In this document: piece after piece, positions 1 to 64,000 of the stretch
How the letters are laid out: every line of letters begins with the position of its first letter
Numbering within the stretch: the stretch's first letter is position 1
DNA from: Aquincola tertiaricarbonis
GTDB lineage: Bacteria; Pseudomonadota; Gammaproteobacteria; Burkholderiales; Burkholderiaceae_C
DNA length: 64,000 nt
Reading direction: 5' to 3'
Assembly: GCF_000969605.1 (NCBI RefSeq)
Contig: NZ_JZUE01000007.1
Span: 62,001 to 126,000 of the forward strand
The notes under the pieces: model-generated
Told to the model about the DNA's origin: nothing
The model's input: the letters and a program-made list of their open reading frames with translations, nothing else
Database searches by the model: none
Made by a program: the position numbers and the translations under genes

Positions 1-220
1 TGCGCTTCATCGGGTACAGCACGCGCTCCGGGTGTTCCACCCGCTCGGCATAGCGGGACACCTTGGTGCACAGCGCGCCGTGGGTGGGCGGGTGGTCCGG
101 GTCGCCCTGGATGCGGATCACGCGGTCCTCGGCGACGGTCACCCGCATGGCGCAGGTGTCGGGGCAGTCGTGCGGGCAGGCAGCGCGCACGACCCGTTCA
201 GCGATGGCGGTCGAGCTCAT
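1..220 (-). CDS. Molybdopterin oxidoreductase, N-terminal fragment (partial)
   Basis: Only the first 73 codons lie in the window; the gene runs off the left edge. The ATG at 220 opens a protein with a 4Fe-4S cysteine motif near the N-terminus (C15, C19, C23 and C51, within CPHDCPDTC and ALCTKV), followed by the GDPDHPPTHG segment usual in the DMSO-reductase/formate-dehydrogenase superfamily of bis-MGD enzymes. No twin-arginine signal precedes the cysteines, so a cytoplasmic enzyme is likely. It diverges from the amidohydrolase at 301 across an 80-bp gap. The substrate cannot be told from this fragment. Confidence 0.85.
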   Translation of the reverse strand, partial: MSSTAIAERVVRAACPHDCPDTCAMRVTVAEDRVIRIQGDPDHPPTHGALCTKVSRYAERVEHPERVLYPMKR

Positions 221-300
221 CGGGTCACTATGGCACAGCCGGCCACCGGGTGATGCCTGCGGCGTAAACTGGCCCGCTCCCTGCTTGGAAGCCTTTCATC

Positions 301-1491
301 ATGCGGTTGATCGAATCCATCCTGGCAGACGCTGCCAGCATCGCCACGCTGCGGCGCGACATCCACGCCCATCCCGAGCTGTGTTTCGAAGAGGTGCGCA
401 CCTCCGACCTCATCGCCAAGGCGCTCACCGACTGGGGCATCGAGGTGCACCGCGGCCTGGGCACCACGGGCGTGGTCGGCATCGTGCGCAACGGCAGCTC
501 GAAGCGCGCCGTGGGCATCCGGGCGGACATCGACGCCCTGCCCATCACCGAGCACAACCACTTCCCGCATGCCAGCAAGCACCCCGGGAAGATGCATGCC
601 TGCGGCCACGACGGCCACACCGCCATGCTGCTGGCCGCGGCCAAGCACCTGAGCAAGCACCGCCACTTCGACGGCACGGTGTACCTGGTGTTCCAGCCGG
701 CCGAAGAAGGCGGCGGCGGTGCGCGCGAGATGATCAAGGACGGCCTGTTCGACCTGTTCCCGATGGAAGCCATGTTCGGCGCCCACAACTGGCCGGGCCT
801 GAAGGTGGGGCAGTTCGCGGTGAGCAGCGGGCCCATCTACGCGTCGAGCAACGAGTTCAAGATCACCGTGCACGGCAAGGGCGCGCACGGCGCCATGCCG
901 CACCTGGGCACCGACCCCGTGCCGGCGGCCTGCCAGATGGTGCAGGCCTTCCAGACCATCATCAGCCGCAACAAGCGGCCGATCGACACCGGCGTGATCT
1001 CGGTGACCATGATCCACACCGGCGAGGCCACCAACGTGATCCCCGAGCACTGCGTGATGGAGGGCACCGTGCGCACCTTCACCACCGAGGTGCTGGACAT
1101 GATCGAGCGCCGCATGAAGGAAGTGGCCGAGCACACGGCCGCGGCCTTCGAATGCACCGTCGACTTCGAGTTCGTGCGCAACTATCCGCCCACCATCAAC
1201 CACGACGCCGAGACCGAGTTCGCCAAGGGCGTGCTGGCCGAGGTGGTGGGTGCCGACAACGTCGTGCCCTTCGAGCCCACGATGGGCGCCGAGGACTTCA
1301 GCTTCTTCCTGCAGAAGGTGCCGGGCTGCTACCTGATGGTGGGCAACGGCGAAGGCGCGCACCGCGAAGGCGGCCATGGCCTGGGCCCCTGCATGCTGCA
1401 CAACCCCAGCTACGACTTCAACGACGACCTGATCCCGCTGGGCGCCACCGCCTGGGTGCGGATGGCCGAGCGCTGGCTGGCGCCGCGCTGA
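301..1491 (+). CDS. M20 family amidohydrolase (hippurate hydrolase-like)
   Basis: A 396-residue cytoplasmic metallohydrolase of the M20D group, which removes acyl groups from N-acyl amino acids or hydrolyses related amides. The metal-binding signatures are visible: C101-G-H103-D-G-H106 and the E135-E136 pair in FQPAEEGGGG, with a lid/dimerisation domain between about residues 185 and 300 and a C-terminal MGAEDFSFF segment typical of the family. The length matches the family norm. The ATG at 301 is the only sensible start because homology begins within its first ten residues. It lies 37 bp upstream of a second hydrolase and may be cotranscribed with it. The specific substrate is unknown; hippurate, N-acetyl amino acids and auxin conjugates are all hydrolysed by members. 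Confidence 0.9.
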   Translation: MRLIESILADAASIATLRRDIHAHPELCFEEVRTSDLIAKALTDWGIEVHRGLGTTGVVGIVRNGSSKRAVGIRADIDALPITEHNHFPHASKHPGKMHACGHDGHTAMLLAAAKHLSKHRHFDGTVYLVFQPAEEGGGGAREMIKDGLFDLFPMEAMFGAHNWPGLKVGQFAVSSGPIYASSNEFKITVHGKGAHGAMPHLGTDPVPAACQMVQAFQTIISRNKRPIDTGVISVTMIHTGEATNVIPEHCVMEGTVRTFTTEVLDMIERRMKEVAEHTAAAFECTVDFEFVRNYPPTINHDAETEFAKGVLAEVVGADNVVPFEPTMGAEDFSFFLQKVPGCYLMVGNGEGAHREGGHGLGPCMLHNPSYDFNDDLIPLGATAWVRMAERWLAPR

Positions 1492-1528
1492 AAACAAGCT
1501 TCCTCCACTGCCTGAGTACCCGGCACCC

Positions 1529-2635
1529 ATGACGTCCACCGCCCCCGAGATCGACGGCTTCTTCGCCACCACCTATGCCGAGGCGCGGCAGAAGTTCCTG
1601 GCCTCGGCGGAAGCCGCGGGGCTCGACGTGCAGAGCCATCCGCATCCGCTGGTGGGCCGCGACGGCGAGGCGCTGGCGATGGACGTGGCCCGCGCGGGCC
1701 CGGCCGATGCGGCGTCGCTGCTGATCGTCAGCAGCGCCTGCCACGGCATCGAAGGCTATTGCGGCTCGGGCGTGCAGAACGCGCTGCTGGCCGACACCGC
1801 CTTCCAGCGCCAGGCTGCCGAGGCCGGCGTGGCCGTGCTGTACATCCATGCGCTGAACCCCTGGGGCTTCTCGTGGAACCGGCGCACCACGCACGAGAAC
1901 GTCGACCTCAACCGCAACTGGCACGACTTCAGCAAGCCGCTGCCCGACAACCCCGGCTACGACGAGCTGGCGCACTGGATCGTGCCCGACACCTGGCCGC
2001 CTTCGGCCGAGGCGCAGGCGGCGCTCACGGCCTATGCCGCGCGGCATGGCGAGCGTGCCCTGCAGGCCGCCATCTCCGGCGGCCAGTACACGCAGCCGCA
2101 GGGCATCTTCTACGGTGGCCGCAACCCCACCTGGAGCCAGCAGACGCTGCGCCACGTGCTGCAGGAGCAGGCCACGCGCTGCACGCGGCTGGGCTGGATC
2201 GACCTGCACACCGGCCTGGGCCCTTCGGGCCACGGCGAGCGCATCTTCGCCTGCCGCAACGACGCCGCCGCGCTGGCCCGCGCCCGCGCCTGGTGGGGCG
2301 ACAGCGTCACCTCCATCTACGACGGCAGCAGCAGCTCCGCGCCGCTGGTCGGCCTGATGTGGAGCGCCGCCGACACCGAATGCGCGCAGGCCGAGTACAC
2401 CGGCATCGCGCTGGAATACGGCACCGTGCCCCTGGGCGAGATGCTGGAAGCCCTGCGCGGCGCCCAATGGCTGGAGAACCGGCCCGAACTGGGCGACACG
2501 CCGCTGCGTCGCGAGATCGAGCAGCGCATGCGCGCGGCCTTCTATACCGAGACGCCGGAATGGAAGCAGCGCATCGTCGAGCAAGGCGTGGAGGCGGCTC
2601 GGCAGGCGGTGCAGGGGCTGTCCCCCGGCAAGTGA
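1529..2635 (+). CDS. DUF2817 / M14-like zinc carboxypeptidase family protein
   Basis: A 368-residue protein resembling the DUF2817 family, a branch of the M14 zinc carboxypeptidase fold. Probable zinc ligands are H72 and E75 in SACHGIEGYCG and a later histidine in WIDLHTGLGP; the NPWGFSWNRR and VDLNRNW segments are family hallmarks. There is no signal peptide, so it should be cytoplasmic. It follows the M20 amidohydrolase closely on the same strand, and the two may act in one peptide- or amide-degradation route; that link is inferred from position only. The substrate is unknown. Confidence 0.8.
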   Translation: MTSTAPEIDGFFATTYAEARQKFLASAEAAGLDVQSHPHPLVGRDGEALAMDVARAGPADAASLLIVSSACHGIEGYCGSGVQNALLADTAFQRQAAEAGVAVLYIHALNPWGFSWNRRTTHENVDLNRNWHDFSKPLPDNPGYDELAHWIVPDTWPPSAEAQAALTAYAARHGERALQAAISGGQYTQPQGIFYGGRNPTWSQQTLRHVLQEQATRCTRLGWIDLHTGLGPSGHGERIFACRNDAAALARARAWWGDSVTSIYDGSSSSAPLVGLMWSAADTECAQAEYTGIALEYGTVPLGEMLEALRGAQWLENRPELGDTPLRREIEQRMRAAFYTETPEWKQRIVEQGVEAARQAVQGLSPGK

Positions 2636-2672
2636 TAGAAATGGCGCTCCGCCACCGACGACGCGCAGCGCC

Positions 2673-3548
2673 ATGGACCTCTCCACCTTCATCAACGACG
2701 CCTGGGACGCCCACGGCGACGACGCCGACACCATCGCCCAGCAGCTGGCCGAGAAGCTGCCCGAAGTGCAGTCACCTGCCGAGGTGCCGGCCTTCGCCTC
2801 GCTGCTGGCGCATGTGTACGGCGAGCACCTGGGCCGCTGGCACGACGCGCTGGTGCTGCTGGGCCGGTTGCGCGGCGTGGCCGCGGAAGATGCGGTGGCG
2901 CTGGCCGCCGTGCAGCGGGCCGAACGCACGCTGCGCTGCGCCAGCGGCGACGGCGAAGCGCTGGACGACCTGATGGCCGGCGAACGCGCCGCGGTGCTCG
3001 CGGGCGCCGCCGCCATGCAGGTGGGCCGCGGCGACGCGGAAGCGGCCGCCAGCTCGCTGGATGCCGCGCTGGCCGTGGCCGCCGAAGGGCTGCCCGACGG
3101 CTCGCCCGCGCTGCGTGCGCTGGCCGTGGCCGGCAACAACATTGCCGCCGACCTGCAGGACCGCCCGCAACGCAGCGCAGCCGAGACCGCGCTGATGCTG
3201 CGCGCCGCCGAGACCGGCCTGGCCTACTGGACACGCGCCGGCGGCTGGCTGCAGGTGGAACGCGCCGAGCACCGCCTGAGCTGCTGCCGGCTGGCGGCCG
3301 GCGAGGCCGAGGCCGCTCTCGAAAGCGCCCGGCGCTGCCTGGCCGTCTGCACCGCCAACGACGCGCCAGCCTTCGAGCGCTTCTTCGCCCACGCGGTACA
3401 GGCCTTCGCACATCGCGCGCTGGGTGACGAAGCCTGCTTCGCGCAGGCGCGTGATGCCGCGCTGGCCTGCCATGCGCAGCTGGCGGTCGACGAACGGCCC
3501 TGGTGCGAGAAGGAACTGGCCGAGCTGCAGGCGGCCGCGCCGGCCTGA
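2673..3548 (+). CDS. Hypothetical alpha-helical repeat (TPR-like) protein
   Basis: A 291-residue soluble protein, extremely rich in alanine and leucine, with regularly spaced helices of about 30-40 residues that suggest a TPR or related solenoid fold. I cannot name a family. It has no signal peptide, membrane segment or catalytic motif. It starts 37 bp after the DUF2817 peptidase and ends facing the minus-strand gene at 3570, so it is probably the last gene of a three-gene run. A TPR-like adaptor role is a guess from shape alone. Confidence 0.7.
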   Translation: MDLSTFINDAWDAHGDDADTIAQQLAEKLPEVQSPAEVPAFASLLAHVYGEHLGRWHDALVLLGRLRGVAAEDAVALAAVQRAERTLRCASGDGEALDDLMAGERAAVLAGAAAMQVGRGDAEAAASSLDAALAVAAEGLPDGSPALRALAVAGNNIAADLQDRPQRSAAETALMLRAAETGLAYWTRAGGWLQVERAEHRLSCCRLAAGEAEAALESARRCLAVCTANDAPAFERFFAHAVQAFAHRALGDEACFAQARDAALACHAQLAVDERPWCEKELAELQAAAPA

Positions 3549-3569
3549 CCGGCCTGGCTCAGGCCGCCG

Positions 3570-3929
3570 TCAGGCCTCTTCCTCCGCCACCACCTGCAGC
3601 GCCAGCGGTGCCGACTGGTGCAGCTCGGTCTGCACCGACAGCCTCAGCGGACGGCCCGGCTCCACCGTCTTGCGGAAGCGCACGTCCAGCGAATCACGCC
3701 CGCCTTCATGGGTGGGCACGCGGCGCGCCCATTGCTGCGCGCCGTCGACCAGCACCTTCATGCCGTGCCAGGCCTGGCCGCCGTCGCGGGCCTGCACCTG
3801 CAGGCTGCAGCTGATCTCGAAGGTGCGGGTGCGGGCGGCGTCGGGCGGGATGTCGAGCTTGAGGAGCCCGCGACCGCGGGTTTCGGCCACCCAGCGTTCG
3901 GGCGTGGTACGGCTTGATGGCGGCAGCAT
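3570..3929 (-). CDS. Hypothetical protein, small beta-rich
   Basis: A 119-residue protein not recognised as any named family. Alternating hydrophobic positions from about residue 20 onward (LLKLDIPP, FEISCSLQVQARDG, MKVLVDGAQQW) suggest an all-beta sandwich. There is no signal peptide, although the segments look like carbohydrate- or ligand-binding beta domains. The ATG at 3929 is six bases downstream of the stop codon of the preceding minus-strand gene, so the two are probably cotranscribed. Confidence 0.6.
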   Translation of the reverse strand: MLPPSSRTTPERWVAETRGRGLLKLDIPPDAARTRTFEISCSLQVQARDGGQAWHGMKVLVDGAQQWARRVPTHEGGRDSLDVRFRKTVEPGRPLRLSVQTELHQSAPLALQVVAEEEA

Positions 3930-3935
3930 GCGGTG

Positions 3936-4256
3936 TCAGTGGGGTTTGCGGCGGTCGGTCTTGTCGTCGGCGGGCGGGCGGAAGGCGTCGGGCTTGTAGA
4001 CGTTGCCCTCCCAGCGGCCGCGGCGCGCGGCGCGGCGTATCGCCTCCTCGGCCACGCGGGCGGCTTCCTTCGCGTCGGCGCCACGCACCGGCGGCGTCGG
4101 CCGGGTGCCGGCGCGGCCGCGCCGAAGCCGCTGCCAGGCAGCCTGCGCCGCCGCGTCGATGCGGTAGCGCAGGCGCGCACCGATCACCATGCGCAGCAGC
4201 AGCGCAATGCACACGGCCAGTACCGCACCGGCCAGCACCTGGGTCACGAGTTCCAT
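3936..4256 (-). CDS. Small single-pass membrane protein
   Basis: A 106-residue protein with one N-terminal membrane segment (about residues 5-25, LAGAVLAVCIALLLRMVIGA) followed by a basic cytoplasmic tail. I placed the start at the ATG at 4256 because it puts the hydrophobic segment at the N-terminus; the frame stays open far upstream, but that part only shadows the sensor kinase gene. It lies between the hybrid kinase and the small beta-rich protein on the same strand. No function can be assigned. Confidence 0.6.
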   Translation of the reverse strand: MELVTQVLAGAVLAVCIALLLRMVIGARLRYRIDAAAQAAWQRLRRGRAGTRPTPPVRGADAKEAARVAEEAIRRAARRGRWEGNVYKPDAFRPPADDKTDRRKPH

Positions 4257-4306
4257 GTCGCCCGCATGGTAGCGCCGCGCCCGGCTGCATGCCGGCGCGG
4301 GGGTCG

Positions 4307-6022
4307 TCAGTCCCGCGTGGGCGCCAGCCAACGCTCCAGCGTGCTGCCCAGCAGCTGCACGTTCACCGGCTTGGCCAGGTAGTCGTTCATGCCGGCGTCC
4401 AGGCAGCGCTCGCGGTCGGCGGGCGTGGCATGCGCGGTCAACGCGATGATGGGCGTGCGCTGGGCACGCGAACCCGCCTCGCCGGCGCGGATGCGCTGGG
4501 TGAGCTCGTAGCCGTCCATGCCGGGCATCTGGCAGTCCATCACCACCACGGCGAAATCGCGGGCGTCCAGCGCGCTCATGGCGCCGGTGGCATCGGAGGC
4601 CACGTCCACCTCGAAGCCCAGGTGTTCCAGGAAGCTGCGGGCCACCACCTGGTTGATCTCGTGGTCTTCCACCAGCAGCACGCGGCCGCGGCCGGCCGGC
4701 GGGGCGGCCTGCGGCGCCAGGCCGCCCGCTGCCCCGCCGCCGCCGCGGTGGGTGGCGTCCAGCGCACGGGCCAGGCCGGCATCGTCCACCGGACGCTGCA
4801 GCCGCGTGCCCGGGAAGGCGCCGAAGCTGGTGCCGCCGGCGGCAGCTTCGCTGCGCAGAATCATCAGCCGTTCCCACGGCACGGGCTGCGGATCGTCCAG
4901 CCCGTTGGGCGGCCAGCCGCCGGGCGGCTCGTCGTACAGCACCACATGCGGGGCTTGCGCGGCCAGGGTCTCCGGCTCGAAGGCCAGCTCCCGCCACGTC
5001 AGGGTGGACACCACCTCGTGCCCCAGGTGGCGCAGCCGGGCCTGCCAGGCCTGCTGGCTGGCCAGCGCGTCGCTGACCACACCCACGCGGCGCGCCGATG
5101 CGGCGTCCCGCAGCGGCCCGGGCGCGGTGGGTGCTTCCAGCGGCTGCAGCGGCAGATGCACGCGGAACAGCGCGCCGTGGCCTTCCTCGCTGTGCAGCAC
5201 CACCTGGCCGCCCATGGCCTGCACCAACAGGTGCACCACCGCCAGCCCCAGGCCGATGCCGCCCTGGCGGCGCGCCAGGCTGGCGTCCGCCTGCACGAAG
5301 GGCGTGAACACGCTGGCATGCAGCGCCGGTGCGATGCCGATGCCCGTGTCGCTCACCTCGATCAGCACACCGCCTTCGGGCGCCGGCCGCGCGGCCAGCA
5401 GCACCTGGCCCACCGGCGTGAACTCCAGGGCGTTCTCCAGCAGGTGGCTGACCACCTGCCGCACCCGGGAAGGATCGGCCTGCACCCAGGCGGGCAGCGC
5501 GGGGTCGAGCAGGCATTCCAGCAGCAGGCGCTTGGCCTGTGCGCGGGGCCATACCTCGGCCACGGCGGCGTCGAGCAGGCCGCGCAGGGCCACCGGCTCG
5601 GCACGCAGCTGCGGCGGCTCGGCCTCCAGGCGGGTGAAGTCGAGCAGGCGGTCCACCAGGGTGAGCAGGCTGCCGGCCGAGCGCTGCATCATCTCCACGT
5701 AGCCGCGCTGGGTGGCGTCCAGCTGGGTGGCCGCCAACAGGTCGGCCATGCCGGTGATGCCGCTCATCGGCGTGCGGATCTCGTGGCCCAGGTGGGACAG
5801 GAATTCGGACTTGGCGCGACCTGCCGCCTCGCTCGCGGCCAGTGCGGCACGCAACGCGACTGCTTCCGGCTCCGCGGGCTGCACCGCCACGCGCGGTGCC
5901 GCCGGATGGTCGGGCGCAGCGGCGTCCGGCGTGGTGGAGGCGGCTGGCGGCCGGGCCCGGAAATGCCGCCACCACTGGTGCCAAGCGGGACGGTTCGAGG
6001 GCGCGGAGGGCGGCTGCTTCAT
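4307..6022 (-). CDS. Hybrid sensor histidine kinase / response regulator
   Basis: A 571-residue soluble hybrid kinase. After a short N-terminal region with no membrane segment comes the HisKA domain with the phospho-acceptor H80 in SHLGHEIRTPM, then the HATPase domain (N-box around HLLENALEF, G-box DTGIGI and GGIGLGLAVV), a degenerate receiver-like linker of about 130 residues, and a C-terminal receiver domain with phospho-acceptor D496 in VVVMDCQMPGMDG and conserved K551. The absence of transmembrane or PAS sensing domains is notable; the signal probably comes through a partner or the middle domain. No cognate regulator is adjacent. It has the architecture of ArcB/BarA-type phosphorelay kinases but lacks their N-terminal input. 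Confidence 0.9.
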   Translation of the reverse strand: MKQPPSAPSNRPAWHQWWRHFRARPPAASTTPDAAAPDHPAAPRVAVQPAEPEAVALRAALAASEAAGRAKSEFLSHLGHEIRTPMSGITGMADLLAATQLDATQRGYVEMMQRSAGSLLTLVDRLLDFTRLEAEPPQLRAEPVALRGLLDAAVAEVWPRAQAKRLLLECLLDPALPAWVQADPSRVRQVVSHLLENALEFTPVGQVLLAARPAPEGGVLIEVSDTGIGIAPALHASVFTPFVQADASLARRQGGIGLGLAVVHLLVQAMGGQVVLHSEEGHGALFRVHLPLQPLEAPTAPGPLRDAASARRVGVVSDALASQQAWQARLRHLGHEVVSTLTWRELAFEPETLAAQAPHVVLYDEPPGGWPPNGLDDPQPVPWERLMILRSEAAAGGTSFGAFPGTRLQRPVDDAGLARALDATHRGGGGAAGGLAPQAAPPAGRGRVLLVEDHEINQVVARSFLEHLGFEVDVASDATGAMSALDARDFAVVVMDCQMPGMDGYELTQRIRAGEAGSRAQRTPIIALTAHATPADRERCLDAGMNDYLAKPVNVQLLGSTLERWLAPTRD

Positions 6023-6101
6023 GCTGACTGCGATGGTTGACCAAGCATAGCGCCCGCACCGGCCGGTTCCGGCCGCGGGCGGCCCCTCGGGTCGGCGTGC
6101 T

Positions 6102-7307
6102 TCAAGTCACGCGCGGCTTCACCCACACCCAGGCCACCACGCCGATCAGCATCATGCCCATCGACGTGAGCGCCAGGCCGATGGCCGAATGCATCACCAG
6201 CGGCGCGATGACGCCCGCCACCAGGCCGTTGGCCAGGCTGCCCACGCAGGCCTGCAGCGATGACGCCATGCCGCGCCGGTCGGGCGCCTGGTCCAGCACC
6301 AGCAGCGTGACCACCGGCACCATCAGCGCCCACCCGAAGGCGAAGATGCCGATGGGCAGCAGCGCCCAGGCCGGGTGCGGCGGCAGCAGCAGGTTCAGCA
6401 CCACGTTGACCACCGACACCGCCAGCATGATGACGAAGCCGTTGCGGATCTGGTGCTTGGGCTTGATGCGCCCGGCCAGCCGGCCCGACAGCCAGGCGCC
6501 GGCCATGATCCCGCCGATGCTGATGCAGAAGAACCAGAAGAACTGCGTGGGCTGCAGGTGCAGCAGCTCGCCCAGGAACACCGGCGCCGACAGCACGTAC
6601 AGGAACATGCCGTTGAACGGGATGCCGCTGGCCAGCGCCAGCGCCATGAAGCGCGGGCTGGCGCCCAGCTGCAGGTAGCCGGCCATCAGGTGGCGCGGAT
6701 GGAAGCTCTGTCGCTGCGAAGGGTCCAGCGTCTCGGGCAGCAGCCGCCAGTTGATCAGCCACAGCGCCGCGCCCACCAGCACCAGGAACCAGAAGATGGC
6801 ATGCCAGCCCAGGTGCACGAACAGGAGGCCGCCCACCATCGGCGCCACCGCAGGCGCCACGCCGAAGTAGATCGTCACCTGCGACATCACCCGCTGCGCC
6901 TCGGCCGGCGGGAACATGTCGCGGATGATGGCGCGCGACACCACCACGCCCGCCCCGCAGGAGATGCCCTGCAGCGCGCGGAACACCACCAGCCAGCCCA
7001 CGCTCTGCGACAGCGCGCAGCCCAGCGACGCCAGCGTGAACAGCCCCATGCCCCACAGCACCACCGGCCGGCGGCCGAAGCTGTCGGCCAGCGCGCCGTG
7101 GAACAGGTTCATCAGCGCAAAGCCGAACAGGAAGGCCGACAGCGTCTGCTGCATGGCCGCCGGCGTGGCGCCCAGCGAGGCCTGGATGCCGGAGAACGCC
7201 GGCAGGTAGGTGTCGATCGAGAACGGACCGACGGTGCCCAGGCAGGCCAGCAGCACGGCCAGGGTCCAGCGGGGGCCGCGCCACAAGGTGGATGCGTGGG
7301 GATTCAA
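6102..7307 (-). CDS. Bcr/CflA family drug-resistance MFS transporter
   Basis: A 12-helix major facilitator drug/proton antiporter of the Bcr/CflA group, 401 residues from the start I prefer. The N-terminal signature GPFSIDTYLPAF and the loop GALADSFGRRPVVLWG are typical. No ATG exists before the conserved region; an in-frame TTG at 7307 sits seven bases after GGAAG, while starts further upstream would fall inside the RNase P RNA gene. It is therefore a TTG-initiated gene 23 bp downstream of rnpB on the same strand. Export of small toxic compounds is expected; the actual substrate is unknown. Confidence 0.85.
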   Translation of the reverse strand: MNPHASTLWRGPRWTLAVLLACLGTVGPFSIDTYLPAFSGIQASLGATPAAMQQTLSAFLFGFALMNLFHGALADSFGRRPVVLWGMGLFTLASLGCALSQSVGWLVVFRALQGISCGAGVVVSRAIIRDMFPPAEAQRVMSQVTIYFGVAPAVAPMVGGLLFVHLGWHAIFWFLVLVGAALWLINWRLLPETLDPSQRQSFHPRHLMAGYLQLGASPRFMALALASGIPFNGMFLYVLSAPVFLGELLHLQPTQFFWFFCISIGGIMAGAWLSGRLAGRIKPKHQIRNGFVIMLAVSVVNVVLNLLLPPHPAWALLPIGIFAFGWALMVPVVTLLVLDQAPDRRGMASSLQACVGSLANGLVAGVIAPLVMHSAIGLALTSMGMMLIGVVAWVWVKPRVT

Positions 7308-7330
7308 ACAGCAGCTTCCGAAGTAAAAGT

Positions 7331-7669
7331 GTGAAGCAAGCCGATAGGCCGGATTCTGTGCGCGGCGTCGCCCTTGCAGGCGCCGCCGCGTGACCGCCAT
7401 TCCTCTGGGCCGTGGGTCGCCCACACGGCTCGGTGCCACCTACCCGCACACTCCTCGGGCCGAATCAACGTGTGCCTATTTGGTGTTGCTGCGCGCAGAG
7501 ATTGCCCGTTTCACCCGCCACGGCGCAAACCGCGGCGACTCGTCTCTGTTGCTCTGATCCTCACCTCGCGGTGGAGAGCCGTTAACTCCTGCGCTGCCCT
7601 GTGCAGTCCGGACCTTCCTCCAGTGCCGTGTTTCCACGATCGCACCAGCGGCGGTCTGGCTTGCTTCAC
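7331..7669 (-). ncRNA. rnpB: RNase P RNA (catalytic subunit)
   Basis: A bacterial type A RNase P RNA of about 339 nt, which matures tRNA 5' ends. Read on the minus strand it begins GUGAAGCAAGCC, which pairs perfectly over 12 bp with the 3' end GGCUUGCUUCAC (helix P1). The conserved 5' core GGAGGAAGUCCGGACU-like segment lies near 7600-7620, and the conserved AGAAUCCGGCCUAUCGG segment near the 3' end (7340-7357). The gene separates the Bcr/CflA transporter (same strand, downstream) from cysK (opposite strand, divergent). Confidence 0.95.
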
Positions 7670-7675
7670 CGTGCG

Positions 7676-7681
7676 ATTATC
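7676..7681 (-). promoter_or_regulatory. Probable -10 element of rnpB
   Basis: On the minus strand GATAAT sits six bases upstream of the predicted rnpB 5' end at 7669, the right distance for a sigma-70 -10 box. No convincing -35 hexamer is visible 16-18 bases further upstream. Confidence 0.5.
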
Positions 7682-7727
7682 GCGGCTACCGCGATCCCGT
7701 GATTTTTCCCGCAGAAGGAGACCGTCC

Positions 7728-8648
7728 ATGCGCGCTGACAACGTCCTCGCCACCATCGGCAACACGCCGCACATCCGCATCAACCGCCTGTACGGCGCGG
7801 GCGCCAACGTGTGGATCAAGTCGGAGCGGGCCAACCCCGGCGGCTCCATCAAGGACCGCATCGCGTTGTCGATGGTGGAGGACGCCGAGGCGCGCGGCCT
7901 GCTGAAGGCCGGCGGCACCATCGTCGAGCCCACCTCGGGCAACACCGGCGTGGGCCTGGCGATGGTGGCGGCCGTCAAGGGCTACACCCTGGTGCTGGTG
8001 ATGCCCGACAGCATGAGCGTGGAGCGCCGCCGGCTGATGCTGGCCTACGGCGCGCGCTTCGTGCTGACGCCGCGGGCCGAGGGCATGAAGGGCGCCATCG
8101 CCAAGGCGCAGGCCATCGTGGCCGAGACGCCCGGCGCCTGGATGCCGCAGCAGTTCGAGAACACCGCCAACATCGACGTGCATGTGCGCACCACCGCGCA
8201 GGAGATCCTGGCCGACTTTCCCGACGGCCTGGACGCGCTGATCACCGGCGTGGGCACCGGCGGCCACATCACCGGCTGCGCCCAGGTGCTGAAGGCGCAA
8301 TGGCCGCAGCTGAAGGTGTTCGCGGTGGAGCCCACCGCCTCGCCGGTGATCAGCGGCGGCCAGCCGTCGCCGCACCCGATCCAGGGCATCGGCGCCGGCT
8401 TCGTGCCGAAGAACCTGCACACCGCGCTGCTGGACGGCGTGGTCCAGGTGGACGCCGAGGCCGCCCGCGAGATGGCCCGCCGCAGCGCCCGCGAGGAAGG
8501 CCTGCTGGTGGGCATCTCCAGCGGCGCCACGCTGCAGGCCATCGCGCAGAAGCTGCCCGAGCTGGGCGCCGGTGCCCGCGTGCTGGGCTTCAACTACGAC
8601 ACCGGCGAGCGCTACCTGTCGGTCGAAGGCTTCCTGCCCGCCGAGTGA
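7728..8648 (+). CDS. cysK: Cysteine synthase A (O-acetylserine sulfhydrylase)
   Basis: A 306-residue PLP enzyme that makes L-cysteine from O-acetylserine and sulfide in the cytoplasm. The PLP lysine is K42 in GGSIKDR; the substrate loop PTSGNTG is at 68-74, and [10 protein letters not shown] and GISSGAT bind the PLP phosphate and ring. [12 protein letters not shown] and AVEPTASPV are closer to CysK than to CysM, though Burkholderiales copies are sometimes labelled CysM. The ATG at 7728 has an AGAAGGAG ribosome site eight bases upstream. Its stop overlaps the GTG start of the pseudokinase gene (GTGA), so the two should be translationally coupled. Confidence 0.92.
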
Positions 8649-10846
8649 AGCGCAACGTGGCAACGCCCTTGAAGTTGGCGGGCGCACCGCCCCCCGGAAA
8701 CGAACATGCGCTGCCGCCCGGCACCCGGGTGGGCGGCGTGGTCATCGACTCGGTGCTGTCGGTCGGCGAATACGGCATCGTCTACCACGCGGTGGATCCG
8801 ATGCTGCGCCGCGCGGTGGCGGTGAAGGAGTACTTCGCGCCGGGCTTCTGCCAGCGCGACGACGATGGACAGGTGAGCCCGCGCACCCCGGCCGACGCGG
8901 CCCGCTTCGCCACCGGCCGCCAGGCGTTCATCGAGGAAGCGCGGCTGCTGGCGCACCTGGACATTCCCGGGCTGCTGCCGGTGAGCGGCCTCTTCGAGGA
9001 CCACGGCACCGTCTTCCGGCTGATGCCCTACGCCCCCGGCCGCACGCTGGCCGCCTGGCGGGCGATGTACTCCGACACCATGGACGAAGGCGGCCTGCGC
9101 CACCTGCTGGCGGACCTGATGGGCCCGCTGGAGGCGCTGCATGCGGCCAACCTGGTGCATGGCTACGTGCTGCCCGAGCAGGTCATCCTGGCCGAGGGCC
9201 GGCCTGCGCTGCTGCTGGGCTTCGGCACCGTGCGCCGTTCGCTGCAGGGCACGATGGATGCGGCCTACACGCCGGTGGAGCAGCTGCCTTCCGGCGGTCA
9301 CCTACCGCGCGGCGCGTGGAGCGACGTGTATGCGCTGGCCGCGCTGGCGCGGTTCGCGATGTCGGCCCAGCCGGTGGCCGTCTCGGCCGACCCACCCACC
9401 GCGCATGCGCTGCGTACGCGTGCGCCGATGGGCCATGCCCTGTCGCATGCGCTGGAGCGGGCGCTGGCGCCGCTGCCCGGCGACCGGCCGCAGTCCGTCG
9501 CTGCGTTGCGCCAGGCCATGGGACTGCGGCCCAGCGGCGGCCTGGCCGCCGGCATGGTGGATGTGACGCTGCCGGGCGGCGAGCCCTTCGACGCCACCGC
9601 CACCCGGCCGTGGCCGCAGCCGTCCATCGGCGCGGTGCTGCGCTCGTCCAGCCTGCGCAGCGCGGTGGCCGAGCAGACCGCCACCGCCCCGGTGCGCAAG
9701 CCGCGCGCGCCGGCGCCGGCAACGTCACCGGCGCCCCATGCGGCGCCCCTGCCCACGCCGATGCCCTTGCCGGTGCGCGCCTCGTCCCACGAGGCTGCTT
9801 TGGAGCCCCTGCCCGACCTCGCCGCCCGCGCCTGGGAGGACCGGACGCCTGCGCCGCCTGCGGCCCCCACGCGCCCGGCCGCGCGGCCCTTCGAGGAAAC
9901 GCTGCTGGAAGCCGATGAGGCCACCCCGGTTGCGGCCCGCCTGCCGCTGCCCGAACCGATGCCCGCGGTGCCTGTGGCGACCGAGCACCAACCCGAACGG
10001 ACCGCGGAGCCTGCGCCGGTGGCACCGTCGGAGGCTCGGCAGGCGCCGCCTCAGCCCGTGCCTGAGCCGGTGCCCCTGCCGCTGCCCGCGAACGAGTCGG
10101 TGCCCGAAGCCGCCGAGCCGGCACCGACGTCGTCGATCGCATCGCCGCCGGAGCCGTCGCTCGAACCCGGCCAACCGCTGCAAGCCTCGCTCACCGCCGG
10201 CCCGCGCGAGCCGGCGTTCGATGCACCCGAGCTACCGCCGCTCGCGCCCGACGAGCCGGTGCACGATCCCATCCCGCAGTTCATGGCCACCGCCGCCGCG
10301 CAGGAGCTGCGTGAGCCGCCACTGCATGCGCCCACGGCCGCCCCCGCACCGGTGCCCGCTCCGCCGCCCGAGGTCACGTCGGCGCCCGCACCCGTGGCTT
10401 GGCCCGCACCGGTGCCCGACGCACCGACACCGGCTCCGATGCGGCTGCAGCCCATCGACTGGCCCGCCCCGCAGGCTGGGAGCGGCAAGCCGGCGGTGGA
10501 AGCCGACGAGGAGCCCATCGACGACGCGGTGCGGGCCGCCATCGCCGCGGCCATCGGCTCGCTGCCGCCGGCGCCGCCGCGGCGTGCGCCTGAAGGCGCC
10601 ATGCAGGCGGAGGGCCCGGCCGGGCAGGCGCCGCAGCGCATCGAGCTGCCCGATTTCAGCGCCCTGTCGGTGGCCGAGCCGCCGGCCGACGCAGCCAGCC
10701 CGGCACCCGCCCGGGCGGGAGGCTGGACGCGCGGCCGCATGGTGGCCGCGGTGCTGGCGATGCTGGTGCTGCTGGTGGTGCTCGGCGCCCTGGCCTGGTC
10801 GGCCTGGAAGGACGCCACGCTGAACCTGGGCGGGCCCGGCGGCTGA
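8645..10846 (+). CDS. Membrane-anchored serine/threonine pseudokinase-like protein
   Basis: A 733-residue protein with three parts: a eukaryotic-type kinase fold (about 30-300), a long Pro/Ala/Glu-rich linker (about 330-690) and one C-terminal membrane helix (about 700-720). The kinase domain keeps the ATP-site lysine K61 (AVAVKEYF), the helix-C glutamate near 97-98, and the YTPVEQ and WSDVYALA segments of the bacterial AVKEYFP-type kinases. The catalytic HRD is H172-G-Y and the metal-binding DFG is G192-F-G, so catalysis is not expected. GTG start overlaps the cysK stop by four bases, implying coupled translation. A scaffold or allosteric role is an inference. Confidence 0.8.
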
Positions 10847-10874
10847 ACGTAGGCGCCGTGGCGCCCTTCAGCCG
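10840..10874. terminator. Bidirectional hairpin between convergent genes
   Basis: CGGCTGAA (10840-10847) pairs with TTCAGCCG (10867-10874), and inside it GGCGCC-GT-GGCGCC (10852-10865) forms a second stem. It overlaps the stop codon of the pseudokinase gene and precedes the pyrC stop on the other strand. There is no U-run, so it may be a Rho-assisted or weak terminator. Confidence 0.5.
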
Positions 10875-10890
10875 CTGACCGCGCCGGGGC

Positions 10891-11952
10891 TCAGTCGGCC
10901 AGCCGCCAGCGCAGCGTCTCGCCGCCGCGCAGCGGCTTCAGCACCGCATCACCGAACGGCACCGACTCGGGCACGGTCCACGCCTGCCGCTGCAGCGTGA
11001 CGGTGCCGGTGTTGCGCGGCAGACCGTAGAAGTCGGCGCCATTGAAGCTGGTGAAGGCTTCCAGCTTGTCCAGCGCACCGGCGGCCTCGAACACCTCGGC
11101 ATACAGCTCCAGCGCAGTCAGCGCGGTGTAGCAGCCCGCATGGCCGCCCGAGTGTTCCTTCAGGTGGGCCGCATGCGGCGCGCTGTCGGTGCCCAGGAAG
11201 AAGCGGTCGCTGCCGGAGGTGGCCACCTGCACCAGGGCCTGGCGGTGCTCCTCGCTCTTGAGCACCGGCAGGCAGTAGTAGTGCGGCCGCAGCCCGCCCA
11301 TGAAGATGGCATTGCGGTTGAACAGCAGGTGCTGCGGCGTGATGGTGGCGCCGGTGTACCGGTCGGCCGCGGCCACGTACTGCGCGCCTTCGCGCGTGGT
11401 GAGGTGCTCGAACACCACCTTCAGCTCCGGCAGGTCGGCACGCAGCGGGCGCATCACGCGGTCGATGAACACGGCCTCGCGGTCGAACAGGTCGATGTCC
11501 GGATCGGTCACCTCGCCGTGGATCAGCAGCGGCATGCCCTCGCGCTGAAGGGCCTCCAGCGTCTTGTAGGTCTTGCGCAGGTCGGTCACGCCGGCATCGC
11601 TGTTGGTGGTGGCACCGGCCGGGTAGAGCTTGACCGCCACGACGCCGGCCTCCTTCGCGCGACGGATCTCGTCGGGCGGCAGCAGGTCGGTGAGGTACAG
11701 CGTCATCAACGGCTCGAAGGTGGAGCCGGCGGGGCGGGCCGCGAGGATGCGCTCGCGGTAGGCCACGGCCTGTGCAGCGGTGGTGATCGGCGGCCGCAGG
11801 TTGGGCATGATCACCGCGCGCTGGAACTGCGCCGCGCTGTGCGGCAGCACGGCCGCCAGGGCGGCGCCGTCGCGCACATGCAGGTGGAAATCGTCGGGCC
11901 GGACCAGCGTGACGTGGTCGGCGGAGGAGGCAGCGGGGGCGGAAGAGCTCAT
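10891..11952 (-). CDS. pyrC: Dihydroorotase
   Basis: A 353-residue class II dihydroorotase, the zinc enzyme that closes carbamoyl-aspartate to dihydroorotate in pyrimidine synthesis. Metal ligands H23 and H25 are in [10 protein letters not shown]; the carboxylated lysine is in [18 protein letters not shown] and FEHLTT supply further histidines and GTDSAPH the catalytic aspartate. Length and motif order match E. coli PyrC, with a short extra N-terminal stretch of Ser/Ala residues before the homology. The ATG at 11952 is used. It sits alone, converging on the pseudokinase gene and 46 bp upstream of nothing related; the glt operon begins downstream in the same direction. Confidence 0.95.
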
Positions 11953-11997
11953 GCGGCGATTCTGCCCGGCCGCTGCCGGCTGCCGGTCAACGGCAGG

Positions 11998-12732
<735 letters not shown>

Positions 12733-12747
12733 GGGGAGCTTCCTGTC

Positions 12748-13416
12748 TCAACGAATGATGGCGATCTTCTTCTGCAGGCGGCGCACGAGCATCGACAAGC
12801 TGAAGCAAATGATGAAGTAGACGACGGCGGCGACCAGGTAGGTTTCCACCGGGCGATTGAAGTTCTTGCCCGCCACCTCGAAACCCTTGAGCAGGTCGTA
12901 GGCACCGATGGCATACACCAGCGACGTGTCCTGGAACAGGATGATGGTCTGCGTGAGCAGCACGGGCAGCATGTTGCGGAAGGCCTGCGGCAGCACGATG
13001 AGCTGCATGGTCTGCGAGTAGGTCATGCCCACCGCATAACCGGCATACACCTGGCCCTTCGGCACGCTCTGGATACCCGCGCGCATGATCTCCGAGTAAT
13101 ACGCCGCCTCGAACAGCGTGAAGGTGATCATCGCCGACACCTCGGCGCCCAGCGGCTGGCCGAGCAGCTTCGGGATCAGCAGGAAGAACCACAGGATCAC
13201 CATCACCAGCGGAATCGACCGCATGGTGTTGACGTACGCGGCGGCCGGGATTTCGAGCCAGGGCTTGCCGGACAGGCGCATCAGCGCCAGCACCGTGCCC
13301 AGCACGATGCCGCCCACCATGGCGATGATGGTGAGCTGCAGCGAGAACAGCAGGCCCTTGAGCACGAAGCTCGACAGCACGCCCCAGCTGAGGAATGAGA
13401 AATCGAGCGCTCCCAT
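12748..13416 (-). CDS. gltK: Glutamate/aspartate ABC importer, permease subunit
   Basis: A 222-residue inner-membrane permease with about five helices and the EAA-type cytoplasmic loop ([20 protein letters not shown]) that contacts GltL. The start is the ATG at 13416, which overlaps the gltJ stop as TGATG; a GTG one codon upstream is possible but less likely. It forms the membrane channel with GltJ. Overlap with gltJ and a 15-bp gap to gltL indicate a single transcript with coupled translation. Confidence 0.92.
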
Positions 13417-14123
13417 CACTTGCCCCCGATCTGGCCGGGAATGCGCAGGCGCTTCTCGATCTGCTGTGCGACGCGGTTGATGGCAAACGCGGAAATGAAG
13501 TACAGGGCGGTCACGGGAATGAAGATCTCTTCAAAGCGCGAGGTTTCCTCCGACGCCTGCATCGCGAACATGGTCAGCTCGGCGATCGAGACCGCGAACG
13601 CGACCGACGAGTTCTTGACGATGTTCATCGATTCCGACGTGAGCGGCGGGATGACGATGCGGAAGGCCATCGGCAGCAGCACGTAGCGGTAGGTCTGCGG
13701 CAGCGTCAGGCCCACGGCCAGGCCGGCATAACGCTGGCCGCGCGGCAGGCTCTGGATGCCGGCCTTCACCTGCTCGGAAATACGCGCCGAGGTGAAGCAA
13801 CCGAGCGCGAACACCACCAGCATGAAGCTGGGCACCTCGCGCAGCACCAGGAAGATGGAAGGCAGCACGTGGTACCAGAGGAAGATCTGGACCAGCAGCG
13901 GAATATTGCGAAACAGCTCCGTCCAGCTGTTGCCGATCGCCACGAGCAGCTTGCTCGGCGTCGTGCGGAAAATGCCCATCAGTGAACCGATGCCCAGCGC
14001 CAGCACCAAGGCCAGTACCGCGACGCTCAGCGTCCACCCCCATGCGGACAGCATCCAGTCGAGATAGGTTTCCCCACCGCCGGTGTCCTGCAGAAACAAC
14101 TGCCAATCCCACGTGCCGCTCAA
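13416..14123 (-). CDS. gltJ: Glutamate/aspartate ABC importer, permease subunit
   Basis: A 235-residue inner-membrane permease partner of GltK. The EAA-like loop is SARISEQVKAGIQSLPRGQ. The best start is a TTG at 14123, seven bases after a strong GAGGAGG ribosome site, giving MSGTWDWQLF, which matches the usual GltJ opening; no ATG is available before the first membrane helix. Translation of gltK is coupled through the TGATG overlap at the 3' end. A stable hairpin lies between gltI and this gene. Confidence 0.9.
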   Translation of the reverse strand: MSGTWDWQLFLQDTGGGETYLDWMLSAWGWTLSVAVLALVLALGIGSLMGIFRTTPSKLLVAIGNSWTELFRNIPLLVQIFLWYHVLPSIFLVLREVPSFMLVVFALGCFTSARISEQVKAGIQSLPRGQRYAGLAVGLTLPQTYRYVLLPMAFRIVIPPLTSESMNIVKNSSVAFAVSIAELTMFAMQASEETSRFEEIFIPVTALYFISAFAINRVAQQIEKRLRIPGQIGGK

Positions 14124-14188
14124 AGGCCGCCTCCTCAAGGTGTGTCGTCTGTGCCTGCACGCATGCAGGCAGCCGGCTTGTTGCAAGG

Positions 14189-14211
14189 CCCGGGCCTTCG
14201 TCGGGCCCGGG
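14189..14211 (-). terminator. Hairpin between gltI and gltJ
   Basis: CCCGGGCC (14189-14196) and GGCCCGGG (14204-14211) form a perfect 8-bp stem in the 105-bp gltI-gltJ gap, without a U-run. Such hairpins after a binding-protein gene usually protect the upstream message and lower downstream expression; that role is inferred here. Confidence 0.45.
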
Positions 14212-14228
14212 ACCGTGCCGGCAGCGCC

Positions 14229-15125
14229 TTACTTCTTGGCGTACTCTTCCATCGGCTTGTCGTTCGGATTGGCCCAGGCGGCCTTGGTGGCTTCCGACAG
14301 CGGCAGGCCCACGCGCGTGTTGCTCGGCGGGATCGGCTGCATGAACCACTTGTCGTACAGCTTGGCCAGGTCGCCGCTCTTGATCATGCCCTTGATACTG
14401 TCGTTGACGGCCGTCTGGAAGGCGGTGTCACCCTTGCGCAGCATGCAGGCGATCGGCTCGACCGACAGCACTTCACCCACGATCTTGAAGTCGGCCGGGC
14501 TCTTGGCCTTGCTGATGTTGCCGGCCAGGATCTGGCCGTCCATCACGAAGGCGTCGGCACGGCCCGAGTCGAGCAGCAGGAAGGCGTCGGCGTGGTCCTT
14601 GCCGAACACTTCCTCGAAGTTCACGTTGGCGGCACGCTCATGCTTGCGCAGCGTCTGCACCGAAGTGGTGCCGGTGGTGGTGGCCACCTTCTTGCCCGCC
14701 AGCTGCTCGATGGAGTTGATGCCCGAGGCGGCCTTGACCGCGATGCGCACTTCTTCCACGTAGGTGGTCACGGCAAAGGCCACGTCCTTCTGGCGAGCGG
14801 CGTTGTTGGTGGTGGAGCCGCACTCCAGGTCCACGGTGCCGTTCTGCACCAGCGGCAGACGGTTCTGCGAGGTGACCGGCTGGTACTTGATGGCCAGCTT
14901 GGTGCCCAGCTGCTTGGACAGGTCGGCCACGATGCGCTCGGCCATCTCGGTATGGAAGCCGACGTACTTGCCGTCGCCCAAGGTGTATGCCAGTGCGCCC
15001 GACGACTCACGCGTGCCCAGGGTGATGGTGCCGCTGTCCTTGATCTTCTTCAGCGTATCGGTGGTTTGTGCGGTGGCAGCACTCGCCGCGACAGCAATGG
15101 CCACAGCGATCATCGATTTCTTCAT
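14229..15125 (-). CDS. gltI: Glutamate/aspartate periplasmic binding protein
   Basis: A 298-residue periplasmic solute-binding protein that feeds GltJKL. The N-terminus MKKSMIAVAIAVAASAATAQ is a Sec signal peptide with cleavage after ATA or TAQ. The body has the two-lobe bacterial extracellular solute-binding fold with GTRESSGALAYTLGDGKYVGF near the start, as in E. coli GltI/YbeJ. ATG at 15125 follows an AAGGAG site at a good distance. It is the first gene of gltIJKL and has its own promoter-like sequence upstream. Of the four subunits it is expected to be made in greatest amount. Confidence 0.93.
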   Translation of the reverse strand: MKKSMIAVAIAVAASAATAQTTDTLKKIKDSGTITLGTRESSGALAYTLGDGKYVGFHTEMAERIVADLSKQLGTKLAIKYQPVTSQNRLPLVQNGTVDLECGSTTNNAARQKDVAFAVTTYVEEVRIAVKAASGINSIEQLAGKKVATTTGTTSVQTLRKHERAANVNFEEVFGKDHADAFLLLDSGRADAFVMDGQILAGNISKAKSPADFKIVGEVLSVEPIACMLRKGDTAFQTAVNDSIKGMIKSGDLAKLYDKWFMQPIPPSNTRVGLPLSEATKAAWANPNDKPMEEYAKK

Positions 15126-15183
15126 GCCACAGGCTCCTTGGGAAATGGAAAGTAAAAACAACGCACGTTTCAAGCGCGGCGCC

Positions 15184-15211
15184 ATTCTAGGAAGGCACCA
15201 TCTAAGTAAAA
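15184..15211 (-). promoter_or_regulatory. Candidate gltI promoter
   Basis: On the minus strand TTTTAC (15206-15211) and TAGAAT (15184-15189) are separated by 16 bp, about 60 bp upstream of the gltI start. The -10 is good, the -35 weak, as expected for a regulated promoter. Confidence 0.4.
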
Positions 15212-15407
15212 GCCCGTAGGCTCCACCCTTGGCGAGGACCCGTACAGCAGGGTCCCGCGCCAACCCGAAGCGCTGGCTTGATGCAGCTTTCGGGCCAATC
15301 CCGTTGCCGGGCCGGGCGCGAATGTACGTTCGCAACACCTGCCCGCGCTAATTCCGATTCGGTGAACTTCCATGCACCAGCCGCATACCGCTGCGGCGGG
15401 TTTGCGG

Positions 15408-16325
15408 CTAGGCGGGCCGGCTGAGGAAGTCCCAGACTGCACGGGCCACCGGCTTGACATGCCGCGCGCTCTCCGGCCGCTCGCGATAGATGCGCACTTC
15501 CATCGTCAGCTCGTAGCCGGGCCCACCCGCCGCACTGACCAGCCTTCGCGACTTGAGTTCCTTGCGCACCGAGCTGGCGGGCAGGAAGGCCAGGCCGTGC
15601 CCCTCCAGCGCCATCGCCTTCAGGCCCTCGGCCATGTCCGTCTCGTAGATGGGCTCCAGCGGCGGCGGCTCGGGCGCGTGCTTGACGATCTGCTCGACCA
15701 TGCGCGCCATGTACGCGCCGGAGGCATAGCTGAGGAACGGCACACGGTCGGCCGACAGCGGCGGCAGCCGGAACATCGGAAATCCGTCCGCATCGGCCTT
15801 GGCATAGGGCGCCAGCGTCTCCTGGCCCAGGCTCAGCATCTCGTAGCGCTCGGGCGGCAGCTGCAGCGGCTGCGAGGCATGGTGGTAGGCGATGAGCAGG
15901 TCGCAGGTGCCTTCGGTCAGGCGCAGCACCGCGTCATGCACGTTCAGGGCGATGAGCCGGCTCTTCAGCGCGCCGAAGCGCCGGCGCAGGTCCATCAGCC
16001 AGTGCGGGAAGAAATTGAAGGCCAGCGTGTGCGGCACCGCGAACTCGATCATGTCCTGCCCGCTGACGTGATGGCTGCGCATCATGTTGCGCGTAGCCTG
16101 CAGCGCACCCATGATCTCCAGCGACTGGGCATGGAAGGTCTCGCCGGCCGGCGTCAACCGCGTGGGGTAGGACGAGCGGTCCACCAGGTCGATGCCGGCC
16201 CAGGCCTCCAGCGCCTGGATGCGCCGCGAGAAGGCCGGCTGGGTGACATGCCGCAATTGCGCGGAACGGGAAAAGCTGCGCGTTTCCGCGAGCGTGATGA
16301 AGTCTTCCAGCCACTTTGTTTCCAC
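15408..16325 (-). CDS. LysR family transcriptional regulator (HypT-like)
   Basis: A 305-residue LysR regulator. The winged-helix region is at 1-60 (HTH around SFSRSAQLRHVTQPAFSRR), then a linker and a two-lobe effector domain. The opening ETKWLEDFITL and the later LSYASGAYMARM resemble E. coli HypT (YjiE/QseD), a hypochlorite-responsive LysR protein, but the key oxidised residues cannot be judged here. The GTG at 16325 is chosen because the HTH starts within ten codons. It lies directly upstream of gltI on the same strand and diverges from the PEP-CTERM gene, so it could control either; neither link is proven. Confidence 0.85.
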   Translation of the reverse strand: METKWLEDFITLAETRSFSRSAQLRHVTQPAFSRRIQALEAWAGIDLVDRSSYPTRLTPAGETFHAQSLEIMGALQATRNMMRSHHVSGQDMIEFAVPHTLAFNFFPHWLMDLRRRFGALKSRLIALNVHDAVLRLTEGTCDLLIAYHHASQPLQLPPERYEMLSLGQETLAPYAKADADGFPMFRLPPLSADRVPFLSYASGAYMARMVEQIVKHAPEPPPLEPIYETDMAEGLKAMALEGHGLAFLPASSVRKELKSRRLVSAAGGPGYELTMEVRIYRERPESARHVKPVARAVWDFLSRPA

Positions 16326-16532
16326 GGCTGGGAGTGTAGGTCTGGGAAAAATGGCGCCGTGCTCGCAAACCCCACTCACAGTCCGGCCCGGCTGCTGATC
16401 CCTTGAACGGAGGGGGGGCCGTGTCAAAGTACCGCGGCACATCGTTGAGTACATTGCTGGGGTCGATGAACGGCAAGGTTCGTGCTTGCGTTCCTCACGA
16501 AAAAACACAAACCCCAGGATCAGGAGAGCCGC

Positions 16533-17225
16533 ATGCTGCCTTTGTCGATGAACCGATGGACGGCCGCCGCCTTGTTGGCGTGCGCACCGTTGCTGGCTTC
16601 CGCCGTCACGCTCGATTTCGAGGTGCAGCAGGAAGGCCCCGCCGACTCCGACATCTACCAGCCACCCGGCTTCAGCATCTCCAACGGCTTCATCTTCATC
16701 GATGCCGACAGCACCGCCCCGGGCCGCTCGGGCACGGGCAACTTCGGCCGCGCCCCCAGCCGCTTCGGCGCGCTCACGCTCTACCGTGACGCCAGCGCCA
16801 CCGACGGCGTGCGCATCGAAGTGGCGAAGGGCTTCCAGGGCAGCGTCACCTTCTCCTACTCCACCTTCGAGAGCACCGCCCGCGTCACGGTGCTGGACGC
16901 CAACAACCAGGTGCTGGCGCAATCGGGCAGCAACGCCGACCCGCTGCTGTCGCTCGACTCCGATCCCGCCCCGTTCAAGGGCAAGTTCAAGGACGAGGAA
17001 AGCGGCAGCTACAACAAGTGGGAAACCTACACGCTGAGCTTCCAGGGCGTGGCGCAGAGCCTGGTGTTCGACGGCGACGTGGGCAACCCGGCCGGTGGCA
17101 AGGTGGTGGGCCGGTTCTTCATCGACGACGTGGTGCTGTCGCCGGTGCCCGAGGCCTCCACCGTGGCCATGCTGCTGGCCGGGCTGGCCGGGGTGGGCGT
17201 GGCCACGCGGCGCCGCCGCGGCTGA
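16533..17225 (+). CDS. PEP-CTERM sorting-domain protein
   Basis: A 230-residue exported protein. A signal peptide (residues 1-26, hydrophobic AALLACAPLLASAV) precedes a beta-rich body, and the C-terminus has the PEP-CTERM tripartite tail: VPEAS motif, a hydrophobic helix (TVAMLLAGLAGVGVA) and a basic end (TRRRRG). Proteins of this class are processed by an exosortase and usually accompany exopolysaccharide production; no exosortase is in the window. The ATG at 16533 with CAGGAG upstream is preferred to an earlier in-frame codon. The body, which includes FEVQQEGPADSDIY, is not assigned to a named domain. Confidence 0.85.
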   Translation: MLPLSMNRWTAAALLACAPLLASAVTLDFEVQQEGPADSDIYQPPGFSISNGFIFIDADSTAPGRSGTGNFGRAPSRFGALTLYRDASATDGVRIEVAKGFQGSVTFSYSTFESTARVTVLDANNQVLAQSGSNADPLLSLDSDPAPFKGKFKDEESGSYNKWETYTLSFQGVAQSLVFDGDVGNPAGGKVVGRFFIDDVVLSPVPEASTVAMLLAGLAGVGVATRRRRG

Positions 17226-17271
17226 ATCGCGGCATGATCGTGGCGTTCCCCTTCCCGGTGCCGCCCGATCG

Positions 17272-18219
17272 ATGTTCACCCGCTACGACATCACCCACAC
17301 CACGCGCTACCGCTACAGCGCGCCCGTGACCTTCGGCGAGCACCGGGTGATGTTCCGCCCGCGTGACAGCCACGACCTGCGGGTGCTGGCCACCGACCTG
17401 GAAGTGAGCCCCGAGGCCGCGGTGCGCCTGATCCAGGACCCGCACTCCAACTCGGTGGCGCTGGTGCAGCCGCTGGAGCCGGCCACCGAGCTGAAGATCG
17501 TCTGCAAGTTCCGCATCGAGCATGCGCAGAGCCACAACCTGGAGCTGCCGCTGTCGCCCAGCGCGGAAATCTTTCCCTTCGCCTATGGCGTGGAGGAGCG
17601 CTTCGACCTGGAGCACTACCTGCGCCCCCACTACGACGATCCGCAGGGCGAGCTGACGCGCTGGGCGCGCCAGTTCCTGCGCACCGACGGGCCGACGCAC
17701 ACCCGGGAGCTGCTGGTGCACATGAACCAGCACATCCGCGACAACTTCGACTACAGCACGCGCGACGAGGAAGGCACGCAGACCCCGCTGCAGACGCTGG
17801 CGCTGGGCGGCGGCACCTGCCGCGATTTCGCGCTGCTGATGATGGAAGCCGCCCGCCGGCTGGGCATTGCCACGCGTTTCGTCTCGGGCTACCTCTACGA
17901 CCCCGCGCTGGACACGGCCGCCGCGGCGGAGGCGCCCGCCCTGGCCGCGGAAGGGAGCCCGGCCACCGCCGCCGAGGCGCAGCCGACCGTGGGCGCCGGC
18001 AGCACGCATGCCTGGCTGCAGGCCTACCTGCCCGGCGCCGGCTGGCTGCCCTTCGACCCCACCAACAACCTGCTGGGCGGCAACCAGCTCATCCGTGTGG
18101 GCGTGGCGCGCGACCCGGGACAGGCCGCGCCGGTCACCGGCAGCTGGTACGGCGACCCGGAGGCCTACCTGGGCATGGACGTGGTGGTGGACGTGCGCCG
18201 GGTGCTGCCGCGGCGCTGA
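17272..18219 (+). CDS. Transglutaminase-like cysteine protease family protein
   Basis: A 315-residue cytoplasmic protein with an N-terminal beta-sandwich (1-130, the transglutaminase N-terminal region) and a transglutaminase-like catalytic core. The triad is visible: C183 in GGGTCRDFA, H246 in STHAWLQAYLPG and D262 in FDPTNN. An Ala-rich insert of about 30 residues (215-243) lies between Cys and His. Members of this bacterial group act as peptidases or amidases and are often found with alpha-E/circularly permuted ATP-grasp genes, which are absent here. It starts 46 bp after the PEP-CTERM gene; whether they form a unit is unclear. Confidence 0.88.
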   Translation: MFTRYDITHTTRYRYSAPVTFGEHRVMFRPRDSHDLRVLATDLEVSPEAAVRLIQDPHSNSVALVQPLEPATELKIVCKFRIEHAQSHNLELPLSPSAEIFPFAYGVEERFDLEHYLRPHYDDPQGELTRWARQFLRTDGPTHTRELLVHMNQHIRDNFDYSTRDEEGTQTPLQTLALGGGTCRDFALLMMEAARRLGIATRFVSGYLYDPALDTAAAAEAPALAAEGSPATAAEAQPTVGAGSTHAWLQAYLPGAGWLPFDPTNNLLGGNQLIRVGVARDPGQAAPVTGSWYGDPEAYLGMDVVVDVRRVLPRR

Positions 18220-18244
18220 GCACCCGCGGCGCCGGGCGCGACCT

Positions 18245-19927
18245 TCAGGCCAGCGCCCACAGCGCATCCCGCTCCACCGCGGCCGCGTCGTCTCGCAGCT
18301 TCAGCAGGTGCGCGTTGAGCGAGCGCATGGCCACCGGATGCAACCGCGGCGGCACGTCGTCGTACACCGCCTTGAGCAGTTCATCGGCACTGGCCGGGCC
18401 CAGGCGGCGCAGCGCTTCCACCACCTTGGCCTCGCGCTTGAGCCGGTGGGCGACGATGGCCTCCATCGCCTGCCGCGGCTGCGCCATCAGGAAGCCGTGG
18501 CCCGGTGCCAGCCAGTCCAGCTCCAGCCCGGCGGCCAGTTCGCGCAGGGAGGCGATGTAGGCCCGCATGTCGCCATCGGGCGGGTTGATCACCACGGTGG
18601 ACAGCTGCATCACATGGTCGCCGGTGAAGAGCGTCTTCTCTTCCTCCAGCAGGTAGCACAGGTGATTGCTGGCATGGCCGGGCGTGTGCACCACCTGCAG
18701 CGTGACGCCGTCGTCGATCTGCAGGCGCTCGCCGCCCTGCAACAGGCGGTCGGGCGCGAAGGTGGTGTCCTGCCACATCGGATGGCTGGCCACCCGGCCT
18801 GACACCGGCGCCTGGGTGGCCTGCTGGAGCGCTACGCAGGCGGGTGAATGGTCGGTGTGGGTGTGGGTCACCAGGATGTGCCGGATGGGGCCCGGCGCGG
18901 CGGCCAGCACCGCCTGCACATGGGCGGGCGACAGCGGGCCGGGATCGATCACCGCCCATTCATTGCGCGGGCCGCCGCCCACCAGGTAGGTGTTGGTGCC
19001 GGGGCCGGTCATCACGCTGCCGTTGTCGGCGGTGACGCGGATCACCCGCGGCGACAGCCGCACCGGCACGTCCACCTGGATCTCGTAGCAGGCCTGGCCG
19101 GTACCCTGCGGGTCCAGCCGGCCGAGCTCCGCCCAGGCGGGTTCGTCCGGCGTCACCGGCCGCTTGCCCTGGCGGCCGCTGCCCAGGCGTGGCTGGATCA
19201 TCGGCACCTGGCGCGGCTGCCGCGCCCAGGCCAGGAAGGCGGCGGCGCTGGCATGCGGGGCGATCATCTCCAGCGTCTTCAACGTGGGCGTGAGCATCTT
19301 GTAGGCCGCGCGGTCGGCCAGCACGTCGGCCGGCCGCAGCCAGCGGTGCTCTACCGTCTCGGCCGCGTCCGGCACCGCGGTCTGCAGCGCCGGCGCGGCC
19401 GCGACGAAGAACCGGGTGTCGTAGCGCTTGGGGATGCCCACCGGCGTGAGCCAGTGCGCGCAATACACCAGCTCGTCCAGCGCCAGCGACAGGCCGTGCT
19501 CCGCACACAGCGCCGGCAGGCCGGCCTCGCCGCGGTGCAGCGGGCCGCGCCAGGCGTCCAGCTGCGACAGGCGCTGCGGCGCCACGGGCAGCCCGCCGGC
19601 CTCGCGCGCAAACAGCAGGCCGCACTCCTCGAAGCACTCGCGAACCGCGGCCACGTAGAAGGCCAGGCCACCGGACGCCAGGCCCAGCGTGGCATTGGCG
19701 GCGGCCTCGTCCACGCCGGTGCAGCAGCCTGCACTGGCATGGTCGGCCTCGTCCACCAGGCCGCCGGGAAAGACCCAGGCGCCGCTGTTCAGGTCGCCGC
19801 GCTCGGCCCGGCGCAGCAGCAGCACCTCCGGCCCGGCCGGGGATTCGCGCAGCACCACCAGCGTGGCGGAGGGGCGGGGCGGCCGGCCCTCGGGATCGGC
19901 GGCCAGGCGGTTCAGCGCATCGAACAT
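18245..19927 (-). CDS. NUDIX hydrolase fused to metallo-beta-lactamase hydrolase
   Basis: A 560-residue two-enzyme fusion. Residues about 20-235 are a NUDIX domain with VFPGG (52-56) and REcFEEcGLL (96-105); the Nudix box is split by about 30 extra residues, as in the NUDT19-type CoA/acyl-CoA diphosphatases. Residues about 300-500 are an MBL domain with THTHTDH (354-360), a distal HTPGHASNH and TGDHVM, similar to LACTB2-like hydrolases, followed by a small winged-helix tail (about 505-555). A CoA-thioester or nucleotide clean-up role is inferred. The ATG at 19927 faces the histidine phosphatase gene across 61 bp. Confidence 0.88.
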   Translation of the reverse strand: MFDALNRLAADPEGRPPRPSATLVVLRESPAGPEVLLLRRAERGDLNSGAWVFPGGLVDEADHASAGCCTGVDEAAANATLGLASGGLAFYVAAVRECFEECGLLFAREAGGLPVAPQRLSQLDAWRGPLHRGEAGLPALCAEHGLSLALDELVYCAHWLTPVGIPKRYDTRFFVAAAPALQTAVPDAAETVEHRWLRPADVLADRAAYKMLTPTLKTLEMIAPHASAAAFLAWARQPRQVPMIQPRLGSGRQGKRPVTPDEPAWAELGRLDPQGTGQACYEIQVDVPVRLSPRVIRVTADNGSVMTGPGTNTYLVGGGPRNEWAVIDPGPLSPAHVQAVLAAAPGPIRHILVTHTHTDHSPACVALQQATQAPVSGRVASHPMWQDTTFAPDRLLQGGERLQIDDGVTLQVVHTPGHASNHLCYLLEEEKTLFTGDHVMQLSTVVINPPDGDMRAYIASLRELAAGLELDWLAPGHGFLMAQPRQAMEAIVAHRLKREAKVVEALRRLGPASADELLKAVYDDVPPRLHPVAMRSLNAHLLKLRDDAAAVERDALWALA

Positions 19928-19988
19928 GGTTTCTTCGGACAGCAGGAGCGGGCACCAATAATGCCCGACCCCCGCGAAAGGAGCGTCG

Positions 19989-20603
19989 ATGAGCCTGTTG
20001 ATGGTGCGCCATGGCGAGACCGCGCTGAACGTGGCGCGCGTGCTGCAGCCCGCCGACACCCCGCTGAGCGAAACCGGCCGGCGCCAGGCTGCGCTGCTGG
20101 CCGCCCGCGTCGCCGCGCTGCGGCCGGCGGGCATCGTCAGCAGCCCCCTGCCGCGTGCGCTGCAGACGGCCGAGGCCATCGCCGCGGCCACCGGCCTGCC
20201 CATTGAACGGATGGACGCGCTGCAGGAGCGCAACTTCGGTGACCTGCGCGGCCGCAGCTACGACGGCCTGGGCTTCGACGCGCTGCGCATGGACGAGGCC
20301 CCGCCCGGCGGTGAATCGGCCGCCGAGTTCAGCGCCCGCGTGACGGCGGCGCTGGCCGAGCTGGCCGCGCAGCAGGCCCGCCTGGACGGGCCGCTGGTCG
20401 TGGTCACCCATGGGCTGGTGCTGCGCGTGTGGCTGGACGGCGTGCTGCAGCTGCCCGAGGCGCTGGCGTTCAGCGGCCCGCTGGGCAACACCGCGCTGAC
20501 GGTGTGCACCGCATTGCCGCCGCACAAGGTGGAGCTGGTGAACTGCACCGCCCACCTCGACGAACGCAGCGCCCACCAGGGCAGCAGCCTGGTGGGCGGC
20601 TGA
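19989..20603 (+). CDS. Histidine phosphatase family protein
   Basis: A 204-residue member of the phosphoglycerate-mutase-like (branch 1) superfamily. The catalytic RHG is LMVRHGETALN with H8; the second catalytic histidine is in VVTHGLVLR. The size fits CobC/GpmB-type phosphatases. The 3' end lies three bases from the convergent DUF72 gene. The substrate is unknown; alpha-ribazole phosphatase is unlikely because no cobalamin gene is nearby. Confidence 0.88.
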   Translation: MSLLMVRHGETALNVARVLQPADTPLSETGRRQAALLAARVAALRPAGIVSSPLPRALQTAEAIAAATGLPIERMDALQERNFGDLRGRSYDGLGFDALRMDEAPPGGESAAEFSARVTAALAELAAQQARLDGPLVVVTHGLVLRVWLDGVLQLPEALAFSGPLGNTALTVCTALPPHKVELVNCTAHLDERSAHQGSSLVGG

Positions 20604-20606
20604 GGC

Positions 20607-21419
20607 TCAGCCGCCGCCGGCCTGCAGGCGGGACAGCAGCGCCATGGCCGCCGCCGGCGCACGCTCCTTCGCGCCATTGATGAAGAAGATGAACACGTCC
20701 TGCGGCGTGCCGGCGGGCTGCAAAGTGGGCTCCACCCGCGGCAGGTCGGCATCGATGCGGCCTTCCGACCAGTGCCGCGCACAGTCGGCCCAGCGGTCCA
20801 GCACCGCGGGGCTGTAGCCGGTGTCGATCTCCGCATCCGCGCTCAGCAGCCGCGCATAGACGAAGTCGCCGGTCGGATCGGCGATCACCGGAAAGCGGTC
20901 GATGGCATCGGTGAACACCGTGGCCACCTTGAAGCGGCGGGCCAGGGCCACGTATTCCGGCACCGCGAAGCTCGGGTTGCGAACCTCCAGCACATGGCGC
21001 AGCGGCACCCCCGCCACCTGCGAAGGCAGCAGCGCCAGGAAGGCTTCCAGGTCCTGCGCGTCGAACACCTTGGTGGGTGCCAGCTGCCAGACGATGGGCC
21101 CGAGCTTGTCGCCGAGCTCGGCGATGCCGCTGCCCAGGAAGCGCTGCACCGATTCGCCCGCCTCGGCCAGCACCCGCTTCTGCGTGGCATAGCGCGACGC
21201 CTTGAGCGAGAACACGAAGCCTTCGGGCGCGCTGTCACGCCACTTGGCATAGGTGGCCGGCTTCTGTGCGCTGTAGTAGGTGCTGTTCACCTCGATGGCG
21301 GTGACGTGCTGCGCGGCGTATTCCAGCTCGCGTGCCTGCGGCCAGCCGGCGGGGTAGAAGTTGTCGCGCCAGGGCGCGAAGTTCCAGCCGCCGATTCCTA
21401 CCCGTATGCGAGGGGTCAT
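20607..21419 (-). CDS. DUF72 domain-containing protein
   Basis: A 270-residue TIM-barrel-like DUF72 (YecE) protein of unknown function. Family marks are VGIGGWNFAPWRDNFYP at the N-terminus, AIEVNSTYYSA, FSLKASRYATQ and a C-terminal DVFIFFINGAKERAP segment. I use the ATG at 21419, which has GAAGGGA about ten bases upstream; a TTG six codons earlier overlaps that ribosome site. It converges with the histidine phosphatase with only three bases between. No role is known for the family. Confidence 0.88.
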   Translation of the reverse strand: MTPRIRVGIGGWNFAPWRDNFYPAGWPQARELEYAAQHVTAIEVNSTYYSAQKPATYAKWRDSAPEGFVFSLKASRYATQKRVLAEAGESVQRFLGSGIAELGDKLGPIVWQLAPTKVFDAQDLEAFLALLPSQVAGVPLRHVLEVRNPSFAVPEYVALARRFKVATVFTDAIDRFPVIADPTGDFVYARLLSADAEIDTGYSPAVLDRWADCARHWSEGRIDADLPRVEPTLQPAGTPQDVFIFFINGAKERAPAAAMALLSRLQAGGG

Positions 21420-21445
21420 TTCAAGTTTTCCCTTCAAGTGGGGCT

Positions 21446-21463
21446 TGTAGGAAACCGACTACA
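21446..21463. promoter_or_regulatory. TGTAG-N8-CTACA dyad upstream of a 62-codon gene
   Basis: TGTAG (21446-21450) and CTACA (21459-21463) form a perfect 5-bp dyad in the divergent gap between DUF72 and the small gene at 21538. The core CTTGTAGGA recurs in two other intergenic gaps (25259 and 40461), so it may be a regulator site. Confidence 0.3.
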
Positions 21464-21537
21464 TCAGTTCCCCCATTCGACGGATGGCAAGCCATGCCGT
21501 CAGCAAGCACTATCACACCGGTTGCCAGGAGTAGGCC

Positions 21538-21726
21538 ATGTCAAGCGAACAGGATTGGATCGAAGCAAGCGGGCGGCGTTGGGATTTCTCTCCCGCCCCC
21601 GTCGTGGCAGACGACGTGCCGGTGTCCGACCTGGACGTGGGCTACGAAGCTGCGCTGCCCGGACTGCAGGCCTTGTACGCCGACGCGGCCGAGGCCCGCG
21701 AACGCATACAACTGCTCGACCGCTGA
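21538..21726 (+). CDS. Small acidic hypothetical protein
   Basis: A 62-residue acidic protein with no recognised family, signal peptide or membrane segment. It is supported by an AGGAGTAGG ribosome site ending about six bases before the ATG, and by an evident intergenic gap on both sides. Sequence features are a tryptophan-containing N-terminus (DWIEASGRRWDF) and an alanine/glutamate-rich helix at the C-terminus. It diverges from DUF72 across a gap with the TGTAG dyad. Confidence 0.55.
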   Translation: MSSEQDWIEASGRRWDFSPAPVVADDVPVSDLDVGYEAALPGLQALYADAAEARERIQLLDR

Positions 21727-21827
21727 GCATCTGAACCGGCGCGTGTCTGGCACGCGCCAAGGCGGTGCGCGGTGCGCAAGGCACGGCGCTTGCGATGGCA
21801 GGGTCACCAAACCTGGAGACCCTGACG

Positions 21828-22613
21828 ATGGACCGCCGCTCACTCATCACCGCCGCCGGCACGCTGCTGCTGGCCGTCGCCCTGCCTGCTGCCGCGCAGA
21901 GCGCGCTCGACGACGTGATGGCCAAGAAGCTCATCACGATCGCGATTCCCACCGACTTTCCGCCCTACGGCTTCGTGGGCAACGACCTGAAGCCGCAGGG
22001 CCTGGACGTGGAGATGGCCGGCTACATCGCCAACAAGCTGGGCGTGAAGCTGGAGCTGGTGCCGGTGACCAGCGCCAACCGCATTCCGTACCTGCAGACG
22101 CGCAAGGCCGACCTCGTCATCTCCACGCTGGGCAAGAACCCGGAGCGCGAGAAGGTGATCGACTTCAGCGCCGCCTACTCGCCCTTCTTCCAGGCGGTGT
22201 TCGCGCCCAAGGCCAGCGTGATCAAGGCCGCCGGCGACCTGGCCGGCAAGAGCGTGGGCGTGACCCGCGGCGCGATGGAAGACATGGAGCTGAGCAAGAT
22301 CGCCCCCGCCTCGGCCGACATCAAGCGCTTCGAGGACAACAACGCCACCGTGGCGGCCTTCGTCTCGGGCCAGGTGCAGGCCATTGCCACCGGCGCCTCG
22401 GTGGCCGGCAACATGATGGCGCGCAACCCCAACCTGGGCGCCGAATACAAGTTCGTGCTGAAGGACTCGCCCAACTTCATCGGCATTGCCAAGGGCGAGG
22501 ACAAGCTGCGCGCCAAGGTCAACGAGATCATCGCCGGGGCCAAGGCCGCCGGTGACCTGGACGCCATGGCCAAGCGCTGGCTCGGCCGCCCCGCGGGCGA
22601 CCTGCCGCTCTGA
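21828..22613 (+). CDS. Orphan amino-acid ABC substrate-binding protein
   Basis: A 261-residue periplasmic binding protein of the polar amino-acid family. Residues 1-23 are a signal peptide (LITAAGTLLLAVALPAAAQS) and the two-lobe domain begins at MAKKLITIAIPTDFPPYGF. Conserved features are LEVVPVTSANRIPYLQ-like binding residues and DLVISTLGKNPER. The ATG at 21828 is supported by the signal peptide; the upstream in-frame extension would displace it. No permease or ATPase gene adjoins it, so it must use a transporter encoded elsewhere or act as a sensor. AMP nucleosidase follows 43 bp downstream. Confidence 0.85.
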   Translation: MDRRSLITAAGTLLLAVALPAAAQSALDDVMAKKLITIAIPTDFPPYGFVGNDLKPQGLDVEMAGYIANKLGVKLELVPVTSANRIPYLQTRKADLVISTLGKNPEREKVIDFSAAYSPFFQAVFAPKASVIKAAGDLAGKSVGVTRGAMEDMELSKIAPASADIKRFEDNNATVAAFVSGQVQAIATGASVAGNMMARNPNLGAEYKFVLKDSPNFIGIAKGEDKLRAKVNEIIAGAKAAGDLDAMAKRWLGRPAGDLPL

Positions 22614-22656
22614 GCGCGGCGGCGGAAGCGTCATCCACACGCGCCACAATGGCCCG

Positions 22657-24201
22657 ATGATCGAGCCCGCCCTCCCGTCTCCCGCGCAGTTCACCGATGC
22701 AGAAGCCGCCTTCCAGCATGCGAAGGCGTTGTACGACGCCGCCATCGCGCACCTGCGGCAGCATCTGAATGCGTTCCTGGCCGGCGAGGTGCCGGCCTCC
22801 CGCATCCGCGCGTGTTATCCCTTCGTGCGGGTGCAGGTGGACACGGTGCGCCGGGCGGATTCGCGGCTGTCCTACGGCTTCGTCTCGGGGCCCGGCGTGT
22901 TCGAGACCACGCTCACCCGGCCTGAGCTGTTTGCCGAGTACTACCGCGAGCAGTTTCACCTGCTGGTCCGCAACCACGGCGTGCCGCTGGAGGTGGGCGT
23001 CAGCACGCAGCCGATCCCGGTGCACTTCTCGTTCGCCGAGCACGACCATGTGGAAGGCACGTTGTCGCCCGCACGCCGGCTGCTGATGCGCGACCTGTTC
23101 GACCTGCCGAACCTCACCTCGATGGACGACGGCATCGCCAACGGCACCTACGAGGCGGCCTTCGGCGAGGCGCAGCCGCTGGCCCTCTTCACCGCGCCGC
23201 GGGTGGACTATTCGCTGCACCGGCTGCGCCACTACACCGGCACCGCGCCCGAGCACTTCCAGAACTTCGTGCTCTTCACCAACTACCAGTTCTACATCGA
23301 CGAGTTCGTGCGGCTGGGCCACGAGGTGATGGCCAGCGAGATGGGCCAGGGCGACCTGCTGGACGGCCAGGCGGGTCATGCCGACCCGGCCGCCGGCGAC
23401 GGCTACACGATGTTCGTCGAGCCGGGCAACGTCATCACCCGCCGCAGCGGCACCGCCCACCAGCCCGGCGACGAGCTGGGCGCCGTGCCGCCGCGGCTGC
23501 CGCAGATGCCGGCCTACCACCTGGTGCGGCCGGACCGCAGCGGCATCACGATGGTGAACATCGGCGTGGGTCCCTCCAACGCCAAGACCATCACCGACCA
23601 CATCGCGGTTCTGCGCCCGCATGCCTGGGTGATGCTCGGCCACTGCGCCGGCCTGCGCACCACGCAGCAGCTGGGCGACTACGTGCTGGCCCACGGCTAC
23701 GTGCGGGAAGACCACGTGCTGGACGAGGAACTGCCGCTGTGGGTGCCCATTCCGCCGCTGGCGGAGGTGCAGGTGGCGCTGGAGGCCGCGGTGGCCGACA
23801 TCACGCAGCTCTCGGGCTACGAGTTGAAGGGCGTGATGCGCACCGGCACGGTGGCCACCACCGACAACCGCAACTGGGAGCTGCTGCCCTTCCACCACCA
23901 GCTCACCACGCCGGAGCGGCGCTTCAGCCAGAGCCGCGCCATCGCGCTGGACATGGAATCGGCCACCATCGCGGCCAACGGCTTCCGCTTCCGGGTGCCC
24001 TACGGCACGCTGCTGTGCGTGAGCGACAAGCCGCTGCACGGCGAGATCAAGCTGCCCGGCATGGCCAACCACTTCTACCGGGAGCGGGTGGACCAGCACC
24101 TGCGCATCGGCATGCGCGCCATCGAGCTGCTGCGCCAGCTGCGGCTGGACGAGCTGCACAGCCGCAAGCTGCGCAGCTTTGCCGAAGTGGCGTTCCAGTA
24201 A
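22657..24201 (+). CDS. amn: AMP nucleosidase
   Basis: A 514-residue cytoplasmic enzyme that hydrolyses AMP to adenine and ribose 5-phosphate, adjusting the adenylate pool. The N-terminal AMP nucleosidase-specific region (1-200, PFVRVQVDTVR and HFSFAEHDHVEGTL) is followed by a nucleoside-phosphorylase fold with MVNIGVGPSNAKTITDHIAVLRPH-type residues around the base site and SQSRAIALDMESATIAANG. The length fits the family (about 480-500 residues). The ATG at 22657 is used because homology begins shortly after it. Confidence 0.93.
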   Translation: MIEPALPSPAQFTDAEAAFQHAKALYDAAIAHLRQHLNAFLAGEVPASRIRACYPFVRVQVDTVRRADSRLSYGFVSGPGVFETTLTRPELFAEYYREQFHLLVRNHGVPLEVGVSTQPIPVHFSFAEHDHVEGTLSPARRLLMRDLFDLPNLTSMDDGIANGTYEAAFGEAQPLALFTAPRVDYSLHRLRHYTGTAPEHFQNFVLFTNYQFYIDEFVRLGHEVMASEMGQGDLLDGQAGHADPAAGDGYTMFVEPGNVITRRSGTAHQPGDELGAVPPRLPQMPAYHLVRPDRSGITMVNIGVGPSNAKTITDHIAVLRPHAWVMLGHCAGLRTTQQLGDYVLAHGYVREDHVLDEELPLWVPIPPLAEVQVALEAAVADITQLSGYELKGVMRTGTVATTDNRNWELLPFHHQLTTPERRFSQSRAIALDMESATIAANGFRFRVPYGTLLCVSDKPLHGEIKLPGMANHFYRERVDQHLRIGMRAIELLRQLRLDELHSRKLRSFAEVAFQ

Positions 24202-24215
24202 GGCTGCCGGCTGGC

Positions 24216-24461
24216 CTACTTCTGCTTGCGGTAGGTGTCGTCCATCGGCTTGCCGCGGTCGGTGTCCTGCAGGCCGCGCTCCAGGTCCCTGTGCGCCTGC
24301 TCGATGCGGGGTTGCGGCTCGGCGGCGGTGTCGGCCGATTCGTCCCGCTCGTTGGGTTGCTTCGGGTCGGGGCCGCCGGAGCGCTCCAGCGTGCGGCGGG
24401 TCTGGTCGTTGTCGTCGCGCTCGGCCTTGGGTTGGTCGCGCGGGTGCGTGCTGCTGTCCAT
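24216..24461 (-). CDS. Small charged hypothetical protein
   Basis: An 81-residue, highly charged and probably disordered protein, rich in Asp, Arg, Pro and Gln (DQPKAERDDNDQTRR). No family is recognised. Its ATG at 24461 shares a base with the stop of the upstream gene (TGATG) and GAGGA lies about ten bases before it, so translational coupling to that gene is likely. Similar charged small proteins are often induced under stress; that is only an analogy. Confidence 0.5.
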   Translation of the reverse strand: MDSSTHPRDQPKAERDDNDQTRRTLERSGGPDPKQPNERDESADTAAEPQPRIEQAHRDLERGLQDTDRGKPMDDTYRKQK

Positions 24462-25153
24462 CAGAACTGTCCTCGAAGGTAAACCGCCAACCCGCCGCGG
24501 CGTGGCTTCATTTGCAGGCGATAGCCTGAATCGAGCTGCATGCCGATCGCTCCGCGATCGAAACCCAGCCCCCGTGCATTGCTCGCACTCTTGAATTCCA
24601 TGCCCACACGGGTGTTGTAGAACGCCGCCGGCGCGCCCGCCTCGCTGCCCGCCGTGCGCCACACCGCCGCGCTGGAGGCATCCGCGTACATCGTCGCGCG
24701 TGGCGCCAGGTCCAGCTGCACGCCCACGGTGACGGCCGGCGACGGATTGGCCAGCACCACGCCGTCGGCGGCGCGCTGTCCCACCGCGCCCACGCCGAGC
24801 CCCAGGCGGGCCTGGCCGCGGCCCATCCAGCGGCTGACGGTGACGCGGGACAGCGCGTCCATCACATGGCCCTGGGCATCGGCCACCGGATCGGCGGGCG
24901 ACACGGTGCCCAGCGCGGCGTCGAGGGCCGGCGGCCCGCCTTCGCGCAGCGCCGGCGTGGCCGCGGTCACCCGGCCCAGCAGCGAAGCCATGGCCACCGA
25001 CGAGGCGCCGCTGGCGCCCACGTCGTCCGCTGCCCGGCTGGCGGCCGGCAATGCCGTCAGCGCGGCCAGGGTGAACCACGCAGCTGGCGACGCCAGCGGG
25101 CGGCCCCACGGCGAACGGACAGCTTCCCTCCGGTTGGCAATGCGGGTCGGCAT
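24461..25153 (-). CDS. Putative exported beta-barrel-like protein
   Basis: A 230-residue protein with an N-terminal export signal (about residues 20-45, ASPAAWFTLAALTALPAASRA) and a body whose second half alternates small and hydrophobic residues (VTVGVQLDLAPRATMYADAS, GYRLQMKPRRGGLAVYLRGQF), ending in aromatic F, a feature of outer-membrane beta-barrels. The start at 25153 is my choice; a start further upstream is possible. No specific family is recognised. It is probably cotranscribed with the 81-residue gene. Upstream lie the CTTGT-AGG-ACAAG and GACATCC dyads. Confidence 0.55.
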   Translation of the reverse strand: MPTRIANRREAVRSPWGRPLASPAAWFTLAALTALPAASRAADDVGASGASSVAMASLLGRVTAATPALREGGPPALDAALGTVSPADPVADAQGHVMDALSRVTVSRWMGRGQARLGLGVGAVGQRAADGVVLANPSPAVTVGVQLDLAPRATMYADASSAAVWRTAGSEAGAPAAFYNTRVGMEFKSASNARGLGFDRGAIGMQLDSGYRLQMKPRRGGLAVYLRGQF

Positions 25154-25217
25154 GTGCACCTCGACGCCCTTGACTCTAGACCTGCGTCCACCCTCGGACG
25201 CCCTGTGCAGATCGTCT

Positions 25218-25271
25218 GACATCCCACTTCCGACGGATGTCGGCGCCACGGGGCAAATCTTGTAGGACAAG
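25218..25271. promoter_or_regulatory. Two dyads in the divergent gap before the EF-G-like gene
   Basis: GACATCC (25218-25224) and GGATGTC (25235-25241) form a perfect 7-bp dyad with a 10-bp spacer; CTTGT-AGG-ACAAG (25259-25271) is a second dyad. The first shares CGACGGATG with a sequence at 21478-21486. They lie between two divergently transcribed genes and are likely regulator sites; the regulator is unknown. Confidence 0.35.
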
Positions 25272-25392
25272 CACCGTGGACCCGGTCACCGCGGCAGGCA
25301 GCGGCTGTCCGGCGCCTGCCATTTGCCCTGCTTGTGCGGTGCACGGCCTTCCCGTAGGCTGGCATCGCGGCCCGACCGCAAGGAGACTGCCC

Positions 25393-27471
25393 ATGCCACG
25401 CCCATCCAACGGCACCCCCGGCCTGCCCTCCGCGACCGTCGATCCTGCCGCCTTGCGCACCATCGCCTTCGTCGGCCCGCAGGCCTGCGGCAAGACCAGC
25501 CTGGCCGAGGCCCTGCTGCACCGCGCCGGCATGCTCACCACGCCGGGCTCGCTGGAGCGTGGCAGCACCGTCAGCGACCACGATCCGCTGGAGCGGCGGA
25601 TGCAGCATTCGCTGAACTCGTCGGCGCTGCACCTGGACCATGCCGGCGTGCGCATCCACCTGCTGGACACGCCTGGCTCGCCCGACCTGATCGGCCAGGC
25701 GCTGCCCGCGCTGGAGGCGGTGGAAACCGCGGCGGTGGTGATCAATGCCGCCGTGGGCATCGAGCCGATGGCGGTGCGCATGATGGCCTACGCCGCCGAG
25801 CGGCAGCTCGACCGGCTGGTGATCGTCAACCGCATCGACGCCGGCACCGACCTGCAGGCGCTGCTGGCGCAGATCCGCGAGGCCTTCGGCACCGAATGCC
25901 TGCCGCTGAACCTGCCCGCCGACGGCGGCAGCCGGGTGGTCGACTGCTTCTACAACCGCGAGGAAGGCGGCTGCGACTTCTCCAGCGTGGAAGCCGCCCA
26001 CCGCGCGCTGGTGGAGCAGGTGGTGGAGGTGGACGGCGACTTCGTCGAGCGCTACCTGAACGACGGCGACGTCGATCCCGCGGAGCTGCACGCCCCGCTG
26101 GAACAGGCGCTGCGCGAGGGCCACCTGGTGCCGGTGTGCTTCGTCTCGGCCCGCAGCGGCGCGGGCGTGGCCGAGCTGCTGGACGTGATCGTCAAGCTGC
26201 TGCCCAACCCCACCGAGGGCAACCCGCCCGCCTTCCTGCGCGGCGAGGGCGAGGCGGCGCAGCCGCTGCAGGCCCGGCCGGACCCGGCGCTGCATGTGCT
26301 GGCCCATGTGTTCAAGGTGGCGGTGGACCCCTTCGTCGGCAAGCTGGGCGTGCTGCGCGTGCACCAGGGCACCATCACCAAGGACAGCCTGCTGTACGTG
26401 GGCGACGGCCGCAAGCCTTTCCGGGTGAACCACCTGTTCATGCTGCAGGGCAAGGAACACGTGGAGGTGCCGCAGGCAGTGCCCGGCGACATCGTGGCGG
26501 TGGCCAAGGTGGACGAGATCCACTTCGACGCCGTGCTGCACGACGCCGCGGAAGACGACCACATCCACCTCAAGCCGCTGCCCTTCCCGGTGCCGGTGCA
26601 CGGCCTGGCCATCGAGCCCAGGCGCCCGGGCGACGAGCAGCGCATGTGGGAGATCCTCGCCAAGCTGGTGGACGAGGACCCGTGCCTGAAGGTGGAGCAC
26701 GTGGCCCACACCAACGAGACGGTGGTGTACGGCCTGGGCGAGTTGCACCTGCGGGTGCTGCTGGACCGGCTGCGCGAGGTCTACAAGTTCGAGGCCGTGA
26801 CGCGCCCGCCGCGCATCGCCTACCGCGAGACCGTCACCGCTGCGGCCGAAGGCCACCACCGCCACAAGAAGCAGAGCGGCGGCGCGGGCCAGTTCGGCGA
26901 GGTGTTCCTGCGGGTGGAGCCGCTGCCGCGCGGCGCGGGCTTCGAATTCGCGGACGAGGTCAAGGGCGGCGCCATACCCGGCCAGTTCATCCCCGCGGTG
27001 GAAAAAGGCGTGCGCGAGGTGCTGGCCCAGGGCGTGATCGCCGGCTACCCGGTGGTGGACGTGAAGGTGACGGTGTTCGACGGCAAGGCCCACAGCGTGG
27101 ACAGCAAGGAAATCGCCTTCGCCACCGCTGGCCGCAAGGCCTTCATGGCCGCGGTGCGCGAGGCCCGGCCCATCGTGCTCGAGCCCATCGTCGACCTGGA
27201 GATCACCGCGCCCGAGGCGGCGCTGGGCGACATCACCGGCGACCTGTCGGCCCGCCGCGGGCTGATCAGCGGCACCCACCCGGGCGCGGCCGGGCAGTCG
27301 GTGGTCACCGGCCAGGCGCCGCTGTCGGAGCTGAGCGCCTACCAGTCACGCCTGAACGCCATGACCAGCGGCCAGGGCCGCTACACCCTGGCGCTGAGCC
27401 ACTACGAGGCCGTGCCGCCCAACGCGCAGGCGCAGCTCACCGGCCAGTTCAAGGCGAGGGAAGAGGACTGA
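25393..27471 (+). CDS. Elongation factor G-like GTPase (EF-G2 type)
   Basis: A 692-residue five-domain translational GTPase, an extra EF-G-like copy rather than the main fusA. The P-loop is GPQACGKTS (28-36) instead of AHIDAGKTT, G3 is DTPGSPDL instead of DTPGHVDF, and G4 is NRID instead of NKMD. Domains II to V follow in order, with the domain IV loop HHRHKKQSGGAGQFGEVF. Such paralogues occur beside a normal EF-G in many bacteria and their role is unsettled (recycling, stress or repair of stalled ribosomes have been proposed). The ATG at 25393 has AGGAG upstream. Its 3' end overlaps the convergent MFS gene by 23 bp. Confidence 0.85.
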   Translation: MPRPSNGTPGLPSATVDPAALRTIAFVGPQACGKTSLAEALLHRAGMLTTPGSLERGSTVSDHDPLERRMQHSLNSSALHLDHAGVRIHLLDTPGSPDLIGQALPALEAVETAAVVINAAVGIEPMAVRMMAYAAERQLDRLVIVNRIDAGTDLQALLAQIREAFGTECLPLNLPADGGSRVVDCFYNREEGGCDFSSVEAAHRALVEQVVEVDGDFVERYLNDGDVDPAELHAPLEQALREGHLVPVCFVSARSGAGVAELLDVIVKLLPNPTEGNPPAFLRGEGEAAQPLQARPDPALHVLAHVFKVAVDPFVGKLGVLRVHQGTITKDSLLYVGDGRKPFRVNHLFMLQGKEHVEVPQAVPGDIVAVAKVDEIHFDAVLHDAAEDDHIHLKPLPFPVPVHGLAIEPRRPGDEQRMWEILAKLVDEDPCLKVEHVAHTNETVVYGLGELHLRVLLDRLREVYKFEAVTRPPRIAYRETVTAAAEGHHRHKKQSGGAGQFGEVFLRVEPLPRGAGFEFADEVKGGAIPGQFIPAVEKGVREVLAQGVIAGYPVVDVKVTVFDGKAHSVDSKEIAFATAGRKAFMAAVREARPIVLEPIVDLEITAPEAALGDITGDLSARRGLISGTHPGAAGQSVVTGQAPLSELSAYQSRLNAMTSGQGRYTLALSHYEAVPPNAQAQLTGQFKAREED

Positions 27472-28696
27472 CCGGCGGCACCGCCCGCGCCCTGTGCGCG
27501 CGCGCATGGCGCACCGCCAGCGGCATCAGCGCGGAGATGCCGAAGCACAGCCCGCTGAGCGAGGCCACCACCGCCGGAAACGGCACGCCCGCGTCGATCA
27601 GCACGCCGCCCAGCCCCGGCCCCGCGGCCGATGCGGTGACCAGCACCGACACCACCACCGCCCGGATGGCGCCCACGTGGCGCACGCCGAACAGCTCCGG
27701 CCACAACGCGCCCATCAGCGTCAGCGCGATGCCGTCCGTGATGCCGAACAGCACCATGAACACCGGCACCGCCCAGGCCGCCGGCACCAGGCCCAGCACC
27801 AGGCAGCCGGCGCCCAGCGGCAGCAGGTAGACCGGCAGCCACTGCGCCGCGGTGCCGCGGTCGATGCGCGGGCCGGTGATCAGCGACGACGTCACCGTCA
27901 CCACCGCCAGCAGCGACAGCGAAGCCGCCATCGCCTGCAGCGACCAGCCGCGCACCTCGGCCAGGTGCGTCTGGTGGAAGAACACCAGCCCGGCGATGAA
28001 GGCCGGCGGCACCACGCCCAGCAGCGCCAACCAGAACAGCGGCGTGCGCAGCGCCTCGGCCCGCGTGCGGTCGGGCGCGGCGCGGCGGGCGGCGGCCACG
28101 TCGGCCGCGCGGGGCTGGCGCTCGCGGGCGGCCAGCCACGTCGCCAGCGGCCACACCGCCAGCAGCAGCAGCGCCACCACGGCGGCCCAGGCGCTGCGCC
28201 AGCCCACCACCGCCGCCAGCGCGACGAAGGCCGCCGGCAGCAGCGCCTGCCCGCCGTTGAAGCCCAGCGTGGCGATCGACACCGCCCGCCCGCGCTCGGC
28301 GGCGAACCAGCGGCCCAGCACGTTGAAGGCGGTCTGCGGCATGAGGCCCTGGCCAAACAGCCGCAGGCCGATCAGCGCCAGGAACACCGCCGCCCAGTGG
28401 GTGGACAGCGCCAGCGCCGCTGCGGCCAGCGCCAGCATCGGCACCACGCAGGCCACCACCCGGTGCGGCGCATGGCGGTCCAGCAGGCCGCCCAGGTGCG
28501 GCAGGGTGAAGGCGCTGATCAGCGTGGCCGCCATGTACAAGCCCGAGAAGGCGCTGTGCGACAGGCCGAGCTCGCGCCGCAAGTCGCCCACCGACATGGC
28601 GAGGAAGTAGGTCTGGCCGACGGCGCCGAAGAACAGCAGCAGGAAGCCGAGGGCCAACCAGCGCGCGTTCTCGCGCAGGAAGGCCAGAACGTTCAT
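27449..28696 (-). CDS. MFS transporter
   Basis: A 415-residue twelve-helix major facilitator protein. The N-terminus (MNVLAFLRENARWLALGFLL) leads into the first helix; the loop GGLLDRHAPHRVV and the later cytoplasmic loop with ITDGIALTLMGALWPELFG are typical of the oxalate/formate- and MCT-like branches. The substrate is unknown. The start at 28696 is the first in-frame ATG before helix 1. The gene is 10 bp downstream of purT on the same strand and overlaps the convergent EF-G-like gene. Confidence 0.85.
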   Translation of the reverse strand: MNVLAFLRENARWLALGFLLLFFGAVGQTYFLAMSVGDLRRELGLSHSAFSGLYMAATLISAFTLPHLGGLLDRHAPHRVVACVVPMLALAAAALALSTHWAAVFLALIGLRLFGQGLMPQTAFNVLGRWFAAERGRAVSIATLGFNGGQALLPAAFVALAAVVGWRSAWAAVVALLLLAVWPLATWLAARERQPRAADVAAARRAAPDRTRAEALRTPLFWLALLGVVPPAFIAGLVFFHQTHLAEVRGWSLQAMAASLSLLAVVTVTSSLITGPRIDRGTAAQWLPVYLLPLGAGCLVLGLVPAAWAVPVFMVLFGITDGIALTLMGALWPELFGVRHVGAIRAVVVSVLVTASAAGPGLGGVLIDAGVPFPAVVASLSGLCFGISALMPLAVRHARAHRARAVPPVSPLPSP

Positions 28697-28706
28697 CGGG
28701 GCGCGG

Positions 28707-29912
28707 TCAGGGAGTGCGCGGCTTGACGAGCGCGGCGGCCTGCTTGGCGCGGTGGCGCGCCTGCTCCACGTCGGCGTCGTAGGCCAGCGCCACGCCCATG
28801 CGGCGCTTGGCGAAGCTCTCGGGCTTGCCGAACAGGCGCAGCTCGGTCTGCGGCACGCGAAGCGCCTCGTCCACGCCGTCGAACACGATGCCGGCGGCTT
28901 CCACGCCGCCGTAGACCACCGCACTGGCGCCCGGCGTGCGCAGCGTGGTGTCCACCGGCAGGCCGAGGATGGCGCGGGCATGCAGCTCGAATTCGTTCTG
29001 CTGCTGCGTGATCATGGTCACCATGCCCGTGTCGTGCGGGCGCGGGCTCACCTCGCTGAACCACACCTGGTCGCCCTGGACGAACAGCTCCACGCCGAAC
29101 AACCCCTGGCCGCCCAGGTTGGCCGTCACCGCCTCGGCGATGCGGCGTGCTTCGGCCAGCGCAGCGGAGCTCATCGGGTGCGGCTGCCAGCTTTCCACGT
29201 AGTCGCCGCTGACCTGGATGTGGCCGATGGGGTCGCAGAAATGCGTGTGCACCTGGCCGTCGGCGCCCAGCGCACGCACCGTCAGCAGCGTGATCTCGTA
29301 ATCAAAGCGGATGAAGCCTTCGACGATCACCCGCCCATGGCTCACGCGGCCGCCGGCCATCGCCACCTGCCAGGCGGCGGCGACGTCGGCCGGGCCTTCG
29401 AGCTTGCTCTGGCCCTTGCCCGAGCTGCTCATCACCGGCTTGACGACGCAGGGATAGCCAATGCCCCCGTCGATGGCGGCCTGCAGTTCCTCCTGCGAAT
29501 CACAGAACTTGTACGCGCTGGTGGGCAAGCCCAGCGTCTCGGCGGCCAGGCGGCGGATGCCTTCGCGGTCCATCGTCAGGCGGGCGGCGCGGGCGGTGGG
29601 AATCACACGCACGCGGCCTTCGGCCTCCAGCGCTTCCAGCACCGGGGTGGCGATGGCCTCGATCTCGGGCACCACCAGCTGCGGCTGCTCGGCCTCGATC
29701 AGCGCACGCAGCTGCGCCGGGTCGCTCATCGCGATCGTGCGGGCATGGTGGGCCACCTGCTGGCCGGGCGCGTTGTCGTAGCGGTCGACGGCGATGGTCT
29801 CCACGCCCAGGCGCTGCAGCGCGATGAGCACCTCCTTGCCCAGCTCGCCGGAGCCGAGCAGCATCACTTTGGTGGCGTGGGGAGACAGCGGCGTGCCGAG
29901 GGTGACGGTCAT
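28707..29912 (-). CDS. purT: Formate-dependent phosphoribosylglycinamide formyltransferase
   Basis: A 401-residue ATP-grasp enzyme that formylates GAR with free formate and ATP in purine synthesis, avoiding tetrahydrofolate. The N-terminal preATP-grasp has [12 protein letters not shown], followed by [11 protein letters not shown] (ATP-binding lid), [17 protein letters not shown] and [10 protein letters not shown] near the active site. It matches E. coli PurT in length and order. ATG at 29912. It is followed by the MFS carrier, 10 bp away, and preceded by an aldo/keto reductase that ends 22 bp away on the same strand, so the three may share a transcript. Confidence 0.96.
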
Positions 29913-29933
29913 GTCGGGAAAAGCGTGGTTGGG

Positions 29934-30788
29934 TTACAGCATCGCCAGCGGCTGCTTGCGCCGCGGCGGGGGAAACAGCAGGTCGAGCTGGGCCAGGTCG
30001 TCGGCGCTGAGCGTGATGCCGGCGGCCGCCAGGTTCTCATGCAGGTGCGCTTCACGCACCGCCTTCGGAATGGCGATGGTGCCCGGCTGGGCCATCAGCC
30101 AGGCCAGCGCCACCTGGGCCGGCGTGGCGGCATGGCGGGCGGCGATCTCGTCCAGCCCGGGCTGCTCGGCCAGCGCGCCCTGGTCGATCGGCGAATACGC
30201 CATCACCGGCATGCCGCGCTGGCGCTGCCAGGGCGCCACGTCGAATTCGATGCCGCGCTGGCTGAGCGAGTAATACACCTGGTTGGCCGCGCACTCGTCG
30301 CCGCCCGGCAGCGCGGCCAGCTCCAGCAGGTCGTCACGGTCGAAATTGCTCACGCCCCAGCGGCGGATCCAGCCGCGCTGCTGCAGCGCCTGGAAACCCG
30401 CCAGCGTCTCGGCCAGCGGCACGCCGCCGCGCCAGTGCAGCAGGTAGAGGTCGATGGTGTCGATGCCCATGCGCTTCAGGCTGCGCTCACACGCCGCCTG
30501 CACCCCGGCGCGGCTGGCGTTGTGCGGGTACACCTTGCTGACGAGGAAGACGTCCTGCCGCGTCACGGTGCCGGCGCGCAGCGCCTCGGCCAGCGCCTGG
30601 CCCACCACGGTCTCGGCACCGCCTTCGCCATACATCTCGGCGGTGTCGATCAGGCGGTATCCGATCTCCAGGGCGCGTCGCACGGCGGCCACCTCGGCCG
30701 GCTGCTGGCGCGCCTGTTCGCCCATCTTCCAGGTGCCCAGCCCGAGGGCGGGCAGCTTGTCGCCGGCCGGCAGCGTCACTTCACGCAT
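29934..30788 (-). CDS. Aldo/keto reductase
   Basis: A 284-residue NADPH-dependent reductase with a TIM-barrel. The N-terminal GLGTWKMGE and the tetrad context are present: IDTAEMYGEGGAE contains the Asp and catalytic Tyr, VSKVYPHN the Lys, and LYLLHWRGGVP the His. YdbC/YafB-like proteins of this size reduce carbonyls such as methylglyoxal. The actual substrate is unknown. ATG at 30788, with the divergent HTH-like gene 77 bp away. Confidence 0.9.
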   Translation of the reverse strand: MREVTLPAGDKLPALGLGTWKMGEQARQQPAEVAAVRRALEIGYRLIDTAEMYGEGGAETVVGQALAEALRAGTVTRQDVFLVSKVYPHNASRAGVQAACERSLKRMGIDTIDLYLLHWRGGVPLAETLAGFQALQQRGWIRRWGVSNFDRDDLLELAALPGGDECAANQVYYSLSQRGIEFDVAPWQRQRGMPVMAYSPIDQGALAEQPGLDEIAARHAATPAQVALAWLMAQPGTIAIPKAVREAHLHENLAAAGITLSADDLAQLDLLFPPPRRKQPLAML

Positions 30789-30865
30789 CGCGATCCATCC
30801 GTACGGGGTTGAAGCAGGCCAGTGTAGGCCGCAGGTGCAGGTGAAGCCGCCTTTATCATCCCCGC

Positions 30866-31438
30866 ATGTCCAACCGTCCCCGCGATGTCGCGCAGATCCG
30901 GCTCGACAACGCCCTGGTGCTGTTCGACGAGTTCGTGCGAGCCACCGTCAAGCACGCCGATGCCGCCACCCTGCGCGGCCTGGAGCGCCGTTTCGCCGAG
31001 CGCCTGCAGATCCAGCCCAGCTACTGGAGCCAGATCAAGAGCCGTTCACGCCAGATCGGCGACCGCCTGGCGCGGCAGTTCGAGCAGCTCTGCCACAAGC
31101 CGCCGCTGTGGATGGACCAGCCGCGCGACGCGCCGAGCGACGCGCCCGCACCCAGCCTGGCAGTCCATGCTGCCGCCCCGGCCGCCTCTGCGCCGGACGA
31201 CACCCGCCTGCCGCGCGACGACGACGAACGCTTCATCGTCGGCCTGGTGCTCACCTATTACCGGCGCCATCCGCAGCGCGCCAGGGCAAGATTGCTTGAT
31301 CTCCTGGGTGAAGTGCTGGTGCCTTCGCCGGCCGCCCCACCGCCGCCCGCCGTCAAGCGCGCAGCGCCCGACGATGCCCATGCGCTGTGGCTGAAGACCC
31401 AGACCGGCGTGGCGCCGCTCAAGCCGAAGAAGCGCTGA
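30866..31438 (+). CDS. Hypothetical protein with HTH-like N-terminal region
   Basis: A 190-residue basic protein I cannot name. The N-terminal 70 residues are helical (ALVLFDEFVRAT, ERRFAERLQIQPSYWSQIKSRSRQIG) and look like a lambda-repressor-type helix-turn-helix, where RLQIQPSYWSQIKS would be the recognition part. The rest is Pro/Ala-rich and low-complexity, ending in a basic tail (KPKKR). It could be a DNA-binding regulator of the adjacent small-gene cluster, which starts at the next promoter; that is inference from position only. Confidence 0.6.
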   Translation: MSNRPRDVAQIRLDNALVLFDEFVRATVKHADAATLRGLERRFAERLQIQPSYWSQIKSRSRQIGDRLARQFEQLCHKPPLWMDQPRDAPSDAPAPSLAVHAAAPAASAPDDTRLPRDDDERFIVGLVLTYYRRHPQRARARLLDLLGEVLVPSPAAPPPPAVKRAAPDDAHALWLKTQTGVAPLKPKKR

Positions 31439-31470
31439 GCCGCGGCCGACGATGCCGGTGCGCAACGCAC

Positions 31471-31527
31471 CCCTAAGCTTAGGGATGAAGACTCTTGCGC
31501 AAGATAATCGTTTGTTTATCATGCGCA
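31471..31527 (+). promoter_or_regulatory. Promoter with 14-bp palindrome and Fur-like operator dyad
   Basis: A perfect palindrome CCCTAAGCTTAGGG is at 31471-31484. Ten bases on, TTGCGC (31495-31500) and TATCAT (31517-31522), 16 bp apart, form a plausible sigma-70 promoter. Overlapping it, TGCGCAAGATAA (31496-31507) and TTATCATGCGCA (31516-31527) are inverted arms matching at 11 of 12 positions around an 8-bp spacer. The GATAAT/TTATC parts recall Fur boxes but the spacing is one base short, so iron control is only a suggestion. Confidence 0.5.
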
Positions 31528-31595
31528 GCAAGCCGGCTGCAGCGCATCGCGCAGCCGGCGAAACCTCATTCCCCACCTTGAACGACAGGAGCGAC

Positions 31596-31682
31596 ATGTC
31601 CAGCGCCTTGCTGCCCGAGCAGTCCGCCCCTGCGTTCCCTCGCCGCCCTGCCCGGGCGCGGCCGGTGTGCCGCCGACGCTGA
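31596..31682 (+). CDS. Arginine-rich leader-peptide candidate (28 residues)
   Basis: A 28-codon reading frame with an ACAGGAGCGAC ribosome site before the ATG. Its second half is rich in arginine and proline codons: seven arginines in the last fourteen residues (PRRPARARPVCRRR). It sits just after the promoter and its stop codon lies inside the hairpin at 31671-31692, the arrangement expected of an attenuation leader. The peptide could equally be a short regulatory product. Being only 28 residues it cannot be assigned by homology. Confidence 0.4.
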   Translation: MSSALLPEQSAPAFPRRPARARPVCRRR

Positions 31683-31692
31683 AACGTCGGCG
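31671..31692 (+). other. Hairpin overlapping the leader stop codon
   Basis: CGCCGACG (31671-31678) and CGTCGGCG (31685-31692) form a perfect 8-bp stem with a 6-base loop that contains the stop codon of the 28-residue frame. Translation to the stop would disrupt it, which would let the downstream terminator-like hairpin act independently. Confidence 0.5.
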
Positions 31693-31705
31693 TTCCTCAC
31701 CTGCC

Positions 31706-31742
31706 ACGGCCCGGCTGCATCCCGCATCCGGGCCGTTTGCCT
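31706..31742 (+). terminator. Intrinsic terminator-like hairpin (attenuator candidate)
   Basis: ACGGCCCGG (31706-31714) pairs perfectly with CCGGGCCGT (31728-31736) around a 13-base loop, followed by TTTGCCTTT. It lies between the 28-residue frame and the next gene at 31788. A partial U-tract makes a weak or conditional terminator plausible. Confidence 0.5.
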
Positions 31743-31787
31743 TTCCAGTCCGGCACTTGTCCGTCCGGCCACTTCAGGAGCCACCCC

Positions 31788-31949
31788 ATGAAGATCACCC
31801 TCCATGTCCCACGCCCCCGCAATCCGCTGGCCCTGGCCGCCCGCGCCCGTCGGGCCGGCGCCCACCGCCCCGGCGCCGGGGCGATGCGCCAGCAAGGCCG
31901 CCGCGACCTGCGCCGCGACCTCGACCGCATGAAACCGCCCAGCCCATGA
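31788..31949 (+). CDS. Small basic hypothetical protein (53 residues)
   Basis: A 53-residue protein, strongly basic and arginine-rich ([29 protein letters not shown]), with a CAGGAG site about seven bases before the ATG. Small proteins with an RNPL start and GAHR motif are, from memory, common in Burkholderiales and have no known role. It is the first of three short frames after the terminator-like hairpin. Confidence 0.5.
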   Translation: MKITLHVPRPRNPLALAARARRAGAHRPGAGAMRQQGRRDLRRDLDRMKPPSP

Positions 31950-32012
31950 ACTGACAGGGCGACCGGCACCGCCGCAGGCTGCGGCAGGCCGGCGCCGCCA
32001 AGGAGATTCACC

Positions 32013-32285
32013 ATGTCGCAGCCCAGCCTGCACTGGCCGGCCCTGGAGGCCAGCCCATCCCTGTACCGACCCAGCCTGCCCTGCCGCCTGCTGGCGGCCG
32101 CGATGCTGCAGGCCAGCCGCCAGCTGGCCCGCGCCGCACGCGCCCTGACCCTGCCGCGGCCGCAGCGCCCGCGACCGATGGCGGATGCCCGCCTGGAGTT
32201 CTACGCCGAAGCCGGGGCGCCGGAAGGCGCGCTGTACCTCGACGGCCACCTGGTCGGGCACCTGCCCGGCGTGACGAGGCTGTGA
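32013..32285 (+). CDS. Small hypothetical protein (90 residues)
   Basis: A 90-residue protein with an AAGGAG site before the ATG at 32013. The N-terminal half is basic and helical; the C-terminal half has the pattern LEFYAEAGAPEGALYLDGHLVGHLPGV, alternating charged and hydrophobic residues, which looks like a short beta-hairpin domain. No named family is recognised. Its stop codon overlaps the ATG of the next gene (TGATG at 32283-32287), so the two are translationally coupled. Confidence 0.55.
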   Translation: MSQPSLHWPALEASPSLYRPSLPCRLLAAAMLQASRQLARAARALTLPRPQRPRPMADARLEFYAEAGAPEGALYLDGHLVGHLPGVTRL

Positions 32286-32476
32286 TGCGCGGCAGCTCCA
32301 ACCAACGCGCCGTGTGGGTCACGGCCGCGGTGATGGCCGCATCGCTGCTGGCCGCCACCGTGATGGCGGCGGACGCCGGCGGGCCGTCCGCGGCCTGTCC
32401 GGCGGTGTCCGCCGCAGCGGGTAAGCCCGGGTGTGATGCCGACGGCAAATGCCGATTCCCCGGTCAGCTCCCTTGA
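32285..32476 (+). CDS. Small secreted cysteine-containing protein
   Basis: A 63-residue protein with a clear signal peptide (about residues 1-29, hydrophobic VWVTAAVMAASLLAATVMA, cleavage near AAD) and a mature part of about 34 residues with three cysteines in the spacing AACPAVS, KPGCDADGKCRF. It is too short for a known metallochaperone domain. Coupled to the 90-residue gene by stop-start overlap. Being exported and cysteine-bearing, it could bind a metal or act as a signal; no evidence distinguishes these. Confidence 0.5.
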   Translation: MRGSSNQRAVWVTAAVMAASLLAATVMAADAGGPSAACPAVSAAAGKPGCDADGKCRFPGQLP

Positions 32477-32511
32477 TCGCCCGGGGGGCGTTTGCCGTAG
32501 CCTCGTCGCCC

Positions 32512-33336
32512 ATGCCGCCCCTGCTGGACAACCCCCTGCCCACCCTGGATGCCTGGGTGGCGCATTTCCGCGATGCCCCGGTGCCGGTGCTGGCCGACAG
32601 CGCCGACCAGATCGAGGCCTTTGCCGCCAATGAAGACGCGGTGGATGCCCACACCCTGGCCGAAGCACTCGGCGACGACCCCTTTCTCACCGTGCGGGTG
32701 CTGGCCCACGTGGGCCGCCACCACCGGCGCGACACCGGCATCGAGACGCTGACCGCCGCCCTGGTGCTGATGGGCGTGCCGCCGTTCTTCCGCACCTTCG
32801 GCCAGCTGCCGACGGTGGAAGACCGGCTGCAGGCCGTGCCCGGTGCGCTGGAAGGCCTGCGCCGGGTGCTCTCGCGCGCCCACCGCGCCGCGCGCTTCGC
32901 GCTCGGCTTCGCGGTGCAGCGCCTGGACCACGACGCCATGGTCATCCGCGAGGCCGCGCTGCTGCACGACCTGGCCGAGATGCTGCTTTGGTGCCATGCG
33001 CCGCGCCTGGCACTGGAGATCGCTCGCCGCCAGCAGGCCGACGGCACGCTGCGTTCGGCCATGGCGCAGCAGCAGGTGCTGGGCGTGGCGCTGTGCGAGG
33101 TACAGCAGGCGCTGATGAAGGCCTGGAGCCTGCCCGACCTGCTGCTGCAGCTCGATGCGGAGCACGGCGCCGACACGCCTTCCGTGCGCAACGTGCGGCT
33201 GGCGGTGCGGGTGGCGCGTCACTCGGCGCAGGGCTGGGCGAATGCCGCGCTGCCCGACGACCTGAGCGACATCGCGCAGCTGCTGCGGTTGAACAACGAA
33301 TCGACCCTGGCCCTGCTGCACGAGATCGACGACTGA
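32512..33336 (+). CDS. HDOD domain protein
   Basis: A 274-residue protein of the HDOD family, which is related to HD phosphohydrolases but lacks their full metal set and often works in signalling. The core helices include LAEALGDDPFLTVRVLAHVG (about 60-80) and the degenerate HD motif IREAALLHDLAEMLLWCHAP; only HD remains of the metal site. I start at the ATG at 32512 because upstream in-frame codons overlap the small secreted gene. No diguanylate cyclase or phosphodiesterase domain is fused. Its partner is unknown. Confidence 0.85.
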   Translation: MPPLLDNPLPTLDAWVAHFRDAPVPVLADSADQIEAFAANEDAVDAHTLAEALGDDPFLTVRVLAHVGRHHRRDTGIETLTAALVLMGVPPFFRTFGQLPTVEDRLQAVPGALEGLRRVLSRAHRAARFALGFAVQRLDHDAMVIREAALLHDLAEMLLWCHAPRLALEIARRQQADGTLRSAMAQQQVLGVALCEVQQALMKAWSLPDLLLQLDAEHGADTPSVRNVRLAVRVARHSAQGWANAALPDDLSDIAQLLRLNNESTLALLHEIDD

Positions 33337-33347
33337 CCGCCCGGGCG

Positions 33348-33830
33348 CTAGAGCGGCACGGCGGTCGTGGCCTTCACTCGGTCGAGCACGAAGCTGGTCT
33401 TGCAGTCCTGCACGCTCGGGTGCTTGAGCAGCGTGTCGGCGATGAAGCGGGCGTAGTGCGCCATGTCGGCCACCAGCACGCGCAGCAGGTAGTCCATCTC
33501 GCCGGTGAGCGACACGCACTCCACCACCTCGGGCCAGGCCTGCACCGCGGCGCGGAACAGGTCCATCGGGTTGCGCTTGGAGCTCTCGGACTGCTTTTCC
33601 AGCCGCACGTTCACGTAGGCCGTCAGGCCCAGGCCCACCGCTTCGGCGCGCACCAGCGCCACGTAGCCGGCGATCACGCCCGCTTCCTCCAGCCGCTTGA
33701 CCCGCCGCAGCGCCGCCGAGGCCGACAGCCCCACCTCGGCCGCGAGTTCGTCATAGGTCATGCGGCCCTGGGCTTGCAGCGCGCGAAGAATGCGCCGATC
33801 CAGGCTGTCGAGCGCGTCTTCGGTCTTCAT
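33348..33830 (-). CDS. Lrp/AsnC family transcriptional regulator
   Basis: A 160-residue Lrp-type regulator with an N-terminal winged helix (LDRRILRALQAQGRMTYDELAAEVGLS, then SASAALRRVKRLEEAGVI) and a C-terminal RAM/ACT-like domain (ECVSLTGEMDYLLRVLVADM) that binds amino acids and makes oligomers. The ATG at 33830 has GAGAGG upstream. It diverges from hppD across 116 bp containing a 60-bp dyad, so it very probably controls hppD in response to tyrosine or a related amino acid, and itself. Confidence 0.93.
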   Translation of the reverse strand: MKTEDALDSLDRRILRALQAQGRMTYDELAAEVGLSASAALRRVKRLEEAGVIAGYVALVRAEAVGLGLTAYVNVRLEKQSESSKRNPMDLFRAAVQAWPEVVECVSLTGEMDYLLRVLVADMAHYARFIADTLLKHPSVQDCKTSFVLDRVKATTAVPL

Positions 33831-33839
33831 GGTCCTCTC

Positions 33840-33899
33840 CACGCAGGTTTCCTGCAAAAGCATAAGCCGCCCTGCGGTACTTTGCAGGAAGCTTGCGTG
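33840..33899. promoter_or_regulatory. Extended operator dyad between Lrp regulator and hppD
   Basis: The arms CACGCAGGTTTCCTGCAAA (33840-33858) and TTTGCAGGAAGCTTGCGTG (33881-33899) match as inverted repeats at 17 of 19 positions, around a 22-bp spacer; the inner TTCCTGCAAA/TTTGCAGGAA is perfect over 10 bp. Lrp proteins bind paired sites at this scale, so this is the likely operator. Confidence 0.7.
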
Positions 33900-33946
33900 C
33901 ACCGCCTCCTACAGTGGAAGCAGCCACACCGCAACGGAGACACGCC

Positions 33947-35053
33947 ATGCAGTTCACTCCCTGGGACAACCCGATGGGCACCGACGGCTTCGAGTTCATC
34001 GAATACGCCGCGCCCGACCCGGCCGCGATGGGCCAGGTGTTCGAGCGCATGGGCTTCAAGCCGATCGCCAAACACCGCTACAAGAAGGTGACGCTGTACC
34101 GCCAGGGCGAGATCAACTTCATCCTGAACGCGGAGCCCGATTCCTTCGCCCAGCGCTTCGCGCGCCTGCACGGCCCCAGCGTGTGCGCCATCGCCTTCCG
34201 CGTGCAGGACGCCAAGGCCGCCTACGAGCGCGCCACCTCGCTGGGCGCCTGGGGCTTTGCCGACCAGGCCGGCCCGGGCCAGCTCAACATCCCGGCCATC
34301 AAGGGCATCGGCGATTCGCTGATCTACCTGGTGGACCGCTGGCGCGGCAAGAACGGTGCGAAGGAGGGCGACATCGGCAACATCGGCTTCTTCGACGTCG
34401 ACTTCGAGCCGCTGCCCGGCGCCGAGCTGAACCCGGCGGGCCACGGCCTGCAGTACATCGACCACCTCACGCACAACGTGCACCGCGGCCGCATGAACGA
34501 ATGGGCCGAGTTCTACGAGCGGCTGTTCAACTTCCGCGAGATCCGCTACTTCGACATCGAAGGCCAGGTGACGGGCGTCAAGAGCAAGGCGCTGACCAGC
34601 CCCTGCGGAAAGATCCGCATCCCCATCAACGAGGAGGGCAACGACACCCCGGGCCAGATCCAGGAGTACCTGGACCACTACCACGGCGAGGGCATCCAGC
34701 ACATTGCCATGGGCGCGCGCGACCTGTACCAGACGGTGGATGCCCTGCGCGCCAGCGGCGTGAAGCTGCTGGACACGATCGACACCTACTACGAGCTGAT
34801 CGACAAGCGCATCCCGGGCCACGGCGAGGACGTGGCCGAGCTGAAGAAGCGCAAGATCCTGGTGGACGGCAAGCCAGGCGAGCTGCTGCTGCAGATCTTC
34901 AGCGAGAACCAGCTCGGCCCCATCTTCTTCGAATTCATCCAGCGCAAGGGCGACCAGGGCTTCGGCGAAGGCAACTTCAAGGCGCTGTTCGAGAGCATCG
35001 AGCTCGACCAGATGCGCCGCGGCGTGCTCAAGACCGACAAGGCGGCGGTGTAA
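33947..35053 (+). CDS. hppD: 4-hydroxyphenylpyruvate dioxygenase
   Basis: A 368-residue non-heme Fe(II) dioxygenase that turns 4-hydroxyphenylpyruvate into homogentisate in tyrosine breakdown. Iron ligands are H173 (IDHLTHNVHRG), H252 (GIQHIAMG) and E329 (GPIFFEFIQR). The two-domain VOC fold and the C-terminal LGPIFFEFIQRKGD match the family. The ATG at 33947 has CGGAGA seven bases upstream. Homogentisate dioxygenase is not nearby. Under control of the divergent Lrp regulator by inference; the 3' end overlaps the convergent hydrolase gene by 26 bp. Confidence 0.96.
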   Translation: MQFTPWDNPMGTDGFEFIEYAAPDPAAMGQVFERMGFKPIAKHRYKKVTLYRQGEINFILNAEPDSFAQRFARLHGPSVCAIAFRVQDAKAAYERATSLGAWGFADQAGPGQLNIPAIKGIGDSLIYLVDRWRGKNGAKEGDIGNIGFFDVDFEPLPGAELNPAGHGLQYIDHLTHNVHRGRMNEWAEFYERLFNFREIRYFDIEGQVTGVKSKALTSPCGKIRIPINEEGNDTPGQIQEYLDHYHGEGIQHIAMGARDLYQTVDALRASGVKLLDTIDTYYELIDKRIPGHGEDVAELKKRKILVDGKPGELLLQIFSENQLGPIFFEFIQRKGDQGFGEGNFKALFESIELDQMRRGVLKTDKAAV

Positions 35054-35960
35054 GCCGGCGCAGCACCTCGCCCAACACGGCGGGGTGGCCCAGCAGCTGC
35101 ACATGCGCCATGCCAGGCACCAGCCGGTTGTCCGCACCCGGCAGCACGGCCGCGCTGACGGGGAACACCACGTTGTCGCAGTTGCTATGGAAGCAGGTGA
35201 AGCCGGCTGCCCAGGCCGGTCGTTCGGCGGCCTGCAGCTCAGCCAGCCAGGCGCTGCCCAGCCGCATCTGCCGCGCATTGGCCGCCCGGCCGAAGCGCGC
35301 CAGCCAGGTGCCACCGTGCGGCGTCGCGATGGTGACGATGCCGGCCGTGCACTCGGCCACCGGGTCGGCATGCAGCGCGGCGATCGAGCGCAGCCAGGCC
35401 CGCACGACCAGCCCGCCCATGCTGTGCGCCACCACCAGCGGCGGCCGGCCGGTGGCCTGCCGGGCCCGCTGCACCGCCTGCTGCAGCGCCGGCGCATGGT
35501 GCTCGACGGGCGCCCACGGCGGGCCCAGCGTCACCGCCACAAATGGATGGCCGGCGGCACGCAGGCGGCGCATCCACGGGTTCCACATCGCGCGGTTGCA
35601 CATGAAGCCGTGCACCAGCACCACCGCCGTGCGGCCCTGTGCCCCGGCCTCCAGGTGGTCGGGCTCGGCCCGGCTGCGGAAAGGCTGGCGCCAGCCGAAC
35701 ACCGCCACGCCGCAGGCCACCTCGTGCCACCAGGCGCGTAACAGCGCGCCTGGCCGCGCGCGCGGCACCGCTTGGTCGCGGTGCAGGCGGCGCATCAGCC
35801 AGAACTCCAGCGCCAGCACCGGCGCATGCGGCAGCGCCAGCAGCAGGCTGCCCAGCAGCGCCACCACCGGCTGGCCGCGCGGCCACCACCAGGCATTCCA
35901 CAGCACCAGCGCGGCCAGGATGGCCAGCACCAGCGCCTGCTGCAGCCGGGCGACTGTCAT
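35028..35960 (-). CDS. Membrane-anchored alpha/beta hydrolase (lipase-like)
   Basis: A 310-residue alpha/beta hydrolase with two N-terminal hydrophobic stretches (about 8-26 and 30-55) that could anchor it to the inner membrane. The oxyanion/nucleophile context is VVLVHGFMCNRAMW, the nucleophile serine is in AHSMGGLVV, and PGMAHVQLLGHP holds the distal histidine. It resembles triacylglycerol lipase-like/PGAP1-like hydrolases. The ATG at 35960 is followed by the hydrophobic region. It converges with hppD and diverges from fadD, so a lipid-handling role near fadD is plausible but unproven. Confidence 0.8.
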   Translation of the reverse strand: MTVARLQQALVLAILAALVLWNAWWWPRGQPVVALLGSLLLALPHAPVLALEFWLMRRLHRDQAVPRARPGALLRAWWHEVACGVAVFGWRQPFRSRAEPDHLEAGAQGRTAVVLVHGFMCNRAMWNPWMRRLRAAGHPFVAVTLGPPWAPVEHHAPALQQAVQRARQATGRPPLVVAHSMGGLVVRAWLRSIAALHADPVAECTAGIVTIATPHGGTWLARFGRAANARQMRLGSAWLAELQAAERPAWAAGFTCFHSNCDNVVFPVSAAVLPGADNRLVPGMAHVQLLGHPAVLGEVLRRLTPPPCRS

Positions 35961-36054
35961 GGGGTTCGACAGCGGATAACTACCGTGGCAGGCCTGGCGC
36001 GCAAGGCCGAAGATCGTCTGCAATGGTTCAACTGCACCTCAAGGACGTTCACGC

Positions 36055-37767
36055 GTGACTGCCACCACGGTACCTCCGATCGACCGCCCCTGGCTGGCCC
36101 ACTATCCGCCGGGCGTACCGGCCGAGATCGATGCCAGCGGCTACTCGTCGCTGGTCGATCTGCTGGAAGACTGCTTCCGACGCCATGCCACGCGCGATGC
36201 ATCGATCTGCATGGATGCGCGCATGACCTACCGCGACCTGGACGAGACCTCCCAGGCGCTGGCCGGCTGGCTGCAGTCCCTGGGGCTGGAGCGCGGCACC
36301 CGGGTGGCGCTGATGATGCCCAACCTGCCGCAGTACATGGTGGCCATCGCCGCAGTGCTGCGCGCCGGTTATGTGGTGGTGAACGTGAATCCGCTCTACA
36401 CCGCGCGCGAACTGGAGCACCAGCTCAAGGACTCCGGCGCGCAGGCCATCGTGGTGCTGGAGAACTTCGCCGCCACCCTGGAAGAAGTGATCCAGCGCAC
36501 CGAGGTGCGCCATGTGCTGCTGGCCGCCATGGGCGACATGCTGGGCTTCTGGAAGGGCCGGCTGGTGAACTTTGCCGTGCGGCATGCCAAGCGCATGGTG
36601 CCGGAGTTCCGGCTGCCCGCCGACGAAGGCCACACCGTCACCCGCTTCAACGACGCGGTGGCCGCCGGCCAGCGCCTGCCGCTCAAGCGCCCCAGCCTGC
36701 AGCCCGACGACATCGCCTTCCTGCAGTACACCGGCGGCACCACCGGCGTGTCCAAGGGCGCGATGCTGCTGCACCGCAACGTGGTGGCCAACATCCTGCA
36801 GAGCGAGGCCTGGTTCGCGCCGGCGCTCACCTTCCTCGGCGACAAGCCGCTGACCATCGTCTGCGCGCTGCCGCTGTATCACATCTATGCGCTGACGGCC
36901 TGCAACTTCCTGGGCCTGCGGCTGGGCATGACCAACCTGCTGGTGCCCAACCCGCGCGACATCCCCGGCTTCATCGCCACGCTGCAGAAGCACAAGGTGC
37001 ACATGTTCCCGGCGGTCAACACGCTGTTCAATGCGCTGATCAACCACCCGGACTTCGGCCGGCTCGACTTCTCCGAGCTGCAGATCTGCAACGGCGGCGG
37101 CATGGCGGTGCAGCAGGCCACGGCCCAGCAGTGGCATGCCATCACCGGCTGCTGGATCGTGGAGGGCTACGGCCTGTCGGAAACCTCGCCGGTGGCCACG
37201 GCCAACCGCATCGACATCCAGGGCTTCACCGGCAGCATCGGCCTGCCGATGCCGTCCACCGACATCGCCATCCGCGACGACGACGGCAACGACGTGCCGC
37301 TGGGCGCCGCGGGCGAGATCTGCATCCGCGGCCCGCAGGTGATGCCCGGCTACTGGCGCCGCCCCGACGAGACCGCCAAGGTGATGACGCCCGACGGCTT
37401 CTTCCGCTCCGGCGACATCGGCGTGATGGACGCCAACGGCGAGGTGCGCATCGTCGACCGCAAGAAGGACATGATCCTGGTCAGCGGCTTCAACGTGTAC
37501 CCCACCGAGATCGAGCAGGTGGTGGGCCTGCACAACGCGGTGCTCGAATGCGCCGCAGTGGGCGTGCCGGACGACAAGTCCGGCGAGGCGGTGAAGCTGT
37601 TCGTGGTGCGCAAGGACGGCGTGGCGGTGGACGAGGAAGACCTCATGCGCTACTGCCGCGACAACTTCACCGGCTACAAGCGGCCGAAATACATCGAGTT
37701 CCGCGACGAGCTGCCCAAGACCAACGTCGGCAAGATCCTGCGCCGCGAACTGCGACGTGCGGCCTGA
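36055..37767 (+). CDS. fadD: Long-chain fatty acid-CoA ligase
   Basis: A 570-residue ANL-superfamily ligase that activates fatty acids with ATP and CoA for beta-oxidation. It follows E. coli FadD closely along its length: YTGGTTGVSKGA (P-loop), VEGYGLSETSP, FRSGDIGVMD and the hinge IVDRKKDMILVSGFNVYP, with the C-terminal lysine in NVGKILRREL. The start is a GTG at 36055 with AAGGAC upstream. The gene overlaps the MBL hydrolase by 11 bp, so both should be cotranscribed. Confidence 0.93.
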   Translation: MTATTVPPIDRPWLAHYPPGVPAEIDASGYSSLVDLLEDCFRRHATRDASICMDARMTYRDLDETSQALAGWLQSLGLERGTRVALMMPNLPQYMVAIAAVLRAGYVVVNVNPLYTARELEHQLKDSGAQAIVVLENFAATLEEVIQRTEVRHVLLAAMGDMLGFWKGRLVNFAVRHAKRMVPEFRLPADEGHTVTRFNDAVAAGQRLPLKRPSLQPDDIAFLQYTGGTTGVSKGAMLLHRNVVANILQSEAWFAPALTFLGDKPLTIVCALPLYHIYALTACNFLGLRLGMTNLLVPNPRDIPGFIATLQKHKVHMFPAVNTLFNALINHPDFGRLDFSELQICNGGGMAVQQATAQQWHAITGCWIVEGYGLSETSPVATANRIDIQGFTGSIGLPMPSTDIAIRDDDGNDVPLGAAGEICIRGPQVMPGYWRRPDETAKVMTPDGFFRSGDIGVMDANGEVRIVDRKKDMILVSGFNVYPTEIEQVVGLHNAVLECAAVGVPDDKSGEAVKLFVVRKDGVAVDEEDLMRYCRDNFTGYKRPKYIEFRDELPKTNVGKILRRELRRAA

Positions 37768-38704
37768 GCAGGCGGCGCCGGTGCCGGCGGCGTTCGCCGC
37801 ACTCGGGCTGCAGGTGCTGGAGCGCGGCTGGCTGTCGGCCAACAACATCGTGTTCGAGGCGCGGCCCGGTTCGCCGTCGGCGGTGGTCGATACCGGCTAC
37901 GTCAGCCATGCCGACCAGACGCTGGCGCTCGTCGACACGCTGTTGCCCGGCGGGCCGGCGCGAATCATCAACACCCACCTGCATGCCGACCACTGCGGCG
38001 GCAACGCGGCGCTGCTGGCCGGCGGGGCCGAAGCGTGCTGGGTGCCCGAGCCGCTGCTGCAGGCCGTCAACCAGTGGGACACCGGCGGCGCGCTGAGCTT
38101 CGACGCCATCGATCAGCGCTGCACCCGCTTCACCGCGCACCACGGCCTGGCCGACGGCCAGCGGCTGCGCCTGGGCGGCGCGGACTGGCAGGTGCATGCC
38201 GCGCCCGGCCACGACCCGGACGCGGTGATGCTGTTCGAGCCCACGCAGCGGGTGCTCATCTCCGGCGATGCGCTGTGGGAGCGGCGGGTGGCCATCGTCT
38301 TTCCCGAACTGGTGGGCGAGGACGGCATCGGCCCGGCGCGCCAGGCGCTGGACCGCATCGAGCAGCTGGCGCCGCGCATCGTCATCCCCGGTCACGGCGC
38401 GCCGTTCACCGGCGTGGCCGATGCGCTGGCCGCGAGCCGCGAGCGCCTGGCGCTGTTCGCCGGGCAGCCGCTGGCGCATCTGCGCTATGCACTGCGGGCG
38501 CTGGTGATGTTCAACCTGCTGGAGCACCGCCGCCGGCCGCGGGCCGACTTGTTGCGCTGGATGACGGTCACGCCGCTGCTGGCCGAGCTGGCGCGCCGGC
38601 TGCCGGAAGGCACCTCGCCCGACGACTTCGCGGCCGACAACCTCGACCGCCTGCTGCACGACCGCACGCTGGTGGCCGACGGTGCCGACGTGCGCCTGCC
38701 GTAG
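37757..38704 (+). CDS. MBL fold metallo-hydrolase
   Basis: A 315-residue metallo-beta-lactamase-fold hydrolase. The dinuclear metal motif is NTHLHADHCGGN, with further ligands in HAAPGHDPDAV, LISGDALWE and VIPGHGAPF. The GTG at 37757 lies inside the fadD 3' end, so translation is coupled. Many relatives sit next to acyl-CoA ligases and may hydrolyse thioesters or lactones; the substrate is unknown. The C-terminal 100 residues are helical. Confidence 0.85.
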   Translation: MRPEQAAPVPAAFAALGLQVLERGWLSANNIVFEARPGSPSAVVDTGYVSHADQTLALVDTLLPGGPARIINTHLHADHCGGNAALLAGGAEACWVPEPLLQAVNQWDTGGALSFDAIDQRCTRFTAHHGLADGQRLRLGGADWQVHAAPGHDPDAVMLFEPTQRVLISGDALWERRVAIVFPELVGEDGIGPARQALDRIEQLAPRIVIPGHGAPFTGVADALAASRERLALFAGQPLAHLRYALRALVMFNLLEHRRRPRADLLRWMTVTPLLAELARRLPEGTSPDDFAADNLDRLLHDRTLVADGADVRLP

Positions 38705-38722
38705 CCGGCCCTGCCGGCGTCG

Positions 38723-39166
38723 TCAGCCGCTGATGTTCAGCGGGATGGTGACGGGGCCATCGTTCAGCAGCCGCACCTGCATGTCGGCGCCGAACTCGCC
38801 CGCCTGCACCAGCGCATGCTGCGCCCGGGCGCTGGCCAGCACCGCCTCATAGAGCTGGCGACCCAGCGCCGGCGGCGCCGCGTTGGTGAAGCTCGGGCGG
38901 TTGCCGCCGCGGGTGTCGGCCGCCAGCGTGAACTGCGAGACGATCAGCAATCCGCCGCCAATGTCCTGCACGCTGCGGTTCATCTTGCCGGCATCGTCGC
39001 TGAAGATGCGCAGTTTCAGCAGCTTGGCCACCAGCTTGTCGGCCACCGAGGGCGTGTCGGCCGGCTCGGCGCACACCAGCACCAGCAGGCCGGGCCCAAT
39101 GTGCCCGACCACCCGGCCATCGACCGTGACGGAGGCTTCGGCCACCCGCTGGATGACGGACAGCAC
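38723..39166 (-). CDS. dtd: D-aminoacyl-tRNA deacylase
   Basis: A 147-residue dimeric enzyme that removes D-amino acids (and glycine from tRNA-Ala) from tRNA. The catalytic cross-subunit motifs [17 protein letters not shown] (about 76-92) and [11 protein letters not shown] (about 133-143) are intact. The start is a GTG at 39166, seven bases after the tyrS stop, giving the usual [19 protein letters not shown] opening. It is cotranscribed with tyrS by position, a functional pairing since both guard tRNA charging. Confidence 0.94.
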
Positions 39167-39173
39167 CTGTGCG

Positions 39174-40403
39174 TCAGCCCAGCGTCACGCGGGCGAATTT
39201 GCGCTTGCCCACCTGCAGCACGTAGATGCCGGGCTCCACCCGCAGGCCCTTGTCGGACAGCACCGTGCCGTCGATGCGCACGCCGCCCTGCTCCACCATG
39301 CGCAGGGCTTCGCTGGTGGAAGGCACCAGGCCGGCCTGCTTGAGCAGCGCGCCGATGCCCAGCGGCCCGCCGGACAGCGACACCTCCGGAATCTCGTCCG
39401 GCACGCCGCCACGGGCGCGGTTCTGGAAGTCCTGCTCCGCCGCCTCGGCCGCCGCCGCACTGTGGAAGCGCGTGGTGATCTCCTTGGCCAGCAGCACCTT
39501 GGCGCCCTTCGGGTTGCGCCCGCCTTCCACCTCGGCCTTCAGCTTCGCGATCTCGGCCTCGGAGCGGAAACTCAGCAGGGTGAAGTACTTCCACATCAGC
39601 GTGTCGCTGATCGACAGCAACTTGGCGAACATGCTGTTCGCCGGCTCGGTGATGCCGATGTAGTTGTTCTTGCTCTTGCTCATCTTCTCGACCCCGTCGA
39701 GGCCTTCCAGCAAGGGCATGGTGAGCACGCACTGCGGCTCCTGGCCGTATTCCTGCTGCAGATGGCGGCCCACCAGCAGGTTGAACTTCTGGTCGGTGCC
39801 ACCCAGTTCGAGGTCGCTCTTCAGCGCCACCGAGTCGTAGCCCTGCATCAGCGGGTACAGGAACTCGTGCACGCTGATCGGCGTGTTGGCGCTGTACCGC
39901 TTCTGGAAGTCGTCGCGCTCCATCATGCGGGCCACCGTGTAGCGTGCGGCCAGCTGGATCATGCCGCGCGCGCCCAGCGCGTCGCTCCATTCGGAGTTGT
40001 AGCGGATCTCGGTGCGCGCCGGGTCCAGCACCAGGCTGGCCTGCTGGTAGTAGGTCTGCGCGTTCGACTCGATTTGCTCCTTGGTCAGCGGCGGCCGGGT
40101 GGCGTTGCGGCCAGAGGGGTCGCCGATCATCGAGGTGAAGTCGCCGATCAGGAAGATCACCTGATGCCCCAGGTCCTGCAGCTGGCGCATCTTGTTCAGC
40201 ACCACGGTGTGGCCGATGTGGATGTCCGGCGCCGTGGGGTCCAGCCCCAGCTTGATGCGCAGCGGCGTGCCGGTGGCCTCCGACCGTTGCAGCTTCTTGA
40301 GCCACTCGGCCTCGGGCAGCAATTCGTCGCAACCGCGCTTGCTGACGGCGAGCGCCTCCAGAACGCGGTCGGAAGTCACGGCGTCATTCACATTTCTTGA
40401 CAT
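39174..40403 (-). CDS. tyrS: Tyrosyl-tRNA synthetase
   Basis: A 409-residue class I synthetase of the TyrZ-like group. The ATP motifs are HIGH (62-65, DIHIGHTV) and KMSKS (240-244), and GGTDQKFN binds tyrosine. The C-terminal S4-like RNA-binding domain ends near the stop ([11 protein letters not shown]). The ATG at 40403 has no good ribosome site, so a nearby GTG four codons on is an alternative. It is divergent from the M23 peptidase and followed by dtd. Confidence 0.96.
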
Positions 40404-40456
40404 GGAGGGCTTGTAAATCCGGTGGTCCGGCCTACTCGAACGGGGGGGTGGGCCGA

Positions 40457-40462
40457 TATACT
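40457..40462 (+). promoter_or_regulatory. Candidate -10 box for the M23 peptidase leader
   Basis: TATACT on the plus strand lies 33 bp before the terminator hairpin at 40495. It overlaps the CTTGTAGGAC motif. The -35 region 16-18 bp upstream is G-rich and poor. It could drive a short leader RNA ending at the hairpin. Confidence 0.35.
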
Positions 40463-40494
40463 TGTAGGACAACGAGAACACGTCCCTATCGACG

Positions 40495-40549
40495 GCGTCC
40501 GACTCTTGATCTCGCTTCAATTCTAGCGAGGCCCTTCGGACGCTTTTTT
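40495..40549 (+). terminator. Strong intrinsic terminator inside a divergent leader
   Basis: Outer arms GCGTCCGA (40495-40502) and TCGGACGC (40536-40543) are perfect; an inner stem CTCGCT (40511-40516) and AGCGAG (40525-40530) is also perfect; six T's (40544-40549) follow. It points along the plus strand and lies just before the M23 peptidase start, with tyrS transcribed away on the other side. Confidence 0.75.
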
Positions 40550-40557
40550 CCGACCCC

Positions 40558-41997
40558 GTGGCCCGGCTGATCGTGCCGGCGCTACACGAATCTCGGGGCC
40601 CGTCGTCCCGCCAACTCAAATTGGAACAATTGGGAACGCTGGCGCGTGTCGGTACCGCCGTTGAAAATTTCACAAGACGACATCCCCGCGGCATCACTGC
40701 CGCCGTCGTCACTTTCCTGGCCGGGGTCTCGGCCACCGCATTCGGCATCGCCCCGATGGCGCCCGACGCGTCGGACCTGCCGCAGCGCATCGTCAGCGAA
40801 CAGGTGCTGCACGAGCCGCTGGACAGCCAGCTGGAAGCCCTCGCCGCGCAAGGACTGGAGCTCAGCCGCAGCGACCTCACACGCGGCAGCGACACCGCCG
40901 ACAGCCTGCTCAAGCGGCTGGGCGTGAGCGATGCGTCCGCGGCCGGCTTCCTGCGCCGCGACCCGGTGGCCCGCCGCCTGCTAGAAGGCCGGCCGGGCAA
41001 GATGGTGCAGGTGGTGGCCGACGCCGATGGCCAGCTGGTGAGCCTGGTGGCCCGTTATCCGGCCGAAACCACGGACAACACCGCTAGCCACTTCACCCGC
41101 CTGAGCATCCAGCGTGACGGCAGCGGCCTGCGCAGCAGCGTGGCCGTGGCGCCGCTGCAATCGCAGGTGCGGCTGGCCAGCGGCACGATCCAGAGCTCGT
41201 TCTTCGCCGCCAGCGACGAAGCGCAGATCCCCGACGCGATCGCTGCCCAGATGGCGGAGATGTTTGCCGCCGACATCGACTTCCACCGCGAACTGCGCAA
41301 GGGCGACACCTTCAGCATCGTCTACGAAGCGCTCACCGCCGACGGCGAGCCGATCACCTGGAACCAGGGCACCGGCCGAGTGCTGGCCGCCGAGTTCGTC
41401 AATGGCGGCAAGGCGTACCAGTCGCTGTGGTACCGCGACGCCTCCGGCCGCGGCGCCTACTTCGGCTTCGATGGCCAGAGCAAGCGCCGCACCTTCCTGG
41501 CCAGCCCGATGGAGTTCTCGCGCGTCACCTCCGGTTTCGCGATGCGCTTCCATCCCATCATGCAGACCTGGCGCGCCCACCGCGGCGTGGACTACGGCGC
41601 ACCCACCGGCACCCCGGTGCGCACCGTGGCCGATGGCGTGGTCACCTTTGCCGGCGTGCAGAACGGCTACGGCAACGTGATCGAAGTGCGGCACAGCAAC
41701 GAGCGCAGCACGCTGTACGCCCACCTGTCACGCATCGGTGTGCGCAAGGGCGACCGTGTCAGCCAGGGCGAGACGATCGGCGCCGTCGGCGCCACCGGCT
41801 GGGCCACCGGCCCGCACCTGCACTTCGAGTTCAAGGTGGACGGCCAGCAGCAGGACCCGCTGAAGATCGCCAAGAACGCCGAAGCGGTGACCGTGTCGTC
41901 CGCCCAGCGGGCCGACTTCACCGCCCGCGCGCTGAACTACAAGGCGCAGCTGGCGCTGGCCCAGACCATCGCAGGCAACCACGGCGACGGCGACTGA
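40558..41997 (+). CDS. M23 family metallopeptidase (LytM-like), membrane-anchored
   Basis: A 479-residue murein hydrolase-like protein. After a basic N-terminus is a hydrophobic segment (about residues 48-65, [18 protein letters not shown]) that anchors it, then a long periplasmic region and a C-terminal peptidase with the zinc motif HRGVDYGAP and GPHLHFEFK. The GTG at 40558 directly after the terminator is one option; a TTG at 40621 and further codons are others. It likely cleaves peptidoglycan crosslinks or activates an amidase. anmK follows 16 bp away, linking to cell-wall recycling. Confidence 0.85.
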
Positions 41998-42013
41998 GCC
42001 GCCGGCCGCCCGC

Positions 42014-43144
42014 ATGCCGCGGCCCGTCAACGCCTGCGCGCCAGGCCTGTACATCGGCCTGATGTCCGGCACCTCGCTGGACGGCGTGGACGGCGTGCTC
42101 GTCCATGTCGAGGGCGGCGGCCGCGCCCTGCAGGTGCTGCACCACGTGCATGCGCCCTTCAGTGCCGCCCTGCGGCAGGAGCTGCTGGCACTCAACCAGC
42201 CCGGCGACAACGAGCTGCACCGCGCGGCGCTGGCCGCCAACGCATTGGCCGAGGCCTATGCGCAGCGGGTGGAGGCACTGCTGCCGCATGCCGGCGACGC
42301 GCCGGTGCAGGCCATCGGCGCCCATGGGCAGACGGTGCGCCACCGCCCCGGTGAATTCGATGGCAGCGGCTACACGCTGCAGTTGCTCAACGGCGCACTG
42401 CTGGCCGAGCGCTGCGGCATCGACGTCGTGTGCGACTTCCGCTCCCGTGACGTGGCGGCCGGCGGCCAGGGCGCGCCGCTGGTGCCTGCCTTCCATGCCG
42501 CCTTGTTCGCGCGCAGCGGTCAGGCCACGGCCGTGCTCAACCTCGGTGGCATCGCCAACCTGACGCTGCTGGGCGCCAGCGGCAGCATCACCGGCTTCGA
42601 CTGCGGCCCGGCCAATGCGCTGATGGACGCCTGGTGCGAGCGCCACACCGGCCAGCCCTACGACGCCGAGGGCGCCTGGGCCGCCACCGGCCGCGTGCTG
42701 GAGGATCTGCTAGCCCAGTGGCTCGCCGAGCCCTTCTTCAGCCGCACTGCACCCAAGAGCACCGGCCGTGACCTGTTCGACCCCGGCTGGCTGGTCCGCG
42801 AGGTGCCCGCCGGCCACCGGCCCGAGGACATCCAGGCCACGCTGGCGGAACTGACGGTGCGCCCCATCGCCGCGGACCTGGCGCGGCATGCGCCGGATAC
42901 CCGGCAGCTGTGGGTGTGCGGCGGCGGCGCCTACAACCGGCACCTGATGGGCCGGCTGGCCGACCTGCTGCCCGGCGTGGGCGTAGCCGCCACCGACGAG
43001 GCCGGCATCGACGTGATGCATGTGGAAGCGGCCGCCTTCGCCTGGCTGGCGCAGGCCTTCAAGGAGCAACGCCCCGGCAACCGCAAGGAGGTCACCGGGG
43101 CGCTGGGGCCGCGTGTGCTGGGCGCCTGGCACCCGGGCGCCTGA
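42014..43144 (+). CDS. anmK: Anhydro-N-acetylmuramic acid kinase
   Basis: A 376-residue kinase that opens and phosphorylates 1,6-anhydro-MurNAc during peptidoglycan recycling. The N-terminal GLMSGTSLDGVD holds the catalytic Asp and phosphate loop; IGAHGQTVRHRP and VLNLGGIANLT and FDCGPANALMD are standard. ATG at 42014. It is 16 bp downstream of the M23 peptidase, so both likely belong to one cell-wall unit. It converges with erpA. Confidence 0.95.
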   Translation: MPRPVNACAPGLYIGLMSGTSLDGVDGVLVHVEGGGRALQVLHHVHAPFSAALRQELLALNQPGDNELHRAALAANALAEAYAQRVEALLPHAGDAPVQAIGAHGQTVRHRPGEFDGSGYTLQLLNGALLAERCGIDVVCDFRSRDVAAGGQGAPLVPAFHAALFARSGQATAVLNLGGIANLTLLGASGSITGFDCGPANALMDAWCERHTGQPYDAEGAWAATGRVLEDLLAQWLAEPFFSRTAPKSTGRDLFDPGWLVREVPAGHRPEDIQATLAELTVRPIAADLARHAPDTRQLWVCGGGAYNRHLMGRLADLLPGVGVAATDEAGIDVMHVEAAAFAWLAQAFKEQRPGNRKEVTGALGPRVLGAWHPGA

Positions 43145-43171
43145 GAAGGCGCCGGGCGCTGGCCGCGCCGA

Positions 43172-43549
43172 TCAGGCCGAGAAGCTGGAGCCGCAGCCGC
43201 AGGTGGTGGTGGCGTTGGGGTTCTTGATCACGAACTGGGCGCCCTGCAGGTCGTCCTTGTAGTCGATCTCGGCGCCCATCAGGTATTGCAGGCTCATCGC
43301 GTCGATCAGCAGCGTCACGCCGTTCTTGCTCATCTGCGTGTCGTCTTCGTTCACGATCTCGTCGAAGGTGAAACCGTACTGGAAGCCCGAGCAGCCGCCG
43401 CCCTGCACGAACACGCGCAGCTTCAGCTCAGGGTTGCCCTCCTCGTCGACCAGCTCCTTCACCTTGCCGGCGGCACTGTCGGTGAAGATGATCGGTGCCG
43501 GCATTTCATCGGCGACGGGCGTGGCAATCGGTTCGGCTACAGCGTTCAT
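43172..43549 (-). CDS. erpA: Iron-sulfur cluster insertion protein ErpA
   Basis: A 125-residue A-type carrier that delivers Fe-S clusters to apo-enzymes. The three cluster cysteines are present: C53 ([11 protein letters not shown]), C117 and C119 ([10 protein letters not shown]). The N-terminal extension of about 20 residues is Pro/Ala-rich. ATG at 43549 follows GGAAGGAGC. It is downstream of rplM-rpsI on the same strand but separated by a strong terminator, so it has its own promoter. Confidence 0.94.
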
Positions 43550-43670
43550 GGGAGCTCCTTCCAAGAGGACATGCGGTCAAACCGCTTGCGTTCAAGCCGG
43601 ATTATCGGCGCTGGGGCCTGACCCCACGCAAATTCGGGCTTGTGCGCGCAGGATCGCCACGGTACGGGGC

Positions 43671-43697
43671 GAAAAAAAGCCGCCCGGAGGCGGCTTT
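43671..43697 (-). terminator. Intrinsic terminator after rpsI
   Basis: On the minus strand GCCGCC (43689-43694 complement) and GGCGGC (43679-43684 complement) form a six-pair stem with a four-base loop, followed by seven T's (43672-43678 complement). It ends the rplM-rpsI transcript ahead of erpA. Confidence 0.85.
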
Positions 43698-43716
43698 CGA
43701 TGCGCAGCAGGCGCGA

Positions 43717-44109
43717 TCAGCGCTTGCTGAACTGCTTGCGACGGCGGGCGCCGTGCAGGCCGACCTTCTTACGCTCGACTTCACGCGCATCACGCGTCAC
43801 GAAGCCGGCGTTGCTCAGCTCGGGCTTCAGCGCCGCGTCGTAGTCGATCAGCGCGCGGGTGACGCCGTGGCGCACCGCACCGGCCTGGCCGCTTTCGCCG
43901 CCGCCCTGCACGTTGACCTTGATGTCGAAAGCCTCGACGTTGTTCGTCAGGAACAACGGCTGCTTGACGATCATGATCGAGGTCTGGCGGCCGAAGTACT
44001 CCTCCACCGGCTTGCCGTTCACCGTGATCTGGCCCGTGCCCTTCTTCATGAAGACACGTGCGACAGACGACTTGCGACGGCCCGTTCCGTAGTTCCAATT
44101 GCCGATCAT
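43717..44109 (-). CDS. rpsI: 30S ribosomal protein S9
   Basis: A 130-residue S9 protein. The opening [16 protein letters not shown] and the C-terminal [11 protein letters not shown] tail that reaches the decoding centre are intact. It is the second gene of rplM-rpsI, nine bases downstream of rplM with a AGGAGCT ribosome site. The operon ends at the terminator at 43671-43697. Confidence 0.97.
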
Positions 44110-44118
44110 CTCAGCTCC

Positions 44119-44547
44119 TTAGATTTCCAGCGTCTTGGGCTGCTGAGCGGTGTGCGGGTGGGTGTCACCGGCATAGACCTTCAGCTTCTTCACCATCGCG
44201 TAGCCCAGCGGACCCTTGGGGAGCATGCCCTTCACGGCCTTTTCCAGGGCACGGCCGGGGTGCTTGGCCTGCATGTCCTTAAACTTGGTCGCGTAGATGC
44301 CGCCCGGGAAGCCCGAGTGCCGGTAGTACACCTTGTCGTTGGCCTTGTTGCCGGTGACACGGAGCTTGTCGACGTTGATGACGATGATGAAATCACCGGT
44401 ATCGACGTGAGGCGTGTAGATGGCCTTGTGCTTGCCGCGCAAACGGAGTGCCACTTCGCTGGCAACACGTCCGAGCACCTTGTCGGTGGCGTCGAGCACA
44501 AGCCACTCGTGCTTCACTTCGGCCGGCTTGGCGCTGAAGGTCTTCAT
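44119..44547 (-). CDS. rplM: 50S ribosomal protein L13
   Basis: A 142-residue L13 protein; [35 protein letters not shown] and [20 protein letters not shown] are family hallmarks. The start at 44547 follows GAGAGGT-like sequence. First gene of rplM-rpsI; a 200-bp leader with hairpin-forming sequence lies upstream. Confidence 0.97.
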
Positions 44548-44842
44548 GAGAGGTCTTTCAATGTGGGCGCGCCGGCATGGCACACCCGGAAACGGACTTT
44601 CGTTTGCGTGTCGGCTTCTTCGGTGCCACTCTCACGAGGTGGCCTCTCAGTCGCTGCCGTGGCAGGCACGGCGCGCAAGCAAACGTCCCGTCCGTCGGAG
44701 GGAAGCCCGCGAGTATATGCGGTTTTGACAAGGCAGTGCCACGGTTCCGGGGCGCTGAGTGACTCACCCAGCAACGCCGCGTCCCGCGACCGCCTACAAT
44801 ACTAGGGTAAATACTGACGCGACACCGCGCCACGGAGCCTCC
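44548..44842. promoter_or_regulatory. Divergent rplM / GNAT control region
   Basis: Toward rplM, TATACT on the minus strand (44712-44717) is a good -10 with a weak -35, giving a leader of about 160 nt with a GCCGTG/CACGGC hairpin. Toward the GNAT gene, TACAAT (44795-44800) is a -10-like hexamer, and TGAGT-G-ACTCA (44756-44766) is an 11-bp dyad that may bind a regulator. Confidence 0.4.
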
Positions 44843-45523
44843 ATGAACACTCGCACTGCCACTCCCACCGCCGCTCCCGGCAAGGCGGCGAGCTACCGCT
44901 GGCTGCCGGTGCGTTCCCTGGCGCAGCGGCACCGCCCGCGCATCCTGTCGCATCTGCTCAGCCTGGATCCGGCCGACCGTTACCTGCGCTTCGGCTATGC
45001 CGCGTCGGACAGCCAGGTGGGCCGCTACGTGGACGGCATCGACTTCGTGCACGACGAAGTGTTCGGGGTGTTCAACCGCCGGCTGGAACTGGTGGCGCTG
45101 GCGCACCTGGCCTACCTGAGCCCGGTGCCAGGCCAGCCGCCGGCGGCGGAGTTTGGCGTGTCGGTGGTGGGCGGCGCCCGCGGCCGCGGCTTTGGGGCGC
45201 GCCTCTTCGAGCATGCGGTGCTGCATGCCCGCAACCGTGGCATCACCACGCTGGTGATCCATGCGCTGAGCGAGAACACCGCGATGCTGAAGATCGCACG
45301 CAACGCAGGCGCGGTGGTGGAGCGCTCGGGCTCCGAAGCGGAAGCGCGGCTGAAGCTGCCGCCGGAGGACCTGGTGTCCAACGTGGAGCAGCTGCTGGGC
45401 GACCAGGCCGCCGAGATCGACTACCGGCTGAAGGTGCATGCACGCCAGGTGAACGCCTTGCTCGAGGGCATCTCGTCGGTGAAGTCGTACTTCGGCGTGA
45501 CCGGCCGCGGCGCCAGCGAGTGA
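44843..45523 (+). CDS. GNAT family N-acetyltransferase
   Basis: A 226-residue acetyltransferase. The acetyl-CoA site is VSVVGGARGRGFGARLFEHAV (about residues 105-125), with motif B ALSENTAMLKIARNAGA. The N-terminal 20 residues are disordered. The target is unknown. It diverges from rplM; ATG at 44843 with GGAGCC upstream. Confidence 0.88.
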   Translation: MNTRTATPTAAPGKAASYRWLPVRSLAQRHRPRILSHLLSLDPADRYLRFGYAASDSQVGRYVDGIDFVHDEVFGVFNRRLELVALAHLAYLSPVPGQPPAAEFGVSVVGGARGRGFGARLFEHAVLHARNRGITTLVIHALSENTAMLKIARNAGAVVERSGSEAEARLKLPPEDLVSNVEQLLGDQAAEIDYRLKVHARQVNALLEGISSVKSYFGVTGRGASE

Positions 45524-45609
45524 TGGGCGCCGGCGCGGCCGCGGGCCTTAACATGCCCGCTCCGCATTTCCGTGCTGCCGTGGGGCACCGCACCTCTGCC
45601 GTTTGACCG

Positions 45610-46269
45610 ATGCTGCAGTCGTCACCGTGGTTCGTCGCTGGCGCCATCCTGCTGTTGGGCACCGTGCTGATCGCCGTGGTCGCGTGGCGGCGTAGGCGCC
45701 TGACGGCCCGCCAGCCGATGCTGCCCGACGAATGGCCGCTGGCGCCGCGCCCGGTGTTCAGCGCCGAGGAGCGGCAGGTGTACCGCCAGCTGCGGGAAGC
45801 CTCGCCGCAGCATGTGGTGCTGTCCAAGCTGCCGCTGGTGCGCTTCTGCCATCCGCACGACCCTGGCCGCATCCGCTACTGGTATGAGCTGATCGGTGCG
45901 CTGAACGTCTCGTTCGCCATCTGCACCGGCAGCGGCCGCGTGCTGGCGGCCATCGACATCGAATCGCCCAGCCTGCGCTCGCGACGCGGGCAGCGCATCA
46001 AGCAATCGGTGCTGGCGGCCTGCGAGGTGCGCTACCTGCGCTGCAAGGCCGATGCGCTGCCGACGATTCCCGAGCTGCGTTCGCTGGTGCCGCCCGCTGG
46101 CGCCGCGGCCCCGGCCCCTTCCACGCCCACCCCGTGGCCGGAACAGCGCAGCAGCGGCTGGCCCGAGTCCAACGGTTTCATCGACTCCTTCTTGACCGGC
46201 TACCGGCGCTCCAATCCGCCCCCCGACCAGAACGGGCCGCCTTCCCGCAACGGCACCACAGGACGCTGA
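45610..46269 (+). CDS. DUF2726-like membrane protein
   Basis: A 219-residue protein with one N-terminal membrane helix (about 8-28, WFVAGAILLLGTVLIAVVAW) and a soluble domain resembling DUF2726: FSAEERQVYRQLREA, then VRFCHPH, IDIESPS and RIKQSVLAACEVRYLRC. DUF2726 is thought to be a PD-(D/E)XK-like nuclease fold; here D/E/K are present but function is unknown. The last 60 residues are Pro-rich. srkA starts two bases after the stop, so they are probably cotranscribed. Confidence 0.7.
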   Translation: MLQSSPWFVAGAILLLGTVLIAVVAWRRRRLTARQPMLPDEWPLAPRPVFSAEERQVYRQLREASPQHVVLSKLPLVRFCHPHDPGRIRYWYELIGALNVSFAICTGSGRVLAAIDIESPSLRSRRGQRIKQSVLAACEVRYLRCKADALPTIPELRSLVPPAGAAAPAPSTPTPWPEQRSSGWPESNGFIDSFLTGYRRSNPPPDQNGPPSRNGTTGR

Positions 46270-46271
46270 AC

Positions 46272-47282
46272 ATGCCCGGTTATTCCGAACTCGACCCCGG
46301 CGCGGTGCTGGAGGCGCTGGACGCCGTCGGCCTGCGCGGCGACGGCCGCCTGCTGCAGCTCAACTCGTACGAGAACCGCGTGTTCCAGGTCTTCCTGGAG
46401 GACGGCGACGTGGTGGTCGCCAAGTTCTACCGCCCCGGCCGCTGGACCGACGCGCAGATCCTGGAGGAGCACGCCTTCGCGCTGGAACTGGCGCAGGCCG
46501 AGGTGCCGGTGATCGCGCCGCGTGGGCTGCAGCCTGCGCCCGACACGCCGGTGCCGGTGGCGCTGGCTGGCGACCCGCCGACGCTGGCCACGCTGGGCAC
46601 TGCAGCCGCGCCACACCGCTTTGCGGTGAGCGACCGCAGCGCCGGGCGCGCGCCGGAGCTCGAAGACCCGCTGGTGATGGAGTGGCTGGGCCGCTTCCTG
46701 GGCCGGCTGCATGCGGTGGGCGCCACCGCGCCGTTCCAGCATCGCCGCACGATGGACGTGGCCACCTTCGGCACCGCCGCGCGCCAGCGGCTGCTGGACG
46801 GGCGCTTCGTGCCCGAGCCGCAGGACGTGCTGTGGGCCGCCGCCAGCGAGCAGGCCCTCGTGCTGGCGCAGCAGGCCTTCGACCGCCTGCCTGGCGCGCG
46901 CCAGCTGCGGCTGCATGGCGACTGCCACCCCGGCAACATCCTGTGGCGCGACGAAGGCCCGCACGTGGTCGACCTGGACGACGCCTGCAACGGGCCTGCG
47001 GTGCAGGACCTGTGGATGCTGCTGTCGGGCGACCGGCCGACGATGTCGATGCAGCTGGAGTCGCTGCTGGAAGGCTACGAAAGCTTCATGCGCTTCGACC
47101 GCCGCGAGCTCACGTTGATCGAGCCGCTGCGCACGCTGCGCATGATCCACCACAGCGCCTGGATCGCAGAGCGCTGGGAAGACCCCGCCTTCCCGGCGGC
47201 CTTCCCGTGGTTCGGCACCGCGGCCTACTGGCAGCAGCAGACGCAGCAGCTGCGCGAGCAGATCGAGGCCATGGGGGAATAG
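46272..47282 (+). CDS. srkA: Stress response kinase A (RdoA/SrkA type)
   Basis: A 336-residue aminoglycoside-phosphotransferase-fold Ser/Thr kinase. The catalytic loop is LHGDCHPGNILW and the metal site VVDLDDACNGP; N-terminal LNSYENRVFQV and MIHHSAWIAERW match E. coli SrkA/YihE, which protects against envelope and oxidative stress and programmed death. It starts two bases after the DUF2726-like gene; the two may form a stress unit. Confidence 0.9.
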   Translation: MPGYSELDPGAVLEALDAVGLRGDGRLLQLNSYENRVFQVFLEDGDVVVAKFYRPGRWTDAQILEEHAFALELAQAEVPVIAPRGLQPAPDTPVPVALAGDPPTLATLGTAAAPHRFAVSDRSAGRAPELEDPLVMEWLGRFLGRLHAVGATAPFQHRRTMDVATFGTAARQRLLDGRFVPEPQDVLWAAASEQALVLAQQAFDRLPGARQLRLHGDCHPGNILWRDEGPHVVDLDDACNGPAVQDLWMLLSGDRPTMSMQLESLLEGYESFMRFDRRELTLIEPLRTLRMIHHSAWIAERWEDPAFPAAFPWFGTAAYWQQQTQQLREQIEAMGE

Positions 47283-47355
47283 CGCCCCCGAGCTCGCTTC
47301 GCTCGCGCCCCCCGAGGGGGAGCCCCGTTCCTTGGGGCGGCCCGGCGGAACGGGG
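47283..47355. repeat. Burkholderiales-type intergenic hairpin repeat
   Basis: The segment with CGAGCTCGCTTCGCTCG followed by CCCCCGAGGGGG and CCCCGTTCC/GGAACGGGG arms (47323-47331 and 47347-47355) is a palindromic element. I recall strings of this kind as repeated intergenic elements in Burkholderiales genomes. It lies between convergent srkA and htpG and may stop both transcripts. Confidence 0.5.
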
Positions 47356-47369
47356 AGTGGCCCGCGCCA

Positions 47370-49241
47370 TCAGGCCGTCAGCAGCCGCGTCACGCGCTGC
47401 ACATGGTCGGCCGGGCTTTCCAGCTGGCCGCCCTCGGCCAGCCAGGCCTGGTCGAACAGCAGGTTGGCCAGGTCGTCGAAATGGGACTCGTCCGCCTCCA
47501 GCCGCTTGACCAGCGCATGCGACGGGTTCACTTCCAGGATGGGCTGGGTCTTGGGCGCCTGCTGGCCGGCCTGCTTCAGCATGCGGGCCAGGTGGGCGCT
47601 CATGTCGCCTTCCTCCACCACGATGCAGGCCGGCGAATCGACCAGGCGGCTGGTGGAACGCACGTCCTTCGCGCGGTCCTTCAGCGCGGTCTTGAGCTTT
47701 TCCAGCACCGGCTTGAAGGCCTCGGCGGCTTCCTCGGCCTGCTTCTTCTCCTCGTCGTCCTGCAGCTTGCCCAGGTCGACCGCGCCCTTGGCCACGCTCT
47801 GCAGCGGCTTGCCTTCCACCTCGTACAGGTGCGAGAGCATCCACTCGTCGACGCGGTCGGTCAGCAGCAGCACCTCGATGCCCTTCTTGCGGAAGATCTC
47901 GAGCTGCGGGCTGCTCTTGGCGCCGGCCAGACTGTCGGCGGTGATGTAGTAGATGGACTCCTGGCCTTCCTTCATGCGGCCGATGTAGTCGGCGAAGGAC
48001 ACGCCCTCGTCGGCCTGCGTGGAAGCGAAGCGCAGCAGCTTGACCAGGCGCTCCTGGTTGGCATGGTCCTCGCCCACGCCTTCCTTCAGCACCGCGCCGA
48101 ACTCGTTCCAGAACGAGGCGTACTTGTCCTTCTGGTTCTCGGCCACGTCCTCCAGCATGCTCAGCACGCGCTTGGTGCTGCCTTCGCGGATGGCCTTCAC
48201 GTCGCGGCTTTCCTGCAGCAGCTCCCGGCTGACATTCAGCGGCAGGTCGGCCGAGTCGATCACGCCCTTGACGAAGCGCAGGTACACCGGCATCAGCGCC
48301 TCGGCATCGTCCATGATGAAGACGCGCTTGACGTACAGCTTCACGCCGCCGCGCTTGTCGCGGTTCCACAGGTCGAACGGCGCCTTGGCCGGCACGTACA
48401 GCAGCTGGGTGTACTCGCTGCGGCCTTCCACGCGGTTGTGCGTGTAGGCCAGCGGCGCTTCGGTGTCGTAGCTGATCTGCTTGTAGAACTCCTGGTACTC
48501 GGCGTCGGTCACGTCGCTCTTGCTGCGGGCCCACAGCGCGGCGGCCTTGTTGACCGTCTCCCATTCGTCCTTGACGACCTGCTTCTTCTCCTCGGCGTCC
48601 CACTCCTCCTTCTTCATCAGGATGGGCAGCGAGATGTGGTCGGAGTACTTGCCGATGATCGACTTCAGGCGCCAGGTGCTGAGGAATTCGCTCTCCTCGT
48701 CGCGCAGGTGCAGGATGACGTCGGTGCCGCGCTCAGGGCGGTTGATCGTCTCCACCTCGAACTGGCCGGAGCCGTCGCTGCTCCAGCGCACGCCCTGGTC
48801 GGCGGGCAGGCCGGCGCGGCGGCTTTCCACGGTGATGCGGTCGGCCACGATGAAGCCGGAATAGAAGCCCACGCCGAACTGGCCGATCAGGTTGGCGTCC
48901 TTCTTCTGGTCGCCCTGCAGCTTGCTCATGAACTCGCGCGTGCCGCTCTTGGCGATGGTGCCGAGGTGGGCCACGGCCTCGTCGGCGCTCATGCCGATGC
49001 CGTTGTCGCGGATGGTGAGGGTCTTGGCCTCGGCGTCGAACCACACGCGCACCTCGAGGTTGGGCGCGTCCTCGTACAGCGCGTTGTTGTCCAGCGCCTC
49101 GAAGCGCAGCTTGTCGCAGGCGTCCGATGCGTTGGAGACCAGCTCGCGCAGGAAGATCTCCTTGTTCGAGTACAGCGAGTGGGTCACCAGATGCAGGATC
49201 TGCTGGACTTCGGCCTGGAAGGCAAGTGTTTGTTTTTCCAT
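47370..49241 (-). CDS. htpG: Chaperone HtpG (Hsp90)
   Basis: A 623-residue ATP-dependent chaperone. The N-terminal GHKL ATPase ([48 protein letters not shown]) is followed by the middle domain ([17 protein letters not shown]) and a C-terminal dimerisation domain. ATG at 49241. No heat-shock promoter could be read with confidence. It converges with srkA. Confidence 0.97.
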
Positions 49242-49316
49242 GATCGTTCGAGTGTTGCCGACAAGGGGTGGAACAGGTGATCGCGATTTTGGGTCAGCGC
49301 GCCGGGTTTCAACCGG

Positions 49317-49423
49317 GGCGCCGCGCTGCGCTCAAGTGACGCAGCGGCGCCGCCGATACCGTGCCTGACCTCCCGGTTTGCTCGCTAGCCGTTCCGCGAC
49401 CCTCCGGGTCCCTCTTGGCTAGC
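49317..49423 (+). promoter_or_regulatory. Structured leader upstream of the chemoreceptor gene
   Basis: Two stem-loops: GGCGCCGC..TGCG (49317-49330) with CGCAGCGGCGCC (49340-49351), 12 bp with a 2-base bulge; and GCTAGCC (49384-49390) with GGCTAGC (49417-49423), enclosing GACCC-TCC-GGGTC (49398-49410). No known riboswitch consensus was recognised. The second stem ends 17 bases before the MCP start codon. Confidence 0.45.
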
Positions 49424-49440
49424 ACTCCTGCAAACCGCGC

Positions 49441-51249
49441 ATGAACCTTCTCCAACGCCTGTCGATCCCTGGCAAGCTCATCGCCGCCTCCGTGGCAACC
49501 GTGGCCATCTCGATGGCCATCCTGACCGCCAGCGGCTTCTGGACCACCCGCAACGCCCTGTATGGCGTGCTGGAAAAAAGCACAGGCGCCCTGGCCGACA
49601 GCTATGCCAGCGGCATCGCCACCTGGGTGGCCGACAAGACCGGCGTGCTGCGCGCCATGGTCCCCACCGCGCTGACCGGTGATCCCGCTCCGGCGCTTGA
49701 ACTGCTGCGGCAGTCGGGCGCCTTCGACACCGCCTATGCCGGCTATCCGGACAAGCGGGCGGTGTTCTCCAAGCCGCAGAACACGGTCGCCAACTACGAC
49801 CCCACCTCCCGGCCCTGGTACCAGGCCGCGGCAGCCGCGGGCAAGGCCGTGCTCACCGCGCCCTACCGCGACGCGCAAACCGGCCAGCTGGTGGTGACCT
49901 TCGCTGCGCCCGCCATCCGGGGCACCGAGCTGGCGGCGGTGGTGGCCGGCGACATTCCGCTGCGCGAGGTGAATGACGCAGTCAAGGCCATCCGGCCGTC
50001 GCCCAACAGCTTCGGGTTCGTGGTCGACCAGTCGGGCCTCATCGTCTCGCATGCCGACGCCGACCGTGCGCTGCAGCCGGCCACGGCCCTGTCGCCCGAC
50101 CTGCGGCCGGACAAGCTGGCGTCGCTGCGCTCGGCCGATGCCTTTGTGGCGATGCAGATCGGCGAGCGCGAGTACTGGATGACCGCCCGCAGCATTCCCG
50201 GCACCGACTGGACGCTGCTGGTGGCCGTGGATCAGGCCGACGCGCTGGAGGGCTTTGCCGCCGTGGGCACCACCCTGGGCGTGCTGGGCCTGGTGGTGCT
50301 GGCCATGACGGCGGTGGCGCTGGGCGTGTTGACCCAGCTGCTGCTGCGTCGATTGCGCCGCCTGCGTGCCGCGCTGCGCGACATCGCCAGCGGCCAGGCC
50401 GACCTGACGCGCCGCCTGAGCACGAACGGCAACGACGAGCTGGCCGACGTGGGCCGGCACTTCAATGCCTTCGCGGACAAGATCGCCGCCATCCTGCAGG
50501 GCGTGCGGGGCGCCACCGCGCTGGTGAACACCGCGGCGTCGGAGATCGCCGCCGGCAACGCGGACCTCTCGGGCCGGGCCGAGCAGACGGCCGCCAACCT
50601 GCAGCTCACCGCCAGCTCCATGGACCGGCTGACCGGCACCGTGCGCCAGACCGCCGAGTCGGCCACCGTGGCCAATGGCCTGGCCTCCAGCGCGGCCGAT
50701 GCGGCCTTGCGCGGCGGCAACGTGGTGGGCCAGGTGGTGACGACGATGGAGGCCATTTCGGACAGCTCGCGCAAGATCGTCGACATCATCGGCACCATCG
50801 ACGGCATCGCCTTCCAGACCAACATCCTCGCGCTCAATGCCGCGGTGGAAGCCGCGCGCGCCGGCGAGCAGGGCCGCGGCTTCGCGGTGGTGGCGGCCGA
50901 GGTGCGTTCGCTGGCCAAGCGCTCGGCCTCGGCCGCGCAGGAGATCAAGGTGCTGATCGGCGACAGCGTGGGCAAGGTGGAGGACGGCGCCCGCCTGGTG
51001 CAGGACGCCGGCAGCACCATGCAGGACATCGTGCACAGCGTGCGCCGCGTGAGCGACATCATCGGCGAGATCACCGCGGCCACCACCGACCAGAGCCACG
51101 GCATCGGCGAGGTGGGCACCGCCATGGCCGAGCTGGACCGCATGACGCAGCAGAACGCCGCGCTGGTGGAGCAATCGGCCGCCGCCACGCAGAGCCTGAA
51201 GCAGCAGGCCGACCGGCTGGCGGAGGTGGTGGCCGGCTTCAAGACCTGA
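49441..51249 (+). CDS. Methyl-accepting chemotaxis protein (dCache sensor)
   Basis: A 602-residue chemoreceptor. A first membrane helix (about 12-34), a periplasmic dCache sensor domain (about 40-270, [15 protein letters not shown] and [11 protein letters not shown]), a second helix (about 276-300), a HAMP linker and the signalling domain whose hairpin tip [28 protein letters not shown] contacts CheA/CheW. The DPTSRPWYQ motif is typical of amino-acid-type dCache sites. The ligand is unknown. It starts at the ATG after a structured leader. Confidence 0.93.
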
Positions 51250-51272
51250 CGGGCCACCAGGCTTGCTGCGCT

Positions 51273-51749
51273 CTACAGGAAGCGTTCGAGCAGTCGGCGG
51301 GAGCCGCGGTCGAGCGCCCGCCAGTCGGGCACGGTGAAGAAGATGCCGTGGCTGCTGGCGATCATCAGCATGCCGTCATTGCCCACGCGGCGGATGTCCT
51401 CCTCGCCCTTCAGCTCGAAGCGCGTGGGGCCGCGGTCGGTGTCCACCTCCCACAGGCTGGGCGTGGAAAAGGTGGACACGGTGCGGATGCGCTGGATCTT
51501 CGGCGAGAAGTCGCGCTGCGCCAGCTCCTCGGCGATCAGTGCGCGCACCGGCGCCGGCAGCGCGGCCAGGCGGTCGATCCACACCGCCTCGCGGCCCTCC
51601 GCATTCACCAACGAGATGCCTTCGTCGGGCGCGGCCAGCGGGAACGCCCGCACCGGCAGCACGCCCTCGTGGCGCATGCCGTCGGCAGTGGTCAGCACCA
51701 GCCGGCCGAAGCCGTCGCGCTGCAACTGGAAGTCTTCAAGCGTGGCCAT
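51273..51749 (-). CDS. DUF1854 protein (cyanophycin-locus associated)
   Basis: A 158-residue cytoplasmic DUF1854 protein, of unknown activity. Markers are EDFQLQRDGFGRLVL, the conserved RVVSTFSTPSLWEVDTDRG-like block and FELKGEEDIRRV. Two bases separate it from the ABC transporter gene upstream, so they are one transcript. DUF1854 next to this ABC transporter and cphA genes is a recurring arrangement from memory; in it the protein is called cyanophycin metabolism-associated. Confidence 0.8.
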   Translation of the reverse strand: MATLEDFQLQRDGFGRLVLTTADGMRHEGVLPVRAFPLAAPDEGISLVNAEGREAVWIDRLAALPAPVRALIAEELAQRDFSPKIQRIRTVSTFSTPSLWEVDTDRGPTRFELKGEEDIRRVGNDGMLMIASSHGIFFTVPDWRALDRGSRRLLERFL

Positions 51750-51751
51750 GC

Positions 51752-54007
51752 TCAGGCTCCTGCAGGATGGGCTGCATGGGCGGGCTCGCGCTCGGGCGGC
51801 ACGTCGTCGGCGTCCACCCGCCGCGCCTGCGCCTCATACAGCCGCCAGTAGTGGCCTTGCTTGTCGATCAGCTCATCATGCGGGCCGACTTCCACCACGC
51901 GGCCGCGGTCCATCACCACCAGCCGGTCGGCCTTGCGCAGCGTGGACAGCCGGTGCGCGATGGCAATGGTGGTGCGGCCCTGCACCAGGTTGTCCAGCGC
52001 CTTCTGGATCTCGCCTTCGGTCTCGGTGTCCACCGACGAGGTGGCTTCATCCAGGATGAGGATGCGCGGGTCGATCAGCAGCGCGCGGGCGATGGAGATC
52101 CGCTGGCGCTCGCCGCCGGACAGGCCCTGGCCGCGCTCGCCCACCAGAGAGTCGTAGCCGTGCGGCAGCCGCAGGATGAACTCGTGCGCATGGGCCGCGC
52201 GGGCGGCGGCGATGATCTCCTCGCGGCTGGCCTCGGGCCGGCCGTAGGCGATGTTCTCGGCGATGGTGCCGAAGAACAGGAACGGCTCCTGCAGCACCAG
52301 GCCGATGTGGCGCCGGTAGTCGGCCACGCCGAAGCGGCGGATGTCGGTGCCGTCCACCTCGATGGCGCCGTCGGTCACGTCGTAGAAGCGGCAGATCAGG
52401 TTCACCAGCGTGCTCTTGCCCGAGCCGCTGTGGCCCACCAGGCCGATCATCTCGCCGGGGCGGATGTCCAGGTCCAGCCCGCGGATGACCGAGCGGCTGC
52501 CATAGCGGAAGCCCAGCCCGCGCATGCGGATGCCGCCGCGCGGGTTCGTGATCGGCACCGGCTGCTCGGGGTCGGGCACGTTGGACACATGGTCCAGGAT
52601 GTCGAAGATGCGCTTGGCACCGGCGGCGGCCTTCTGCGTGACGGAGACGATGCGGCTCATCGAATCCAGCCGCGTGTAGAAGCGGCCGATGTACGCGATG
52701 AAGGCCGTGAGCACGCCCACGGTGATCTTGCCGTCGGACACCAGCCAGATGCCAAAGGCCCACACCACCAGCAGGCCGACGTCGGTGAGCAGCGAGACGG
52801 TGGGCGAGAACAGCGACCAGGTCTTGTTGAGCCGGTCGTTGACCGCGAGGTTCAGGCGGTTGGCGGCCTTGAAGCGATCGGCCTCGCGGCGCTCCTGCGC
52901 GAAGGCCTTGACCACGCGGATGCCGGGGATGGTGTCGGCCAGCACGTTGGTGACGTCGCCCCACACGCGGTCGATCTTCTCGAAGCCGGTGCGCAGCCGG
53001 TCGCGCACCAGGTGGATCATCCAGGCGATGAAAGGCAGCGGTATCAGCGTGACCAGCGCCAGCCACGGATTGATCGAGAACAGGATGGCCGAGGTCATGC
53101 CGATCATCAGCACGTCGGTGGCAAAGTCCAGCGCATGCAACGACAGGAAAACGCTGATGCGATCGGTTTCCGAGCCGATGCGCGCGATCAGGTCGCCCGT
53201 GCGCTTGGCGCTGAAATAGTCGAGCGACAGGCGCAGCAGGTGCTCGAAGGCCGCGGTGCGCAGGTCGGCCGCGATGCGTTCGGACACCAGCGCCAACAGC
53301 CAGGTGCGTGCCCAGCCCAGCCCCCAGGCCAGCACCGCCGAGCCCAGCAGCCCGGCCAGCAGCGAGAACACCAGCCAGGAATCGATCTGCTGTCCGTTCT
53401 GGAACGGGATCAGCACATCGTCCATCAGCGGGATGGTGAGGTAGGGCGGCACCAGCGTGGCCGCGGTGCTGGCCAGCGTGAGCAGGAAGCCGCCGATCAA
53501 TTGCTTGCGGTAAGGCCGCGCGAAGCGGCCCAGCCGCAGCAGCACCCAGGTGGAAGGCACCTCCACCGCCTCGCGGCTGAAATCTTCGGGCTCGAAGGCA
53601 TCGGCGTCCGCGTCGTCGGGCTCGCCACGGTGCAGCCGCGCCAGTTGCCGCTCCACCTGCGCCATCCACTGCAGGGCCTGGACGTTCACCGCCAGCGTGA
53701 AGCGCCATTGGGCCACCCGGCGCTGGTGGTCGTGCAGCTCGAGGGTGCCCACGCCGGCATGGTCGGTATGCCGCAGGTGCAGGTCGGCTGCCAGCGGCCA
53801 CTCGGCCCAGCCGTCCGCGCTGCCCGCCATCAGCCGACGGTCGGTGAGCACCAGCAGGCCGGGCGCGAAGCGCTGGCGGGCATCGAGGTCAACCTCCAGC
53901 GTGGCCAGCACGTTCTCGTCGCTCGCCAGCAGCGAAGGCAGGGCGGTGATCAGGGAAGACGCGCCAGGCGCGCCGACGGTGAGTGATTGTTCTTGGAGGG
54001 GTTGCAT
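51752..54007 (-). CDS. Cyanophycin-associated ABC transporter (fused permease-ATPase)
   Basis: A 751-residue half-transporter. After an unusual soluble N-terminal region of about 150 residues (with a PH-like DRRLMAGSADGWAEWPL stretch) there are six membrane helices (about 165-455) and an ATPase with Walker A GLVGHSGSGKST, signature LSGGERQR and Walker B ILILDEATSSVD. Type IV exporter fold, likely a homodimer. It diverges from the first cyanophycin synthetase (150 bp) and is in line with DUF1854. The substrate is not known; an exporter of cyanophycin-related peptides or a membrane factor is possible. Confidence 0.82.
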   Translation of the reverse strand: MQPLQEQSLTVGAPGASSLITALPSLLASDENVLATLEVDLDARQRFAPGLLVLTDRRLMAGSADGWAEWPLAADLHLRHTDHAGVGTLELHDHQRRVAQWRFTLAVNVQALQWMAQVERQLARLHRGEPDDADADAFEPEDFSREAVEVPSTWVLLRLGRFARPYRKQLIGGFLLTLASTAATLVPPYLTIPLMDDVLIPFQNGQQIDSWLVFSLLAGLLGSAVLAWGLGWARTWLLALVSERIAADLRTAAFEHLLRLSLDYFSAKRTGDLIARIGSETDRISVFLSLHALDFATDVLMIGMTSAILFSINPWLALVTLIPLPFIAWMIHLVRDRLRTGFEKIDRVWGDVTNVLADTIPGIRVVKAFAQERREADRFKAANRLNLAVNDRLNKTWSLFSPTVSLLTDVGLLVVWAFGIWLVSDGKITVGVLTAFIAYIGRFYTRLDSMSRIVSVTQKAAAGAKRIFDILDHVSNVPDPEQPVPITNPRGGIRMRGLGFRYGSRSVIRGLDLDIRPGEMIGLVGHSGSGKSTLVNLICRFYDVTDGAIEVDGTDIRRFGVADYRRHIGLVLQEPFLFFGTIAENIAYGRPEASREEIIAAARAAHAHEFILRLPHGYDSLVGERGQGLSGGERQRISIARALLIDPRILILDEATSSVDTETEGEIQKALDNLVQGRTTIAIAHRLSTLRKADRLVVMDRGRVVEVGPHDELIDKQGHYWRLYEAQARRVDADDVPPEREPAHAAHPAGA

Positions 54008-54157
54008 CGGCAGGCCGGCCCAGGCGATGGCCAGGCAGACGGATTCTGAACCATGCCCGCAACGCACCAACGCGGCCGCCGGCCGACAAGGCGGCCGTCG
54101 CACGACGCACAATCCCCTCAGACCACCCGGCCTCGCGGCACAACCCCCTGCGGACCC

Positions 54158-56362
54158 ATGAGCAAATTCCAAGACATCCGGCTGCTGCGCATCAACTACC
54201 TGCGGGGGCCCAGCATCTGGACCTACCGCCCCGTGCTCGAAACCTGGCTCGATCTCGGCGAGCTGGAGAACCATCCCTCCAACCTGCTGCCCGGCTTCAA
54301 CGACCGGCTGTCGGCGCTGCTGCCGGCGCTGGTCGAGCACCACTGCGGCGTGGGCGAGCGCGGCGGCTTCCTGCAGCGGCTGCACGAAGGCACCTGGATG
54401 GGCCATGTGCTGGAGCATGTGGTGATCGAGCTGCTGAACCTGGCCGGCATGGCCACTGGCTTCGGCCAGACGCGCAGCACCTCGCAGTCGGGCGTCTACC
54501 GCATGGTGTTCCGCGCACGGGACGAGCATGTCTCGCGCACCGCGCTGGCCTGCGGTCATCGGCTGCTGATGGCCGCGATCAACGACGAGCCGTTCGACGT
54601 GCCTGCCGCGGTGGCGCAGATCCGCGACCAGCTGGACGACACCTACTTCGGCCCCAGCACCGCGTCCATCGTGTCGGCCGCCACCGACCGCCGCATCCCG
54701 CACATCCGCCTGAACGGCGGCAACCTGGTGCAGCTGGGCTACGGCATGCGCCAGCGTCGCATCTGGACGGCCGAGACCGACAAGACCGGCGCCATTGCCG
54801 AGAACATCGCCGGCGACAAGGACCTGACCAAGCGCCTGATCGCCGGCTGCGGCGTGCCGGTGCCCGAAGGTAGCACCGCCGACAGCCCGGCAGAGGCCTG
54901 GGAAGCGGCCGAGGACATCGGCCTGCCGGTGGTCGTGAAGCCGCTGGACGGCAACCACGGCCGCGGCGTGAGCCTGGACCTGAACACCCGCGAGGAAGTC
55001 GAGGCCGCCTGGACGGTGGCCGATGCCGAAGGCAGCGGCGTGATCGTCGAGCGCTACATCCGCGGCGACGAGCACCGGCTGCTGGTCGTCGGCAACGAGG
55101 TGGTGGCCGCAGCCCGCGGCGAGAGCCTGTGGATCACCGCGGACGGCGAGGCCACCGTGCGCGCGCTGGTGGACAGCCAACTCAACACCGACCCCCGCCG
55201 CGGCGAGGCGGAGGAGTTCCCGCTGGAGTTCATCAACCTGGACAAGGACGCCGTCACCCGGCTGCTGCTGCAGCGCCAGGGGCTGGCGCCCGAGTCGGTG
55301 CCCGAGGCCGGCCGCCGCGTGCTGATCCAGCGCAACGGCAACGTGGCCATCGACTGCACCGACGACGTGCATCCCGAGGTGGCGCGCGTGGCCGCGCTGG
55401 CCGCACGGGTGGTGGGCCTGGACATCGCCGGCATCGACCTGGTGGCCGAGGACATCCGCCGCCCGCTGCATGTGCAGGGTGGCGCGATCGTCGAGGTGAA
55501 CGCCGGCCCCGGCCTGCTGATGCACCTGAAGCCCGCGGTGGGCATGCCGCGGCCGGTGGGCCGCGCGGTGGTCGACCACCTGTTCCGCGAGGGCGAGGAC
55601 GGCCGCATTCCCATCGTCGGCGTGGCCGGCACCCGCAACACCGCGCTGGTGGCGCGGCTGGTGGCCTGGCTGCTGCAGCTCAGCGGCCGGCACGTGGGCC
55701 TGGCCTGTCGCGAGGGCCTGTTCCTCGAGCGGCGTCGGGTGGAAGGCGGCGACGCCACCCGCTGGGACAGCGCCCAGCGCCTGCTGATGAGCCGCAGCGT
55801 GGACACCGCGGTGATCGAGAACGGCCCGGTCGAGATCCTGAACGACGGCCTGGCCTACGACCGCTGCGACGTGGGCATCGTCACCGACCTCGACCTGCCC
55901 GAGGCGCTGCGCGAGCCGCTGGCGCAGCACGACTTCTTCGAGGCCGAGCAGCTGGTGAAGGTGCTGCGCACGCAGGTGGACGTGGTGCTGTCGCACGGCA
56001 CCGCGGTGCTGAACGCCGCCGACGAGCGCGTGGCCGCGCTGGCCGAGCTGTGTGATGGCGACACCATCCTCTACGGCAAGGACCCGCAGCTCATCGCCAT
56101 CGACAAGCACCGCGGCACCGGCGCCCGTGGCGGCCGCGCGGTGTTCGTGCGCGACGGCCGCGTGGTGCTGGCCACCGGCAGCGCCGAGACGCGGCTGGCG
56201 CCGGTGCAGCGCATGGCGCTGGGTCGCGGCGCCGCGCACGACCCGATCGACACCGAAGCCCTGCTGGCGGCCATCGCCGCGGCCTGGGCCCAGGATGTTC
56301 CGCCCGACCTGATGATCGCCGGCATCGAGACCTTCGCCGCCGACGTGCCCACCGCCGCCTGA
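54158..56362 (+). CDS. Cyanophycin synthetase paralogue, degenerate ligase domain (CphA2-like)
   Basis: A 734-residue CphA-family protein with all three domains. N-domain (1-160) has H83-V-L-E86-H87-VVI-E91, matching the cryptic peptidase motif recalled from cyanobacterial CphA1. ATP-grasp (about 160-480): VVVKPLDGNHGRGV, VNAGPGLLMHL. M-domain: where CphA1 has GTNGKTT, this has GTRNTAL (491-497), so Mur-type ATP binding is lost. It should not add arginine by the usual route. Start ATG 54158; followed by cphA 17 bp downstream on the same strand. Confidence 0.88.
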   Translation: MSKFQDIRLLRINYLRGPSIWTYRPVLETWLDLGELENHPSNLLPGFNDRLSALLPALVEHHCGVGERGGFLQRLHEGTWMGHVLEHVVIELLNLAGMATGFGQTRSTSQSGVYRMVFRARDEHVSRTALACGHRLLMAAINDEPFDVPAAVAQIRDQLDDTYFGPSTASIVSAATDRRIPHIRLNGGNLVQLGYGMRQRRIWTAETDKTGAIAENIAGDKDLTKRLIAGCGVPVPEGSTADSPAEAWEAAEDIGLPVVVKPLDGNHGRGVSLDLNTREEVEAAWTVADAEGSGVIVERYIRGDEHRLLVVGNEVVAAARGESLWITADGEATVRALVDSQLNTDPRRGEAEEFPLEFINLDKDAVTRLLLQRQGLAPESVPEAGRRVLIQRNGNVAIDCTDDVHPEVARVAALAARVVGLDIAGIDLVAEDIRRPLHVQGGAIVEVNAGPGLLMHLKPAVGMPRPVGRAVVDHLFREGEDGRIPIVGVAGTRNTALVARLVAWLLQLSGRHVGLACREGLFLERRRVEGGDATRWDSAQRLLMSRSVDTAVIENGPVEILNDGLAYDRCDVGIVTDLDLPEALREPLAQHDFFEAEQLVKVLRTQVDVVLSHGTAVLNAADERVAALAELCDGDTILYGKDPQLIAIDKHRGTGARGGRAVFVRDGRVVLATGSAETRLAPVQRMALGRGAAHDPIDTEALLAAIAAAWAQDVPPDLMIAGIETFAADVPTAA

Positions 56363-56379
56363 CCTTCCGCACCAAGCCC

Positions 56380-58941
56380 ATGCAAGTCTCCCGCATTCGC
56401 GCGCTGCGCGGCCCCAACCTCTGGACCCGCAACACGGCCATCGAGGCGATCGTCAAATGCTCGGATAAGGCGCTGACGCTCTCGCAGCGCGACGACTTCG
56501 AGGACCGCGTGCGCCAGCGCTTCCCGGCCATCGGCGCGCTGCGGCCCAGCACCGGCGCGGCGTCGCTGGCCCATGTGCTGGAAGCCGCCGCGCTGGCGCT
56601 GCAGAAGGAGGCCGGCTGCCCCGTCACCTTCAGCCGCACCTCGGCCACGGTGGACGAAGGCGTCTACCAGGTGGTGGTGGAGTACAGCGAGGAAGCCGTC
56701 GGCCGCATGGCGCTGGAAGAGGCGCACCTGCTGGTCACCGCCGCGCTGGAAGGCACCGACTTCGACATCGATGCCGCCATCCACCGCCTGCGTGAGAAGG
56801 ACGAGGACGTGCGCCTGGGCCCCAGCACCGGCTCCATCGTCAACGCCGGCCTGGCGCGTGGCATTCCGTACCGCCGGCTGACCGAAGGCAGCCTGGTGCA
56901 GTTCGGCTGGGGCGCCAAGCAGCGCCGCATCTGGGCCGCGGAGGTGGATTCCACCAGCGCCGTGTCCGAGGCCATCGCCCAGGACAAGGACCTGACCAAG
57001 AAGCTCCTGCGCGCGGCCGGCGTGCCGGTGCCCATCGGCCGCCCGGTGACCAGCGCCGACGACGCCTGGGCCGTGGCCCAGGAAGTGGGATTGCCGGTGG
57101 TGGTGAAGCCGCAGGACGGCAACCAGGGCAAGGGCGTGACGGTGAACATCGTCAGCCGCGAGCACCTGGAGGTGGCCTACCGCGCCGCCGAGGAATACGG
57201 CACCGTGATGGTCGAGAAGTACCTGCCCGGCTGCGACTACCGCATGCTGGTGGTGGGCGACCAGCTGGTGGCCGCCGCCCGGCGCGACCCGCCACACGTC
57301 ATCGGCGACGGCGAGCACACCGTGCGCGAGCTGGTGGACCGCGTGAACTCCGACCCGCGCCGGGGCGAAGGCCATGCCACCTCGCTCACCAAGATCCGCT
57401 TCGACGAGATCGCGGTGGCGCGGCTGGCCGAGCAGGGTTTGACGGAGCAGTCGGTGCCGGCCATCGGCCAGCGCGTGATCCTGCGCAACAACGCCAACCT
57501 GTCCACCGGCGGCACCGCCACCGACGTGACCGACGACGTGCACCCCGAGGTGGCCGCGCGCGCGGTGGCTGCGGCCCGCATGATCGGCCTGGACATCTGT
57601 GGCGTGGACGTGGTGTGCGAAGGCGTGCTGGAGCCGCTGGAGGACCAGCACGGCGGCGTGGTGGAAGTGAATGCCGCACCCGGCCTGCGCATGCACCTGT
57701 CGCCCTCGTACGGCAAGGGCCGGCCGGTGGGCGAGGCCATCATCAACCACCTGTTCCCGCCCGGTGAAGACGGCCGCATCCCGGTGGTGGCCGTCACCGG
57801 CACCAACGGCAAGACCACCACCGCGCGCCTGATCGGCCACCTGCTGGCCAGCGATGGCTACCGCGTGGGCATGACCAACACCGACGGCGTGTACGTGGAA
57901 GGCCGGCAGATCGACAGCGGCGACTGCAGCGGCCCGAAGAGCGCGCGCAACGTGCTGGCCCATCCCGACGTGGACGCCGCCGTGTTCGAGACCGCCCGCG
58001 GCGGCGTGCTGCGCGAGGGCCTGGGCTTCGACCGCTGCCAGGTGGCGGTGGTCACCAACATCGGCGCCGGCGACCACCTGGGGCTGAACTACATCACCAC
58101 GGTGGAAGACCTGGCGGTGCTCAAGCGCGTGATCGTGCAGAACGTGGCCCCCACCGGTTATGCGGTGCTCAACGCCGCCGACCCCATCGTGGCGCAGATG
58201 GCCGCCACCTCGCCGGGCAAGGTGATCTTCTTCGCGGCCGACCGCCACCATCCGGTGATGGCCACGCACCGCGCGCAGGGCGGCCGCACCGTGTACGTGG
58301 ACGACGGCTCGGTGGTGGTGGCCGAAGGCAGCTGGCGCGAAAGCATCTCGCTGCGCGACGTGCCGTTGACGCGCGCCGGCACCATCGGCTTCCAGGTGGA
58401 GAACGTGCTGGCGTCGGTGGCCGCGGCCTGGGGCCTGGGCCTGGACCTGGCGGCCATCCGCAGCGGCCTGGCCAGCTTCGTCAACGATGCGCACAACGCG
58501 CCCGGCCGCTTCAACGTGATGGACTTCCGCGGCGCCACCGTGATCGCCGACTACGGCCACAACCCCGACGCGATGCGCGCGCTGGTGCAGGCGGTGGACG
58601 CCATGCCGGCCAAGCGCCGCAGCGTGGTGATCAGCGGCGCCGGCGACCGCCGCGACCAGGACATCCGCGACCAGACGGTGATCCTGGGCGACGCCTTCGA
58701 CGAGGTCATCCTGTACCAGGACGCGGCCCAGCGTGGCCGCGCCGACGGCGAGGTGATGGCGCTGCTGCGCGAAGGCCTGGCGCAGGCCCGCCGCACGCGG
58801 CACGTGGAAGAGATCCGCGGCGAGTTCATCGCCATCGACCATGCGCTGGACCGACTGCAGCCCGGCGACCTGTGCCTGGTGCTGGTGGACCAGGTGGAGG
58901 AAGCGCTGGCCCACCTGGACCAGCGCATCAAGGCCGGCTGA
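56380..58941 (+). CDS. cphA: Cyanophycin synthetase (CphA1 type)
   Basis: An 853-residue enzyme that builds the aspartate-arginine polymer cyanophycin: its ATP-grasp domain adds aspartate and its Mur-ligase-like domain adds arginine. VVVKPQDGNQGKGV (ATP-grasp), and the M-domain P-loop GTNGKTT (474-480) and the DYGHNPDAMRALV block are intact. In the N-domain the peptidase motif is changed: H65-V-L-E68-A69-AAL-A73, two ligand positions replaced by alanine. ATG at 56380, 17 bp after the first paralogue, so one operon. Confidence 0.95.
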   Translation: MQVSRIRALRGPNLWTRNTAIEAIVKCSDKALTLSQRDDFEDRVRQRFPAIGALRPSTGAASLAHVLEAAALALQKEAGCPVTFSRTSATVDEGVYQVVVEYSEEAVGRMALEEAHLLVTAALEGTDFDIDAAIHRLREKDEDVRLGPSTGSIVNAGLARGIPYRRLTEGSLVQFGWGAKQRRIWAAEVDSTSAVSEAIAQDKDLTKKLLRAAGVPVPIGRPVTSADDAWAVAQEVGLPVVVKPQDGNQGKGVTVNIVSREHLEVAYRAAEEYGTVMVEKYLPGCDYRMLVVGDQLVAAARRDPPHVIGDGEHTVRELVDRVNSDPRRGEGHATSLTKIRFDEIAVARLAEQGLTEQSVPAIGQRVILRNNANLSTGGTATDVTDDVHPEVAARAVAAARMIGLDICGVDVVCEGVLEPLEDQHGGVVEVNAAPGLRMHLSPSYGKGRPVGEAIINHLFPPGEDGRIPVVAVTGTNGKTTTARLIGHLLASDGYRVGMTNTDGVYVEGRQIDSGDCSGPKSARNVLAHPDVDAAVFETARGGVLREGLGFDRCQVAVVTNIGAGDHLGLNYITTVEDLAVLKRVIVQNVAPTGYAVLNAADPIVAQMAATSPGKVIFFAADRHHPVMATHRAQGGRTVYVDDGSVVVAEGSWRESISLRDVPLTRAGTIGFQVENVLASVAAAWGLGLDLAAIRSGLASFVNDAHNAPGRFNVMDFRGATVIADYGHNPDAMRALVQAVDAMPAKRRSVVISGAGDRRDQDIRDQTVILGDAFDEVILYQDAAQRGRADGEVMALLREGLAQARRTRHVEEIRGEFIAIDHALDRLQPGDLCLVLVDQVEEALAHLDQRIKAG

Positions 58942-58943
58942 GC

Positions 58944-61373
58944 CTAGAAGCTGTAGCGGGCGCGGGCGTACCAGTAAGCCCCGTTGAAGCCGATGGGCGA
59001 CAGCACGTCGTACGGCAGGTTGCCGAAGTAGGCGATGTCGTCGCTGGACCGGTCGGGGTAGCGGTTGGTGATGTTCAGGCCACCCACCGCCAGCGCCCAT
59101 TGCCGCGTGGGGCGCCATTCCAGCTCGGCATCCAGCTGCCAGGTGGCGCCATAGGTCTGCGTCGGCGTGAAGCCGTCGCCGAAGTCGAACACCCGGGTGG
59201 TCTTGCCATGCCGGGTGGCGCGCAGCAGGCCGCCCCAGGCCGCGCCCGTCCACTGTGCGCTGAACACCTGCCGCTGCCGCGGTGCGGCGGTGGTGAGCGT
59301 GTTGGCCTCTTCCAGGCCCACCGGCAGGCCGCTGACCCCCAGGCCGGCCAAGGCGGCCGGCAGCGGCTCGGTGCGGCGGATGCGGGTGTGCGAGGCGGAG
59401 GCCGCGGCGCTCAGCTGCAGGTCACCCTGCGCGGCCTTGCCCTGCCACTGCGCGACCAGGTCGGCGCCGCGGGTGCGGGTGTCCACCGCATTGGTGAAGA
59501 AGTTGACGCCCTCCACGCCGGGCAGCAGCGCGCTCAGCGCGGGGCTGCTGAAGCGTTCGGACAGCGTGATGCGGTCCTTCACGTCGATGCGGTACACGTC
59601 CAGCGTGACCGACATGCCGCGCAGCGGCTGCGCGGTCAGGCCCAGCCCGACTTGGCGTGAACGCTCTGGCTTCAGCGGCCGAGCGCCCAGCGCCCGTGCC
59701 GCCTCGCTGTCCACCGGCAGCGTGCGCACCTGGGACAGCACGCCGCCATCGCCATAGTTGGCCACGCTGTAGCTGAAGGCGGACTGCGCCAGCGACGGCG
59801 CGCGGAAGCTGCTGGACAGGGCGCCGCGCAGCGCCCATTGCGGTGCCGGCTGCCAGCGTGCGGACAGCTTGCCGGTGCCGGCGCCGCCGGCGTCGCTGTA
59901 ATGGTCGTATCGGGTGGCCGCCTGGGCGAACCAGCGCTCGCCCAGATCGGCCGAGAGGTCGGCATAGACACCGGCCACGCGGCGCGAGCGGTCCGCCTCG
60001 TCCGCCGGCGCCAGGCCCGGGCCGGCCTGCGCGCCGGGCGGCGCCTGCAGCGGACCGGCGATCCAGGACGCTTCGTCGCCGGCCTGGCTGCGGAAGGCCT
60101 CGCGGCGCAGGTCGGCGCCCACCGCCAGCGTGGCAGGGCGCGCCAGCCCGATGGCCAGCGGCCGGCTCAGGTCCAGGTTTGCGCCCAGCTGGCTGAACGC
60201 GTGGCGGCCCAAATCGAAGCGCGTGGGACTGGCGTCGCCCAGCGAGGCATTGAGTGAACGTCGCACGCCGAAGCGGAAGTCGTTGCGGCCATAGGCCAGG
60301 CTGGTGTCCAGCTCCCAGCCGACCAGCGGGCCGCGCACGCCGGCCACCAGCGAGAGGTCGTCGCTGCGGCCGATGGTCTCCGGCCGGTAGCCCTGCGGAT
60401 ATCGCCGCCCCGGGTTGGCTTCGCTGTCGGGATAGCGGAAGTAGGCAGCGCCGACGCTGTCACGCCGGCTCCAGGTGCCGAAGGCATAGGCCTGGTGGCC
60501 ACCATCCAGCGCCAGCGCGCCGTTCAGCCACAGCGCCTTTTTGTCGGTCTCCGGATCGCCGGCCACGTAGTTGCGGCGGCCCTGCGTGGCCAGGTTCGCT
60601 TCGGTGTGCGCTTCGAAGAACGGCAGCCCGTCCAGGCCGGCGCGGTTGGTGCCATTGCGGTGGCCCAGCTCTACGCCCGCGCGCAAGAAGCCTTCCGCCA
60701 GGCGCCAGCCGTGCTCCAGCTGCAGCTCGGTGGCCTGGCCGTCGGTGAGGCGCTGGCCGGTGGGCGCAAAGCGGGTGCGGTAGGCGCCGCCGGTGGCCAC
60801 CGCCTCGCCGCCTTGCGCCGCATCGTCCAGGATGACGTTGATGACACCGGCGACGGCATCGGAGCCGTATTGCGCGCCCGCGCCGTCGCGCAACACTTCC
60901 ACGCGCTTGATCGCGCCCAGCGGCAAGGCGCTGAAGTCCACCGGGTTGGTGCCCTTGCCGGTCTTGGACTCCAGGTTCACCACTGCGCTGGTGTGGCGGC
61001 GCTTGCCGTTGACCAGCACCAGCACCTGGTCCGGGCTCATGCCGCGCAGCTGCGCCGCGCGCACATGGTCGGCGGCGCCGGAGTTGGACTGGCGCGGGAA
61101 ATTGAACGAAGGCAGCAGCACCTGCAGCGCGGCCGCGAGCGAGCCCTCCGGCCCGGCGGCACGGCGCAGGTCATCGGCATGCAGCACGTCGATGGGCGAG
61201 GTGGCGGTGAGCACGGTGCGATCGCGCGTGCGGGTGCCGGTCACGATGACGGCGTCGGGCCCGGTGGCTTCGGTCGTGGTGGTCTGGGCCCCCGCGGGGG
61301 CGGCCGCGGCGGCCACGGCCAGGCTTAGCAGCAAGCGGTGGAACGGGGGTTGGGTGGGCGGCAGCGTCGTCAT
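58944..61373 (-). CDS. TonB-dependent outer-membrane receptor
   Basis: An 809-residue receptor: signal peptide (about 1-29, LLLSLAVAAAAAPAGAQ), plug domain (TGTRTRDRTVLTATSPIDVL, then VLVLVNGKRRHTSAVV and VEVLRDGAGAQYGSDAVAGVINVI) and a 22-strand barrel ending in F (YARARYSF). It converges on cphA, stop codons two bases apart. No siderophore or TonB-ExbBD gene adjoins it. The substrate is unknown; nearness to cyanophycin genes does not by itself mean function. Confidence 0.92.
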   Translation of the reverse strand: MTTLPPTQPPFHRLLLSLAVAAAAAPAGAQTTTTEATGPDAVIVTGTRTRDRTVLTATSPIDVLHADDLRRAAGPEGSLAAALQVLLPSFNFPRQSNSGAADHVRAAQLRGMSPDQVLVLVNGKRRHTSAVVNLESKTGKGTNPVDFSALPLGAIKRVEVLRDGAGAQYGSDAVAGVINVILDDAAQGGEAVATGGAYRTRFAPTGQRLTDGQATELQLEHGWRLAEGFLRAGVELGHRNGTNRAGLDGLPFFEAHTEANLATQGRRNYVAGDPETDKKALWLNGALALDGGHQAYAFGTWSRRDSVGAAYFRYPDSEANPGRRYPQGYRPETIGRSDDLSLVAGVRGPLVGWELDTSLAYGRNDFRFGVRRSLNASLGDASPTRFDLGRHAFSQLGANLDLSRPLAIGLARPATLAVGADLRREAFRSQAGDEASWIAGPLQAPPGAQAGPGLAPADEADRSRRVAGVYADLSADLGERWFAQAATRYDHYSDAGGAGTGKLSARWQPAPQWALRGALSSSFRAPSLAQSAFSYSVANYGDGGVLSQVRTLPVDSEAARALGARPLKPERSRQVGLGLTAQPLRGMSVTLDVYRIDVKDRITLSERFSSPALSALLPGVEGVNFFTNAVDTRTRGADLVAQWQGKAAQGDLQLSAAASASHTRIRRTEPLPAALAGLGVSGLPVGLEEANTLTTAAPRQRQVFSAQWTGAAWGGLLRATRHGKTTRVFDFGDGFTPTQTYGATWQLDAELEWRPTRQWALAVGGLNITNRYPDRSSDDIAYFGNLPYDVLSPIGFNGAYWYARARYSF

Positions 61374-61540
61374 GGAAGGATGCGGGAAGGATCAGCCCCG
61401 GGACGGTGGGCCGGTGGGCAGTCGGCGAAAGGCCGCGAGCGTAGCCGCGGCGCGCCGCCTCGGCCACTGAGCGTCGCGCATATGCAAATGCGGCGGCTCG
61501 ATGCATGCCGAAGCGGGGTTCGCGGCTAACCTGCGCGCCC

Positions 61541-62923
61541 ATGACACCGCCGCCGAACCCTGCCGCGTCGGCGCCCGAACGACATCTCCAAGTGCGCCAT
61601 GCAGTTTCGGTGTGCGTCGGCATGGTGATCGGCGCCGGCATCTTCAAGACCTCCCCGATGGTGGCCAGCAGCCTGGCCAGCGACCAGGCGCTGTACCTGG
61701 CCTGGGCGCTGGGCGGCCTGCTGTCCTTCATCGGCGCACTGTGCTTCGCGGAACTGGCCGCCGCCTTTCCGCATGCGGGCGGCGACTACCACTTCCTGCG
61801 GCTGGCCTTCGGGCAACGCACCGGCTTCCTGTTCGCGTGGTCGCGCTTCGCGGTCATCCACACCGGCTCGATGGCGCTGCTGGCCTTCGTCTTCGGCGAC
61901 TACCTCAGCCAGGTCGTCCGGCTGGACCCCTGGCTGGGCCCGGCGCTGGGTGCGTATGCGCCGGCGCTGTTCGCCGCCGCGGTGATCGTGGCGCTCACGC
62001 TGCTCAACCTGCGCGGGGTGCATGTGGGCCTGGGCACGCAGGTGGGCCTGATGCTGCTGGTGATCGGTGGACTGCTGGCCCTGGGCGTGGCCGCTGCCTG
62101 GTTGATGCTGCAGGGCCTGCCGCCGGCCACGCCGATGGCCGCGCCGGAACGTGCTGGCCAGGTCGAGATCGGCACCGCCTTCGTGTTCGTGTTCCTGGCC
62201 TATGGCGGCTGGAGCGATGCCGCCACGCTCTCGGCCGAGATGCGAGACGGCCGCCGCGGCATCGTGCATGCGCTGATGCTGGGCCTGGCCACCGTGACGC
62301 TGCTGTACCTGCTGGCCAACTTCGCCTACCTGCGCGGCCTGGGCCTGGAAGGCCTGGCCCACAGCCAGGCCCCGGCTGCGGAGCTGATGCGGCTGGCCTT
62401 CGGCGCCCCTGGCGAACTGCTGATCGTGGCCGCGGTGGCCCTCACCTCCATCACGGTGATGAACGCGACGCTGATCGCCGGCGCCCGCACGACCTGGGCC
62501 GCTGCACGGGACCTGCAGCAGGCGCAGTGGCTGGGCGGTGGCCTGGGCGCGCGGCTGGCTCGCTGGGACCTGTCGCGCGGCATTCCGCCCGCCGCCATCG
62601 CGGCCATCGGCACCGTGGCCGTGGCGCTGGTGGGGCTGGGCACCGTGACCCGCGGCGGCTTCTCCACGATGGTGGACTACCTGTCGCCGGTGTACTGGGG
62701 CTTTCTCACGCTGAGCGCAGCCAGCGTGCTGGTGCTGCGGCGCCGGCTGCCGCAGGCGCCCCGGCCCTTCAAGGTGCCGCTGTATCCGTGGCTGCCGCTG
62801 CTGTTCTGCGGCTGCAGCGGCTACCTGCTGGTGTCGAGCCTGCTGTATGTGAAGGCCGGTGCGCTGGTCGGCGTGGCCGTGCTGGCGGTGGGCGCGATGG
62901 TGCTGGTGCCGCGTCGCCGCTGA
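61541..62923 (+). CDS. APC family amino-acid permease
   Basis: A 460-residue permease with twelve membrane helices. The first helix motif VGMVIGAGIFKTSPMVA is the classic GAGIF substrate loop of the APC superfamily; FAELAAAFPHAGGDYHFL and FKVPLYPWLPLL are standard. The substrate is an amino acid or polyamine. ATG at 61541, diverging from the TonB receptor. Placed beside cyanophycin genes, arginine or aspartate transport would make sense but is not shown. Confidence 0.9.
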   Translation: MTPPPNPAASAPERHLQVRHAVSVCVGMVIGAGIFKTSPMVASSLASDQALYLAWALGGLLSFIGALCFAELAAAFPHAGGDYHFLRLAFGQRTGFLFAWSRFAVIHTGSMALLAFVFGDYLSQVVRLDPWLGPALGAYAPALFAAAVIVALTLLNLRGVHVGLGTQVGLMLLVIGGLLALGVAAAWLMLQGLPPATPMAAPERAGQVEIGTAFVFVFLAYGGWSDAATLSAEMRDGRRGIVHALMLGLATVTLLYLLANFAYLRGLGLEGLAHSQAPAAELMRLAFGAPGELLIVAAVALTSITVMNATLIAGARTTWAAARDLQQAQWLGGGLGARLARWDLSRGIPPAAIAAIGTVAVALVGLGTVTRGGFSTMVDYLSPVYWGFLTLSAASVLVLRRRLPQAPRPFKVPLYPWLPLLFCGCSGYLLVSSLLYVKAGALVGVAVLAVGAMVLVPRRR

Positions 62924-62942
62924 ACGCGGCTCACAACGCAAA

Positions 62943-62973
62943 AGGGCCGATGCTTTCGCATCGGCCCTCTTTT
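62943..62973. terminator. Bidirectional terminator (permease / tRNA-Leu)
   Basis: AGGGCCGATGC (62943-62953) and GCATCGGCCCT (62958-62968) form a perfect 11-bp stem with TTTC loop. T-rich tracts on both sides (CTTTT on plus, CTTTT on minus) suit ends of the permease and the tRNA-Leu transcripts. Confidence 0.85.
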
Positions 62974-62978
62974 CGATT

Positions 62979-63063
<85 letters not shown>

Positions 63064-63120
63064 ATTTCAGGGCCGCGACTGTAGCACGACAAACTGCGCA
63101 TTCGGGGACCGTGTGCGCAA

Positions 63121-63134
63121 CTTGTCTAGACAAG
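63121..63134. promoter_or_regulatory. 14-bp perfect palindrome between the tRNA genes
   Basis: CTTGTCTAGACAAG is a perfect 14-bp palindrome upstream of tRNA-Leu on the minus strand. It may be a regulator site or a remnant; no function is known. Confidence 0.3.
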
Positions 63135-63145
63135 CAGCCCCTCAT

Positions 63146-63177
63146 AAAAAACCCCGGAGTGTTTGCACCTTCCGGGG
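63146..63177 (-). terminator. Intrinsic terminator after tRNA-Phe
   Basis: CCCCGGA (63152-63158 region) and TCCGGGG (63171-63177) form a stem with an inner GTG-CAC stem; the A-run at 63146-63151 gives six U's on the minus strand. It ends the tRNA-Phe transcript. Confidence 0.8.
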
Positions 63178-63188
63178 CTTTCATGTCT

Positions 63189-63264
63189 TGGTGGCCAAGG
63201 GCGGAATCGAACCACCGACACGCGGATTTTCAATCCGCTGCTCTACCAACTGAGCTACTTGGCC
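63189..63264 (-). tRNA. tRNA-Phe (anticodon GAA)
   Basis: Minus strand: acceptor GGCCAAG, TAGCTCAGTTGGTAGAGC D arm, anticodon loop TTGAAAA with GAA, TPsiC arm GGTTCGATTCC, encoded CCA. Length 76 nt with CCA. Confidence 0.95.
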
Positions 63265-63315
63265 AAGACTGACGAGTATAGCGTGGAAAAAGAATCGCGC
63301 AACTCTTGTGCTCGT

Positions 63316-64000
63316 TCAAAGCGCATTGCGCTTGTTGCGGCTGAGGTCCACGCCCAGCTGTTTGAGCTTGCGGTACAGGTGCGTGCGCTCCAGCCCCGTC
63401 TTCTCGGCCACGCGGGTCATGCTGCCGTTTTCCTTGGCCAGGTGGAACTCGAAGTAGCTCTTCTCGAAGGCGTCGCGCGCCTCGCGCAGCGGCCGGTCGA
63501 GGTCGAAGGACTGCTCGCTCTGCGGTCCCAGCTGCAGCGGCTGCGCAGGAGGCAGGCCGAGGCCGCCGGTCATCGCCGACTCCACCGTCAACCCACCATC
63601 GCCGCGCATCGGCAGGCCGCCATGGCCGGTGCCTTCCAGGCCGCGCGGCGCGGGCTTGGCCAGGCCGGCTTCGACCGCCCGCAACAGCTTCTGCAGCGTG
63701 ATGGGCTTTTCCAGGAAGGCCATCGCGCCGTACTTGGTGGCTTCCACCGCAGTGTCGATGGTGCCGTGTCCGCTCATCATGATGACGGGCATGGTGAGCT
63801 GCGACGTGCTGCCCCACTCCTTCAGCAGCGTGATGCCGTCGACATCGGGCATCCAGATGTCGAGCAGCACCAGGTCGGGACGCCGGCGCTCCCGGGCGGC
63901 GCGCGCCTGGGCAGCGTTCTCGGCGAGCTCTACGGTATGACCTTCGTCGGTCAGGATCTCAGACAACAGGGCACGGATGCCGAGTTCGTCGTCAACAACA
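63316..64000 (-). CDS. Response regulator, receiver plus Fis-type HTH (NtrX-like, partial)
   Basis: The start is outside the window; the visible frame begins VVDDELGIRALLSEILTDEGH, so only a few codons are missing. It has a receiver domain (phospho-acceptor D in LVLLDIWMPDVDG, lysine in AFLEKPITLQ), a linker of about 60 Gly/Pro-rich residues, and a C-terminal Fis-like HTH (SMTRVAEKTGLERTHLYRKLKQLGVD). It lacks the AAA+ sigma-54 domain that NtrX normally has. Its sensor kinase is probably just beyond the right edge. The nearest relatives are NtrX/NtrC-family short forms in Betaproteobacteria. Confidence 0.9.
   Translation of the reverse strand, partial: VVDDELGIRALLSEILTDEGHTVELAENAAQARAARERRRPDLVLLDIWMPDVDGITLLKEWGSTSQLTMPVIMMSGHGTIDTAVEATKYGAMAFLEKPITLQKLLRAVEAGLAKPAPRGLEGTGHGGLPMRGDGGLTVESAMTGGLGLPPAQPLQLGPQSEQSFDLDRPLREARDAFEKSYFEFHLAKENGSMTRVAEKTGLERTHLYRKLKQLGVDLSRNKRNAL

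Follow-up and report, generated by a model that had tools for sequence, protein, structure and literature searches.

The window analysed here, a stretch of 64,000 nucleotides from the Aquincola tertiaricarbonis contig NZ_JZUE01000007.1, contains two adjacent genes for homologues of cyanophycin synthetase, termed cphA' and cphA, which lie on the same strand with 17 bases between them (Table 1). The TIGR02068 equivalog of NCBIfam (cut-off 850 bits) is passed by CphA at 992.7 bits but not by CphA', which scores 704.9, and the broader PRK14016 model (cut-off 877) is passed by both proteins, CphA' reaching 1018.9 bits. Within the organism's own genome a profile search for cyanophycin synthetase gave two strong matches (992.2 and 703.8 bits) and a third of only 60.2 bits. 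Divergent from the pair run genes for an ABC exporter, whose start codon was picked by hand, and for a DUF1854 protein; this neighbourhood is already known to curators, since NCBIfam names both families 'cyanophycin metabolism-associated'. A search of positions 53950-59100 of the window for sigma-70-type promoters returned no match.

Table 1. Features of the cyanophycin synthetase locus (positions in the window)
Feature	Position	Strand	Remarks
DUF1854 gene	51273..51749	-	NCBIfam NF052234 'cyanophycin metabolism-associated DUF1854 family protein'
MsbA-like ABC exporter gene, divergent	51752..54007	-	NCBIfam NF052233 'cyanophycin metabolism-associated ABC transporter'
Divergent intergenic region, exporter / cphA'	54008..54157	.	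150 bases
cphA'	54158..56362	+	734 aa; cyanophycin synthetase homologue: N-domain cutting site intact, G Asp site lost, M degenerate, M lid absent
CphA' N-domain endo-cyanophycinase site	54338..54430	+	H61, C63, H83, E86, H87, E91 = SuCphA1 H57, C59, H79, E82, H83, E87
CphA' shortened Asp-binding loop (SuCphA1 389-399, NLSTGG)	55328..55345	+	QRNGNV, aa 391-396
CphA' lost Mur-type P-loop	55628..55648	+	GTRNTAL, aa 491-497
cphA	56380..58941	+	853 aa; synthetase: Asp and Arg ligase residues intact, N-domain site lost
CphA N-domain site remnant	56572..56598	+	H65, E68 kept; A69, A73 in place of SuCphA1 H83, E87; Cys loop absent
CphA M-domain P-loop, intact	57799..57819	+	GTNGKTT, aa 474-480

The N domain of SuCphA1 is a zinc endo-cyanophycinase that makes primers for the synthetase, and its site consists of the motif Cx19HxxEH (C59, H79, E82 and H83), found in 83% of CphA1s and aided by H57 and E87; the cleavage is known to be slow and to release mostly tetramers, not dipeptides (PMC9262961). 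Alignment with SuCphA1 (HMMER, 7lg5) finds the equivalents of all six residues in CphA', those from H83 to E91 being borne on a helix predicted at residues 81-95. In CphA, H65 and E68 are retained, two alanines take the place of H83 and E87, and the loop bearing the C59 equivalent is absent. A first-pass annotation of this DNA had reported H83, E86, H87 and E91 beside the altered P-loop GTRNTAL (491-497) in the first protein, and GTNGKTT (474-480) beside A69 and A73 in the second, and every one of these was found where it had been placed. The alignment, a check set beforehand, also brought the four N-domain residues onto SuCphA1 H79, E82, H83 and E87 and the P-loop segments of both proteins onto that of the M domain. 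The motif from which the annotation had worked, GH-x2-EH-x3-E, differs from the published one, and C63 and H61, which it had missed, are likewise present in the first protein. By residue content CphA' would thus be an inverzincin-like N-domain endo-cyanophycinase, with Cx19HxxEH and the equivalents of H57 and E87 complete, and CphA lacks the motif.

The distribution of these residues was followed through 601 homologous ORFs collected from 326 loci. Pairs were accepted if both genes lay on the same strand with CphA' upstream, a gap of -200 to 1500, and matches starting no later than residue 20 in CphA' and residue 60 in CphA; the resulting 243 adjacent pairs were reduced to 207 unique ones (134 from whole genomes, 73 from named contigs) by dropping repeated CphA' N domains, and 158 of these, with a CphA of at least 820 aa, form a second set. 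The six N-site residues are complete in 207 of the 207 unique CphA' and in none of the 207 CphA, and the C-x19 spacing is likewise kept in all 207 CphA'. Survivors among the 207 CphA amount to H83 in 6, E87 in 14 and the cysteine in 0. H79 and E82 are both retained in 141 of the 207 CphA, although the cysteine is always and H83 nearly always gone.

The two proteins are closely bound to one another, as CphA follows all 268 CphA' ORFs that have enough downstream sequence and is absent for 0. Conversely, 260 CphA ORFs of the pair clade have CphA' upstream, 2 lie too near a contig end, and one, at locus L137, is without it; for a further 3 that were flagged, the examined stretch contains no more than the tail of a lid-bearing CphA'. 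Among 30 single-chain CphA1s with no CphA' seen alongside, a set that includes L137, which runs to a contig end, the N residues are kept in 29 (C-x21 in 19, C-x19 in 10), the one exception being L115 (G585). A strict search for Cx19HxxEH had suggested that many single-chain CphA1s are without the N site, a result undone by column alignment and a looser pattern, the spacing being two residues longer in 19 of the 30. Single-chain enzymes can also lose the site, as all four motif residues are absent from TmCphA1 (PMC9262961) and HxxEH was not seen in the A. baylyi CphA1 chain where the N-site helix aligns. The motif is therefore a non-obligatory feature of CphA1, primer-dependent TmCphA1 being without it. 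Three genomes (G115, G327 and G356; L086-L088, L091-L093) contain, besides the pair, two further CphA genes each, on opposite strands and by a cyanophycinase; the N site is lost in all six of these extra CphAs.

In the G domain the losses fall on the other chain. TeCphA1 holds the substrate Asp via R323, N394 and R458, next to S396 on the loop 389-399; the residues for ATP and the acyl phosphate are K220, K261, R309, D431, E450 and H267 (PMC9427784). In the window CphA', R323 is replaced by G and R458 by L, and the shortened loop no longer includes S396, so that most of the Asp-binding residues of CphA1 are missing. None of R323, S396 and R458 occurs in any of 158 CphA' (158/158), and the NLSTGG-type loop is missing in 207/207; readings by column were used besides the pattern for R458, which is unreadable in 8/207. 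The N394 column, at the edge of an alignment gap, is still Asn in 144 of the 158. With R323, S396 and R458 lost, CphA' should not add Asp. The annotation's proposal that the two proteins divide the work of one enzyme stands as far as it puts the cutter on the first and both builders on the second, a distribution universal in the pairs examined, and falls where it has the first protein ligating with Asp. Two short queries of the PDB sequences, aimed at the Asp-site residues of CphA2, continued to return CphA1 chains in the five alignments listed.

The ATP part of the G site of CphA' is mostly kept, K220, K261, H267, R309, D431 and E450 all being retained in 200/207, so that another ATP-dependent reaction is possible; judged from these residues, ligation with another acceptor may be considered. 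Because of this retention, and because G is the best conserved domain of CphA', this domain probably does more than serve as a scaffold. The seven CphA' with altered ATP-site residues still keep the N site; four have H267R only, three have more than one change. At L245:3736-5757 (minus strand) the ATP-grasp domain is wrecked, the N site intact and the adjoining CphA normal. In CphA, the full set of 9 G and 5 M residues is present in 157/158, the remaining protein having one masked residue, and the window CphA has the CphA1 G and M catalytic residues as well as a score above the TIGR02068 cut-off. H267, which stands outside these 14 residues, is Gln in 156/158 CphA, including that of the window, and His in 153/158 CphA'; H267A damages the cyanobacterial enzyme (PMC9427784).

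The M domain of CphA' has decayed further. The window protein has lost the M P-loop, the D585-H586 pair and the M lid (the Mur_ligase_C lobe), and thus the whole Mur-ligase site of CphA1; both Pfam Mur domains are found in CphA and neither in CphA'. The first-pass annotation had noted the P-loop, whose loss is real but secondary, since 9 of the 207 CphA' keep a complete M domain; the absence of D585-H586, the lid lobe, most of the Asp loop and the equivalents of R323 and R458 goes beyond it. Two more CphA' have the P-loop, the DH pair and a partial lid. Irreversible loss would imply about 15-17 separate losses of the lid, and Fitch parsimony counts 6 changes, on a tree in which the CphA' clade has a support of 0.743 and part-lids were scored as present. 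Restoration of the CphA' lid by gene conversion from the neighbouring CphA was considered; of the 11 CphA' with a lid or part of one, 6 were checked and none showed it.

A G-domain tree of 73 chosen pairs and the window gives support of 1.0 to the CphA' clade, 0.933 to CphA and 0.978 to both together with L137, and IQ-TREE returned the same grouping (100, 94 and 99) for 16 random pairs of the 73 plus the window. L137, in which all three sites are intact, is placed with CphA' in both trees (support 0.89), although its nearest rows by path length are CphA; its contig ends inside the gene, so that a second gene may follow. The trees put one old duplication beneath the pair, to judge from these sequences, after which decay would have been complementary, CphA losing the cutter and CphA' the Asp site, with the M domain of CphA' then decaying repeatedly. 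The loss of the N site from CphA and that of the Asp site from CphA' can be one event each. As the pairs stem from one duplication, the counts given above show constraint rather than repeated origin, and 207 pairs are not 207 independent events. Constraint is visible in the N domain of CphA', which is well conserved: across 3375 genome pairs (lid-less pairs with a CphA G identity of up to 80%) the N domain is better conserved than the M core in 96.4% for CphA' and in 2.1% for CphA, and the N site has stayed unchanged in every CphA' against the repeated loss of the M lid.

The genes around the pair show a distribution of their own. Among 52 genomes hand-picked from earlier matches, with a strict E limit of 1e-250 for the ABC gene, the ABC and DUF1854 genes occur in 22/22 with the pair and in G887, the genome of L137, and in 0/29 others, while the cyanophycinase TIGR02069, absent from G887, occurs in 28/29 others and in 1/22 with the pair. 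An even draw of 300 Burkholderiales genomes, in which DUF1854 was scored and the ABC gene was not, gave CphA matches in 113; of these, 9 are single-chain and the other 104 are counted as pair-type by subtraction, adjacency not having been checked in each, and include contig-end cases (G345 with only CphA, at a contig start; G089 with CphA' and the start of CphA; G232 and G230 with fragments). DUF1854 is present in 102/104 pair-type genomes, the two without it being G181 and G345, and in 0/9 single-chain ones, and no genome of the 300 has it without CphA. Cyanophycinase scoring at least 200 bits is present in 9/9 single-chain and 4/104 pair-type genomes (8/104 over the curated cut-off); in three of those four it stands beside a second CphA locus, and the fourth is the window's own genome. 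There an S51 cyanophycinase lies on a contig other than that of cphA (L327:1354-2247, C22), with a signal-like N terminus as judged by eye.

The position of DUF1854, compared in 24 genomes, is near the pair in 21 (17 divergent) and far away in 3. DUF1854, divergent in every case, is present in 68 of 80 named contigs and the ABC gene in 74; 9 of the 12 without DUF1854 have less than 2.4 kb upstream of cphA', and at L252, L253 and L256 neither gene occurs within the 3.4-4.0 kb upstream. Three small genomes (G302, G090 and G060; 1.3-1.8 Mb) retain the pair and DUF1854, which suggests more than an optional store. Elsewhere, a second Mur-ligase-like ORF directly adjoins a single-chain CphA1 (L075, L108-L113, L143), and on a Roseateles plasmid (L328:5819-7624) cphA follows a cyanophycinase gene and precedes one for a Mur ligase family protein.

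With SuCphA1 and TeCphA1 (all sites active, N+G+M+) the pair shares the same three-domain fold, and the residues of each site can be identified in it; there, however, one chain carries the three sites, which are here divided over two adjacent genes, neither chain having all of them. CphA resembles primer-dependent TmCphA1 and A. baylyi CphA1 as a synthetase without an N-domain site, although the CphA of the pair clade has a CphA' upstream. The closest parallel is an engineered one: the SuCphA1 heterodimer N-G+M+/N+G-M- matches the activity of heterodimers that carry all sites on one chain when primer is given, and falls somewhat short of it when primer is left out; the isolated SuCphA1 N domain, supplied in trans, lets primer-dependent TmCphA1 work without primer (PMC9262961). 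That heterodimer has the same distribution of sites over two chains as the natural pair, but was made in the laboratory by point mutations, whereas the pair here arose naturally and with deletions. No description of a complementary split of cyanophycin synthetase was found in the literature searched, which mostly lay outside subscription papers.

The name cphA' is that used for Ralstonia eutropha H16, whose two homologues are adjacent as well. R. eutropha H16 resembles the present case in having two CphA homologues in one genome; according to reviews they gave no cyanophycin, and complementary sites are not described in the excerpts of these reviews (PMC8560796, PMC11362209).

The explanation that best accounts for these observations, with a probability of about 0.62 on the sequence comparisons made, is that an old duplication was followed by the partition of a single cyanophycin synthetase between the two chains of the pair, with a division of labour in which, by residue content, the cutting site is on CphA' and both building sites are on CphA. 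CphA would elongate the (beta-Asp-Arg) chain, its G domain adding Asp and its M domain Arg, and CphA' would be a slow zinc endo-cyanophycinase working in trans and probably part of a mixed oligomer held by its retained G and M cores; its cuts would give new ends for CphA to extend, and cutting may also set product length. Several points fit this division of labour poorly: the persistence of the ATP-site residues and of Asn in the N394 column of most CphA', of H79 and E82 in CphA, where a dead site would not explain them, and of Gln at H267 in nearly all CphA, together with the lack of cyanophycin from the R. eutropha H16 homologues as given in the excerpts of PMC8560796 and PMC11362209.

With the neighbouring exporter conserved and cyanophycinase usually lacking, cutting may serve ends other than priming, and the two rival purposes that follow, export and degradation, are compatible with the split itself. 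Tentatively, CphA might build and CphA' cut to length chains that the MsbA-like ABC transporter and DUF1854 move out of the cytoplasm. The co-occurrence of DUF1854 and the ABC gene with the pair in both genome samples is in keeping with such export, as are transporter motifs that are intact by eye, the rarity of cyanophycinase, the polymer reported absent in R. eutropha (PMC8560796, PMC11362209) and the signal-like stretch with which the cyanophycinase of the window's genome begins. The transporter is nevertheless tied to the pair by neighbourhood and co-occurrence only, DUF1854 lies far from the pair in some genomes and both genes are lacking from the upstream stretches of L252, L253 and L256, and the predicted DUF1854 structure (pLDDT 85.8, pTM 0.56) matches nothing in the PDB at an E value of 0.001 or below. 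No mention of cyanophycin export was found in the literature searched, again mostly outside subscription papers and with a pattern, 'extracellular cyanophycin', that also fits 'extracellular cyanophycinase'. The fuller form of the idea, in which a beta-Asp-Arg polymer or oligomer, with the split synthetase as the core of its synthesis, would be secreted and not stored, being polymerised by CphA, trimmed by CphA' and exported by the MsbA-type transporter and DUF1854, seems doubtful on these comparisons. Cutting by CphA' could instead serve degradation, the protein being the missing beta-proteobacterial cyanophycinase that mobilises stored polymer. This would suit the scarcity of S51 cyanophycinase in pair-type genomes and the report by Sharon and Schmeing that 2.8% of 903 beta-proteobacterial cphA1 genomes have cyanophycinase, a finding which they called 'unanticipated' and which led to the suggestion of unknown isozymes (PMC10206079). 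It is unlikely, however, in view of the slow, tetramer-yielding activity known for the N domain (PMC9262961), of the S51 enzyme in the window's own genome, and of a gene pair with the synthetase that would poorly suit separate control of breakdown.

Two further readings concern the chemistry of CphA' rather than the purpose of cutting. CphA2, a cyanobacterial enzyme, joins beta-Asp-Arg dipeptides (PMC9262961, PMC10206079), and CphA', its G domain freed of the Asp loop, might likewise join dipeptides or segments; its ATP-site residues are mostly kept and, as in CphA2, the M P-loop and lid are absent. The N-site motif, however, is absent from CphA2 (PMC9262961) and kept by every CphA', more than one ATP-site residue has changed in three CphA', and CphA' is closer to CphA1 both in sequence (E 1.8e-137 versus 3e-52 for CphA2) and in predicted structure (Z 43.6, rmsd 4.3 over 706 residues for TeCphA1; Z 26.8, rmsd 6.8 over 572 residues for CphA2), so that a ligase of the CphA2 type appears quite improbable. 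That CphA' is a decaying pseudo-paralogue without catalytic role might be read from its degenerate M domain and the loss of the lid in most members, but the invariant N site, the well conserved N domain and the unbroken association with a downstream CphA make this very hard to credit.

The split over two chains, if it holds, is a natural counterpart, across much of one bacterial order, of a division so far made in the laboratory. It may be that the R. eutropha homologues made no polymer because a primer-dependent builder was tested without its cutter; the null reports, as far as the excerpts of PMC8560796 and PMC11362209 give them, would agree with a system that is split, primer-dependent or exporting. 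The puzzle of beta-proteobacteria that have cphA without cyanophycinase would then have two testable answers: the missing cutter may be CphA', or the product may be exported from the cell, and a secreted polymer, if true, would explain why cphA occurs there without cyanophycinase.
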